From: Panagrolaimus kolymaensis
Lineage: Eukaryota > Nematoda > Chromadorea > Rhabditida > Panagrolaimidae
Length of the DNA stretch: 64,000 nt
Direction: 5' to 3'
Assembly (NCBI GenBank): GCA_028622995.1
Contig: JAJQJQ010000006.1
Coordinates: forward strand, 434,001-498,000
Positions 1 through 64,000 of the stretch are shown here, piece by piece (positions within the stretch are counted from its first letter, which is position 1; each line of letters starts with the position of its first letter). The position numbers and the translations under genes are program-made. The notes under the pieces were generated by a model. That model was not told where the DNA came from. It ran no database searches and saw only the letters and a program-made list of their open reading frames with translations.

Positions 1-1899
1 TCCACCACATTAGCATCTTCCCCTTTCAGTTTTTTTTTTGCTTTATAGTTTTTAGCTTTTTAAAAAAAACTAAAAAATGCAAAATGAGTTTTATTATTTT
101 TTGACTTAATGATTTGCTTTCTTTTTTTTAAAGTCAAAACACTCCACCGCAGTTTAATAAAAATGTTTTAAAAAAATTTATTTCTTATTTTTAAACTTTA
201 TTTAAAAACGTCGACAGTTTAAAACAAATAATTTTTATTGCAGTTTGTAAAAGACAAAGAAAATTATGAATTCAAGTGGAATGCCCTTTAAAAAACGATA
301 CCTCGTTATCGAATCTTGATCAGTTTTGAATTCCTCTTAATTTAATGGCCCTAATTTCTGTCTGCTTATAAAGTGTTTAGATTGAAATGCTTAACATGCT
401 ATAAACATCACCAGTTTTTATTTATATTCAAGCAAGCATAAAGCTTATTTCACACCGAACAAAATACTCCTCAGTTAATTCTAAAATTTTCACTATAATT
501 AAATAAACTATTTTCCATTTTGAATGCAGTTTATTAATATTAAAATTTTTACATATGTATGCTTTTCTTTTTATCTTTAAACATGAAGATTCAGTTTTCT
601 CAAAATATTTATCCATTATATTTTTCTTCCGCCTTTTTATATTGCGTGATTAAATTTTTATATTTTCAAATTTGCTCTGAAAAATCTAAATGTTTTTGAA
701 ATCCACTTTATATTGAATTACACAGTTTTTAGATTATTTATTTTTAATTTTTACTCAGTTTTTATGCCATCATTTTTATTTAAAGTTGCAAAATTTGTTT
801 GATTTCAAACCGATATGGCAGGTTAGTTTCTTTTTCACTTTTTTATTTCATCCCAGTTTTTTTGTTGATAAAATTAATTAAACCAAAGCTAAGAATATTT
901 GAGCATAAATAAAAAGATAAAAATTTTAATCGCAGCAGTTAAAAGCTTTTGACATGGGAACTCAGTTTTATAATTTTCAAAAAAAAAAGTTTGCTATAAA
1001 TTCCAAAGATTTTGAACCCTGTGGAATAAAGAAAACATCTCAGTTCAGTTTTTTTTTTTGATAAAATAAATTAAACAATAGTTTTAAATTATAATAAATC
1101 ACAAATATGACAAATATAACAGTTTAAAAAATGCTTGAGATATAAAAAAATTTAATTCAAACGCAAAATTTCGCTAAACAGTTTTATACTTTCCTTAAAA
1201 ATTGTTGGTCTTGAAAATGAAAGAAAAGTTTTTAGCCTTTTTTTTATTGTTTTGATAGGCAAAGCAAACAACTATGCAATCCAGTTTATAATTTTCTCAT
1301 CATATAAAAATCTTTTGTTATTATATATAATTTTTGACACTAATCAAAATTATTACAGTTATTTATTTTAAATTCCATTCCTCTCAAAATCACAGTTATT
1401 TAAATTTTATTTTTAATAAAAAAAAAAGCACACACTTATGCAGTTTATTCCGTCCCTCCATTTTCTTCTTTACTTCCAGTTTTTTAAATAAAAGAATATT
1501 TCTTTAAAAAAATAAAATTAATATAACTAAAAAATACGTGCGTTGGTTATTTGTTGCCAATAAAATGATGAATAATTAATTATTTCTCTTTTCTTTTATT
1601 GGAGGAGGAAGAAAAATAAAAAACAATGCTTTGAAATAAGTCAATAAAGTCACTTGCCAAAAAAAATTCAAGGGATTCAATAAATAAAAAAGGCTAATGA
1701 GAGAAAAGAAAGCCATGACTCGAGCACAGAGCAACTTTAAAATTTTCAATTCCTTATTCTCATTATTTTTGTTTCTTGAATTTTATAATAATTAATAAAT
1801 TGTGGGTGAGAAGACAGTTTTTTTAATGAATGAAAGAAAGAATAAGAAATATTTTTAAATAACAAAAATGTTGCTTTTTTTTTAATTATCTTTGTGACT

Positions 1900-4800
1900 T
1901 TTTTTAAGTGTTAGAGAGACTACACTCAAAAAAAGGTTTTAAAAAAAGTTTTATTTTTTTAGTTTCTTTTGTTTTGTTTATTTTAAATTTTTGGAAAATA
2001 ATTTATTTGGTTTTATTACTGGATTCCAGTTTTAAAAAGTTATGAAATTTTATAAAGATAAATTTCTTTTCTTTTTTTTTGCGTTGTGTTGGTTTTCTTT
2101 GTGAATATCCATTTTTTCAAAGCACCACACCACCACTGTCAGTTTTACTTGGCTATTTGTATCCTTGATTTCTTGTAGTTTTTTTTACTTCACCCTTATT
2201 TATAGAGAGTAAATGTTTTCCGAATTCAAGAAAAAATAATGTGTTTTTCTTTTATTTCACCAATGAGATTCTTTTCAATTTATATTTCTTTCTTTCTTTT
2301 TCTCTTAGTTAAATAGTCCGGTTTCCTGTTTTTTTGAGATAAATGTTTCTCGATCTAATATCAAACAAATTATCGATCGTTCATTACGGTTTCAAATTTT
2401 TTTATTTATTCGAATATATTATTTTCGGTAAACTAATACCTACAACAACTTCGTCGTCCTTCCCACATTTCTTCTAAGCTTCAATGCTTGATTTAAAAAA
2501 AACACGACTTAAAACAGTTTTTTAAATGCTTAATTTTTTTTATAATTTGATTTGTTTGGATTTAACAAATTCAGTTTTTTTTAACTAAACATGTCCACGA
2601 ACGATCAAGCTGCACCTCAGTTTTAATTCCAATATTTTTTTATGAAACTACGTTGTTTTTATCGTTATTTACCCATCTTTCTAATATGTGCAAATTATCT
2701 TTTTTATTCCCTTCCCTCCCAACATAATGATAAACAGTTTTTAAATGACCAAAAAATGATGCACTGCTTCAGTTAATTGCCCAGAAAAAAAAATAAATTT
2801 TCCCCTGACAATTTGTTAGTATCCAGTTTAAAAATTCGAAGATTACCACCTTACTTGTTGTTATCTATCAGTTTTACATGTTAAAAATATATTTTAAAGT
2901 TTGAAGCCAAAAAAATTATTTCAAATTTTTCATGTATTTAACAGTCTTAGTCATCAAAAAAGAGGATCAAAGAAAATTGCCGCCCGGAGTAAATAACTGC
3001 AGTTTATTTATTATAACTTAACTTAAATGCTATGTTTTATGGCTAAATATCGAATATTTTTTTAGTGAGCAAAAAAGAGACCCAAAGAACTCCAAAACAC
3101 TGCAGTTTAAAGTCTATAAAAAAAAATAAAATAAAAATTTTAATTTCTGAATTTTTAAAGAAAAATCCACAAAGTTTGCATTAATTCCTCAGTTATATTC
3201 TTTCCATCAATATTTTTTTATTGATCTTCAAAATAAAAAGCAGCTTCAGTTTATTATCTCAAAATATTTGTGTGTGTTATACTTCAGTTTATTTTATAAT
3301 CGACTTTTAAAATTCGTAAAATAAATCTAAAAGATACTAGGCCACTTTGCATAATCCCTCTTTTCGTTCCTTTCAAAAAACCTTCATTTTTTTTAAGATC
3401 TCCTTACTTTGAAAGACAGTTAATTTTTACAAACAAAAAAGACTATTTGACCTCAGTTTTTTTACAAAAATGACTACGATTCGGAAATCAGTTAACCAAT
3501 TTCCAACACAAACAACAAAAATAATCTTTTGGCGCGCGCAGTTTTTAAAAAATTTTATGTAAATTCCCAAATCTAAATTTTTTTTGATCACCCTTAGATA
3601 ATGTCACAATCTCTCATATCAAATAATCACCTTTACTTTCTTATATTATCGAGTATAGGAATACAGTTTAATATTTCAAAAATGATTTTTTTGTTCCTAT
3701 TTTGTCTTAATTTGATTCAAAAAATAAATAAATAGCAAAGTGGAGTTTAATTATTCAAAAAAAAACTGTTGTATTTTTTAAATTTTCTTTGTGGCCTTTT
3801 TGATCACATCGGGACAAAAACCAAAGAAAAGGATTTTATTTTTAGTTTGTTTGTTTGGTTTTTTTAAATTTAAATTTCGAAAAATAAAAAGAAAATTTAT
3901 GAACTGGCAGTTTAAAAAATTATTTTAATTCTATAAATTTAAATCTCCTTTGCAGTTTGATTGATTATATCTTTTGAGTAATAATTTTACAGTTTCTTTC
4001 TTATTTTCTCTGTGGCTATCCATTTTTCAAATAAACTTTACCCACACCGCCATCTCAGTTTTTTTCTTGCTTTGTTATTAGGAATCAATTTGTTGCTAAT
4101 TCAAAATTATGTGATTTTTTTCCACTCATAATTTTATTATCTTTTTCAGTTTAAACTTCTTTTTTTCGGAGATGTTCATTGGAGGCAGTTTTTTTGGGGG
4201 GCAAATGCCCGTGTCTTTTAAAAAAATCGCGTTTATATTTTTCGTAACAGTTTTAAATTTTTTTTATTTCATTCGTTTATGCATGTCGATCAGTCTTTTC
4301 CACAATAAAAAAAATTACAGTCGATTTAATTAAATACAGTTTTTAATTATTTAAAAATAAAAACTCGGAAACATTGCAACTTCAGTTAAAAATCCAAAAA
4401 TAAAATCGTAAAATTATTTAATACAAAGATTTTTTGATTTGCTTTTTCATTCGGTATTTCTTGAGCACAGTTTACTTTTTCAATTTTTATTTCCCTTCAT
4501 CAATCCAAATTTTCACTAATCAGATTTTAACAAACAATTTTTAGTTATTAAAAGATATCCGTAATGAAAAAAAGATCCAGTTTAATGTCCAACAATAATA
4601 AAATTTAATTTTTAAAACTATCTTTCTTTTAGACCGACTGGAGTTTGGTAATCCAGTTTAATTATTCTAACTAAACTTGAATTCCCATGTTTTATTGCTA
4701 AATATCCAATATTTTTTTAATGAGCAAAAAAGGCGGCTCATAGAAGGGCAAATTGATGCAGTTTAAAGTCTATAAAACAAAATAAATTAAAAGTTTTAAT

Positions 4801-5500
4801 TACAGATTTTTGTTTGTTTGGAAAAGCCTTAATGTTATTATTTATACGTAGACCAGTGTTGTAACGGCGGCGTCGCCTGGCGGCGGCGCCGCCGTTACAA
4901 CACTGACGTAGACCTTTAAACCTATTTTCCCTTTAATATAATATTTTTTCGTTGGCCTTAAAAATCTAATCCTACCTCTTCAGTTTAATATCTTAAAAAA
5001 TCCGTATTTTATAGTTATTTTCATTTTTTTATAATCTACCTTTTAAAATTCGAAAAACAAAACAAAAAAATACTAGGCCACTTTGCATAATTCTTCTTTT
5101 CCTCCTATCAAATAACATTTATCTTTTTATAAAACTCCTTATTTGAAGACAGTTAATTTTTACAAACAAAAGAAGCAATATGGCCCCAGTTTTCTTAAAA
5201 CTTCACCATAATATTCGCGCACATGAAAATGCAGTTTTAGTTTTCCATGCCGAATTTTTTAGCACATTTTTTTCTTTTTTTTTTATTAGATCGATTATCT
5301 CAAAACAATTTTAATTATTCAAAAACAAAAAAAGTATTTCATTTCAGTTTTTTTTGTAATAAAAATCAGACAGCCCTACTGATCTAGGTTTTTAAATTAT
5401 GTCAGTTTATATCCTATCGAATAATCTTTATAGTAATCGTTATTAGGGAATTATTATGGAAAGCAGTTTAATTATTCAAAAAAAATCTTCTTCTTTCGCA
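1900..5500 (+). repeat. Diverged tandem duplication, unit about 1.7-1.9 kb, inside the array
   Basis: Segments of 1,920-3,700 reappear in order at 3,740-5,490, for example 2,095-2,150 with 4,005-4,065, 3,000-3,150 with 4,653-4,800, 3,300-3,460 with 5,040-5,190, and 3,600-3,680 with 5,400-5,480. The offset is 1.65-1.9 kb. Identity is patchy: A/T-rich spacers and the CAGTT words align, while short stretches directly 5' of CAGTT do not. Degenerate third copies of one segment (around the TACTAGGCCACTTTGCATAA word) are visible near 5,540-5,740. Confidence 0.6.
4854..4905. mobile_element. 52-bp hAT-type micro-foldback element
   Basis: A G+C-rich 52-bp palindrome in A+T-rich surroundings. Perfect 19-bp terminal inverted repeats begin CAGTGTTGTAACGG and enclose a 14-bp G+C-rich centre. 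It is flanked by the 8-bp direct repeat ACGTAGAC (4,846-4,853 and 4,906-4,913). An 8-bp target-site duplication with CAGTG termini is the hallmark of hAT transposons. The element is far too short to encode anything, so it would be a non-autonomous derivative mobilised in trans. Confidence 0.8.
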
Positions 5501-6285
5501 GTATTCTCCTAGCGAATTTTAAAATATTCAAGAAAAATATCCTTAGACCCCTTTGAATTATGCCATACTTTCCTTACCAAAAAACATTTATATATTTTTT
5601 TGATGATACCAACGCAGTTTAAATATTTAAAAAATTTATTTTTGCCCAAAGTTTTCGGTTTAATTTGACTTTAAAATATTCATAAAAATCATAAACCATC
5701 ATTTCCCATGAGTAGTGCCATATTCTATCATATCACATTTCACTCACAATCTTTCTCTTCCTTTCCTTAATCCATAACCGACCAAATAAAAAAGGTCACA
5801 AACAATCGACTTCATAATTTTTTTTTCTTCCAAGCAATAATAAAAACAAAAAATAAAAATATAAGAAAATAACAATAATATGTATATTTCCTTTCATAAT
5901 AATCATTAAAAAAATAAAAAATATATATAAAAGTAAGAAAAATGCCATATTGGCCTTTTTCCTTTCTCCTCCTCCATCTCCCTCGAAATATTTTCTTCTT
6001 CTTTGTTTTATATCCTTTCTTTTTATGCCATCTTCTTCTTCTTCTTTGTTTTCTTTGGTTCATCTAAAATATTTTGAACATAGCTTTCTTTATTTTTTCC
6101 TTTTTCTCCTGAGGGAATGGTAAAAAAAAAATAAAAAAGACATTATAGCTCAAAAATTTGAGCGAACATCAACATCAAAAAAAAGTGAAGCCGGGAGAAA
6201 AAAGGAGAAGAAGACGAGACACTTCATTTCGTTCGTTCCTCAAAGAAAAAAATAACAGGCTGACGACGACGACTTTTTGACTTAC

Positions 6286-6304
6286 CGGAGCCGTTCTTCC
6301 CCAT
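6286..6304 (-). CDS. Possible first coding exon of a minus-strand gene (MGKNGS...)
   Basis: On the minus strand ATGGGGAAGAACGGCTCCG is followed directly by a good donor, GTAAGTC (6,279-6,285). The encoded start, Met-Gly-Lys-Asn-Gly-Ser, fits the N-myristoylation pattern MGxxxS. The surrounding 6,170-6,320 is unusually G+C-rich for this region. I found no downstream exon between 6,285 and the window edge, so the assignment rests on this one site. Neuronal calcium sensor proteins start with a similar MGKxNS peptide, but that resemblance is too short to name the gene. Confidence 0.2.
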
Positions 6305-8795
6305 TCTCTCCAATCGTTCCAGTTTTTCGTTTATATGTTTTTTTTTGAAATAAAAAACTTTCAAAAAAAAAATATACACACTAATTTTTTTTCACAGTTT
6401 TGTTTGTTATTTTGAAGAGCTCCACCAATATTTTTTTTAATGGAAAATAAATGTTTCTGAAACTTTATATCCTCCCATCCTTCCAGTTTTTTTTTTGAAA
6501 AAAGAATAATTTTTCTTTAATGACGTCCGTCTTTTGTCTTCTTTGTGACATTCGAATAATTTTATTTTTATTTCCATTTTTTCGCTTTTCTCATAATTTA
6601 AGAAACTTTGGTCTTTCTTTTTTGCAAAACTTTTATCCTTTTTTGCATGTTGTCTTTTTTGGAGACGTTGAATTCAGTATTTTTTTTTTTCAACACCTTT
6701 AGAGTCGCCTTATCCAGTTTTTTTAAATTTTAAATTATAGGTTTTGAAAATTGTTTGATTTTATTAGATTTCTTGAACGAGGGGTTTCAGAGATCATTTT
6801 GCCTTTGCAGTTTTAAAAAAAAGATATTTTCGGAAAAACCATTGCAAATCACGTCTTTTTTCTCCAAAAAGTTTTGAAAGTTCAGTTATTAATTTTTTAT
6901 TAATTCTTGTTTCCAATATTAAAAATTGAAAAACAGGATCAGTTTTTTTAATATTTATTTGGCCTCTTTGATTTGGCAAAAAAAATTAAGAGTGTCGCTC
7001 CCGGTCAGTTTAAAAATTAATATAAGTCTATCTGCCCGCCAAAAAACGTTTCTAGCCAGTTTAGTAATTTTAGAATTATATTATTCCCTCTTTCATCTTT
7101 AGTCTTGAAAATAAAAATTATTTAATAGATAAATTATATAAAACAGTTTAAAAAATTTTAAATTAACTTTAAAATCTTTGTTACAGTTTTTTATGTTTGA
7201 TTAATTCAATCCCATTTTGCGTTATAGGGAGTTTGTGAGTTTGACTTTATTTGAATCTTGAAAATTGTATTTAAACGACAGTTTTTATTTAAACCTAAAG
7301 TCGATTATTTTTAGCTTTTACAGTTTGCAAATTAAAGCAATTAAAAAAAAACAGTTTTTTATTTTAATTTTTAAGTGACTTTATTTATTAAAAGTTCTTT
7401 CTGGTTATCAGTTAGTCTCAACACAGTTTAAAATCAAAAAAATATATTATAGCACTTTTAGCTGATGGTTACACATCAGTTTAAAATAATATAAGATTGT
7501 AAAATCATTAAAATTTATCAGTTTTTTTTTATGCTTTTCAATTAAGCTCACTCTCTGTGGTGGTGGCAGTTTCATTTTTATTAAGCTGCTCGAAAATATG
7601 ATAGTTAATCTTTAAAATAAAAATCTTCATATAAATCTTCGACCAGTTTAAAATTAATATAAATCTTGTTACCCATTCTTGATTCACTTTTTTATGCTTT
7701 GTGAAAAGATTTTTTGAATTTTATTGAGATTCATCATTCCTCACGATAAAAAAATAAATGCAATGGAAATGTTTGAATACAGTTTAGATAAATTAATTTT
7801 AGCTTTTATAGTTATTTGTCAGTTTGATAAATATTTAACATATTTTTTCTTTTTCCTTCACTTGCTTTGATTGCCCCTTTGTACCATACATATTCCATTT
7901 ATTTAAGAATCCCACAGTTTATTATATTAGTAGGTACATAGCTAAAAAAACTCAAAAAAAATTATAAGCATTAAGGCTTGAGCTTAATAAAAGTCAAAAT
8001 ATGTCCAGTTTTTTCTTCTTCTTAGTTTTTGATCTTGCTGCAGTTAAAAATTTAAACCATTTTTGGTTCCTAAGCATGTCAATCTACATAGTTTTTTAAA
8101 TCAAATTTATGGAACAATGGAACCTTTACATTTTTTTTATGGTGGCTTCTGTCTCTTTGTTTCTTCGAGGCATTGTTGTTGTTACACACCTACTCAAAAA
8201 TTATTTATTGAATTAACTTTTCTCAAATATTTTTTCTTTCTGAATTAAAAGATTTCCTTGCAGTTTTTTTACATGAAGTTCTAATGCCATCTTTGTCATG
8301 TTCAGTTTTATAGTCCCAAAAAAGAAGAAAACGAGTGAACCCAAAAAGATAGTTAATAATCCTTAAAATTTTAACATTTAAAATAAAACAGTTTTTCTTC
8401 CCCAATTTTATTTTTATTTTTAATCAGTGAAACTTTTTTTCTATGGACTAAAAAGAGGATCAACAGTTTTTTTTATAAATTAATGAAAGGCATCAAAACG
8501 ACGTATGACTTTATTAGCTCAGTTTAAACAATTTCTTTCTATTTTTTGTTTATATTTTTTCGAACTCTTTTTGATAATCCATTTCAAAAAAAATCTTAAC
8601 TTTTTGATGGAACAATTATAAAGGGATAACAATAATTTTATTTCTGCTCAGTTATTTTTTTTCTATTTTTTATTATTATGCTTAGAATTATAAAAAATTC
8701 AAAATGAAATGGAGATTACAGTTTTTAATAATATTTAAAAAAAAATGTAAATTTAGAGTTTATTGGAATATTTTTTTTCATTTTCTAGTTGTTAC

Positions 8796-8885
8796 CAGTG
8801 TTCTGTCTTTTGAGGTACGGTCGCCCCGCTTGCACGGAAACTTTCCGTGCAAGCGGGGCGACCGTAACCCAAAAGCAAAACACTG
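8796..8885. mobile_element. 90-bp hAT-type foldback element
   Basis: Termini CAGTGTT and AACACTG bound an inner near-perfect hairpin (arms around TACGGTCGCCCCGCTTGCAC and its complement, 8,814-8,868). The element is flanked by the 8-bp direct repeat GTTGTTAC (8,788-8,795 and 8,886-8,893). Size, ends and duplication length indicate a non-autonomous hAT element. Its core is unrelated to that of the 52-bp element at 4,854, but the CAGTG ends are the same. Confidence 0.8.
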
Positions 8886-10405
8886 GTTGTTACTGCTTCT
8901 TTTTTTCAGTTAAACCTTTAAATTTTGAAGTTAGATTCTTTACTTTTCAAAAACTTCTTTTTTTGTTGTTTCAAAATTAATATCAGAAAATTTTTTTTAG
9001 ATATTCGTTAGAAATAAACCTGATGCTACAGTTAAATTTTTATAATTTTTATCCATTTTTTCTTTCAATTAAACAGTTTTTTTCTGAACAATTTCTTCAA
9101 CAGCCAACAGTTTTTCTTACAAAAAAAAGCTATTCATCATTCTATTCCAGACAAACGCTATTATCTACAGTTTAAACTTTCTTTATTCCCTCCATTTTTA
9201 ACAATTTCAAAAGTTTTTATTTTTCTTCCAACCTTTCTTTATTTTATTTTTTTTGTTATTTAAATTTAAACTAAACGAAATACCAATTTTGTTTTTTTCA
9301 ACAAAAAAACATTATCGCATTGCTCCGATCGTTCCCAAGAGAATTTCAGTCATTTTCCAAAAAAAAGTTTACTTTTTTTTTCGACACAAGGCAGGCATAA
9401 AGAAAATGAAGAAGATGATAGCCTTTTATAAAAACTTTTTTTTCTCTATCTCCTCCTCAAAAAATTATTTTCTCATCAAAAAACATGTCATTTTTTCGTT
9501 TCTGAAAATTACAAAATTTTATATTCGCTTGTTTTTTTTAAATCAAATTTATTCATCCAAAAAAAGGAAAGTAATCGTTTTTTTGGATGCATGCGTTGGA
9601 AAAAAAATATTGTAACAATATTTTCTTTTATTTTTTAAGTTTCTTGGAAATCGAAGAAAATTTTGTTTTTTGCGTGGAAAATTGAATTTCAATATATTTT
9701 TTTGCTGCAAAAAAAGTTGATAATGAGAACCATCTGATAGGCTTTTATTTTTTTTACTGAGTTAATCGTTTTTGTCTGCTAAGAAAATTTGATGAAAAAA
9801 TTTTTTTTGGTTCTTTTCAAGTTTTTCTATGTATGATAAGTTTGAATTTTTTTTGTTACTCTTGAACAAAAATTATATGTTGTATCCAGTTTTTTTTAAG
9901 TTTCGCAGTTTTAATATTTTTTATGTCTTTTAAAACCATGTCCTACATTCTTACTCAGTTTATATTAGTATTAAAATTATATATGTATTTAATTATGCCA
10001 GTTTTCCTTTTTGAAAAATATAAATTTTTTTTCTCCCCCAAATTATTACGACCAACACAGTTTTTTTTTAAAAGAATTTTCTATTTTAATGCCATTTATA
10101 ATTATCAAAAAATTATTTTTTAGTGCAGTTTTTTACTTTTAACAAAAATCCTTGAATCCTTTAAAAATAAAATGAAGAAAGAAGAAACTGTAATGCAGTT
10201 ATTAAAATTTTTGTCTTCTAATCCTTCTCATCGTTTCCAGTTTCTATTTTTTTACAACCCACAGTTTTTTTTCTCGACTTTCATTCCGCGCTTTTTTATA
10301 ATCAAAATTTATTTATTTGTTTGAACATTTTTTTCAGCTTTTATTCTTTCTTTGTTAATTTTTTAAACATTTCATATTTTATCGCAGTTAAAAAAAATTA
10401 AAATA

Positions 10406-13400
10406 ATGAGTTCATCTTCTGAAGTTAGTATTGAAGTGATGGAAAATTATATCGATTTCTACCAGCATCCAGGTGTCATACCCATTTTTCCACCGTTAGT
10501 TTTAATTTATTTTCTTTCTTTGGCCTTCATGTTAATTTTACTTATGTATATCAGTTTTAAAAAACTCAAAGCCCCCTAATGTGGAACGTCACTCAGTTTG
10601 AAAAATGAAAAAAGAAATGGAGTAACGAATGCAGTTTTTTCGATTAAAATTCTAAAAAAAATTCACAGGTGTCTTACCACCAAAGTTCTTTAACCCAGGT
10701 CAACAGTTAAAAATTTACTATTAAATAAACTAAAAAAAATTACTTGAATATTTTTCCTCCATATTTGTTGTGTAAATTTATAATAAGCTGAACACATATA
10801 CGTTTAATGTACATATGTCCAAACAGTTTCATAAGAGCCACCCTTCCCTTTTCCAGACAGATAGACTAATCATGCATATTTGTTATCTGATATTTTATAG
10901 CCTTTTTCTTTGTTTTCTTGCTTTTTGTTTTGATGAAAATATGTCAAAAAAAAGAAGAAAAAAATTGAAAGACTTTTCGCAATTTTCTGAAGCACGAAAG
11001 CATGGAGACACAGTTTTTTTTCTTCACTTTTTAGATTGGCTTTTTTTATTTTTGTGGATTTTTTTACAAATTTAAAAAAACAATTACCAGTTTATTTGAG
11101 ATTAAATTTTTTTTGTTGTAAAATTTCTATTGTTTAATCATGATTACTCAACACCTGCCAGTTAAAATTTTTTAATTACTCATTGTTATTAATTTACCTC
11201 TACGTCAGTTATTTAAAAATTACTCAAAAAAATTATAAAAAATGTCACGAATTCAATTTTTATACCGGTAATTAATTACATATATGAGCTCATCCCCCAT
11301 CTGACAGACATCCTTGACGCATGTGGATTCCCAAATGTGAAAATTATAGTTAGTAAATCCCTAAAGCATAGAACTTTTTTTTTCTTCAAAAGCAAAATAC
11401 TGAAGAATAAAAAAAATTTACGGAGTTAAAAAAAATAAAAAATTATTCTCCCCCGTCGCTAATTAAATCCTTCCTTTTTTTTCTTTGCATTTTTACAACA
11501 AAGAACCAAAACATCTGCAATGTGATGTGAGGAAATTTACTCACCCATTGGGAGTCAGTTTTTATTATTATTTATTAGTAAAAAAAAATAACAATAAAAT
11601 ATAAAATAACAGATGAAAATGAAAATGAAGATGAGACGAGAAAGTCATTAAAAATGACATTTTTGAGTTGGAGGAGATGTGACACTCTTTTTATTATTTG
11701 TTATTTCTTTTTTTCCATCTCTTTCGAACTTCCAGTTTTGAAATTTAAAAAAAGATAAATTGTGGGTTGAAAAAATTTAGGAAAAAAAATGTCGAAGTAT
11801 GAAAGATTACGGTAAGGGTTTTTTTCTTTTGGACGAATGTTTTTGATTCCGTTTAGTTAAACCGATCCCAGTTTTTTTTAAATATTTAAAATAGAAAAGT
11901 TATTTATGCGATCAGTTTTTAAAAAAATATTTCTTCTTGCTGCCTCGTTTTTCGACGAATCACCACTTTGTTCCTCAGTTTATGAATTCTTTTTTTTTGT
12001 TGAATAAAACATTTTAATAATTCATCTTTCTTTTTTATTTTTCAAAAGTAATAATATGTATTTGCGTTATTTTTTTGAATTGACCCAAAATATTAATTAA
12101 ATTCCAGTTACTTTATTTTATTTTTAACGCCAAGACATCCCAATATTTCACAGTTTTTAACTATAAATTTTTTTATACAAAACAAAAAAGATTTTTCTAA
12201 TTTATAAAAAAGTAAAATTTAGTAAGAAATTAAAAAAAACTTTGTCTCTTTTTTTAGTCTTTGTTTTTATAAAAAATATGGACAAACAAAATAGTTATTG
12301 ACTTTCGCTAAAATTGGTAGTTAAAGGAAAATTTAAAAACTTCAGTTTAAAAGCTATCTAATTGTAATTCGAATAAAAAGAGCTCAAATTTTCCAAATTT
12401 TTGAAGTTTAATAATATACCAACTATTTCGAAGGCTAACAGTTTTATATTTTATTTTAAAAACTTTTTGAATATACCTGAGTTTGTTTATCACTCCAGTT
12501 ACTTTAGTTTTCTTCATTCCACCTTTATCGGAGTTTTCAATTACAAAAAATTTATTTTGCAAAATCCTAAAATAAATATTTATTATTTTTTAGCGCCGTT
12601 AAAACTTTAAAAGGTGATCAGTTAAAGTTTGCTAAAAAAATTAAAAGCCATTTCGAGGGTGTATCATAATTATGAAAGACAGTTTAATTTTAAAAAAAAG
12701 AGAAGATTATTGTACCCCAAAAATAACGAAGTTGTCAGTTTTAACTATTCCTTAAAATTTGTTTGATCTTCAATGGATTTCAGTTTTTTTAATCACTTGA
12801 AATTAATCGATTGTTTTTACTAATGAAATAATTTTTCTGCTCCTATAAGATTTTGCACAGTTAAAAAAATTCTTTTATGAATCTAAAAAAATAAATAAAT
12901 TTATTACTTTTGATTTAAACCCAAAAGTAAAAACTATAATCCAGTTTAAATTTATAAATATTTCGACATAAATTATAGATTTCATGAATTTATTCTGATG
13001 AAAAAAATTAAGAAAAGACAGTTTATCAAAAATTTAATTAAAACTTTAACAAACTTTATTTTTTTGACATGTTTAATTTTTATTAAACATTAAATAATTC
13101 ACGCGCACCACACAGTTAAAGAATGATAAAATTGAGAGAAAATTTGCATCTTTGTTTAAGCTTTGACAGTTTTTAATCGAATTTAAATATTTTTAGTATC
13201 CATTCATACTCAAACTCGGTTACTCTTTGATTATATCACAAAAGTGTTACAGTATGCAGTTTTATTATTTACAAAATTAAACTTAAAAATCTGCAGTTAA
13301 ATAACGAAAAATAATTTTTTTGTAAACAAAAGAAAAATTACCACTAAGATAAAGTTATTCAGTTAACAAAAAAAATCCCCCAAAAGCACCCCTCCAAAAT

Positions 13401-16400
13401 TTTTGTTCGCAGTTTAATAATATTTTTTTATAGAATCATGGTCCAATTGGAACCAAATAGTACTGAATGCGTATGCTCCGATTTACAACATGATGATTAT
13501 TCGCCCATTTATGCATGGTATAATTGGCTCTTAATAATTATTTGCCTTCCATCCATTTCGGTTTTTGGAGTGCTTTCTAATTTTGTTAATGTTTATGTAT
13601 ATTCTCGAAAGCGAATGAAATCCTCCTCCAATACATATTTATTATTTTTAGCATGTTCAGATTTTTTAGTTATTATTACTGGTTTATTTATATTTTGGGT
13701 TGATTCAGCAAGGTCATATATTCAAGAGCTTAGTCGAGCCCCTTACACAACGGTTTACACCCTTCCTTTTGGATATATGGCACAAACGTGTTCAATTTAT
13801 TTTACGGTGGCCGCGGCAGTGGATTGTTATATCAATGTTTGTTGGAGGCCTATAGCAAATTCATATTGCACTGTAAAAAGAGCGAAACAAATATTAATTT
13901 CCATTATTATTTTATCCATTGTTTATAATTCCCTTAGATTTCCTCAATTTAATTTGAGGAAATGCCTTCATGAAGGAACACAAGTAAGATTTTTTTTATT
14001 TTAAAGTTTTTAATATAAATTAAAATCGTCCAACTACCTTACATTGTCTCAGTTTTGAAGAATATAAATAAGAAAAAGTGAAAAGGAATTTTTTTACAGT
14101 TTTTCAACCAACCAAAACATTATCTCACAGTTTAATTTATTTTGATTTTATTTACTAAGCTTCAAACACAAAAGCCATATTTCAAAAAATGCGAAGCCAT
14201 ACAACTTCCTCTTCAGTTTATATTTTGAATTTAAATATTTTTTCATCAAATTACTTTACGTTTTTTGGAACGCAAATAAGAAAAACTTTTTTGGTTTAAA
14301 AAAACTAAACTTTCCTCTTATCAGTTTTTTAAAAACAAAAATAAAAAAATATTTTTTTGAATTTTTTTCCCCATATTTGAAGCAACGACAGTTTATAATA
14401 AATTTTAGAAAAAAAAGTATGAATGCAAGAACCAAACCAGAAAGTGAACTAAAGTACCCAATTTACTTTTTTATATAATAAATTTTCTCAAAATTTTTAA
14501 AATTATATTGACCAAAGTTTACAGTTTTTCGTAATCCATGTAAAAAATTATTTTTTAAAGTTTTAGTGAAATTACACCCTGTTTTTAAGCACGAAAAAAA
14601 TTAACAAAGGTGTTTTTTTTAAAATTATATTTTCCGCAGAAAACAACTACCAGCAGTTTATTAATTTTCCATAAAAAATATGAACATTAAAGCCATAGCT
14701 TAAAAAAATAAAATAAAAAAATGGGATACTCAGTTTTCATATTTTTTCATACAAATTTAAAAAAAAAATTAAAACATTAATATACAGTTTTTCTTTGTTG
14801 CTTTAATGACTTTTCAAAGTAAATAATATGATGGGAAAGAGGAACCCATAAAAACATATAAGAAAAAGAACACAGTTATTTTAATAAAATGAAACCAAAA
14901 GAGAAAGGTCCTATCTTTTATTTATCCCTTATAAACTTAATCAAAGTTTTGTTTAAACTTTAAAGAATTTTTTCTATAGTTTTGTTCTAATTTTAGAATG
15001 ATATTCTGAATTCAGTTTTACAAAAAATAAGATATTGTTTTAAATAAGAATTAAATATTTTGTGATAAAAAAAAATTTAGCTTCAAATGCTGTAATCCTA
15101 AGTTGATTCTTGAAAAAAATTCTAAAAATGCTTTTTTACGATCTTTCCTCCAACATCTCTGCTTGTAACAGTTTTTTTTGTTGATTAATATAAAATATGT
15201 TTGGCTGCAAACAATCTTTTTTTGTTTCTCCAGTTTTTAAAATAAATCAAAATTAAAAATTTGTAAAAATATAAAGCAAAAAATTACCCTAATGAAAAAA
15301 GAGTTTAAAAATGATTCGTAAATTTTTTATAGGAAATGGTAATAGAAATTTGTCCAACAACATTATTTTTCACTATAAATACCATTTATAATGTTTATGT
15401 AAGTTTTTGTTTTTTGGTTATTTCTTCAAACAAAACGAACGCAGTTTAAAATAATATTTTAAAAGATTTCTTTTTATTCATAAAACCCAATAAATCTTGG
15501 AAAGAATCCAATATTTCTCTCAAAATTTGTTGGAAATTCAATATTTATAACCTTGGGGTTTAAATGGCCACATTTAATTAGTCAACAGTTAAAATGCCTA
15601 ACATAATTCAAAAGACAGTTTTTAAAACCAATAAATTTTTTTAATTAATTAAAATTTGTGCTTGATTTTTAAGTTTTTTTTATTTCACTTTCCAAAAAAA
15701 TGAGGCTTTTTTAGTTATAAAGCAAAAAATGTGCTTTAGCTTTAAGAATTCTCTTATTCCCTTGAATTCCTTTGGAAACAGTTTTTATAATTCTAGTTAA
15801 TGATTTACATATTAAAATTAAATCCCAGACAGTTAAAAAATTTAGATTAAATTATTCAGGATTAATCAAGCGAACCCAGTTTTTTTATAGATGTATATGA
15901 TGTTAATGACATTGCTGCCATTTTTCTTTTTATTAGTATTAAATGCAATAATAATTATAAAACAAACAAATGCAAAATCATCCGCTGCCGCAGCAGCGGC
16001 GTCAGCGATGCTAGCATTGGAAACTTCATCGTTGACTTCCATAACAATCGATGCAACAACACCGACGGATTTAGAAAAAATTCGAAAACCTTCATCAAAA
16101 TCTCAAATTTCAATAATTTCTGATGCTCAAGTTTCTCCCGATGACACAATTACCATGATTGCCGTGGTTTTGTTATTTTTATTTTGTAATACTTTGGCCC
16201 TCGTCGTAAATTTAATTGAAACCTTTTTTGAACCCGATGCTTTATTATTGAATATGCTTACGGATACGAGTAATTTTTTGGTGGTTCTTAATAGTTCCGT
16301 AAACTGCATAATTTATTTGGTATTTAATACTGAATATCGAATTGTTTTTATGTAAGTTTATTCTTATAATTCTTTAAAATGGAAGACAGTTAAAATTTAT

Positions 16401-19400
16401 TTATAAAAAAAGGAAGAAAAAAAATTTGTTTTTGTTTTGGGCTTAATTTTGTTTTCCAAAATATTAATCAGCAATATCAGTTTTTTTAATACAATTTCCG
16501 TTCCCTAAAATTTAGAGGCATAGTCCTATGAAATATTGCAAAGTGTTTTATGACAATAATAAAAATTATTTTTATTTTTAAATCTGCCCCACGAATACAA
16601 TCTACAACAGTTAAATTTTTATTTAAATAATAAACTCTATGAAAAAAAAGAGAGCCAAAAGCTTGCTGCAGTTTAATAATATTATAATTTAAAATGAAAT
16701 GTTGAAAGAGAATTCAGAAAAAAATTTATAGAACTCAGTTTAAAAATAAAAACTAAAAAATGTGCAAAACGAAATAATTTGTACAATGTCGGTGAATGAA
16801 CTGGAGTCATTTTTTCCAGTTTCGTTCAGGATTGTTCAGGATCGCTCCGGACGGGGCATATAGCTATTTTTTAAAGGGCTATAGAAGGAAAATTTTGTAC
16901 AGTTCGATTCGATATTTTTTCCTCTACAAATTATATTCAAACTTTCTTTTATAAAAAAAAAGAAAAATAGCTGAAGTTAATAAAAAATACATTAAAAAAT
17001 TTATGTTTTTATCTTGCAACATGCGAAGGCTCCTTTGTTAAAAATAAGAAATTTTTCATTTTTAAAATTAATTAATTCAGTTATTTTTCTTTTTTTTATA
17101 AAAGAAAGTTTGAGTATAATTTGTAGAGGAAAAAATATCGAATCGAACTGTACAAAATTTTCTTTCTATAGCCCTTTAAAAAATAGCTATATGGTCCGGA
17201 GCGATCTTAAACAATCCTGAACGAAACTGGAAAAAATGACTCCAGTTCATTCACCGACATTGTATTTAAGTTTATTATTTTTTATAAACCAACCAATAAA
17301 CATAACCAGGATCAGTTATTAAATATTTTTATTCTTTATTCTAAAAAAAATTTAGATTCCTTTTGGGATTAGCTTCGTGATACCAAAATTTATCACAGTT
17401 ATAAAAATTAAAAAGGCAACTTTAATTGCTCTAATCATTTAAGAATACCATAAACGCATCATTCAAAACAGTTTAAAGAATTTGGAAAAATTTATGTCTT
17501 TTTTTATTTCCAAAGAAGCCAATAGCAAGGAGAGGTTCTCAGTTAAACTTTTTTTTATAATAAAAATGATAGAGAAAAAAATATGGGAGCTGCTGCTGTA
17601 ATTTTAGTGAATTAATTTAAATATTTGGAACAGATTTTAAGAACCCCATTCAGTTATAATAAAAAAAACGTTCTTCCCATAAACCCAAAAAACACAATCC
17701 CATGTAAAAACGTAGTTTAAAGAAATAAGGAAAAATAATTTTTTGCTAATAAATTGCAAAGTTAAATATTTTTTTAGAATCAAAAAAAGACCAACTTACG
17801 CCTCAGTTTTTTTATAAAAAAAGGTAAATAGTAATTTTTGTAGCAACAAGAAAACACTCAGTTATAAAATATAAAATTTATCAAAGAAAAAAGAAACAAA
17901 TTTTATGGATATTTTTAATTATCCTAATTTTATGTGGAAATCAGTTATTAATAAAATGGTTTTTAACTCAAAAAATGAAGAATACCACCAAAAGAGAAGC
18001 ATCCATACCCTTTTTTAGAATAAAAACCAACGACATAATGGCTACCCAGTTAAATTTTTGTATTTTATTAATATTAAAAGCAATGAAAAATATTAACATG
18101 CATGCCCCTGCAGTTTTATAAAATTAAATTTAAACTTTTTTCTGCACAATACGAAAAAGCCAATCCAGTTTTCATAAAATAAAATCAATAAAAGACGAAA
18201 AGAAAATGTTTTTATTATTTTTTTACTACTTTTATTTTCGACAAAAACCAGTTAAATTGATTAAAATTTTAAAATGCTTAAACCTAAATCAGTTACATAA
18301 AAAAAACTGCTCTTTTTCCTTCCTTCAAACACATTCAGTCGAATGTTAAAACAATTAACAGTTTTAAGATTGTAAAAAAAAACAATAGTAGTTCTTGTTG
18401 CCTTTCTTTCTAAAAAATTCTCAACATAATAAACCTGTACACAGTTAAATCTTTCTTTTTAAAAAAAATAATATTAGCAAGCGATTAAAAACCAAAAACA
18501 TAAAGCTGCAGTTTAATAAAGTTTACTTGACTTGAAATTATGTAAAAAAAACTTCAAAAGGCTGAATCAGTTATAAAAAAATGAATGGACGCTGCTTTCC
18601 ACAAACTTTGAATAATATCCAAAAATATGAATAATTTCTATCGCAGTTTTTTTTTCAAAACAAAAAAATCTAAACTGTGAACAGTTAGTTAATTCTTTCT
18701 TTTTTAATATTAGGAGCATTAAAAAGAATTTCGCAGTTTTAAATAATAAAAAAATAAATGACACAAAGTAGTTTTATACTCCCCAGTTATATAAAGCAAA
18801 AATATTGGCCTTTATAAAATAAAAAGATAGAAACAAATTAAAATGGCAATTTTAAGAATGCAATTATTGTTCCTTTTTTATTAAAAATCCGAAAATTAAT
18901 ATTCAACTCAGTTAAATCTTTTTATTAAAAAAATATAGGGAAAATACAAGGACTTGCTAGAGTTTAATAAAAATTAAATGAAATTTTTTAAAAGGATATA
19001 AAAAGCGCCAATTCATTTACAAATAAAATTAATAAAAATTAACAAGAAAAAAAATGATCACCCAGTTATAAAATTAAAACTTCTAATTTTTGGCTCATAG
19101 ATGAAAAAGATAAATTTTTTTTTACTTCCTAAGAATATTATCTTGCAGTTTAAAAAAATAATAACTATAAAAAAAGGATTAAAAAACATTACATCCTAAA
19201 AGGTTACCAGTTTTGTTAAAAAATATATATAAATTTTTAGAAATTAAAGCTCCAAAAAAATTGGTCCTTTGAAAAAAAGCTCTAACCCCGTTTTTTTTAG
19301 ATTTTTATTAATTCCCACATCATTTTTTAGGGAAAAAGCAACATTACTTAAACAAAGATTTTGTTGTCCAAAGAATTCATCCCAACGACCTGATTCCAAT

Positions 19401-20503
19401 CAAGAACTTCTTTATAAACATTCTAAGCAACCCATAGAATCTGAATCAGCTTCCACAACTCCAATAATTCATCATGGAAATCGAGTTCATATTTCAACTT
19501 CGAAAAAAGTCGCCGCGACAGGAGTTACAAATTTTCAAAATAATGGTGGAATTAATGGAGATATTTATCAATCCCAATCATCATCATATCAAAATGATCC
19601 TCCATCATCTCCAATTTGGCAAAGATTTGGAATCGATTCAACCGCGGCAACTGCGGCTTCGAGGACAACTAATGATGATTATTGGGCGAATGTAGTGGCT
19701 GAAACATCCATAACCTTTCCATCCCCAGCTTTATCATATCAACATTCAAATTATGATGATCCAGAAGACGATTTTGATGAAATTGATAGTGGATGGGATG
19801 AAGAAAATATTTCACAAGTAAGTCTGTCTGTCGAAGAAAAGAAAATAAAAGCTCCCAGTTTTTAATTTATTCCAAGAAGCCAAACAAACAAAAAAATGAA
19901 TATTTTTCAAAAGCCTTAAATCTCCCGAAAAAATAGATTTACCCCAGTTTTTTTTATTCTTTAAATTGCCTAAAAATAGTCAAAATTGAATCAAAAATGC
20001 ATGTTTTAAAGATATAAATCTTCCCCAAAAAATCTTACTTTACCTCAGTTTTTTTATATTATTATATCAAACAGTTTCAGTTATCCTAAAACCCCAGAAA
20101 AAAAAAGTTAAAATTCTTCCAAAATAAATATGTATTTTAAAAAAAAAATCATAATTCCTAAAAAATTATCAACAAACAGTTTTTTATAACCTCAAAAACC
20201 CCAGAAAAAAATATAAACCCAATGCAAGTTTCAAAAATTTTTAAATTTCCAAAAAAAAATTTGAAAGACATCAGTTTTTTTATTTTTTGTTTTTAGACAA
20301 CTCGTTATCGACATCCATATCAAACGACATGGCTTGCAGAAGTTAAAATAACTAAACATCGAAATGCTGGAGGACGCCCACATATTTATGTCAAACCTAT
20401 TTCACGCAGCAACAATTCTTCTTCGACTGTTGTTGCTGCTGCTGCTCACACAACAACATCGACACCAACACCCACAACAAACATGTCCGTTACAGCTTTA
20501 TAA
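10406..20503 (+). CDS. FMRFamide-receptor-like seven-transmembrane GPCR
   Basis: Six proposed exons: 10,406-10,494, 13,434-13,983, 15,333-15,398, 15,891-16,351, 19,331-19,817 and 20,297-20,503, giving about 619 residues with all phases consistent. The first exon (MSSSSEVSIEV...) is the least certain; without it, translation could start at 13,438. Visible segments: extracellular N-terminus with an N-glycosylation site (NST), TM1 about residues 61-85, TM2 98-119, TM3 140-165, TM4 182-197, TM5 238-260, a long third cytoplasmic loop with poly-Ala and Ser/Thr, TM6 322-345, TM7 354-380 with NCIIY in place of NPxxY, then a long Ser/Thr/His-rich tail with a Cys-Cys pair. The DRY motif at the end of TM3 reads DCY. 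The overall pattern fits nematode peptide receptors of the FMRFamide-receptor group; the ligand cannot be told. Five introns (0.48-3.0 kb) carry the CAGTT array. Acceptors at 19,300 and 19,330 are both in frame. Confidence 0.75.
16782..17264. mobile_element. Tc1/mariner-like MITE in a GPCR intron
   Basis: Long imperfect inverted repeats of about 165 bp (left arm from 16,784, right arm ending 17,262) surround a spacer of roughly 130-150 bp. The termini read CAATGTCGGTGAATGAACTG and its complement. TA dinucleotides at 16,782-16,783 and 17,263-17,264 fit a TA target duplication, and the CA start is typical of Tc1/mariner ends. There is no transposase ORF. The element sits in the fourth intron of the GPCR and could fold into a hairpin in the pre-mRNA. 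Confidence 0.7.
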
Positions 20504-20558
20504 AAAAAAAGAAGTCAAAGACTATCTATCATCAATCAGCTTGGTATTCAGTTTTTTT

Positions 20559-21505
20559 TATTAGCTCAAAATTAAAAAAGAGTAGTTAATTAAATATTTA
20601 ATAATTCAGTAATAATAATAAAATATTAATTAATTGATTAAAAAGTGTAAACCCCGGTGACAATTTGCTTTCATATTTTTTGTTTCTTCATCTTTTTCTG
20701 CTATAGATATAAATTTTGTTTGTTTGTTATTTAGTTTTTTTGAAAAGGTGTCAAAAGTTTTATTAAAAAAATTGTAAATTGGTAATAAAAAAATTATTGA
20801 AGTAGCATCTCCATAATCACGTTGACAAAGTTCTTTAATTAATGAAACCAAAAATAATCAAAGTTTGAGTTTCATGGACTCTTTGAAAATTCCAAATAAA
20901 TAATACAAGCTTGAAATCAAATATGTGAATGACTAGAATCAGTCAGGCATCCAAGCTATTAAATCAAATTTGTTGTTGTTGCGTACACAAGAAGATGCAA
21001 TTATGGAAGGTAATTTTATGATACCCTAGACATAATATTATAACAATAGTTAAAATTTGGAAAGTTTAAAAAATAGTTAAAAAGGAATTTTTTTTAGTTT
21101 AGAATTGACCTATAATAAAAGTTTACGAGAAAACAAAACAAAAAATTTGTCCGTAAAAAATATTCTTCTCATGCCAAAGCGCCTCTTGATTCGAATGTTT
21201 GAGGAGAGAATCAAGCATTTTTTTGTCAAACAAAAATAACTTTCAATCAATCATTCAACAACTTTGGTAATTGTTTCTTCAAAAATTTGCATGTTGTATC
21301 AATTTTCACATGCCATGAATGATGAACACTCAAAAACAGTATAAATACCGCTTCAAACACTCATTCGGTTTCATTGATTGATACATCAAACAGACGCTGC
21401 TGCTGCTTTCTTGCTCCTGTTCAATTTTTTTCGTCTAACTTCTTCTTCTTGAACTAATTTTCAACCTTCTTTCGTCTTTCTCTATCTCCTTCATCAAAAT
21501 CAAAT
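20559..21505. other. Intergenic, with promoter of the next gene
   Basis: No exon is recognised between the GPCR stop and the start at 21,506. The CAGTT array ends at the left edge. The right part holds the TATA box noted separately and a pyrimidine-rich 5' untranslated region. Confidence 0.6.
21340..21348 (+). promoter_or_regulatory. Putative TATA box of the 21,506 gene
   Basis: TATAAATAC lies about 165 bp upstream of the ATG at 21,506, following CAAAAACAG. With initiation some 30 bp downstream, the 5' untranslated region would be about 130-140 nt. The match is good and the position sensible, but it was judged by eye only. Confidence 0.45.
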
Positions 21506-22931
21506 ATGGTCAAAACTCAATTTGGTCGTAAACCTGGAAAGAAGCATGCTAAGATTGTAAAGCAATTACGTCATCGTCGTCGTCTACTTGCTGCTGCAGC
21601 TGCTCGTCAACAGCGTACTGAAATGGTTGATACATTCTCATGTGAAACTTTGCAACGTACACCTGAACTTCCATTCAATCGAATTTATGTTACGCTTTCT
21701 GAAGCTGATTGCTCGTTTGATGATGGTGAAAGTGTTGCTGCTGCTGCTGATGCTTCTACTGATGGAAATGATATGCAATTGGTTGCTGTTAAAGCTGAAG
21801 ATATGCAATTGGTTCTTTTCAAGGATGCTGCAAAAGCTTTACATCGTTCTGAAACTTGCATTTTCTGTGTTCCTGTTTCTGGTGAGTTTTCTTTTGCGAT
21901 TACAGATATTCGATTTATCGAAGCCTGCGCTTTTTCTTTAACTAGCTTTGATGCTTTAATCACTTTCATAACATTTTCTTTACTAATCGCTTCTTTTTTT
22001 AGTTGATCGTCCAACTGTCTCAGAATCATGGTTACCTCCTCAATCTGCAATTCCATTGGCTGCTCCACTTCCTGTTATTCAAGAAATGGATGAAACCAAT
22101 CGTCCTCAACATTCTGATGAAGAAACTGATCGCTATCTTTCAATGCTTTTCACTCCTTCAGCTCAAAATATCACCACTGATGAACATACTCAAAATGATC
22201 CTACTCAAAATGATACACGCTCAGAAGATTTTACAAAACTTCGCAATCTTTTTTCTTCGGATACTCAACATTCCAAATCTGCTGGTCTTTCATCTGAATA
22301 CATGGATCTCAACAGTTTGTTCCACACCACTTCTGCTGGAACTGTTACGTCCTGTGAAACTTCAATGGGTCTTAACACCCTTTTCAACAATCGAACAGCT
22401 CGAAATGCTTCATCCTGTGAAACCTCAATGGGACTTAGCACTCTCTTCAATGAAAAGTCAGAAAAGGATGAAAAGTTCAAGCCTGGTCTTCCAACAATCA
22501 TCTCTGAAACATCCATGGGACTCAACACTCTTTTCAACAACAAAACTGCTACTGATCCAACTTTAACTATTCGAGGTTAGTTTTTTGCTTTAATTTACTT
22601 TTGCTTATAATTTCATATTTCAGAAATGCCATCAATGACCAACTTCTCATCAAGTTCTCTCTTGGGTAATCTTTTTGGAAGTGAACATGCTATTCGTGAT
22701 GAAGGAGATGAAGCTGTTTCTGCAAAAGAACGAAAGAAGGTTTTAATCGCAAAGGATCTTGCAAATTATCTCAATTCTGATGATGAACGAACTCAACCCA
22801 AATCCAAATCTTTATCAACCTTTGTTCAACAAATTGAAACATTGTTTGATAAATATCGTGCTGCAATTGCTGAACTTGAAATTCTCAAGAATGAAATTGC
22901 TGAATTGAAGGCTCATCATCAACAAGAATGA
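21506..22931 (+). CDS. Unknown protein with repeated SMGLNTLF-type motifs
   Basis: Three exons (21,506-21,881, 22,003-22,575, 22,624-22,931) give 418 residues in frame through both introns. The N-terminus is strongly basic (GRKPGKKHAK, RHRRR) with an Ala tract, suggesting nuclear or nucleic-acid contact. The middle is acidic and Ser/Thr-rich and carries about six spaced copies of a short motif: FTKLRNLF, YMDLNSLF, ETSMGLNTLF, ETSMGLSTLF, ETSMGLNTLF and SLLGNLF. The core is LxxLF, mostly every 25-30 residues, on an otherwise low-complexity chain. The C-terminal 40 residues look like a short coiled coil (IETLFDKYRAAIAELEILKN). I recognise no family. The repeats suggest a multivalent docking protein. 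A TATA box lies upstream and AATAAA at 23,016. Confidence 0.85.
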
Positions 22932-24436
22932 AAGAGAAATGCAATCTGATCTTTGTCAATCGCATCTAACTTTTAACTAATTATGTATAATAGGATTTGA
23001 ATATGTAATCATGATAATAAAATCTTAATATTGTAAATTTGTTGTAATTTTTCCATACTTGTTTCTTATAGTTGTTTGACATGGAAATCTAAAACAGAAA
23101 ATTGGCAGCTTTGGCGATGAGTTTCGATAACTATATTTTACATGAGCTTTGATGACAACGAGTTTGCTTTTTAGGCTATCCACTAACAAGAGAAGGAAGA
23201 TACAGTGACTTTCCACATCCCTGAATGAATCAGCTTTATAAAGTTGTTGCAGCAATGATAGTTATTTACCTTTGGATTTTGCAAGCACAAACAATGGATT
23301 TCAAAGAAGCTTTAGCAGCTTTTATTGTTCCAGCATTTTTGGATGCTTCCATTCTTTTTTTATATGAAGCAAAAAAAGTTCAAACAAAACGAAACATTCC
23401 ATTCACTTTATCTATCGTCGTCAACTAAAAATGGATACTACCTACCTACTTATAATCCTAAAAATGCAAGCATGCATATACTTTTCCGTTTTTCTTCTTT
23501 TCCTTTTTCATCCAAAAGTAAACATCAAAAAAATCGAAAAAAGCTTTGGTAAATTTTCGCAATTCAATCAACAATGAAACATTCATTTTTACTTTCCCAT
23601 TTCCTCAATTAAAGGAAGCTAATAAAATCCGGGGAAAAAAAGGAGGAAGCAAGCGGCCTTATTAATGGTACTTGGTTGAATGGTACCTCTTTCTACCTAG
23701 TTGATCATGGATAAATAAAGTCACCACAACTCACGTTTAAAAAAATCATATGAATCATTTTTTTCTTTCTCTTTCGCCACAAAAAAATGAAACACACGTT
23801 GCTTTAGTATCAAAAAGAAACTAATGAAAAAATGTGTTAGTTCAGCTTTTTTTACAAAAAAAAAAATAAAATAAATCCCATTCCAATATGGTGGCAAGTA
23901 AGCCGAGTCAGACACAAAAGATTTTTTGTAATGCAAACATTTAATAATTTTTTTCTTCTTTTTCTCTATGAAAGAACAATGCAAATAGGCGTGTCACTAA
24001 TTGAGGAAGGATAAAAAGTGAATATTTAAGCCATGGAAAAATGCCTGGATAATCATTACTTCTTCCCTTTTTTTTATCCACCACCTGCATCTACTAGCAG
24101 CAGCTTTCATAGATAATGATATTTGAGAAGTATGGAGGAGAATGATAGATTACTGTAGGCGGCGTGCATGCGTGGATGGATGGATGATTTTGGTTTCGTC
24201 TCTTTTTCGTATTTTTTGGGTTTATTTTTTCACAAATTGTCCCTAAAAAATTGAAACGATTCAAACAAATTTTTTAACTAACTTCCAACAACTTTTCAAA
24301 AGTTCTTATTTTTTCTTTCCTTCGAGCTTTACAATTTAAAATTTGCTTTCGCGCCAAATTAATTCTACTGATTTTTTACTAGCCAATTCAATAATATAAT
24401 TTTTTTATAGGTAAAATCTGTCTTAAAAAAATCAGC
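22932..24436. other. Intergenic, no confident gene
   Basis: A 67-codon frame at 23,225-23,428 (MNQLYKVVAAMIVIYLWILQ...) has a hydrophobic, signal-like start. It has no recognised domain and no clear splice or poly(A) context, so I do not call it a gene. The rest is A/T-rich with short simple repeats. CAGTT words are essentially absent. Confidence 0.4.
23016..23021 (+). terminator. Polyadenylation signal of the 21,506 gene
   Basis: AATAAA lies 85 bp after the stop codon at 22,931, within an A/T-rich 3' region. Standard position for a metazoan poly(A) signal. Confidence 0.5.
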
Positions 24437-24789
24437 ATGAATTTCTTGAACGTTATTTTTGTTGCATTCATTGCACTTCTTGGAATTTCAATGATTAATG
24501 CTGCTGCAGCACCTGCTGATGGACCATGTGTTGATAAATGTAAGACTGAATATCTTTTTTCCATTCCCTTCCTTCTATGGGCCACTTTTTATTTACTTGA
24601 ATTGAGTCACAATTCCATAGCCTAAAAAAAATCCTACAGTATCCATTATTTTTTTGTTGTAGCTAGCTTAAGAATTTTTTTTTTTCAGTGGCATCAACTC
24701 TTTGTACCAATCTTGCTCAAGATTGTACATCAAAAAAATGGGCTAAACTCATTCAAACCAATTGCCGTAAAACTTGCGGAGTTTGTTAA
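24437..24789 (+). CDS. Small secreted single-ShKT-domain peptide (first copy)
   Basis: Two exons (24,437-24,539 and 24,689-24,789) encode 67 residues. A signal peptide (MNFLNVIFVAFIALLGISMI then Ala-rich) is followed by one ShKT domain beginning CVDK and ending CRKTCGVC, with the six cysteines of the family. ShKT domains form three disulfides and are common as single units in nematode secreted proteins. The intron lies just after CVDK in phase 1. The same intron position occurs in the peptide gene at 26,490, so the two are probably paralogues. The site of expression cannot be inferred. Confidence 0.85.
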
Positions 24790-26489
24790 GTTTCTTAATC
24801 AAGCAGCTTAACATAACAAAAAAATAACAACATCAATTATTCATCCAACTAAAAATAAAAATAAAATGCTGAAATTTTTTAGCATTTATTTTTTCTCCAC
24901 CCAAAACTCCTCTTCCTCCCAACTAACTACCCATTTTTTAAATTTTTTTGTATGTGTCAAAACAAATATGTTTTTGATTGTTGTTGCCACTTTATCTTTT
25001 TTTCCCTTTGTAGTTTTTAGTTTTTTTTATCTTTCTTGTTTCGAAATTTTCGAATTCAAAAAAACCCAAAACAAACAAACACAAAAATACACACATGTTT
25101 GTTAAAATATTTTTATAAAAATTTGTTCCCTTTTTTTCGTCAAGTCATCATTAATTTTTTTAAAAAAAGAAGTTTTGTCCGTCCGTCGTCCACTTATTAT
25201 TATTCTTATATATTTTTATTTTATTGTTTGTTGTTGTTTGTCCGTCCAACAAACAACAATAACAAAACCAACAACAATAATTTATCTATCAAAAAAAAAG
25301 CATGAATCCAGGCAAATGGTTTTAAGGTATAATTATTCTTCCAAAGTTTTTTTTCTTTTTTTATTTTATTTTTCATTCAAAAAGGTTCGCTGTGTCTCTT
25401 CTATTTAACAAAAAAAATATATAAATTGCAAAATGTTTTATTCCTGATTAGTTTAAATGTTGACCCATGTGATGGAATAAATACTGTAGTTAAAAAAAAA
25501 ATTAAAATGTGTGTTTTTACAACAAAAAAAAATTTGATTAGAATTTGCAAAACTTAGAAATAAGTTAATAATGATTTTATGAATGCAGAGATTTTTCACT
25601 TTAGTTAATTTTCCACAGAAGCATATAATAATAATCTTTTTTGTGTTTTCTTAGTTTGATGAGGAGCAAAACCGGTATAAATTTATGCAAGTTAAAAAAA
25701 GAAAGAAACTTTTCGAGAGATTATCATCTATCGAGATAATGAGTCTGTCTCATAAGCCACGTCATCAAAGAAACGATCGCAACAATTTTTTTTGTTTGCT
25801 ATCGAAAAAGAAACATTTACCTTTTCAAGAAATTTAAAAAAGCAAACGACAATCTTCTTGAGTTTTGTTGAAGAAAAAAAACAAGCTTTTTGCTTTTCCA
25901 TTTTCATTTCCAAATTCGTTTTTGACCCTAATCATTAAATCAAACAAAGCAAACATTATTTTTTGTGATTTTCCATCCGCTAATCTTGAGACCGCTGCTG
26001 GCTTTTCAAGCTTCGAGTCAAACTTCAAGTAAGTAAAAAATCAAGCAAAAAATTCATGGAAGCATCCATCTATCTCTTTCACCTTCATCAACCTCCTCCA
26101 AAATAAAAAAATTTTTCCCGAAAGAAAACTTCAAAAAAAAAGTCGCACTTTAAAGAAAAAAACAAAAAAAAATTAGTGGAGGATGATGGACCAAAACGAG
26201 ATTTAAAAAAATAATCATCGACGACATACTTGCTGCTTCTTCATCGCCTGCTTTTTTTGGAAAAGGTGAAGAAAGCGAGAGATGGAATAATCGGATGAGT
26301 AAATAAATAAATACTGATCATCACCACCAAAAAAAAGTATGGAAAGACAGACGACGACTTTCAAATAAAGATCCTTTATTTTTAGAAAGTTTTTGGTCTC
26401 AGAATTATTTTAGTTTTTAAAAAGTTGAAAAGCTTGCTGCTCGCTTGCTTCTTTTGGTGTTTTTCCAAAAATTCAGAGTTTTTAATAAA
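24790..26489. other. Intergenic, no gene recognised
   Basis: A/T-rich with poly(A)/(T) runs and GTTTGTTGTTG-type simple repeats. A short inverted pair (GTTTGTTG / CAACAAAC) sits near 25,220-25,260. AATAAA at 24,854 may serve the first ShKT gene. Long frames here are low-complexity Phe/Lys translations. Confidence 0.5.
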
Positions 26490-26887
26490 ATGAAATTATT
26501 ATTTTTATTTGCTATTTTTCTATTAATTATTACAACCATTTTTGCTGCTCCATTTTTATCAGGCGAAGATGAACAAGAAGAATGCGTGGATAAAAGTAAG
26601 GTTGCTTTTGACATATCTGTAGCCCTATCTTTTTTACTAACACCCAAGGTTTATATCATCGACTGCTACTCATTTCCTTTTTTTACTTCCTTTGATTTTT
26701 GTTTTTCCAATAAACCCAACTAACAAGTAATTGCATTGGAAAATATTTATCACTCAAACTTTCAGGCGAATATTGTAAACACATGAAACACAATTGCTTT
26801 GATTCAAAATATGATCAACTTATGAAAACTCAATGCCGATTAACTTGTGGATTTTGCGTCGTAAAGCCAGATTTAATTTTTGATTAA
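26490..26887 (+). CDS. Small secreted single-ShKT-domain peptide (second copy)
   Basis: Two exons (26,490-26,595 and 26,766-26,887) encode 75 residues: a signal peptide (MKLLFLFAIFLLIITTIFAA), a short acidic segment (GEDEQEE), then one ShKT domain from CVDK to CRLTCGFC with six cysteines, and a nine-residue tail. The ATG is close behind an ATTCAG acceptor-like site at 26,471-26,476, which could be a spliced-leader addition site. The intron position and phase match those of the 24,437 gene, supporting local duplication. The domains are otherwise quite diverged. Confidence 0.85.
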
Positions 26888-27150
26888 AGATAATATATTT
26901 ATTTTCTTTTTATATAAATTAATTATTTGCTTTGTTTGTAATAAGTAAAAAAATAATAATAAAAAAGTAATAAAAACACTCCATTGAACGTTTTTTTCAT
27001 GCACACGAAAAGTTGCACGCATCCATTTGAAACACTTTCTTTCCCATGACAGTATGCAAATTTTTTATTTTCAGCGAAAATTTTCTTCGCTTTCAAAAAC
27101 TTGACTCTTTTTTTTTCTTCTTGACAGTTCATTTTTTTTATTCATTCACA

Positions 27151-28639
27151 ATGGCAGAAACAACAGCAGCTGAAAGTGAAATAATGAAAACTCAAAGTTC
27201 TGATCCTGAAGTCAATAATAAAGATGGTCAACCAACAACAGAAGCAAATGACATTTCAACTGCTCATCAAGTTTCTCCAAAGCAAAAAACAAAATCAAAG
27301 AAATCAAGTGGTACTCCTCCAACATCTATAGCCATCCAGCAAATACAAGAACAAGCTTCCAACAAAGATGAACATGAACCTGATAAAAGTGAAAAGAAGC
27401 GACCAATAGCTGATGTACGAACTCAACAACAACATAAATTAGAAAATGCTAAAGAAACTCGTCCATTGATAAAGAAGATCAAATCTGCGACTGATATTAG
27501 AAGTGGTAATCAAAAACCGTCAAATATTCGTTCCATTGCTGGTGCAAACTTCGATGCCTTCAATATGTACAAGAACCTTAAAGAATTCCAAGGTGATCAA
27601 CGAAATCAACCAAATTTTATTCGACGTCTTCGAAAAAAGAAATGGATGCCATATTGTGAGACCATCATCACTGCTCTTACTATCTTCTTCATCACTACTG
27701 CTTGGTATTTACATTTCCACGTTAATGTATGTTTTACTTTTCTTTCTCTTTCTTGCTTCCTACTAACAATCTTAACATTTTCAGCCTACTCTTGAAATGA
27801 AATTGACTCCTGATTTCCAAACAAGTGTTAGAGACTTCTTAAGTCCAAGGAACTTTGAAAATTGCAACCATTCAAGTTTGGTTAACAACAAAAACATTGC
27901 CAATAGCTCCATCATCGATGACGTAAATTCTTACTTTTATCAATCTTATCATTTATCAACTTTTTGATTTTTCAGAGTCGCTGTTATAGTCAAGCTGGTT
28001 ATGAAAACCGATACTTCTTTGAAACTTTCAAAACATCTGTACATGATAAAACAAGTGGATGTGATGTTGATCGAGTTGAAGTTGTATGTTTTTTGTTTGC
28101 TTCTTTAAACGGTTGATTTATATCATCTTTTTCAGCATCCATGTTTGGTCAAGACCAAGAATGACACAACTCCATATGATTGGTTAGATTGGCGAATAGA
28201 AGGTGATTACTATTTCAAAAATACACTTGGCAAGAATGAATTGAATGGAAGTGTTTCTCCAATAAAGGTATGGCTTTTGGCGGTTTTCCGTATAACTAAA
28301 CAACTAAATGTATCCTTTTGTTAACTAACCTTTGTATGCTTTTTTCAGTTTCCAATTATGAATGAACATGAACAAAAGTTACTCTTTAACAATACAGTCA
28401 TTTCATATTACTTCTTCTATCAATGTCCAAGATGTGTGTCGTCTACTTATGATGAAACTTATATCTCTTATCATCGTCATCATCATATTCATCACGAAAA
28501 TGTGCCATTCAACAGAACTGATTATTATTTCAATGAAGTGTTCAACTTCCAACCCTTTGGTTATCAAGAATGTGCAAATGATAGTTATAGCTGGATTCCT
28601 GTCAAATATATCAACTCAAATGCAACAAATAATGAATGA
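27151..28639 (+). CDS. Type II single-pass membrane protein, His/Cys-containing ectodomain
   Basis: Five exons (27,151-27,726, 27,785-27,922, 27,976-28,083, 28,136-28,267, 28,349-28,639), all phase 0, give 414 residues. Residues 1 to about 165 are hydrophilic and disordered (Gln/Lys/Glu/Ser-rich), with basic residues (RRLRKKK) just before one membrane segment (ITALTIFFITTAWYLHFHV). The remaining 220 residues should face the lumen or exterior. They hold several NxS/T sites (NHS, NSS, NDT, NGS, NNT, NRT, NDS, NAT), paired cysteines (CPRC) and a His-rich stretch (YHRHHHIHHEN). I recognise no family. The first upstream ATG at 27,046 is in frame, but 27,151 follows an acceptor-like TTTTCAG (27,068-27,074) more naturally. 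AATAAA follows at 28,714. Confidence 0.85.
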
Positions 28640-29707
28640 AATGTTAAACTATATGTTATTGATGGTGGATTTTTAGTCATAATTTTTTTTTATTGTCTAT
28701 ATGTGTGTATGTTAATAAATAGTTTTAATGCATTTTTTCCCGTGTATTCATTAATTTCCATTGATCTTTTTCTGCCGATTTTTTCATGCATTTTTTCTTT
28801 CTTTAATCTTTGCTTTCATCGATCTTTTCATTTTAAGTAAAACTTTAGTGGATTGAAAATAAGCACAAGGATGGATTTTCTCACAACAAAAATGCATGAA
28901 ACATAAATTTGCAGACGATGATGGATGGCATTACATAATTTCTTTCTCTTTTGCATTGTTTTTTCTCAAGCTTCTTCCATTTTTTCTCTCATCACTCATT
29001 TGATATCTTTCTGAGTAAGTTGATACACATTTTTTGCAGCTTATTAACAATATAGGTATTTATAAAATGCTTATATCCCATCAAAATGGGTTTAAAGTGT
29101 ACGTACCTATGGTGCTATGGAAATAAACAACTGATATGTAGCCAAAAAATGTGTCTTTTATGTTTATAAGTATTTTTTCTCTCGAGCTTGTCGTTAATAA
29201 AGAAAACTAACAAGGCATAATAATTTATGAATTTTTCGGTTTACAAAAGAATTAATAAAACTTGAATATTATGCTTTTTGCTTTTCCATTTTCAATGTTA
29301 GATGAATTATTACGAAGGAAGGAAGAAAGTGAAAATTCGAGGCATAGAAAAAGTGTGAATAACTTTTTTAGTGTTTTTATTATTTTGACTGGCATTATTC
29401 GGGTTTGCGCGCGCGCAAGAAAGAGAAAAAAAAACATTTGTAATGCTTTCATAGTTTTCCGATGCTGCTGACCAATGTGCAATGTCATCATCGAGGTGGT
29501 ACATCAGACTGGCACCGAGCCAATGCGTTTGCATTCTTTTTTTTTTGTTTTGCAATTGCCAGTCTTTTTTTTTTATTATTATTCGTTGTTGAAGAAAAAA
29601 ACAAACATTCGTTTGCTTATTTGTGTTTTTTTTTGTTAAAATAGCCTCGACAAAAATGCGAGATGATGGAAAGGTAATTTAGAATTTATGGATTTAACAC
29701 TTGGCAC
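28640..29707. other. Intergenic, no gene recognised
   Basis: AATAAA at 28,714 ends the upstream gene. The rest is A/T-rich without exons. A short G+C-rich patch (GCGCGCGC, 29,406-29,418) and a nine-base inverted pair (AGACTGGCA / TGCCAGTCT, about 29,505 and 29,560) are present without evident function. Confidence 0.5.
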
Positions 29708-32700
29708 CAGTTTTATTAATGCTTTTTATTTCTAAAAAAATAATAAAGATTTTTGTCAGTTTCAAATTTTGATACAGTTTTACAGAAAAAAAAAGAAAAT
29801 TGTGCTGCAACTTTATTTTCTGTTATTTTTTTTTGCTTTTGCTTCTTTTTACAAACCTATCATACCTCAGTTTAATGTTACTTTTTCCAAACATCCATGA
29901 TAAGTCTTTCCACCGATTGTTGTTCCCCTAATCTTTGTTAAATAAACAAAACACTACAAAAAAAAGTTTTGAAGGCGTTGTTCCAAATTTTCATTTTTCA
30001 CGTGCACACGTCTGTCTTGTTGTTGTTGTTTTAACCTCCAAAAAAAATAAACTTGAGTGTCTTTGACTCAAGATTTTTTTTTATTTTTGGTTTTGCAAAA
30101 ATTCAAGTTGATTTATTGCAAAAGGTTAATATTGTTTCCAGTTTTTTTGTTCGTTCTAAATTTGCAAAATTGGAACATCGTTTTGTTCGATTACGTAAAT
30201 ATTTTCTTCATGGACATTTTTTTAAAATCATTTTATTATAAAACATATTTATATTTACTATCTCAGTTTCATAATTTCTCCTTTAACAAAAAAAAATGGT
30301 TTAGTAAACAACAACAGTTTAAGAAAATATTTTACGTAATATAAAAAATATACTAATTAAAAGATGAATCCAGTTTAATTTTCTTTATGAAAGTTTTTTA
30401 TTTTTTTTGAATTTCAAATTTTTGATATTCAGATATTTGAATTAGGAACATAGTTATTTATTAATTTTAAAAATACCACAGTTAGCATCAGTTTTTTTCA
30501 TTGCAGTTTTTTGATATTTACTTTTATTTATTTTTTTATTTTTAGTTAAACTCTTTTTTCTCCCGCCTTCTCTAGCAGCATAATAAATCTAAACTATACC
30601 AAAGCAAATATCAAACATCCGTGTTTTTTTTTGTTGTTGCTTCAATCAAAAATTATATATAGAAAAAAGACAAAGCCTAAGATTTTTTCTCTTTCTTTCA
30701 TTCCATTCATTTTAACCTCACTTGTATGTGTGCCTTGTTGGTCAGTTATATTTTTTTAGTCGAAAATAAAAATATTGTCTGTCTGCGTAGTCTGACGAAT
30801 GTCGGAAGTGGTCAAAATTTATTGGTCTTTTTTAAAGATGTCTTAATGCTAATGATATCAGTTTTTTTTATTTATATATAATAAATTATTTTTTTAAAAA
30901 TTAATTAAAAACAACTGTCTTTTATTTTGCAAAAGAAAAAGTTTAGAAATTTGATGCAAAAAATTAAATTTCTCTGTTATACCTAAACATAAAAATCAAT
31001 AACGCACATCACTCTTCAGTTTTTAGCCTTTATTTATTCTCTTGATTCTAAATTAAGTTTTTCTTTTATTCATTGGTTATTGTAACGGGAGGAGTACACT
31101 TTTTTTTTCAAAAAATATCAAAAAAAAATTTAATTGCCAAAAATTATGGCTCCTGTTTAACAGTTTTGTATCTTATTTTGAACAAATTAGTTTATGTCGT
31201 TGTTCGGTTTTAATTATAAATTAAACATGACATTATTTTTTTTTATTTGTGTACAGTTTTTTGATGGTTTTTAAAAATAAATTTAAAAACACCAGTTATC
31301 AATGCTCCCAGTTTATATACATATTTTTTTTAAACATTTTTCTTGGATTTTTTTTTAGCTAAAATATTTTTAATTTTCTTGTTTTTTTTTGTGAATACTC
31401 CCATAAATCAAACCATGTGCCAGTTTTTAAGAGAGAAAGTCTCATAAGCGTATTTACATTATTAACTTTGAGTTTTGCTTTAAATAATTTTTCCATCGCT
31501 ATCAAAAACCCAGTTTTTTTAAATGTCTAATCTTTTTTATTTTTCCACCAAAACCATTTTTTTACTTATTTTAAACTTTTTTCCATTTATTAATTTTGTT
31601 GGGTTTATCAAGCTACATATATTTCTATTTGATTTCATTTATTTTTCTCAGTTACCAAATCCATTATTGCAGCTATTTTGCATATCAGTTTTTTTCAACA
31701 ACAAAAATAATATAATTTTAAAATTTATATGCTTTTTATTCTTTTCCAAATCCTCCCTCCTAAATTTAAAAAATCCCCATCAAAATAAATGAAATAATTT
31801 TTAATGGATTTTTTTTGTTATCCGGGATTGACCCGATTTTTTTTCTTCGTTCTTCGTCATTCCCCATGTTTTCTTTTTTTTCTATGAATGAATTTTATTT
31901 TTAAAGAAAAAAATGCATTAATTCTTATGACATATTTTTTTTAGCCACGTGTAAAAATAAAAAATATTCATTCTTCAATTTCTTTTAATGGCCCAAATTT
32001 TTCTTTCATTTTTTTTTTGAGATTTAAAAACTCAAACAAATAACTAAAAAAGAAAATAGAAAATTCTTTTAAGAATCAAAGAGAGAACCGGAAAGAAATC
32101 AAAAACAAAAAATCAAAGAAGAAAAGTGAATGGGTTTCTTATTTTTGAGTTAATTTTCAAACAGCGAATCTTGCTCCAGTTTTGTTTCTTCCTTTTAAAA
32201 AGTATATTTCTAAAAAAAATAATAACAAAAGCTTTTGTTTTTTTTTTCTTTTCATCTATCTTTTTTTTGATAAACCAGTTTTTTATTTTGTTGTTGTTGC
32301 TGTTGTTTTTTTTATTATTTACTTTCTTTTTTTTTCCTTTTTACTTTTGCAGCGGAAAAAAAAGAAAGAGATTGTTTTTACGCTTGAATGAAGATTATTT
32401 AATAATAGTAGGATAGAATGTGGAAGAAAAGTAACTGGAAAAAATGGGAGAAATTATAAAATTTTTGTGAGATCCCTAGAAATTAATAAGTAACAGTTTT
32501 TATTACGAAAATTTATATTAAATAAAAAATACTAAAAAACCAATGTTGTTATTAATGTCTTTAATTAAAAGTCCTTTCCATCCGTCACCACTTTACAGTT
32601 AAAATTTTTTTAAATAAGTTTTTTGAATCCGGATTCCTTTTCCATCAGTTTTATTCCAATTTAACCGAGAGTAATGTTATGAAACAGTTTTGATCATAAA

Positions 32701-34942
32701 AAATATTCAGAAAAAGGCAATGTTTTTATAAGCCTAACAAAAATTTTTTTGTATTTAATTAGAGTTTTAAAAGAATTATTTCAAGCTTTAGCTCACTCAA
32801 ATGGATGAAATTACAGTTTTATTAATTTTATCGCTAATCGAAAATTGCTCATTTGTCATTTTTCTAAATACATAAATTACATAGAACAAAAAATTATATT
32901 TTATTTTGACCTTTTTCGCGTGCTTTTCAAAAATTTTATTTACTCGTATTCAGTTTTTATTTTTCCTTAATTTTTTTCGTTGATAATTTTGTTGCAGTTT
33001 ATTATTATCGTGCGCCTTTAAACTTTTTTATTATATTTCCCCTTCAACATTTTGTCATTTCAACAACTCCTAACCAGTTTCTTATTTCTTTCTTCCAAAA
33101 AAATATTTTTGTCCTTCGAATCGAAGTGCAAAAATCGTCACAGTTTTTTTATAATAGCTTATAATTTTTAGTTCCAACATACAGTTTTTTTTGGATCAAA
33201 CTGATCACAGTTAAAACACAAAAATAAATATAAAAAGTAAATATATTTTTAAGGTTTTTTTTATTTCCACGTTTCCCCCTTTTTTAAGAAAATAAATTCT
33301 TCCATTGAAATCCTTTTTTTGTTGTTTCCTTATTTTTTATTTATTTTTGTTTAGAAATTAAAAATTCTGCTTTTTTTTCTTTTCTTTTTATTTTCAATCT
33401 TCAAAATCGTATAGTAGTTTTTTTCTTCTTTTTTTCTTGCTTCTAAAAATAGAAAAAATTATGGATAAAAATAACCAGCTCTTACTTCTTTCTTCCTTGA
33501 ATATTAAATAAAAAAAAGGACGTAAAAAGTAAAAAGCAAAAAAAGGATGCCACAAACAACAGCTGCTGTCTTTGGAACTTTAAAAAAAATAGGATAAAAT
33601 ATTAAAAATGCTATTCAACAGTTTTGGTGTTGTCCAACATAGAATTGATAAAAAAAATAATTTTGATCGAATAATAATCGTTCTTTTATGAATTATCCAG
33701 TTTCTTACTTGCTTATTAAAAATTTAAAATTTTATCATTTTTGGCAAATGATATTACTACTTGGCAGTTTTTTAGTAATAAAAAAGAGTAGAATTTTTGT
33801 TTTAATTAACAGTTTAAAAAAAAATACTTGTATTTAAATTTATATCAGTTTTAATAAAAAAGAGAAAGCTCGTTAGTTAATAAAAAAAGTAGCAAATAAA
33901 ATTAAGGATCAGCAAAAAAAGCTGTTTCCTGTTATGGAATACCGTACACAGTTAAAAAATGCTAAAATTTTATATATAAAAAAGCAAAAATTCACTGGAA
34001 TCATCGATCACAGTTTTTAAATTATTTTAACTTACCAATGAACTTAATTTATGTAATTCATTTTGATTTTTTTTGTTTTTATAATTCCATTTTTTGTTAT
34101 TTTTATGAAGGCTCATAATAATAGTAATTTTGTTTTATTAAACCGTTATCACCGGGATTCAGTTTCAGTGAGGTTTAGAACATTCTGTTGGTCAGTTATA
34201 AAGAAATAAAAAACAAATTAGCTGATTACGTCATCATCACAGTTTTACCATTAAAAATTAATAATAAAAAATATAATTCTTAATTATCTTTTATTTTGAT
34301 TTAAAAAAATTAATCACAGTTTTTAAATTTTAAAATACTTTAGTATTTTAATGAAATTAATCCTGCCAAAATTTGATCAGTTATTTAATTTTTTCCCTTT
34401 CTTTCTTGACCCCACCCATCTTCTTGGAGCAATTTTGAACGTTCCAAATAATAATAAAAATTTTTGGCCTTGTTTTAATGATATCCCAAAGATTACTGAT
34501 TCTTTTCACAGTTTTTTTATCCCTCAATGTGAGTGATATTCAAAACAATCCCGGTCAGTTATAATATAAAAATAAAATAATGATTGAGTAAGGGATTCGC
34601 CCGTCCAGCCATCTACCACATCAGTTTTATTCCTAAAAATTTAAATTAAAAAACATCCATAGTTTAAAATATTTTTTAGTAAAAAAAAAGATGTTTGTCA
34701 CAGTTTTAAAAATAATTTTAGCTTTATGAAGAAAGTTTATATCCCCGCACAGTTTGACTGACTATTATTTTATTGAAACTTCCTTTAAACTGCAAATTCA
34801 TTCAGTTTTTTCTCGTCCTCGTGCTAATGGTTGTCGCAGTTTTTATTTTAAATAATTTAAAATCTTTCCATTCCCATTCCAATATATATAATTTTTTGCT
34901 TCCACTTTTAATTAACATTTTTTATTCTTCTTTTGTCTCCAC

Positions 34943-35703
34943 CAGAGCTGTCGAATTTCGAATTTCGAATCGAATTTCGAACCGAATTTCGAATCGAATT
35001 TCGAAATTCGAAGCTTCGAACGAATCGAATTTCGAAAAATACGAATTTCGAATCGAACATTCGAAATTCGTTTCGAAGAAATTCGAATTCGAATCGAACA
35101 TTCGAAATTCGATTCGAAGCTTTCGAATTTCGAATTTTTTCGAATCGGCGCCATTCCAATGGATTTGACTTTGGCGCAAGCTTTTTGGCGCCGAACTTTT
35201 TTGCTGCAAAAGCTCAACAGATTTGCAAAGTTTTTGTTTGACATTTGTTTAACAATTTTTCTTCTTCCTGTAAATTATGTCAGTTGCTAAAATTCAGTAG
35301 AAGATGTAATGATGGTTCGTAATCAAATGATCGTCGAAAAAGCTGAAAGAAATTTAGTTCCTGTGCCAAAAAATGAAAATGAAATTGTGGTCTTCGAAAG
35401 TGAAAGTGAAACAGAAGATTTTTAATTATTATTAATTGTTGATTGTTTTTTTTTATAAATCTTTGTTGTCTTTTGTTTTGTTGTTTTTTTTTATATAATA
35501 AAGTATTTTCAAAATTTTTTTTTATTATTAATGACTTCACTTTTTCGAAGATTCGATTCGATTTTTCGAATCGAAGCTTCGAAATTCGATTCGAAAGTTT
35601 CGAATTTCGAATCGAAACTTCGAAATTCGATTCGAAGAAATTCGAATTCGAATCGAAGCTTCGAAAGTTCGATTCGAAGATTTTCGAACATTCGACAGCA
35701 CTG
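34943..35703. mobile_element. 761-bp hAT-derived element with TTCGAA-rich arms
   Basis: Termini CAGAGCTGTCGAA and TTCGACAGCACTG are near-perfect inverted repeats. They are flanked by the 8-bp direct repeat GTCTCCAC (34,935-34,942 and 35,704-35,711), which identifies a hAT-type insertion. Both arms (34,955-35,150 and 35,545-35,697) are built from overlapping TTCGAA/AATCGAA words, a self-complementary simple repeat that accounts for open frames in many phases. The centre (35,160-35,540) is unique sequence and includes a short transposase-like tail described separately. Confidence 0.8.
35301..35424 (+). pseudogene. Possible C-terminal remnant of a hAT transposase
   Basis: Inside the hAT element, after an acceptor-like AAATTCAG, a frame reads VEDVMMVRNQMIVEKAERN and continues through an acidic tail (ESESETEDF) to TAA at 35,424. 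hAT transposases end shortly after their dimerisation domain with a segment of this general kind. Nothing upstream within the element matches the rest of a transposase, so this would be a leftover in a deletion derivative. The identification is tentative because it rests on about 40 residues. Confidence 0.4.
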
Positions 35704-38700
35704 GTCTCCACTCCACCACCTTTCATTTTGCATTTATTTATTTTTTTTGCACTCTCACTTGTTATTTCTTTCTCTCAGTTAAAAATATAAACATAAACAT
35801 ACATAGAAATAATCACCTCATTTTTTTCTCTCTCCTTTCTTTTAATTGATACATTCCATTTTCCAATCAAACATGCACCTAACTAACCAAAACTAATAAA
35901 CTTCTGTTTATTATCGTCGTCGTTTTATAACACCACCACCACTGAAAAAACAATACATAAAATAAATTTTTTTTTGCTGATTGTGCAAAAAAAACTTTTG
36001 TTCTTCCATTTTTTTGGTACTCTTCAATTTTTATTTTCGAGACTAAAAAGCAAGCACCCGCGGGCGGCGGAGTGGCGACAGAGAGAGACCAGACCGATTA
36101 GTTAGTTTTTTTTTTCATTCTCGGTTGGTCGAAAAAATTTATCATTTATTTTTTATTTTATGTTCGGCGTCCCAGCATTTGTTTGTTTGTTTGTGGGTGA
36201 AGCAAGCAAACCCTTCGTCTGGCAAGTAAGTTGTTGGCTATTTGCATGATGATAGCCATTGGCCTTTCCGCCTATATTCGAAAAAAAAAATTTTTCTAGC
36301 AGAGTTCAATTTTTTTTTCTTTTCTTCTTGTCAGTCTGGAAATAAAAAAAATAAAAAATGGTTGTTGTTTGTGAGAGTGCATGCACTCGTATTATTTTTT
36401 TTGCTCATTCGTTTCTTTTCTTAGAATTTTTTTTTATAAATATATAATAAAATAAATAGCTTGGATGCTAGCCAGCGAGAAAGCAAGCAAGCGAGTAGTG
36501 TGGTGCCTCTCTCCTAGCTGCTGGCTTTGTTGAAAAGAAGAGCAGAAAAGAAAGTTGTTTTTGTTATGGAAAAAAAGATGCTAGCTTGCTTGCTTGCTTT
36601 TATTTTTTATTTTTTGCTTCTCCTTTCTTATTTTTGCTTTCGGCCTTACTATTATTCCTTGGCAGACGCTAAAACATCGAAAAAGGGTGGTAGTGGTGGT
36701 TGCCTTTTGGCTGAATAGTACGATGTCGATTTTGTGCCAAAAAAAGAAAAGAAAGAATGAATGAAAAAAGCTACGCCGCTGGCTGCCGCCAGCCAACAAC
36801 GGCAAAACTAGACTTGGCACATAGCCCATTTGGCAATGTTCCGTGCCAGTCGTCTATCGTCTATAATAGACGCAGCTAAAAAAAAGGAATATTTTCTAAA
36901 TTCGCAGTTTTTTTTCCTTTTATTTCTCTTCCAAGCTTAAAATAGGATTTTTCTTTGCAGTTATTTATTTATTTATTTCAATATTGCCTATTTCATTATT
37001 ATATTATGGAACAATTTCGTAACTTCTGAGAAAGATGCCTAACAGTTTTTTTAAATTTATTTCGCAATACCAAAAAATAATATTATACAGTTTTTTTAAA
37101 CTCTTCTTTGAGTCATACACTAAAACTCAGTTTTCATTTCTCTAAAAGCGAATTAGATGTTTTAATGAAGCGAATTTGATTTATTCATTAGCTACAAATC
37201 CAATATTTTTGGATTTATTATAAAATTTATAATCATTTTCTTAATTCAGTTAAGAAATTTCTGAGTAAAAAAAGAACCACTAACGAACCGAGAAATCAGT
37301 TTTAATATTTTTTTTTATTGGAATCCGTCCCACATCTTCTAAGTTCAAACTAAATCCCTTCAAACCAACTTTTATTTTTTCAATTAAATTTCTTTAAAAA
37401 ACCTTTAATTATTTAGTTTTTATCATTACAATTATGGTACCATTTTAAAAATATTTGTAATGTCGTGAATGTGTTCTTTTCTAATTTTTTTTCCTCGTTG
37501 CAAAGGAGTGGGATGAATTGATGATATAAGAATGTTGATGTGTTTTTTTTTATTTATTTATTATTTGAGACGGGGATGATGTCAGTTAGAGAGAGAGAGA
37601 GAGAATGAATGTGAGAGGAGGAAACCCGAAATGTGAATTACATATGCGCTTTTTTTATATACATAAATATAAATAATGACGCAGGTGACCCGGACATGAA
37701 AAGTATGCTGGCTAAAAGGCTTCCCTTCCCTCCTCTTCTCTTCATTTCATTTTTTTTTACTATTTTACTATTTTCTTTTTTGCTTTTTATTTTTTTTTTA
37801 TTTCTTCGAAGAAAAAAAAAATATTAGTCGTCTATGCGCTCACTTGCTGTTGCTGCTGCCGCCACTTTACGATCGTAAAATAAAAAAAAAGCACGCAAGC
37901 AAGTAGACGCAACGAAATGCAAGCAAGAAAAAAAATATATATATAATAAAAGTTGTTGTTGGCTTTCGTCCATATTTTTTTTCTATTTCATTTTATTTTA
38001 CGTATATGTGTGTGCGGCGTACGCGCGCTTCGGAGTGATACTGAGAAAAACAAGAAATTTAATTGAAAGAGAAGAGCAAAAAAAAGAAATGTACATATGT
38101 GTGTCCTTGTATGTGTCTGTCTGTCCGTGTGTGTTACTTACTTTTGGCTATATAAATAAAAAAAGGAAATCTTGGCAATCTGCCAATCCGCCCTCGGACA
38201 TATATGCATCCATCTCCAACTAAATAAAAATGAATGTGCAGAACAATTTTTACATACGCGAGCAAAATTCTAACAAACAACACTCAGGAGGCAGTCGGCT
38301 GCTGCTTCTTTTTTTTTCTCTCCAAGTGGTTGTAAATTGTTGTAATAATAGTCCTTACACTTTAGGTAGAATGAGAGAAAAACAGAGAAGAAAGAGAGAG
38401 GCAGGAGCGTGATTGTGCTATATTTTTTTTGTGAGAGGTTCGTGACAGATGTACATGCGAATGTTCGGAAGACTCATTTGCACACACAGCATTCGAAAAA
38501 AAAAGAAGTGCATCCTATTTTCTTTCTCTCTGGTGGGGATGGTTGGTAGCGACTGGCTTAGTTCCACATGGCGCGGTTGGTTTGTTTTTGTGACGACGAC
38601 GACCTTCTTTCTCCTCTCCCATAGCCTCTCACTTTTTTATTTTTATTTTTCGTGCCAGCTGCCAATTTTTTTTCTCCATCTTCTTTCCTCTTCTTTTTCT

Positions 38701-41700
38701 GACAGACCGTCACTTTTTTTTTCTTCGCCTCGCTTCGTAAAATGAAATGAAATTCTTTTAATATTACGTTTTTTTATTATTATTATTTGTTCGTCGTTGT
38801 TGTTGTTCAACTACATTTTTTTTTACTTTCGTCAAACAAAAAAAAACGTAAAAATTAAAAACTTTTTATAACATTTTAATTTACTTTTTTTTTTTGTTTA
38901 AAACTTGCCTCCTTTTTTTAATATTTTCAACAGTTTTTATTTTAAAAAAAGCCAAATTTTAATTTTAAAATTTCCAACCTTCTTTTTACTTCCATTTTTT
39001 TGCACCAAAAAGCTTTTTTCCATTCCCTTGAATTTCGCTCAGTTTTATATTATTATAATGACTGCTTTTAAAAACATTTTTTTTTTATTTGCAAAAATAA
39101 ATATATGTATGTTTGTGTGTCATTTTTTTTTTAAATTTATTTTTACATCTTTTTTCTTTAAAAGAAAAGGATAAATGAAAAATGGACATACATACATACA
39201 TATTCTTTTTATTTATTCATTCCTTTGGGGAAGAGAAAAGAAATGTCTCTTGAGCAACCGGCGGCGACCATCGGCGATGGTGGTAGTGGTGGTGGTCAGT
39301 CGTGGTTGTTGTTTCGTCATCATCGTTACTTCTTTTCTTTTTCATTTTTTTTTGAGAAAAAGAAAAAATAGAATTAAAATAAAGAAATGGGGTTTTTTAT
39401 TGATTGAGTTTTTTTTTGTTGGACAAACTTATTAAAAGAAAAATAGTTTTAAAATTAAAGTGATGAAGTTCGTGAAGTTTCATTCCATTAATCAGTTTTA
39501 TCTTTAAAATTGTTTTATTTATGCATTTAAGTCTCACAATTTATTTTAAGTTTACATTTTTTTTTGCTATTTGATGGATGAAAAAAATGTTTCACATCTT
39601 AAACACTTAATGGTTTTTTTTCTGGTGCAGTTTTATTTTTTAAATATTTAATTCTATGTCTCACACATATTACATAGATTGTTCAGTTTTTTTTACTTAT
39701 TTTAATTTACGTTGATCCCATTCATCTTCACCCTAGACTTTATTGTCTCTACAGTTTTTAAAAAAATCATATTTCTTCTTCGTGGCTCTCAGATCTTTTT
39801 AAAGCACAGTTTATGTTCCATATAAATTTCCCATCGATACCATATCTGTCTGCTACATTCTTTATAATATATCTACAGTTAATTCAAATTTTTAAAAGAT
39901 TTTTTTTCAAACTAAAGAATCAAAAAAATCTTCAAGTTATACAGTTTTATATTTTTTAATTACCTTTCGATTTCCCGAAAATTCATAAGAAGTTCAGTTT
40001 AAAAAAAATTATTCATACTTTTCTTTGAATTCAATGACTCTCTCGAAGATTTTGATAAATTCAGTTTTTTTTATTATCTAATTTGTAAATCCTTATTAAA
40101 GACAGTTTAAACCTTTTTATTATTATTTATAATTAACTCAGAGTCTTTCGCAATTATTCTCTTTTAGACAGTTTTACTTATGTCTATTTTAATTCCTAGC
40201 AAATTTTATCATTTTCCTCATTTTTCTTCTTCACCTTATTTTATCAATCTGCAGTTTTTACTTTTTTATATTTTGTTGATTAATAATTCATTTTACTTTA
40301 AAAATTTCTTAAACTTTTGATGATTATGTTTTTTTCTTTTTTTTCTTCATATGACTCAACTCAATTCAACTTAACTTTTAACTCGTGTGTTATTCGATGA
40401 TTTTTACCTTCCATCCACGCGTTTTATTTTTAGATTATTATCGAACGAATTTTGTTTTTTGTTATATTTTTTTATTTTGCAAAAAAAAATGACTAAATTT
40501 TTTTTTTAACATTTTGTCGAATTTTTAGACGATGATTCGACTTTGGCGCTCACCATCATTAAAATATTTTTAGTTATTTTATAAATTTTATTTTGACATT
40601 CTGTCATCACATAAAAATGATAATGTAAGTTGTTACTCATCGTTTTTTTTTGTTTGTTTGACTAAAAAATTAATAGGCGTAGAATTTTTTTTTCTATTTA
40701 TCACCATCAAAAATGAATAAAGAAATAAATAAAACCCCCGCATTTCTTTATTCTTGCAAAAAAAAAGCAAAAGAAAAATAAAGAGAAAAGAAAGGAGTGG
40801 TTATTTTTTTAAAATAGAATTGGGTATAAATATGAATGCCAAATATGAATTTATTTATTCAGTTTTTAAATAACCTAAAATAAGAACCCCATTCATTCTG
40901 GCCCAGTCTAAAAAATTATTTTGTTATTAACAGTTTTTAAAAAAATATTTATTAATATTTAAATTTGCATATTCATTAATCCAGTTTTTAAAAAAATTAT
41001 TGAAGTTTACATTACAAAATCCCGAATTGTAACTATTTTTAAATTTTTTGAAACTTAAACCGTGTTTATGGCGCCCTACAGTTTAAAATAAAGTCAATCC
41101 CTTCCAAATCGATCCGGAAATATTCAAATTGCTTACACCGACTAAAAAAGAAGAGTCCAGTTTAAAGTTGAAAAAAAAAAATGCTGTTTTTTTCTTGATT
41201 TTTATTAAAGAATGTGAAAATTTACAGTTTTATTCTTTTTAAAATAAGCTCAGTTTTTATTTACTTTTTTTAAAAAGTTGCTCGTGCGATCTCAGTTTTG
41301 ATAATTTCTTACTCATTTTTAAAACAAAAAATTATTTATACTATATAAATTTCAGTATTTTTTATTTCTTTTAGCTAATGTGAATTTAATTTTCAGTTTT
41401 CATCAATCACACACTGCCAAGAAGAGCATTCCATTAAGCCGATGAGTCTCATAATGCGGGTGCTTAAAAATTAAACTTTCCCTTTTTTTCCCTTCCCTCC
41501 CTCTCTTCAATAATATTAAAAAATTATGTTATGTTTGTGTTCCTTTCCATTATTATTATTTCAACACAAAATTTCGACACCAGAACTTCGAAATGCAGTT
41601 TTAATTATTACAATTTTTAAACAATTATCAATCAAGAAAATCAAAAAAAAAACAAGGATACACAACACAAATATTTTATTCCCCATTAAAAACTTCGACC

Positions 41701-41862
41701 ACCAATATTTAAAACAAAATCAAAAGAATTATTATTTGTGCAATGCTTCATTTTTTTATTTATTTCATTCTTCCTTCCTTTTTATTACTTTTCATTAACC
41801 AGAAAAAGTCGCCAACAGTTTCAAAGACTTATCAAAAATTTGCTCCATGCTCCAGTTAAAAA

Positions 41863-44658
41863 AAAGCTATATTTAAATATTTTATTCAAATATTTCTACA
41901 AAAAAAAACAACAAAAATTCAACTTTCAAAATTATTCAAGAATTAATGGTATTTCTCTGTGAATGGAATTATTAAAAAAAAAAGAAAAGAAAATGGAAGA
42001 AATAAAAATGAAAACTATTCTCTTTTCTCCTCTTTTTCTCTCTCTAAAATTAAAATTATGACCTCCACTTTATGTAAATTTTTTCTCGTCTCAATACCCT
42101 CTTTTCTTTTCTTCTTAAAAATGATTTTATATGTGTAAAAAAATTCTACCCAAATTTGAATGTCTTTCAATCCATTTTTTTTTAAATACTTTTTTAATTC
42201 GGTTTTTAATTCAAAACTTTTTTTTGCCAATGTCAAAGTTTCAAAAAAAAATATACATATAATTCAGTCGCCAAAAAAAGATAATTTTTATCTTTGATAA
42301 TTTTTGTTTTAAAACAACTTCGGATATTTATTATTACTTTTTTTTTTTGATTTTGACCAGTCAAGCACCGATCTGCACGGGTTTTTGCAACTACAGGTCG
42401 AAGATACTCACTCTTTTTTGTTTTGTTTTTTATTCATTCAATTTTTTTCTTTAACAAAAATTAATTATCTTTTTTTCGATATAAAAAAAATTCTTTCATT
42501 TTTTTTAAATTCAAATTTTTATTATTTTTTTCTAAATTTTTCTTTTTTTGAGATCTTCGACCAGCGGAGGCTTGACCGGTCCTTTCGACAAAGTTGCAAA
42601 ATACATATTTTTTTTTTATAAATTAAACGAAGAATCTATTTTTTTATTATTATTATTAAATTTATTTATCCTGGTGTTTAACAAAAAAAAACAACCACCC
42701 CATTGCTTTCTTTCTTTAATTTTTTCGTAAAAAGTGTGGGTTAATTTTTTTTTTGTTTGAGATATTTTTTTTAGTTGACATCTGCCTTCATGGAATCCGT
42801 CAACTTTCTCAGGGCATTTCCGATTTTTCTTTTTGTTTGTTGTTAATTTTAAAAATTCAAAAAACCTTTTTTTCTGTATTTTTAAGTTTTCCATTAATTT
42901 TTATTTTGGTTTTTGCATTTTATTTTTTATTTGCAAACGAAGAAGAAAATCGATGACGATATCTTTCAACAACAACAAAAAATCTCGAGATAATCATCAT
43001 TTTTTTTATGAATCTTTCTACCATATTTTGTGGGATAAATATTATTATTATTTTCCCTTCAAAACTTTAATTTATAAAATTTTAATATCTCGAAAGAGTC
43101 CATGAAGGCAATGCTCCTTTTTTTGTATTCTTCAACTTTTATATCTCTCAAAAAAAATTGCCGCCTATTATTAAAAATTTTATTATTGTATTTTATTTAT
43201 TTCTAAGTTTTTTTTAATTTTGTTCGTTTTAAAAGCGTCTTTCATTCACCAAGAAAAAAATCTTTCCTATAAGAAAAATCAAACTTTTTTTTTGTTTGAT
43301 TTATTTTATTAGAAAACTTTTTTTTTCTCTTTTTTTCGATCTTATGAAATTTATTTTTTATATGTATTTTAATTGTATTTTTTCTTTTCATAAACAGAGC
43401 TTTTTTGGAGATAATCTCCTCAAAAAGTTTTTATTTTTTATTAATCGTTTATTTTCGCTTTCTCCAGCACTCCACTGCCATGCAAACTTTGCGTGTTGTT
43501 GTCTTGTCTCAACCATCGCGCATGCGCATAGTTATTTTCCTTTTTACCCTCCCAATCCTTCCCTCTCTCTCTTCATTTAATCCATCCTTATTTTCTATCC
43601 CCAAAAAAATTCTTAACAATTAATTTAATTTTAATTACTAATATTCTTTTTTTCTTTTTTTAAATTCTTAAAATTTGTAAAAAAAATAAATAATAACCTT
43701 CAAACCTAAAAAATAAAATATTTTTTCCTTTTTGTATTAATTAATTATGGTAAAATTCTTTTAATTTCTTTAATTTTTTAAGTTACGTCCTCCTCCATCC
43801 ATTCTTTCTTTATAATTAATTGTATGGTAATTTTTTTTATAATTATTTAAATCACATAGAAGCCCATCGCTCTTTTTTAAATTCTTTTTTTTTATCGTAA
43901 AATTGTGTCGTCTTTCTTTCTTTTTTCCATTCTTTTTTTTCTTTATAATTTTCTAAATAAATAAAAAGTTTGTAAGGTTATGGAGTTTTTTTATTGTTTT
44001 GTAAATGCTTTTATTTTTATGCTTTGACGATCACGAATAAAGTTTGTATGGCTTAATAATCATTATTACGTAAATTATAATTATACAAACATAGAAATAA
44101 TGGAAAAACATTTTAATAATCATCAATCAAGGCAAGAATGTCACACTACAGTTAACAAGAAAAAAAAGGTTATTTTTGCGCCAAACTGCAAAAGCATCAA
44201 TAGTTTAGTAATTATTATTTATCAAAAATAAATAAATAAAATATATGTGAAAATGTAAAAGCCAAAAGCTAAAGATTTTTTTGTTGAATAAAATCAATCA
44301 AATAAATATTTTAAACAGCAACGATAAAAAAAAGTTGGGCGAACGTAATTAATTCAAAACCAACGAGATAAAAAAAGGGAGCATGATTATAAACAACCAC
44401 AAAAATACTTTACAAAAAAATATATTTCGAAATGAAAGATTACGCAAAAAAGTGCGATACATAAAGGAATAATCCATTTTTGGATACTGTAAAAAACAGA
44501 AGTTTGGAGATTTTGGCAATTTTTGATTAATCTGCTTTCTAAATTTTTTTTTGAAGCTTCACTTTATTTTTCATTGTTTCTTTCTTTCTTTCATGCTGCT
44601 GATCCTTCTCTTCTCATCGTCAAAATAGTTAAAATATAAACTTAAAAAGCTTAAAATC
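41863..44658. other. Intergenic, no gene recognised
   Basis: A/T-rich, with CAGTT words back at chance level. A related pair in inverted orientation (GTCAAGC...GGTCGAAGAT at 42,360-42,405 and its complement at 42,552-42,580) and another (GCCTTCATGGA at 42,784, TCCATGAAGGC at 43,100) may mark decayed foldback elements. No exon could be supported. Confidence 0.45.
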
Positions 44659-45885
44659 ATGTCTAATGGGAAGAACAAGAAAAGGAAGATCGTCGAATCA
44701 ATCAATCCTGTTGAAGCTCCGAATATTAATAAATCACCTCAAAATGGATCAACAAGTATGTACACATATTATCATCTGTCATCGTTTCATTTGCATTTTA
44801 ATGTTGTTTTTCTAATTCTTTACTCTTATTTTTAATTTTAGGTAAAGAAAATAACCCTCCTCCTCCAAAGCTTGCAAAAATCATCCATCAAAAGCGTCAA
44901 AAGTTTTTAGACGAGCCGCAACCATTTGATTATTATGTTGTCATTGATTTTGAATGCACTTGTTGGAGAGACGACGAAGAAAGTAACCTTGGTGAAGCTG
45001 TTATGGGAAAAGAAAATGTTGAAACAAAGGAATTGCCAAAAAGAAAACTTCAAGAAATCATTGAATTTCCAGCTATTCTTGTCGATTCTAAGAAAGGACT
45101 TATTGTTGACACCTTCCAAGAATATGTTAAGCCTAAGCTTTATCCTAAACTTAGTGAATTTTGTACAAAATTGACTGGTAAGTTTAATTTGTTAAGCCAA
45201 ACCTAAATATCTGTAAACTTTTTCAGGAATAACTCAACATGTTGTGGATAATGGGAAATCTTTCCAAAAAGTGCTCAATCTCTTTCTTAAATGGTTAAAC
45301 AAACATGGTCTCAATGATCCTACAAAATATCTCATAATCACGGATGGAAGTTTTGATATTAGAGATTTCCTTAATGCTAGCTTGGTTATTCATAATCTTC
45401 CATTTCCACATCAACTTAGAACTTTTGCTGATCTCAAAATTTTTATTTAATCAATTGTATCCTCGAAAATCTGCAGCATTGATTAGAATGCTAAAATTGT
45501 TTAATATTGAATTTGTAGGACGACAACATTGTGGTCTTGATGATGCTAAGAATATTACTGAATTGGTTAAGAAAATGGCACGTAAAATGATTATTGTTCC
45601 TACACATCGAATGATTCCACTTGATTTCGTTGATGATGTAAGTTTCTTTGAAATGGTTTTGGTAGAAACGCAGTTTATTGTTGTAAAGCTTTTTCTCACT
45701 GTTTTAAAACCTTCCTTTTTCAGTACAAATATGCTATAGAAATCGAATTTTCCTGTGATCTTGATCGAAAAGCATTCGCTTATAGCCTGATATATGACGA
45801 GTATCTTTACAAAGATAAATCGTATCTTGAATGTGATGATTGTAAGCAAGGTAGCTGTAAAGCAGAAAAGTTTTACAAATTTTAA
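44659..45885 (+). CDS. ERI1-like DEDDh 3'-5' exoribonuclease, frame broken by one base
   Basis: Four exons: 44,659-44,755, 44,842-45,177, 45,227-45,637 and 45,724-45,885. Exo I is VVIDFECTCW (Asp68, Glu70), Exo II is in IITDGSFDIRDFL, Exo III is RQHCGLDDAKN, so all DEDDh residues are present. ERI1-family enzymes trim histone-mRNA and rRNA ends and degrade siRNAs. There is no SAP domain; the basic N-terminus (KNKKRK) could direct nuclear entry. The C-terminus carries a Cys cluster (ECDDCKQGSCK), also compatible with a CRN-4-like nuclease. In exon 3 the frame reaching Exo II hits TAA at about 45,448, while the frame encoding Exo III overlaps it one base off. The exon lengths sum to 3n+1, consistent with one extra base in the AAAATTTTT tract at 45,436-45,444. 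The final exon and AATAAA at 45,927 look normal, so an assembly error or a recent lesion is likely. Confidence 0.8.
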
Positions 45886-47094
45886 CTTTGTTTATTTTTA
45901 TGTTTCTGATTTTTTGTTGTTGTTTGAATAAACATTTTTGAATGTTTCCATAAAATTTGTCTCTTTACCAATAGCAAGCATAATGGGTGGAAGTAAACCA
46001 TGAAAAGCACTACGAATAAACTGAATTTCAACTTTTTTTGATTATTCCATTTTTATCGGTTGCCATTTCAAGAATAAAGAGTTTATGTGGAAATCGATGC
46101 CATTCTTTTACCCATATAATAACAACGAGTAAGTTTAATGACCAAAAAAAAAGAAGATAAATTCTCGTAAAAAAATTTCATAATAAAATGGAAGCAATGA
46201 TTGTTAAAGAATGTTTGCACAATTAATAAGAATGAAAAAATGCAATCGAAGCAAACACTCTAACATCGTCGTCATTGATTTTGAATGTCGTTGTTGGTTC
46301 GTCTTTTTTCTGTTAACATCTCTTTTTTAGTTAGTTGTCCTATTTCGTTAAAAACAAACAACAACAACGACAACACTAGTAACAACTATCAAAAAGGGAA
46401 GCCCTCCACTCCAATCAATCGTTTATGAAGATACATTCCTTTCTTTATTTCTTCTTTTTTTTCATCGTCCAACAACAAAAAGTACTAACAACCAACCAAG
46501 CAAGCAACCAGCCGATTTTTAAAGACAAAAAAAACACGAAAAGAAAAAAGTACATTCATTTTCATTGATTTATAAATTATATATATTTTAGTGTATGATG
46601 CTTGCTTTTACGTGTGTATAAAGAATTAAAAAATTAAATATATGTATGAGAGAGAAAAGTCCTTTAGAGATAAGAAAATGTATGAATCAATTTGCTTGCT
46701 TGGGAGGAGGCATTTTTGATTGAAAATGACTGTGCTTTTAGAGTATATTTTGTGATATTGTTATTTACCATAAGTTCGCTACTTTTTTCCCTTCAATTAT
46801 TTTTATTTAACAATATTTTTTTGCCATTCAAAAAAAATTATGAAATTATTGAACGATTTTTTTTCTTCATAAATTTTACTTTAAAAAAATTCAAACAGTT
46901 CCGTAAAGTTTTTTTCGTTGTGAAAGCCTTTCTTTCCCTTTCACAAACCTTCGCTCACTCTCTTTTTTTTGCTTTCAATGTCAAAAAACCCGATTTCGTA
47001 AACTCTTTTATTTTAGTATTTCAATTTTTTTTTAAATAAAGTTTTTTTAATTCAAAAAATAAAAGCGAGCTGCTTTTGCTGCTGATTTATAATT
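45886..47094. other. Intergenic with a short ERI1-like fragment
   Basis: AATAAA at 45,927 ends the upstream gene. At 46,268-46,300 a stretch translates as IVVIDFECRCW, matching the Exo I motif of the ERI1-like gene 1.3 kb upstream, but no other exon of a second copy is visible. Simple repeats (CAACAACGAC, CAAGCAAGCAACCAGC) follow. Confidence 0.5.
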
Positions 47095-48779
47095 ATGCCT
47101 GAAAATCCTTATTGCTCATCCGATCGATTGTTTCGATCTATCATCGAACAAGATGGAGTATTTTATCGATCTCAACAACGTGATGAAGCTGAATTTACTT
47201 TTGATGAAAAACATGAAATGCTGAAAGAATTATATTCTCGAAATCCTGCCATATTTCTTCAACGTTATCATTCTTTTATATCTCCATGTAAGTTGCTTTT
47301 TTAACCTTATTAACGATATTGGGAAGTGCTAAAATTATGTATTCTTGCTTTACACTTGTTTTTGTCTTCCGAAATATCCTTTTTCGAGAACCTTAAAAAA
47401 CTCCTCGTTTTCTTTTTTTGTTACTAAACTCCATAAAATTATAGCTTGTGTTCATATTTTCATCACCAAGCTCGCTCGCTTTTTTTGTATCGATTAGCTG
47501 ATTGACACTCATATTTGCTTCCTTTTTTAGGTTTCGTTGAATTATTTGATGAAAATGATTACGTCACAAATCATTATTTACAACTTATTTCTGCTCGAAT
47601 GGATGCTAAAATGCCTGGTTCACAAATGGATGTCAAAAATAAGAATCAACGATATTTACAACTTTTGAAGCTCAAAGAAGAAGGAGAATATTTTAGTAAT
47701 GAAAAGATGCGTGAACGTGATCCCATGTTATTTGATGCTATGGTTGGAAGGTTTCTTGATGATTCTGGTATGTACATATGTTTTTGTGCTGGCATTTAAA
47801 TGTGTGGAAGTTGTAAGAGCATATGCGATCCTTGCTTCTAATGCTGCTTTTGTGACTAAACCTTTCAATTTGTTACTCAAAGTTATAGCTTAACTAGCTT
47901 ATCATAATAGCTTTAACAAGTTCAAATTGCTTCCATTTTTGCCATTCTCCCTCCCTTTTTGTTACATTTTTATATATTCACATATTTCGTTTCAGAAAAG
48001 CTTCAACTTCGTCCTACAGTGGATCGCCCAGAAGGTTCTTGGTCACAAACGATGGAACAATTTGAAGATGAAACCAAAATTTCTCATCGCCGTAAACGTC
48101 AACTTCAAAATGAATGGTCGTTGCCATGTAATTCAGTATGTTTGTTTCCTTTCTCTCTTTTCTTTTTTCACCAACCTAATTGGCACCTTTTTATCTTTCC
48201 TTTTTTTAGAAAGAAACTGCAAGATTTATGTCACATGCTGGTGCAAGAATTACTAGTTTGGATGATTTAGAAACTATTGAAGGCTTGAACGAATGTGATG
48301 AAGAAGCTTTACGTTCAACATATCCAAGGCATTGCTCCAAAGGTGATATCGATTCAATTGTAAAGAAGTTTCGAAAGACTAATGTTAAAAATGAAGGTTA
48401 GTTTCTAAACGACTTGTATATGTAAAAAGTTAAAATGATTATGTTTTTAGAAAATACAACATCGTCTAAAGCTTGGGGCGACATTGATGGAACTTCTACG
48501 GGTGTATCTCAACTTTCAAAACAAGAAGATGAAGATGATGATATCCGTTTTGGAAGAAATTTTGGTGAAATGGATGACGATGAAGTGATAGCAGCTGCTG
48601 CCGAAGATGCTCATGAATATCCTCAAGAACTTATGAGAACTGAATTGGTTTCACTGATGGAGCAACGATTTTTATCTGGAGAAGACGCCGAATTTTATGA
48701 TTATGAATCTCATGATGCAGCAATGGACAAAATACGTGAAAGAGATTTAGAAGATGCTTATTTTGATGATGTTGAATAA
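47095..48779 (+). CDS. CCDC97: CCDC97 (DUF2052) homologue
   Basis: Five exons (47,095-47,287, 47,531-47,767, 47,996-48,135, 48,210-48,396, 48,451-48,779) give 361 residues in frame. The order of features follows the CCDC97 family: an N-terminal YSRNPAIFLQRYHSFI segment, a central DENDYVTNHYL region, NEKMRERDPMLFDAMVGRFL, then an acidic stretch and the diagnostic C-terminal block LMEQRFLSGEDAEFYDYE (about residues 318-338). In mammals CCDC97 is linked to the SF3B/U2 part of the spliceosome; a nuclear role here is inferred from that. No special regulation is visible. The start codon is the only ATG consistent with the first exon. Confidence 0.85.
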
Positions 48780-49366
48780 CTTGTTATATTTGTTGTATTA
48801 TTATTATTATTAGAAACCGTCAAGTCCCATTTTGTTGTTGCTATAGCTTTAACCAAACATGGTTATTTTTACTTTCATCGATAACAATCTTTTCCGTGAT
48901 TTCGCAATTTGTAGTCACTTTTAGCAAGCAAAATGCGAACATAAAAGCAGCGAGGAGAATGGAAAAAAAGGAACACTTTTGATTCAAGCTTTTTTGTTTG
49001 TTTCGTAATTTCTAACTTCCAATCAAATTTCAAATTCTTTCTTCCTTATTATTTAGTTTAGCTTTATTTTTGTAACTTTACTATTAGATTCACCACATTG
49101 CCTTAACACACAAATGGCATTAACCTTTGACCAATCATCCCTTTTTGCTTGACGGTTTATGTGTACATATTGTTGCTATGACTTTTTTGTTTTAGATATT
49201 TTTTGAATAAATTTCGAGTTATTATTTTCTTGTTTCATTCGTGTTGTATTACCAGGTTCTTTACCTGATATCACTATCTTATCCATCACTTTTGAGTTTT
49301 GTTATGGTGTTACTATTGTTCAAATTTCAGGTGTAATTGGTAATATTTTCTACAACTGTTCAAGAT
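48780..49366. other. Intergenic between CCDC97 and the GYF gene
   Basis: 587 bp without an exon. AATAAA at 49,206 could be the CCDC97 poly(A) signal. An acceptor-like AAATTTCAG at 49,322-49,330 lies 36 bp before the next ATG and could take a spliced leader or end a 5' untranslated intron. The gap is too wide for a tight nematode operon. Confidence 0.5.
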
Positions 49367-50433
49367 ATGGGTGATTACGCTACTAATGGTGATAATAGCC
49401 TCAAATGGCTCTACGTTGGTGAAGACAATAAAATCTATGGTATGTTTATCTTTTCATGTTTGGTAACATCGTACACATTCGTTCGGGAGGATTTACAACT
49501 TTAAAGCTTGTAGCGATGAAGAAAAACTAAATTTGCTTTCTTTTTAAGCTCTGTACAATAATTATAACTTTAATAATGCTCCATTTTCTTACAAAATACT
49601 TTAATCTCTTTATTTTTTAGGTCATTTCACTAGTACCGACATGCAAAAATGGTATACAACTGGATACTTTGGTGATCGTCAATTGATTAAAAGTACTGAA
49701 GATGATGACTTCCATAGTCTTCGTGATTATGTCAACATGTGCAATGGTTCACCATTCCTTTCTGATGGATATTCATCATATAATCAAGCTGAATTATATG
49801 ATGGAATTCAACGCCAACAAACAACTCCAATTCCAATGAATCTTCCAATGGCTCAACAAATGATGATTCCACCAAATGTCTCTTCTCAAGGTTATGCTCC
49901 ATCACTTTTTATCAATCCTAATTCAGCAAACATGGCAAATTATTCATATCCTTTATTGATGGTACCACCTGGTATGGGAACGTATGATGAAAGTCAAATT
50001 GCATATCAACAAGAAAGTTATGGTATTAATGAACGTGATAATCCATCTTCCTCTTCTGTTAGTGAAACACCTGATAGTGAACGATGCTTACATGTAAGAT
50101 AACTTTACTTTTGTTAGTTTGCTTTACTAACTCTTCTGTTTTTTTTAGATGATGGAAGATATGCGAGTTACAATGCAAACCTTTGATAAATCTGTTAGCA
50201 CTGAAGATGCTCCATGGCTTGCTCGAAAAGTTGATGCAGCAACTGATGCACATGTTTTTGATTCAAATCTTGTTGATTCTTTTGCACAAACAGTTCCTCT
50301 AACTGTATGTTTTTTCCCTTCAAATATTCTTTACAATAATTTTTATTTATGCTTTCAGATTCGTGCAAATAACGCTGGTCGTATTCTCAAAGAAATTACT
50401 GGTATCCCGTACAATGTTACTGGACGCTATTGA
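49367..50433 (+). CDS. GYF-domain protein
   Basis: Four exons (49,367-49,439, 49,621-50,093, 50,149-50,304, 50,359-50,433) give 258 residues in frame. Residues 14-47 form a GYF domain: WLYVGEDNKIYGHF, then DMQKW and GYFGDRQLI. The central Pro of the usual GPF is His here. GYF domains bind Pro-rich peptides and occur in GIGYF-type translational repressors and CD2BP2-type splicing factors. The rest (residues 48-190) is Gln/Pro/Met/Ser-rich and probably disordered, and the C-terminal 70 residues are helical-looking without a known domain. The protein is much shorter than GIGYF proteins, so orthology is open. Confidence 0.8.
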
Positions 50434-52133
50434 AAAGCATCGTCACTCATCAATGGTTTCTTCATTTGTTTCATAGTTTTATAATACCTACGTTTTAATG
50501 TTGTTATGTTTATTATCTTTTTGCTTCTTTCTATTGTTTCATTTTTTCAACCATTGGGAAAACGGTTATATTGTATTGTAGTAGGTACACCTTTTTGTAA
50601 CTCCATACTTGGCATATTGTAGTTTATTCTTCCTTTCATTCACCTTTTTTTTATTGTATGTAATTAACCTGTGCCTTTCTATTGTCTTTTTGAACTTTCC
50701 TCGACCCTTTTTCTTTTGTAAAGGCTCAAATTTTTGTCAAGCTTAATATTTGTTTATTATCTTGCTTCACATTGTTCTTGTTCTTTTGTTAAATAATTTG
50801 TTTATATCACATCTTTCTTGTTGTTCAGTTCCTGTGAAAAAAAAAAATTATTTTGTAAAATTTTGTAAACTATAGTCTATTATTATTAAAAAAATATGGT
50901 ATCCTTTGATGAACCTATTTGTTTTTTCTGATATTATAAATCTTTTTTGGTTTTTTCTTTGTTTAGTAAGGATAAAATAATTTTTTGTATCCCCAAAGCG
51001 AATAACACACGATCGGCGCATAACTGGCAAATGCATAGTTTCATTGAAAGCGAAAAAAAAAGTTGTTAAATAAAAGCAAAAAGACAGACAGTAATTTTAT
51101 GTTTATCTTTGCTCAAAATCTAATAAAAGCACTCCAATAATTAACTCAAGCAAAGTAACATTAAAATCTGTTTTCGAACTTTCTTGACGAGTTTATAACA
51201 AACTTTATGAGATGAAGCAACAACACAAATAAAATTATCAACTTTTAACGCCGTATTTTGGCTTATGGAAATAATCATTATGCTTCTTTTATTTTTGACT
51301 CTTTCTGCATGCAATTCTTGGAAGCTTCAACAGAAGCTTGTGCTTATAAAGGTGACAAAAAAAAAAGATTTTTGATACACAGTTAAAGGACGACTACACT
51401 TTCTGTTTTTTTCAAATTGTTTCAAACGAACCGCGGTTCTGTCCCCAAGTGGTAAAGTGCTTTGAACATCGAAAAACCGTAATGCTACAGTAATTTGGAA
51501 GTGAGATATTACTGTAGCATTACGGTTTTTCGATGTTCAAAGCACTTTACCACTTGGGGACAGAACCGCGGTTCGTTTGAAACAATTTGAAAAAAACAGA
51601 AAGTGTAGTCGTCCTTTAAAGGTAATGAAAAAACCAAACATAAACAAACCACCAAAATTGAAGGATGTGATTCATGATCTTATCAACTCCACTTTCATTT
51701 GGTTGTTGTTTCACAGCTTCACAATATTAGAAAATGAGAAGTTTCAATAAACAAAGTTAATTTTAAGTTTACAAACTTTGATACCAAAAAGTATGCCTCA
51801 TATTTTTTAACTTTTAAAATCTCTGCTCATAATCAAGGTTCTAGCAACGTTTACACATTTTGTTCACTCATCATTACTGTTTTCTTTTTCTGTTAAATTT
51901 CGATATTAATAAATCTTCAAAAGATTCAAGACACAATAAACTACATACATACAATAAAATGTGTTAAAGCAAAGTTTATTGAAACAAACGTACAAAACTA
52001 TATAAATGAAAAATGTACATAAAAACAAATACACGTTATTTACTTGAAGATAATGTTGAAAATATTCACAAATTTTTTGTTCAATTCTTACGAGAATATG
52101 AGAAAATCAGATTGTTTGGGAGTCCATTGTTCT
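50434..52133. other. Convergent intergenic region with a foldback element
   Basis: Lies between the 3' ends of the GYF gene (+) and the Bro1-Josephin gene (-). A/T-rich, no exon recognised. It contains the TTAA-flanked palindrome at 51,383-51,619. Confidence 0.5.
51383..51619. mobile_element. 237-bp near-perfect palindrome flanked by TTAA (piggyBac-like MITE)
   Basis: Arms of about 110 bp (from AGGACGACTACACTTTCTG on the left to its complement on the right) match almost base for base around a 13-bp loop near 51,498-51,510. TTAA lies at both ends (51,383-51,386 and 51,616-51,619), the target duplication of piggyBac transposons. The arms are unusually G+C-rich for the region. The high arm identity suggests a recent insertion. 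There is no coding capacity. Confidence 0.75.
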
Positions 52134-54490
52134 TTAGCTACTTGATCGTCTATTGTATACAGCTAATTCACCTTTCGTTGAAGCATTATCAGCAGCACAA
52201 ATTCCAAGTTCTCCTTCAACTACATATATCGATGAATGATTTTCAATTAGCCATGCCAAATATGGTTGAAGTGATGAAGTAGCGACGTATTGTGGACCAT
52301 TTAAAAGTGAATTGAGAATAAACCACATATCACCGAATCGTCGAAGAGTAAACCAATGTTGAGTTTTGTTAATAATGAAAGCATGCGCATTTCTAAAAGT
52401 TAACCGAATAAAGAAACGACCAATGGGAAATGAAGATAACTTACTCAGGTTGAAACATATAATGAGTATAATTTGGTTTATTTATGTTCTCCAGATTCAA
52501 ATTTCGAGATAAAAGAGCCATTTGTAATACTTGTATTGAATAAAACCCAGATTCAGATCCATTTTCACTTCGAAATTTGTGTGATGGGATTTCAGCGAGT
52601 TCCATTTCTTGTTGATCCAATCTTTCAACAAAACGAGCAAAATGTGAAGCGTTGAATGCATGACTTTGAAGAAGCATATTCAATGCATGTTGACCACACA
52701 TTAAATCACGTTGCTAAAAAATGTAAGCATTAATAAAGCTTTCACTTGGAGGTTAAGTAAATTTCCATTGCAAAAATGAAACTTACTTTTTCAAAGTAAA
52801 TGGATTTTCTTCCTAATACTTCCCAACGGTCTTCTTCTTTTTTATTCCTATCACCCCCAGCAACATTGGAGGAATTTGAAGATGAAAATTTGTTGAGTCC
52901 TGAAATTTGGAATAAAGGTGATAAAAATAAGCATGAAAATCAACTGTATCATTACGTTGTTGAACATTCGTTGATTTTTGTTGAATTGATTCTTGGCGTT
53001 TTTCATGGTTCGAAACATCGTTAAAGGCATTTGAAAGAGTAAGTGATGCTATTTTGCTGAAAAATGAAGTTGGTTATTACAAAGATAATAAGGTAAAATA
53101 GTTAAACACTTACGTATCAATATCAGTAGGGTGTTCTGGATAATGACCATTTCCATTAGTGTCAACTGTTGCGATTTTGCCATTTTGGAACGCAGATAAG
53201 GCTTTATTGATTGAAAGAGAATCAAGTACTTCAAACAGATCCTTAAAGTTAGTTGATAAGTACCCTTCGATAGGAGTAGGCTTAACGGCAGCTTTCTTTT
53301 CTAATTCCGGAACATCTCGTATGGCAGGAACACGTTCGTACTAAAACATTAATAAAGGTAAAGCGAAATATCCCATTTAATGAAACTTACAATAAATTGA
53401 TTAGCTTTCATAATTTTTTGCAAATTTTTAGCTGCCTCACGTAAGATTGGAAAATGATCATCATACACAGAAGATTTCATTTGATTACGAAGTTGTACAG
53501 CTTCCATAACACGACAAATTTGTTCACCAGCTTTCCCTTCAATTTCGCAAAGTGTGGAAGCATGAAAGTGTGCAGAAGATTCAAGCCCTTTAGCTTTAGT
53601 TGAAACAGTGGTAATCCATTCTTTATCAAATATTCCTTTCGCCTCATTTTTTGCCAGCATTGAAAGAGCATCTTTATAAAATTGAGAACCTTGATTAGCT
53701 ATTTTGATGAGAACATTGATTTCCATGTTAGCTAAAAAAGTTTATGTCTAAATGAAATACATTAAAAAAAACTTACATCGCACTGCTTTCAAATAAGCAC
53801 ATTCTTGAGCTTGAGCAAGCATGATACATGACAGTATGGATAAGGTATAACTATTAAAATCAGGTGTTAGTTCATGTAAAGTCATATCAAAAATGTTTTC
53901 TTCAAGATATTTGAAAACACCAGAAGCTTTTTGAAACAATTTAGTTGCAATCTTGAGATGTTCTTCAGAATATGATTGATATGAAGCTATTATTGACATC
54001 ACAGCTCCACAATTGAAAAGGACACATACACGTTCAAAAGCACTGTCATCGATAGCTAAAATCCACCGAGGGTAAAAAGCAAGATAAAAGAATGAAAGTG
54101 AAAAACATACTCTCGTCCTTACGTTTATCAAAAGCATCCCGCCATTTGAAAGCTACAGTATTCAAATAAGGTGTCATAGGAAGCGCCTTTTGAATAGCAC
54201 AAAGTTGATCATAATACCTGAAAAGAAATACATAAGTACATATAAAGCAAACAATATTAACTATTTCCATACCTTTCAATCAAATGCAGCGATTGTTCCG
54301 TTTTATAGAAGTTTTGGTTATTACAGCATGCTTGATTTCTCATTTGGTCCAATTCTTTCAATGCATCCTCCACTTCCATTTGATGAAAAAGTTCTAAATC
54401 CATTGAATTGATAAATGGTCGAAGAGCTTTAACGAAATCAACATTATTGGTTTTCTTTAATGGCACAGCTAAGAATTTTACAGCAACCAT
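52134..54490 (-). CDS. Bro1 domain (ALIX-type) fused to Josephin (ataxin-3-type) deubiquitinase
   Basis: Nine exons on the minus strand: 54,490-54,273, 54,217-54,111, 54,055-53,777, 53,731-53,391, 53,340-53,114, 53,056-52,956, 52,899-52,787, 52,713-52,445 and 52,392-52,134. They keep phase throughout, giving 637 residues. Residues 1 to about 375 are a Bro1 domain close to ALIX/PDCD6IP (MVAVKFLAVPLKK, VCVLFNCGAV, SCIMLAQAQECAYLKAVR, then FIYERVP and TNFKDLFE). The ALIX V domain and Pro-rich tail are absent. After a linker, residues 457-637 are a Josephin domain: SIYFEKQRDLMCGQHALNML (Cys468), ESGFYSIQVL, QHWFTLRRFGDMWFILNSLL (His564, Asn579). The catalytic triad is complete and the His-Asn spacing equals that of human ataxin-3. 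No UIMs follow. The exon preceding the Cys exon has no in-frame ATG. Retention of the 56-nt sixth intron would stop at about residue 471, leaving Bro1 only. Likely role: ubiquitin removal at ESCRT sites. Confidence 0.85.
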
Positions 54491-55570
54491 ATCTGAAACA
54501 AACAAATGAGTATGTAAAACCAATCAACAAACAGCAATCAAAGAAAATGAGAACACACGAATGAACGAAAAATAATGAAAGAAGCGCGCGCGGCATAAAA
54601 ATGCTTTAAAAGATGAATGAAACATATAAATTATCTAAGATTTCCATTATGCAAATTCTTAAATTTCTTTGATGTAAATAAATGTATTTTATTATGAGTA
54701 TTAGTTAGTTAGCTATCATGTAGCAGAGATTGGATTTGAGAATCAAATAAAATTTATATGGATTTTGGAAGTAGCAACAAAATGATACTCGTTTTTGTGG
54801 GAAAAAAACTGCAATGAAACTTTGTTTTTTCCTGCAACTTGCAACCTTTATTTTTTACTGTACGCTTCCATCTTCTTTTTCTGTGTAAGATTCAATGCAC
54901 TTTTAAACTTTTTAAAAATTATGTATGTATGTATGTCAAAGAAAAATAAAAACAACGAACGAACGAACAAGCAAGCAAGCAACAACATTTGGTTAAATTT
55001 CAATTCCATCTGTCAAATTTATCTTTTTATTTATTTTTTTGTGGTCGGTCAACTTTTTTTTGATTGATTTTGATTTTTGCTATGATTACTTATGTATTTA
55101 CTTTTTTGAATCATCTATCTATCTTTTTCTATTCCCCCGAATTTTTGATCTCATCCTTTTTTTTTCTTTTGCTTTGAAAAAACTATGTACATAAATAATT
55201 TTACCAGATGTTGTTGTTGGTTAGATAAAATAAAAGCTTTTTATGATTTGAGTCATTTTATTATTTCCTTTTTTTTCTTCTTCAATAAAAACACTTGTTG
55301 AAACAATTTTATTTGATTTTTTACTTTTGCTTTTGCTTTTGCTGATTTTAAATTTTTGGAAGTTAGCTGCTTTTACTATATTATTTCTGCTGCCTGGCTT
55401 TAGCAATTTAGAAAAATAAAAGACCCTTCTTGATTTGGTATTCATACTTTCGAGAATATTTTTAACTTGAATTTTGCAAGAAAGAAAAAAAGCGATGGAA
55501 AAAAATGAAGAGTATTTCTTTTTTTTTCTGCTGACTGGCTTTAAAATTAATAAACTTCTTTGGTTTTGAA
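54491..55570. other. Upstream flank of the Bro1-Josephin gene
   Basis: On the minus strand an acceptor-like TTTGTTTCAG ends one base before AT and the ATG, a good place for spliced-leader addition. The remainder is A/T-rich with tetranucleotide repeats (ATGT at about 54,921-54,935, CAAG/AACG at 54,957-54,983). No exon recognised. Confidence 0.5.
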
Positions 55571-58188
55571 CAGTTTTACTTTATCGCAAAAACAAATAAT
55601 AGTTTTTTTTTAAATAAAAATGTTACCGAGTTAATTTTACTCTTTTGAATTTTGTGCTTTATCAGTTTTGTATTTTCTTCGAATTCTTTTTTCAACGCAA
55701 CTCTATTTTCTTTGATTAAGATAATCAGAGATTTATTTATTATTATCATCCCAGTAATGATTATTTGAATCAGTTTATTGTCATCGAATAAAAATAGAAA
55801 TCAGTTTCAACTTAAACCCCTCTCCTTTCAAAATTTTCATCAGTTTTCAATTTAGTTTGTAATTATTATATTTGTGTTCGCTTTCTTCAATAAAACTCAT
55901 TTGAGGAAGTGAAAGAGAAAAAGAAAGCTATAGTAATTTTTTATGCGATAGTTTTGGAAATTAACTTACTGAAATTTCGTTAGACAGTTTTTTATAAAAT
56001 TAAAACAAAAAATATTCCTAATTAAGATCAGTTTTTTTCATTTAAAAATAAATTTTTTTTTCACAACTTATAAGAAAAATTTAATTGTAAATAGTTAGTG
56101 TCTTTGATATTTTATTCAGTTTTTTTTTCAAAGATTTTTTATTTTATTTACTTACACCCTCATCTTTCCCGGCTTTAGAAAATCTTTAATAATTAATTTA
56201 TTATCGTTTGTTTGTTTTCTGAAATCTAAAACTTTTTTTGTTACTAACGCGCGGCGGCGCAAAACAATAGAAAATTCATGTTTTTCTCAGAAAAACTTTA
56301 CTTTTTTTGACACAAAAAATACCTCGAATTTCAGTTTTTAGAAAGAAAAAAAAGTAAGTAAAAATTTGCAAAGATAAAACTAAAAAAATGATAAAAGTTT
56401 ATCAGAACAGTTTTAAAAATGTTAATATTTATTTTCATAATTCCCTAGAAACACAGTTAAAAATAATTTGCTTAAAAAGTTTAATTGGAATATTTTTTTC
56501 TATTCTCTATTTCTGATAGATTTCAGTTTTTCTTTCTTTCCACCAAAATTTAATTTTTTGAATCCGCCACTAAAGTTTAAAAAACGATTAAAAAAACTTG
56601 ATTAATTCAAGTTTTTCAAAGATCACCCACAAAATTAATGTTTTTTTTTTGAGAAAGGATTGATCTAAGTTTTCTCAATTTTTTGTTTTGTTTGTTTGAG
56701 ACTTGCTAAGTCGAATCAAAAAAAGAGACGATTTGATTTGTTCAATCAATTTTTTAATGTTTGTTTTTATAAGATTTTTAAAGTTCTTTGTTTGTTTTGT
56801 TTTTTATTTTTAGTAATAAAAAAACGCGGTTTTTTGCCCTTTCTTTATTTTGCGCCTCAGTTTTTTTATATCTATTTTTCTTCGTTAAATCCTATTTAAA
56901 AAATGCCATCGTTTTTCTAATGCTCCCTTTTTTTGCCTTATAGATGGTAAACGATTTCGTACCCTTCAAAGCAACAACACCCAATAAAACAGTTTTTTTT
57001 GAAGAATAAATAATAATTTCAGTGAAAAGTATGTTGAGGAAAAAATAACATACATACATACGCTTTATTTCATTTAACAACTACAGTTTTTTTAATAACA
57101 ATAATTTTTGTAAATTCGTTGGAAATTATCAAGCATCCAACTTTTTTTTGTTAATGTTCTGTTTAATTTTTGTTAATAATTATTTTCCGCTTGATTGTAT
57201 TCATTCTCCTCAGTTTTATTCATAGAGTTTAAATATCCAACAATTAAATAAAGATTTCCACAGTTTAAAAAAAATTAACAACAAAATCTTTTTTTTTTTA
57301 AATTCAAATTCAAAATTTTTGTGTTTTGTGGCAGTTAAATACTTGGAAATTCAGTTTATACCTAATTTTAATATTCCCATGAGAGTCGAAAGAAATATTA
57401 TCATAATCAAACTTTTTTTCGAATTCACAGTTAAAAATTCCAAAAATATTTTATTTATTTTAATTTTTTATTTTCACGTCGCTGTCTTCCTCTCTTTTTT
57501 TTCTCTCGAATTTCCACTTATAGTTTTTTTTTTGTTGCTCTTCCTTTTGGGGTCGTCCATCCATTTATCCTCCACACATTTAACACATTTACACACTCTT
57601 CTGCAAAAAAAAAAAGGAACAAAATAAATGAGTAAGCGAAGCGACGAAATATTTTTTCTTTGTTTTTTGGTTGGGTTAACCTTGCTTGCCTTAAAACTCA
57701 TTTCATTTTGTTGCATTTTTTTTGTCTTGGCTTCTCCTCTTCTTTTTTTTTGTTTATTTATTTTTGGGCTATGCCATTGTTTTTTTCCTCTTCCATTTTT
57801 TTTATTTAAACGCCAACCATTTTGCCACTGACGAATGTCCAGGGTTAATTTTTGACGGACTGCATCTTCTTATTTTTTATTTTGTTATCATCGTCACTTT
57901 TTTTTGATGCTGGCGGAAATAAAAAAGTGCGAAAAGTAAATGGTGGTGATTTCATTATCTTTGATGGATATTTTCTTGTTTTCCGCTGCTTTTTTTGGTA
58001 ATAAAAAAGATCGAACTCAGTTTATGAAAAAAAAAATTTTGATTTTATTCCTTGGCTTTTAAATCTCAAAAAAAAATTTGAAGATAATTTTTTTACAAAT
58101 TTCTCATATGATTAACAGTTTTTATTACCTATAAAAAAATTTTTAAAAGTTTTCTTGTTGTTTGTTTGTCACAGTTAATACATATAAC

Positions 58189-58639
58189 CAGTGCTGGCGG
58201 TTTTCGGTTTTTCGGTTCGGTTTTCGGTGAACCGAATCGAACCGAAAATCGAAAACCGAAGTATTCCTGTTTTCGGTTCAAACCGATAAACCGAAAACCG
58301 AGAAACTTCGGTTTCGGTTCGGTGCACCGAATCGAACCGAAAAAACCGAATTCGTTTTTCATAGAAAAATGTATCTAGTTGTTATCCAAAGTGTTAGCAA
58401 ACATGCTAATAATGCATAAAAAGGCATTATTTAAGCAATACCTAATATTTTATCCCAAAAAATAACGATTTTGAATTTCAAACCGAACCGAAAACCGAAA
58501 AATTTTATAAACCGAAAAACCGAAAATCGAGGATTTCGGTTTTCGATTTAAACCGAAAAACCGAAAACCGATAAGCTTCGGTTTCGGTTCGGTTAACCGA
58601 AACCGAAAACCGAAGGATTTCGGTAAACCGCCAGCGCTG
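58189..58639. mobile_element. 451-bp hAT-derived element with AACCGAAA-rich arms
   Basis: Termini CAGTGCTGGCGGTTTTCGG and its near complement CCGCCAGCGCTG. Flanks are CATATAAC at 58,181-58,188 and 58,640-58,647, an 8-bp target duplication. Both arms consist of overlapping CGGTTTTCGG/ACCGAAAACCG words; the 100 bp around 58,370-58,470 is unique A/T-rich sequence. No transposase is present. The plan, simple self-complementary repeats behind CAG(T/C)GCTG ends, parallels the TTCGAA element at 34,943. Confidence 0.8.
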
Positions 58640-58647
58640 CATATAAC

Positions 58648-58816
58648 CAGCGCTGGCGGTTTTCGGTTTTTCGGTTCGGTTTTCGGTGAACCGAACCGAA
58701 CCGAAAATCGAAAAATTTTATAAACCGAAAAACCGAAAATCGAGGATTTCGGTTTTCGATTTAAACCGAAAAACCGAAAACCGATAAGCTTCGGTTTCGG
58801 TAAACCGCCAGCGCTG
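58648..58816. mobile_element. 169-bp copy of the same hAT element, directly adjacent
   Basis: Starts CAGCGCTGGCGG and ends CCGCCAGCGCTG, with CATATAAC on both sides (58,640-58,647 and 58,817-58,824). Its inner sequence repeats parts of the larger neighbour, including the block around 58,480-58,590. The shared middle CATATAAC means two elements and three copies of the same 8-bp repeat in a row. That fits a local duplication of element plus target site followed by internal deletion better than two independent insertions. Confidence 0.75.
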
Positions 58817-61800
58817 CATATAACCATGCCATGCAAAAGTTTTGATATAAAGTAATCAATCAAATTTGCAAATTTTTTCCCATCTTTGTTAATCCCACTC
58901 AGTTTTTTAAAAATATTCAATAAAGTTTGCTTTCTGTTTAGAATGATTCAGTTAACCCTATGAATTTAAAAACCCTGATACAGTTAAATGAAAATACATT
59001 TATTTTTTGGCCTTTTAAAACCCAAACTAATTTGATTTACAGTTTTCATTTTCAGTTTGATAATGTTGATAGTTCCATTTAATATTATTTCTGAATGAAA
59101 ATTAATAAAATTAAAACAGAACGAATTAACATCATGCAGTTTTTTTTGATACTAATAGTAAAAAAATTTTTTTGTTAATATTTAATCACCGTCGTCAGTT
59201 TAATTTTTATTTTTTACATTATTGAAGCATTATTGCTGCGCCATATTTCTTATGTCATGAAAATGCCAACTCTCTCAGTTTTTATATTATTATTCTTTAA
59301 CCTTATTGCTATCAAGATCAACACAGTTTATTATTTAAAGAACATATTTTTATGCAGTTTTTTTAGAATTAATAATTCTATTCCTTTCCCTTCATTGCTT
59401 CCAAAAATTAAAAATTTTGCTCAGTTTTTTTTATTAAAAAAGAAAATGGTTAAATTTTATAAAATTTATTTTTGAAGCTATGTTTTTGTAAAGCGCTATT
59501 TTTTCATTGCAGTTTATTTTTAAGCGTCATTTCGCGTAAAGTCCAGTTATTAACAAAAAATTTCCACAATTCGTACAGTGTTTCCGTTACTTTGGAAATT
59601 TTTTGGTTCAGTTTATTATATAATACCATAAGATTTGCAAATCTGCTTCTAAATTTTTATTCCAAAAGTTTTAGAAATCAAATTAAATAACTAAAAAATA
59701 ATAGAAAAATAATGATTTATTTATTTTACTTCGTGTTCAGTTTTAAAAAATCACATAATTTGCTATGGCCCTGTTTAAAATTATTTTATTCTCGGTCACC
59801 TTTTTAAATATATATTTTTTTTGAATTTAAGGCTGTCTTAATAAGAAGCTCGCAGTTATTTAAATTATTCCCCAAATGATTTGAGTTACGATAATTTTTC
59901 TAAAAATATTTTCAATTCTTTACTCAAACACAGATTAATTTTTATAAATCCCCGTTTGTCTCATATATGAACCGAATTTTGAGTTAAATTTTTTTGATGG
60001 TTTTGTGTAAATAATTAAATCTTCTTAGAATCATAAGCGTTGTAGTAATCAGTTTTATAATTCTCACAAGATAATTCTTTATTTATTCAGGCTTAAAATA
60101 GTCCCAAACTTCTTAAACTTTTCTGGAACTCAGTTTTTTTTACTCTCTCAATTCAAACAATTGTTTTTTATTTTTAACAATTTTATTTTCATCCTTCTTC
60201 CCTATTTTTTTTTCTTTTGTCCCTTACTTCTTTTTTTTTATTTGCAAATTTTATTTATACTATTTTTTTCTTTACTTTTTTTTCTTGAGCCGTTCCTTGA
60301 TAGCTTTTTTTTATTTTATTTTTCCACCCTTTTGGCTTAATTTGAAAAAAGAAGGATATTTTTCTTCTTTGCTTGTTTGCTGGCTAAGAATGAAGTTGTT
60401 GTTGCTTACTTTATTTTTTTTTATTTTTTCGTGGCAGTTTTTCTCAGTCTTTTTCGGCGCTTTTTTTGATTTCAACAAAGCAAAATCCAAGAATAAAAAA
60501 CTTTGCTTGCTTGTTTTTTGACATTTTTTAAGTTCCAAAAAAAAGCATAAAACAATCAAAATAAAAGTTGTAAAGATTGGCCCCCTTCTGCGTAGGAAAT
60601 ACTCAGTTTTTTTTTGGTGGAAAGATGAAAGATTTTTCTAAAGTTTGTTTTCTGAAAAAGAAAAAAATAATGAATGTTTTAGCCAGTTTAATATTATTTC
60701 TTACAAAACAAAATTTCTTGCTTGTCAGTTTTTAATTATAAAAAATAACAAAATTTTATTTTTACTTTTTAAAAATAAACCAACCAAACGTATTCAGTTT
60801 TTCTAAAATGGTTTCGAATGTCGATAGCGGCCGTCTCCAGTTTTTATGAAATTTTTTTTGGTTCTTTTAACCCGCTTTTCTTCTTCTTCGCAACAGTTGT
60901 TTTTAAACATCCCTCCTTCTCAGTTTGTTTATTATTCATAAAAAAAAATTTTAAACGTTTATCTACAAAACCCCAGTTTTTTTTGATAAAGTTTCTTCTA
61001 TCAGACAACGACGCGTTAGATAACAGTTATTTTGGATTTTTTTGAATTCTGAATCACTTACATTATTCAGTTTTATTTAGTAACAATATTTTGTTTGTAA
61101 TTTGATTGACAATGAAAAAAATTTATTTCAGTTTAAAATAATTAATGGAAAGAAAAAGCTTTTACAATTACCCATTTCGCTTCCGAATTCAGTTTTATAT
61201 TATTATTTTTACCTAACGTCTTTTATATTTGTCCGTTTTTTATTTTTAAAAATTATTGACATCCTTATTATGGCTTATTTAATTTACGAGAAATCTAATA
61301 ACATATTTTACAAATTTTATTTAGCCCAAATAAAATCAAAAATTCCAGTTTTTTAGGTTTAAATTAAAGATGTGCTTTGCCAAAATGTTTTATTTTTATC
61401 TTTCGCTTAGTTTAACATGACCTTTAATGAATTTTAATTCCCCGTTTTTATTTATTTTTATGCACGATATAAAATGATAAAATCAAATTTACAGTTTTTT
61501 TCAATCTTATTATTTATCGATGACCGCTGTAGATTTTTATTCAGGCCTATAAAATATGTACCAGACAGTTTTTTTGTTTGTTTATTATATTTGAACTTAT
61601 GACTTCTTTTTATCAAAAAAAAAAAGATTTTTAAAATTAGTAAAAACTGATTAAAAATCAATACAGTTTAAAAATTTCTATAGTTGATAAAAAAAATTTA
61701 TTTTTATTTGAGCAGTTTTTTTATCCATATTCTAATATGAGTGGTAATTATTCTTCCCCAGTTTTATTTTCTTTATTAATAAAAGACATACCTCCTACAG

Positions 61801-62002
61801 TTTCTCCTTTTTTTAAATTGTTGTGAAAGCCTGATAACTTATTTCAGAATTTTTGTTTTGGATCTACTAAATAACAGTTTTTTTAAATTTAAATTATAAG
61901 CTAGGGTTTTCCGTGATTATTTAAAAACTTTTTATTTTTATTTTTCTTACTAAAAAAATGGCCCTTTTCAGTTTTATTTTTATTTTATTACATTCTTAAT
62001 AA

Positions 62003-62525
62003 ATGGTAAATCAAATGTCTTCTTCATCTTCCAATTATCAAAAATTACCCAACTCCTCATCCCTTCAAACTTCTCATTCCTCACCCAATTGCCTTTATGA
62101 AGAAAATAAAGATGATCATGGAATCGCCGAAGAAGACGATGAAGAAATAAGCGATGATGAAAGACACCATTTTTTACATCCATCCGATCATTCTCTCCTA
62201 CATCAGTTTTATTCGTCTCCTTCACAACAAAAATTTTTACCCCCACCAATTATTTCATCCTTGAATGGTCATCGAATGGCTATACCTCCACATGTTCCAG
62301 GAAGTTGTAGAAGGCAACAACAACATAGAAAAAAAATTTCTTCAAATGTTTTATTACATTTTAGTGGTGGTGGAAGTGGAAATGGAAATAATAATCGTTT
62401 TATACATCAAACATCCATTGATTCACCGCCTAAAAGTGTTAGAAAAAATTTATATTTACAACATCAAAGTCATAGCAGCCATTTATTTCATGGTATGCCA
62501 TCAACGAAAATAAAAACATTAGAAG
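62003..62525 (+). CDS. Coding exon of an unknown gene, disordered N-terminus (partial)
   Basis: Starts at ATG 62,003 and runs 174 codons to a donor GAAG|GTGAG at 62,525 (phase 1). The chain is Ser/His/Asn/Gln-rich with acidic (EEDDEEISDDE) and basic (RRQQQHRKK) blocks and a Gly tract; no domain is visible. Composition and base use differ clearly from the surrounding non-coding DNA, and the donor is good, so I regard it as a real first or early exon. Candidate acceptors downstream (about 62,780 and 62,866) do not give a convincing continuation, so the gene probably extends beyond the window through long introns carrying the CAGTT array. Confidence 0.6.
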
Positions 62526-64000
62526 GTGAGTTCCAGAATTGGTGGCTCGAATGACAGTTTTTAAATTTTATCTATAATTTATTTCGGAGAATTGTCCGGA
62601 GACATAGTTCAATGCAGTTAAAAAAAATCTGAAATCTTTAAAACTTTGTTTAAAACTTTTTTTTGTTGTTGTTTTTTTGATTCAAAAATATTTAGCTCTA
62701 TGCAGTTTTTTTAATACGAAATTCCTTGAATGAAATTGTTGCGTCATGTCAGTCGCCTCAATTTTTTTTTATTTTCCCAGATCCTACGGTTGGAATCCAT
62801 AAATCAGTTATTAATATTTCGAACCAAAAAAAATAATATCCCTTAAGTATGTCCCTTTTTTTCATAGATATGATCCCAATATTAACTTCAATAATAATAA
62901 AAATTCAAAAGAATTTCAAAATTTAAAATAATATTTTATCGTTTTTTAAATAAATTACAGTTTAATTTTTGAAATTTGAAACTAATGGACAGTTTTTAAT
63001 GGATTCCATCAAAGAGAACGCAAAGCTTTTCGTCGTCACAGTTTTTTATTATTATCGAAATCATTTAATTAGTGCAAACTCAATCCAGTTAAAAAAATAA
63101 AAACCCCTGACTTTCCTTTTTGCTTTTTTCATACATACAAAAATCGGTCAATGCAGTTTTATAAATTTAAATGTTCTAATGCTCTATAAAAAATCATAAC
63201 ATTTTAGTTTGCAGTTAATATTTTTTATCTTTTCAAGAGCTACAATTTTTGTAATTTTAATTCATTTCTTTAAACTGGAATTACCGTTATTGCAGTTTTT
63301 TTATTGTCGAAATCCTAAACATAGAAATCAAAAATGTAAACATTTATTAAAATTATTTAAAAATATAAAACCGTTTGGTCACAGTTTTTTAAAAAAATTA
63401 TAATAATTGCCAAGTTCAACGCAGTTATAAAAAAATTGTGAAAAGTTTAAAAGTTTTTGAAAAAATCTTATTTTACTTATTTTTATAAAATTAGTTTATA
63501 ACTTTTTATTTTTTCAAGACCATTTCACGGTAAGCAGTTTTTTTAATAAATGGCTTAAAAATGTCTTTGATTTTTGCTTTCCATTTTTATTATCGAAATC
63601 CGTATGTCGAAACCAAAACAAACAGAGCACAGTTATTAAAATATACAAAAAATCTTTAAAAGTATTCAGTTTTGTCAAAAAATAACGAAATTAAACTTAT
63701 CTTAAAAAGCTCAAAAACCCAATAGAATTTTTTAAATTTTTTGTTGAAATTCAGTTAAAAATTTATATTTTTTGCATGAAGTAACTGTTCAACTCAGTTT
63801 TTTTATGAACCTCTTAGAATAATATTGCTGCAGTTCGAATTTACAGTTTATTTTAATTTTGAAATTTATATTCCCTATAATGATCCTCAGTTATTAAGAT
63901 ATTAAAAATAATAAAATTTCCAAAAAATCTTCACAGTTTTTTTTATATTTTGATTTTCCTCGTGCAGTTTGAAACAAAAAAATACATTTAAATGAAACAA
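62526..64000. other. Probable intron with CAGTT array
   Basis: Follows the donor at 62,525. Dense CAGTT words, A/T-rich spacers, no exon I can support. Short frames near weak acceptors at 62,780 and 62,866 were examined but give only 15-20 codons each. Confidence 0.4.

Follow-up and report, generated by a model that had tools for sequence, protein, structure and literature searches.

A predicted nematode gene that joins an ALIX-derived Bro1 domain to an ataxin-3-type Josephin domain

A gene in the 64-kb stretch of Panagrolaimus kolymaensis DNA analyzed here (the window) combines, as read from its sequence, an ALIX-derived Bro1 domain with an ataxin-3-type Josephin domain, and on balance its product is likely to bind ESCRT-III and to strip ubiquitin there. 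The coding fusion itself was confirmed as one continuous frame across predicted splice sites. What would be new is a likely ESCRT-directed deubiquitinase (DUB) with a Bro1 docking domain, which our protein and literature searches did not find in other DUBs. The first-pass annotation knew of no described protein with this domain pair, and a literature search, with most subscription papers outside its scope, showed none either; the available text of three papers (PMC4276913, PMC6925526, and PMC9599802) describes no Bro1-Josephin fusion. The available part of a Josephin survey covering 756 animal genomes calls the Josephin domain N-terminal (PMC10050893). Here, it is C-terminal, starting at residue 463.

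Gene model and domain content

The gene runs from position 54490 to position 52134 on the minus strand, as do all of its features given below, and has nine exons separated by eight GT-AG introns of 45 to 73 nt. The joined exons comprise 1914 nt including the stop codon, corresponding to 637 codons without an internal stop. Nine exons keeping phase over 637 codons had been proposed in the first-pass annotation, and its exon ends, intron, and checked residue numbers were all correct. Exon 1 (54273..54490) opens with the ATG at 54490 and holds the start of the Bro1 domain; an acceptor-like TTTGTTTCAG, read by eye, ends 2 bases 5' of this ATG. Exon 2 (54111..54217), also Bro1, ends at the place of the missing lipid-binding loop of ALIX. 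A possible alternative exon 2 donor, GTAAGG (54122-54111, read by eye), is present in frame 12 nt 5' of the donor used, and its use would make the shrunken loop region even shorter. The Bro1 domain continues through exon 3 (53777..54055), with the CHMP4-groove segment AQAQECAYLKA close to the exon end, and exon 4 (53391..53731), with Val208 (53714-53712). It ends at residue 370 in exon 5 (53114..53340), where a degenerate, ALIX-derived V-domain stub begins that extends through exon 6 (52956..53056). Intron 6 (52900..52955; 56 nt, phase 1) links the ALIX-derived and the ataxin-3-derived halves. Exon 7 (52787..52899) encodes a linker, GDRNKKEEDRW (52823..52855), and the first residues of the ataxin-3 part, among them Leu453 (TTA, 52814..52816). 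The Josephin domain is encoded by exon 8 (52445..52713), with Gln463 (52713-52711) and Cys468 (52698-52696), and by exon 9 (52134..52392), with His564 (52358-52356), Asn579 (52313-52311), and the stop codon (52136-52134). A candidate poly(A) signal, AATAAA (51975..51980), lies about 150 nt past the stop.

When the protein was compared with Pfam at E values up to 0.001, BRO1 (PF03097; residues 6-370, E 1.7e-83) and Josephin (residues 463-610, E 3.9e-37) were the only two families found, both matches being far above chance; an NCBIfam search gave no match. In a comparison with PDB chains, residues 5-422 resembled human ALIX and residues 456-621 resembled ataxin-3-type chains. A JOSD-type origin of the Josephin half was rejected, as Josephin-2 matched with an E value of 0.0011 versus 2.1e-33 for an ataxin-3-like chain. 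The loss of the V domain, the Pro-rich tail, and the ubiquitin-interacting motifs (UIMs) claimed earlier was borne out: Pfam detected neither a V domain (PF13949) after Bro1 nor a UIM, and the protein ends after the Josephin domain with no Pro-rich or other C-terminal tail. Four V-domain queries found no V domain in the 64-kb window either (E 0.42 at best), and an MIT domain as in USP8 was absent from the Pfam result. The sequence past the stop was also compared in other frames with ataxin-3 tails to look for a remnant, and this idea was rejected, since 463 to 1738 of 2000 shuffles equaled the score for all 6 of the 6 relatives tried.

The catalytic residues of the Josephin half were all intact. 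Gln9, Cys14, His119, and Asn134 of ataxin-3 correspond to Gln463, Cys468, His564, and Asn579 of the fusion, so the triad named in the first-pass annotation (Cys468, His564, and Asn579) stands, as does the oxyanion Gln463. The two ubiquitin sites, both in exon 8, differed from each other. Site 1 (Ile77/Gln78 in ataxin-3; Ile522/Gln523 here) was kept. At site 2, Tyr27 is replaced by Ala481 and Trp87 by Arg532, and Phe28 is kept as Phe482, such that two of the three aromatic residues are gone. For human ataxin-3, the accessible text of one study reports that all cleavage depends on site 1 and that K63 chains can be cleaved without site 2 (PMC2928749). With site 1 kept and site 2 changed, the fusion is predicted to cleave K63 chains in preference to K48 chains.

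Several other features were noted in the window. About 500 bases past the fusion stop is a perfect inverted repeat (51383-51619) with two 112-nt arms that are 100% complementary and 13 nt apart. Its 19-base end sequence occurs in the window only at its two ends, and judging from this structure, the repeat resembles a mobile element of the small hairpin kind. A GYF-domain gene adjoins the fusion gene in convergent orientation; its plus-strand open reading frame (ORF) segments cover 49620-50424, with the GYF domain in 49620-50084 (E 1.5e-8). Other plus-strand ORF segments (44841-48776) matched an RNase_T-type exonuclease (44841-45158 and 45223-45438) and a CCDC97-like protein (47509-47772 and 48465-48776). 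Two TTCGAA-rich tandem-repeat arrays, both with a row of 41-nt period, were found at 34951-35690, and a cluster of CGGTTTTCGG/CCGAAAACCG units, repeated and inverted, was found at 58211-58801. The window was scanned for tRNA genes and Rfam families without a match, and no homologous loci were confirmed in viral and genome contig collections.

Origin of the two halves and constraint on them

The nearest named relatives of the Bro1 half were nematode proteins. Among the comparison proteins, P0012 was about 58-59% identical, P0014, whose match covers 72% of the query part, was 53% identical, and P0013 was 51% identical, all three having a V domain. In a tree built from the Bro1 columns only, the fusion was sister to P0012 (support 97/90), with a branch of 0.65 versus 0.033 for P0012, a difference of about 20-fold. 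Such unequal branches suggest that ALIX was duplicated and that the normal copy was kept in the P0012 lineage. From these comparisons, the fusion is likely a fast-evolving chimeric duplicate of ALIX.

In a reading that we consider unlikely, yet the most serious rival, the fusion is real and its Bro1 half is a passenger: promoter, start codon, and a folded N-terminal part would have come from the ALIX copy, binding to ESCRT-III would be lost or unimportant, and the Josephin half would act in the cytosol or the nucleus like its relatives. The branch length fits this reading, as does the identity of only 59% to P0012 when P0012 and P0013 share 79%. The conservation of the Bro1 half was examined. 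Invariant residues were taken from 25 ALIX-type rows (P0013-P0040, leaving out P0040, the incomplete P0014, and P0039, a protein named rhophilin), with enough rows at 418 of 424 positions. Over residues 1-424, the fusion keeps 46/66 invariant residues and P0012 keeps 66/66. The losses were unevenly spread: 41/51 invariants were kept in residues 1-350 versus 5/15 in residues 351-424 (Fisher p 0.001). The Bro1 fold has thus been more constrained than the V-domain stub and less constrained than that of a normal ALIX. The 10/51 changed core invariants would suit a passenger, but the core invariants as a whole are kept far better than those of the stub, which speaks against one. In a second count, 46/66 invariants kept were set against identity to P0012 at 202/352 variable columns, and the contrast was modest. 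Neutral drift of P0012 to the same 59% identity produced 6-29 stops (mean, 14) in 300/300 runs, that is, at least 6 in every run; the real Bro1 half has 0. The frame has therefore not decayed, and its lack of stops counts against a passenger. Nevertheless, as far as these counts go, the long Bro1 branch and the 46/66 invariants are as compatible with relaxed constraint as with a new function.

Two sites of known importance in ALIX were compared next to these counts. The CHMP4-groove segment, AQAQECAYLKA..VLIKIAN, is still recognizable in the fusion, which again argues against a passenger. Val208 stands where human ALIX has Ile212, and the I212D mutation of ALIX is reported to disrupt CHMP4/ESCRT-III binding (PMC4860835 and PMC7054990, available text). 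However, this position is not diagnostic because it is Ala in 18/18 nematode-side ALIX rows (P0012-P0028 and P0030). The lipid-binding loop with Leu104/Phe105 is deleted in the fusion, as a passenger might have it. In the accessible portion of PMC7054990, this loop of ALIX is needed for binding of LBPA and for membrane association, and ALIX mutated in it stays cytosolic. The loop was present in 26/30 comparison rows and absent in 3 (P0016, P0036, and P0041), with P0014 not covering it; its absence in P0016 and P0036 perhaps comes from gene models. The first-pass annotation had taken the lost parts as pointing to a dedicated endosomal deubiquitinase. The coding fusion with an intact catalytic triad is supported, but "dedicated endosomal" is not secured because the LBPA-binding loop is deleted.

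In the Josephin tree, the fusion fell into a clade with P0042, P0043, P0044, and P0051 (100/100), and a long stem separates this clade from the remaining ataxin-3 rows. One member, P0051, belongs to Panagrolaimus sp. PS1159, a nematode of Tylenchina, and by these affinities the source of the fusion would probably be a panagrolaimid-like nematode. Within the clade, the sister grouping of the fusion and P0043 had weak support (81/5). This clade may be a separate nematode ataxin-3 paralogue. At the active site, its members read Met-Cys-Gly wherever their sequence extends that far, and nearly all other rows read Leu-Cys-Ala. UIM matches below the Pfam cut-off were present in P0042, P0044, and P0051, and none was found in P0043. 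The four relatives (P0042-P0044 and P0051, in this order) have Glu, Glu, Ala, and Glu at position 27 and Gln, Gln, Arg, and Gln at position 87. Among 29 rows taken as other nematodes, Phe, Trp, or Tyr occurs at position 87 in 27 and Tyr occurs at position 27 in 17; in the 88 remaining Josephin rows, Trp is found at position 87 in 88 and Tyr at position 27 in 87. The retention of Phe28 in the fusion and the presence of Tyr at position 27 in just 17/29 nematode-side rows count against the proposed mechanism. Since the site 2 changes are common to P0042-P0044 and P0051, they likely predate the fusion. The near-invariant Josephin columns were kept to a similar extent in the fusion (38/49) as in P0042 (39), P0043 (39), and P0044 (38), and P0051 kept 32/40.

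The idea that relatives might share the same architecture found no backing in the protein searches. Of the 11 Josephin matches (358 candidates), none had a Bro1 domain listed, and of the 30 Bro1 matches (4711 candidates), none had a Josephin domain listed and 30/30 had PF13949. Both of these searches were restricted to proteins of 350-1115 aa and to relatives sharing short exact words only. A third search, of proteins of 117-373 aa, a length that could not show fusions, passed 774 of 1582, of which the best 120 were listed. These results also bear on the possibility that the genome has no ALIX and/or no ataxin-3 besides the fusion, which would have replaced the ancestral genes and would cover both jobs. 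We regard this as very improbable, as the nearest Bro1 relative, P0012, has a very short branch and is a full ALIX including the V domain, and the fusion lacks the V domain and the tail, PF13949 being present in all 30 Bro1 matches.

The join between the two halves

The connection between the halves depends on the splicing of exons 6 and 7. Similarity to ALIX persists up to the last residues encoded by exon 6 and breaks off at the donor of that exon, which fits an ALIX exon left whole. The first-pass annotation had described a 56-nt intron with a proper donor and acceptor. The intron is indeed GT-AG and in phase 1, and its acceptor scored in the mid-range, but the donor, GTAATG, had the lowest score among the eight, each donor being scored against the remaining seven. 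We scanned 53056-52787 for GT..AG pairs at least 35 nt apart that keep exons 6 and 7 open and in frame, each such pair giving a fusion by construction. Seven were found, and the 52956/52899 join had the top score, followed by a join with its acceptor ending at 52813. If unspliced, the reading frame of exon 6 stays open through the intron and meets a stop in exon 7. An AATAAA is present inside exon 7 on the minus strand (52846-52841) and could permit a short Bro1-only transcript; intron 6 contains none.

A start codon for a separate Josephin protein was sought, and none was found in frame. As claimed earlier, the exon preceding the catalytic-Cys exon has no in-frame ATG. In residues 425-470, the sole Met is Met467, adjoining the catalytic Cys468, and residues 425-466 are without Met. 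P0042 and P0044 start with Met-Gly-(Lys/Asn)-Glu ahead of IYFEKQ, and that Met corresponds to Leu453 in the fusion. Therefore, the Josephin exons lack a usable start of their own, and a separate protein, with Met467 as the first available start, would lose the oxyanion Gln463. The linker was also informative. It was aligned with GDSSNKEEEERW of P0043, upstream of the Josephin Met of that protein, giving 8 identities over 19 ungapped positions, a score matched by 0/200,000 shuffles. This likeness suggests that the linker stretch was already translated in a common ancestor; the evidence is good but not final, given the high Lys and Glu content of the linker. P0043 was also considered as part of a fusion of its own; its ORF begins some 27 codons ahead of the linker, and this leading sequence, by eye, does not resemble ALIX.

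Two adjacent genes or an assembly join, with a truncated ALIX ending in or after exon 6 and an ataxin-3 gene starting near exon 7, is the least probable reading of all: the weak donor, the AATAAA at 52846, the stop met by the unspliced exon 6 frame, and the recorded MG(K/N)E starts of P0042 and P0044 would suit it, but intron 6 is just 56 nt without an AATAAA, exon 7 offers no Met, a Met467 start would drop Gln463, the linker resembles P0043, and an assembly error would need to hit splice sites of matching phase.

For the fusion, the following origin can be proposed. A copy of ALIX, truncated behind the Bro1 domain, would have landed 5' of a divergent ataxin-3 paralogue, and the chimera would have arisen when the donor of ALIX exon 6 was spliced to an acceptor preceding the Josephin exon. 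After that, the old Josephin start Met could have drifted to Leu.

Proposed function and comparison with known systems

In the proposed mechanism, the Bro1 domain would dock the product on CHMP4/Snf7, and the Josephin domain would deubiquitinate proteins held at ESCRT-III. Bro1 domains are reported to bind Snf7/CHMP4, and deubiquitinases are reported to act at ESCRT-III, in the available text of PMC6195633 and PMC6925526; the V domain of ALIX, in that of PMC7054990, binds ubiquitin. Placement by Bro1 would take over substrate choice from auxiliary chain binding, the simplest reading given that the chain-binding parts are dropped or weakened and the catalytic residues and the Bro1 core are kept. 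A fuller version, which we put forward tentatively and would not rate as an even chance, is that of a natural single-chain ESCRT-III deubiquitinase, in which the fusion would have hard-wired a link that other eukaryotes make by recruitment, as between Bro1 and Doa4 or HD-PTP and UBPY. The UIMs, site 2, and the V domain would have been traded for a CHMP4-binding domain, so that place, not chain type, would select substrates, and the ALIX donor may have captured a spliced-leader acceptor before a neighboring ataxin-3 paralogue.

The first-pass annotation had drawn an analogy with yeast Bro1, which recruits and activates Doa4. The placement part of the analogy survives, as the type of domain that binds Snf7/CHMP4 is kept. 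The activation part does not, because the fragment used to activate Doa4 in vitro was Bro1 388-844 (PMC5706963, available text), and the corresponding activating half is absent from the fusion. Thus, the Doa4 argument supports placement and not activation. The gene could serve as a natural experiment on whether the role of Bro1 in endosomal deubiquitination is mainly to place or to activate the enzyme, since it keeps an ESCRT-III-binding type of domain, lacks the Doa4-activating region, and has a catalytic fold unrelated to that of the USP enzymes. If the fusion works, placement of the enzyme would suffice without the activating region of Bro1. If the proposal is true, the gene would represent a compact ESCRT-III-directed Josephin enzyme and an example of gene fusion via splice-site capture; with Bro1 as a passenger, the gene would be a chimeric duplicate of an ordinary kind.

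Compared with known systems, the fusion shares with ALIX/PDCD6IP (Caenorhabditis elegans alx-1, a relative of yeast Bro1) the N-terminal Bro1 domain, a recognizable CHMP4-groove segment, and homology through residue 422, but it has a Josephin domain in place of the V domain and Pro-rich tail, and no lipid-binding loop. With ataxin-3 (ATXN3/atx-3, MJD family), it shares a Josephin domain with the equivalents of Gln9, Cys14, His119, and Asn134 and ubiquitin site 1; it differs in the C-terminal position of this domain, the lack of a UIM and tail, the changed site 2, and the lost start Met. With USP8/UBPY (yeast Doa4) and AMSH, the fusion would, if the proposed mechanism holds, share the placement of a deubiquitinase at ESCRT-III. 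However, these enzymes have other catalytic folds, and USP8 docks through its MIT domain and partners (PMC6925526, available text), whereas the fusion carries a Bro1 domain in the same chain. HD-PTP/PTPN23 likewise has a Bro1 domain and a catalytic-type domain in one chain, and in the available text of PMC6195633 and PMC6925526, it contacts UBPY, both having roles at ESCRT-III. In HD-PTP, however, the catalytic-type domain is of the phosphatase type and is accompanied by a coiled coil, and the DUB is a separate partner, whereas in the fusion, the Bro1 domain and a putative DUB would be parts of the same protein.
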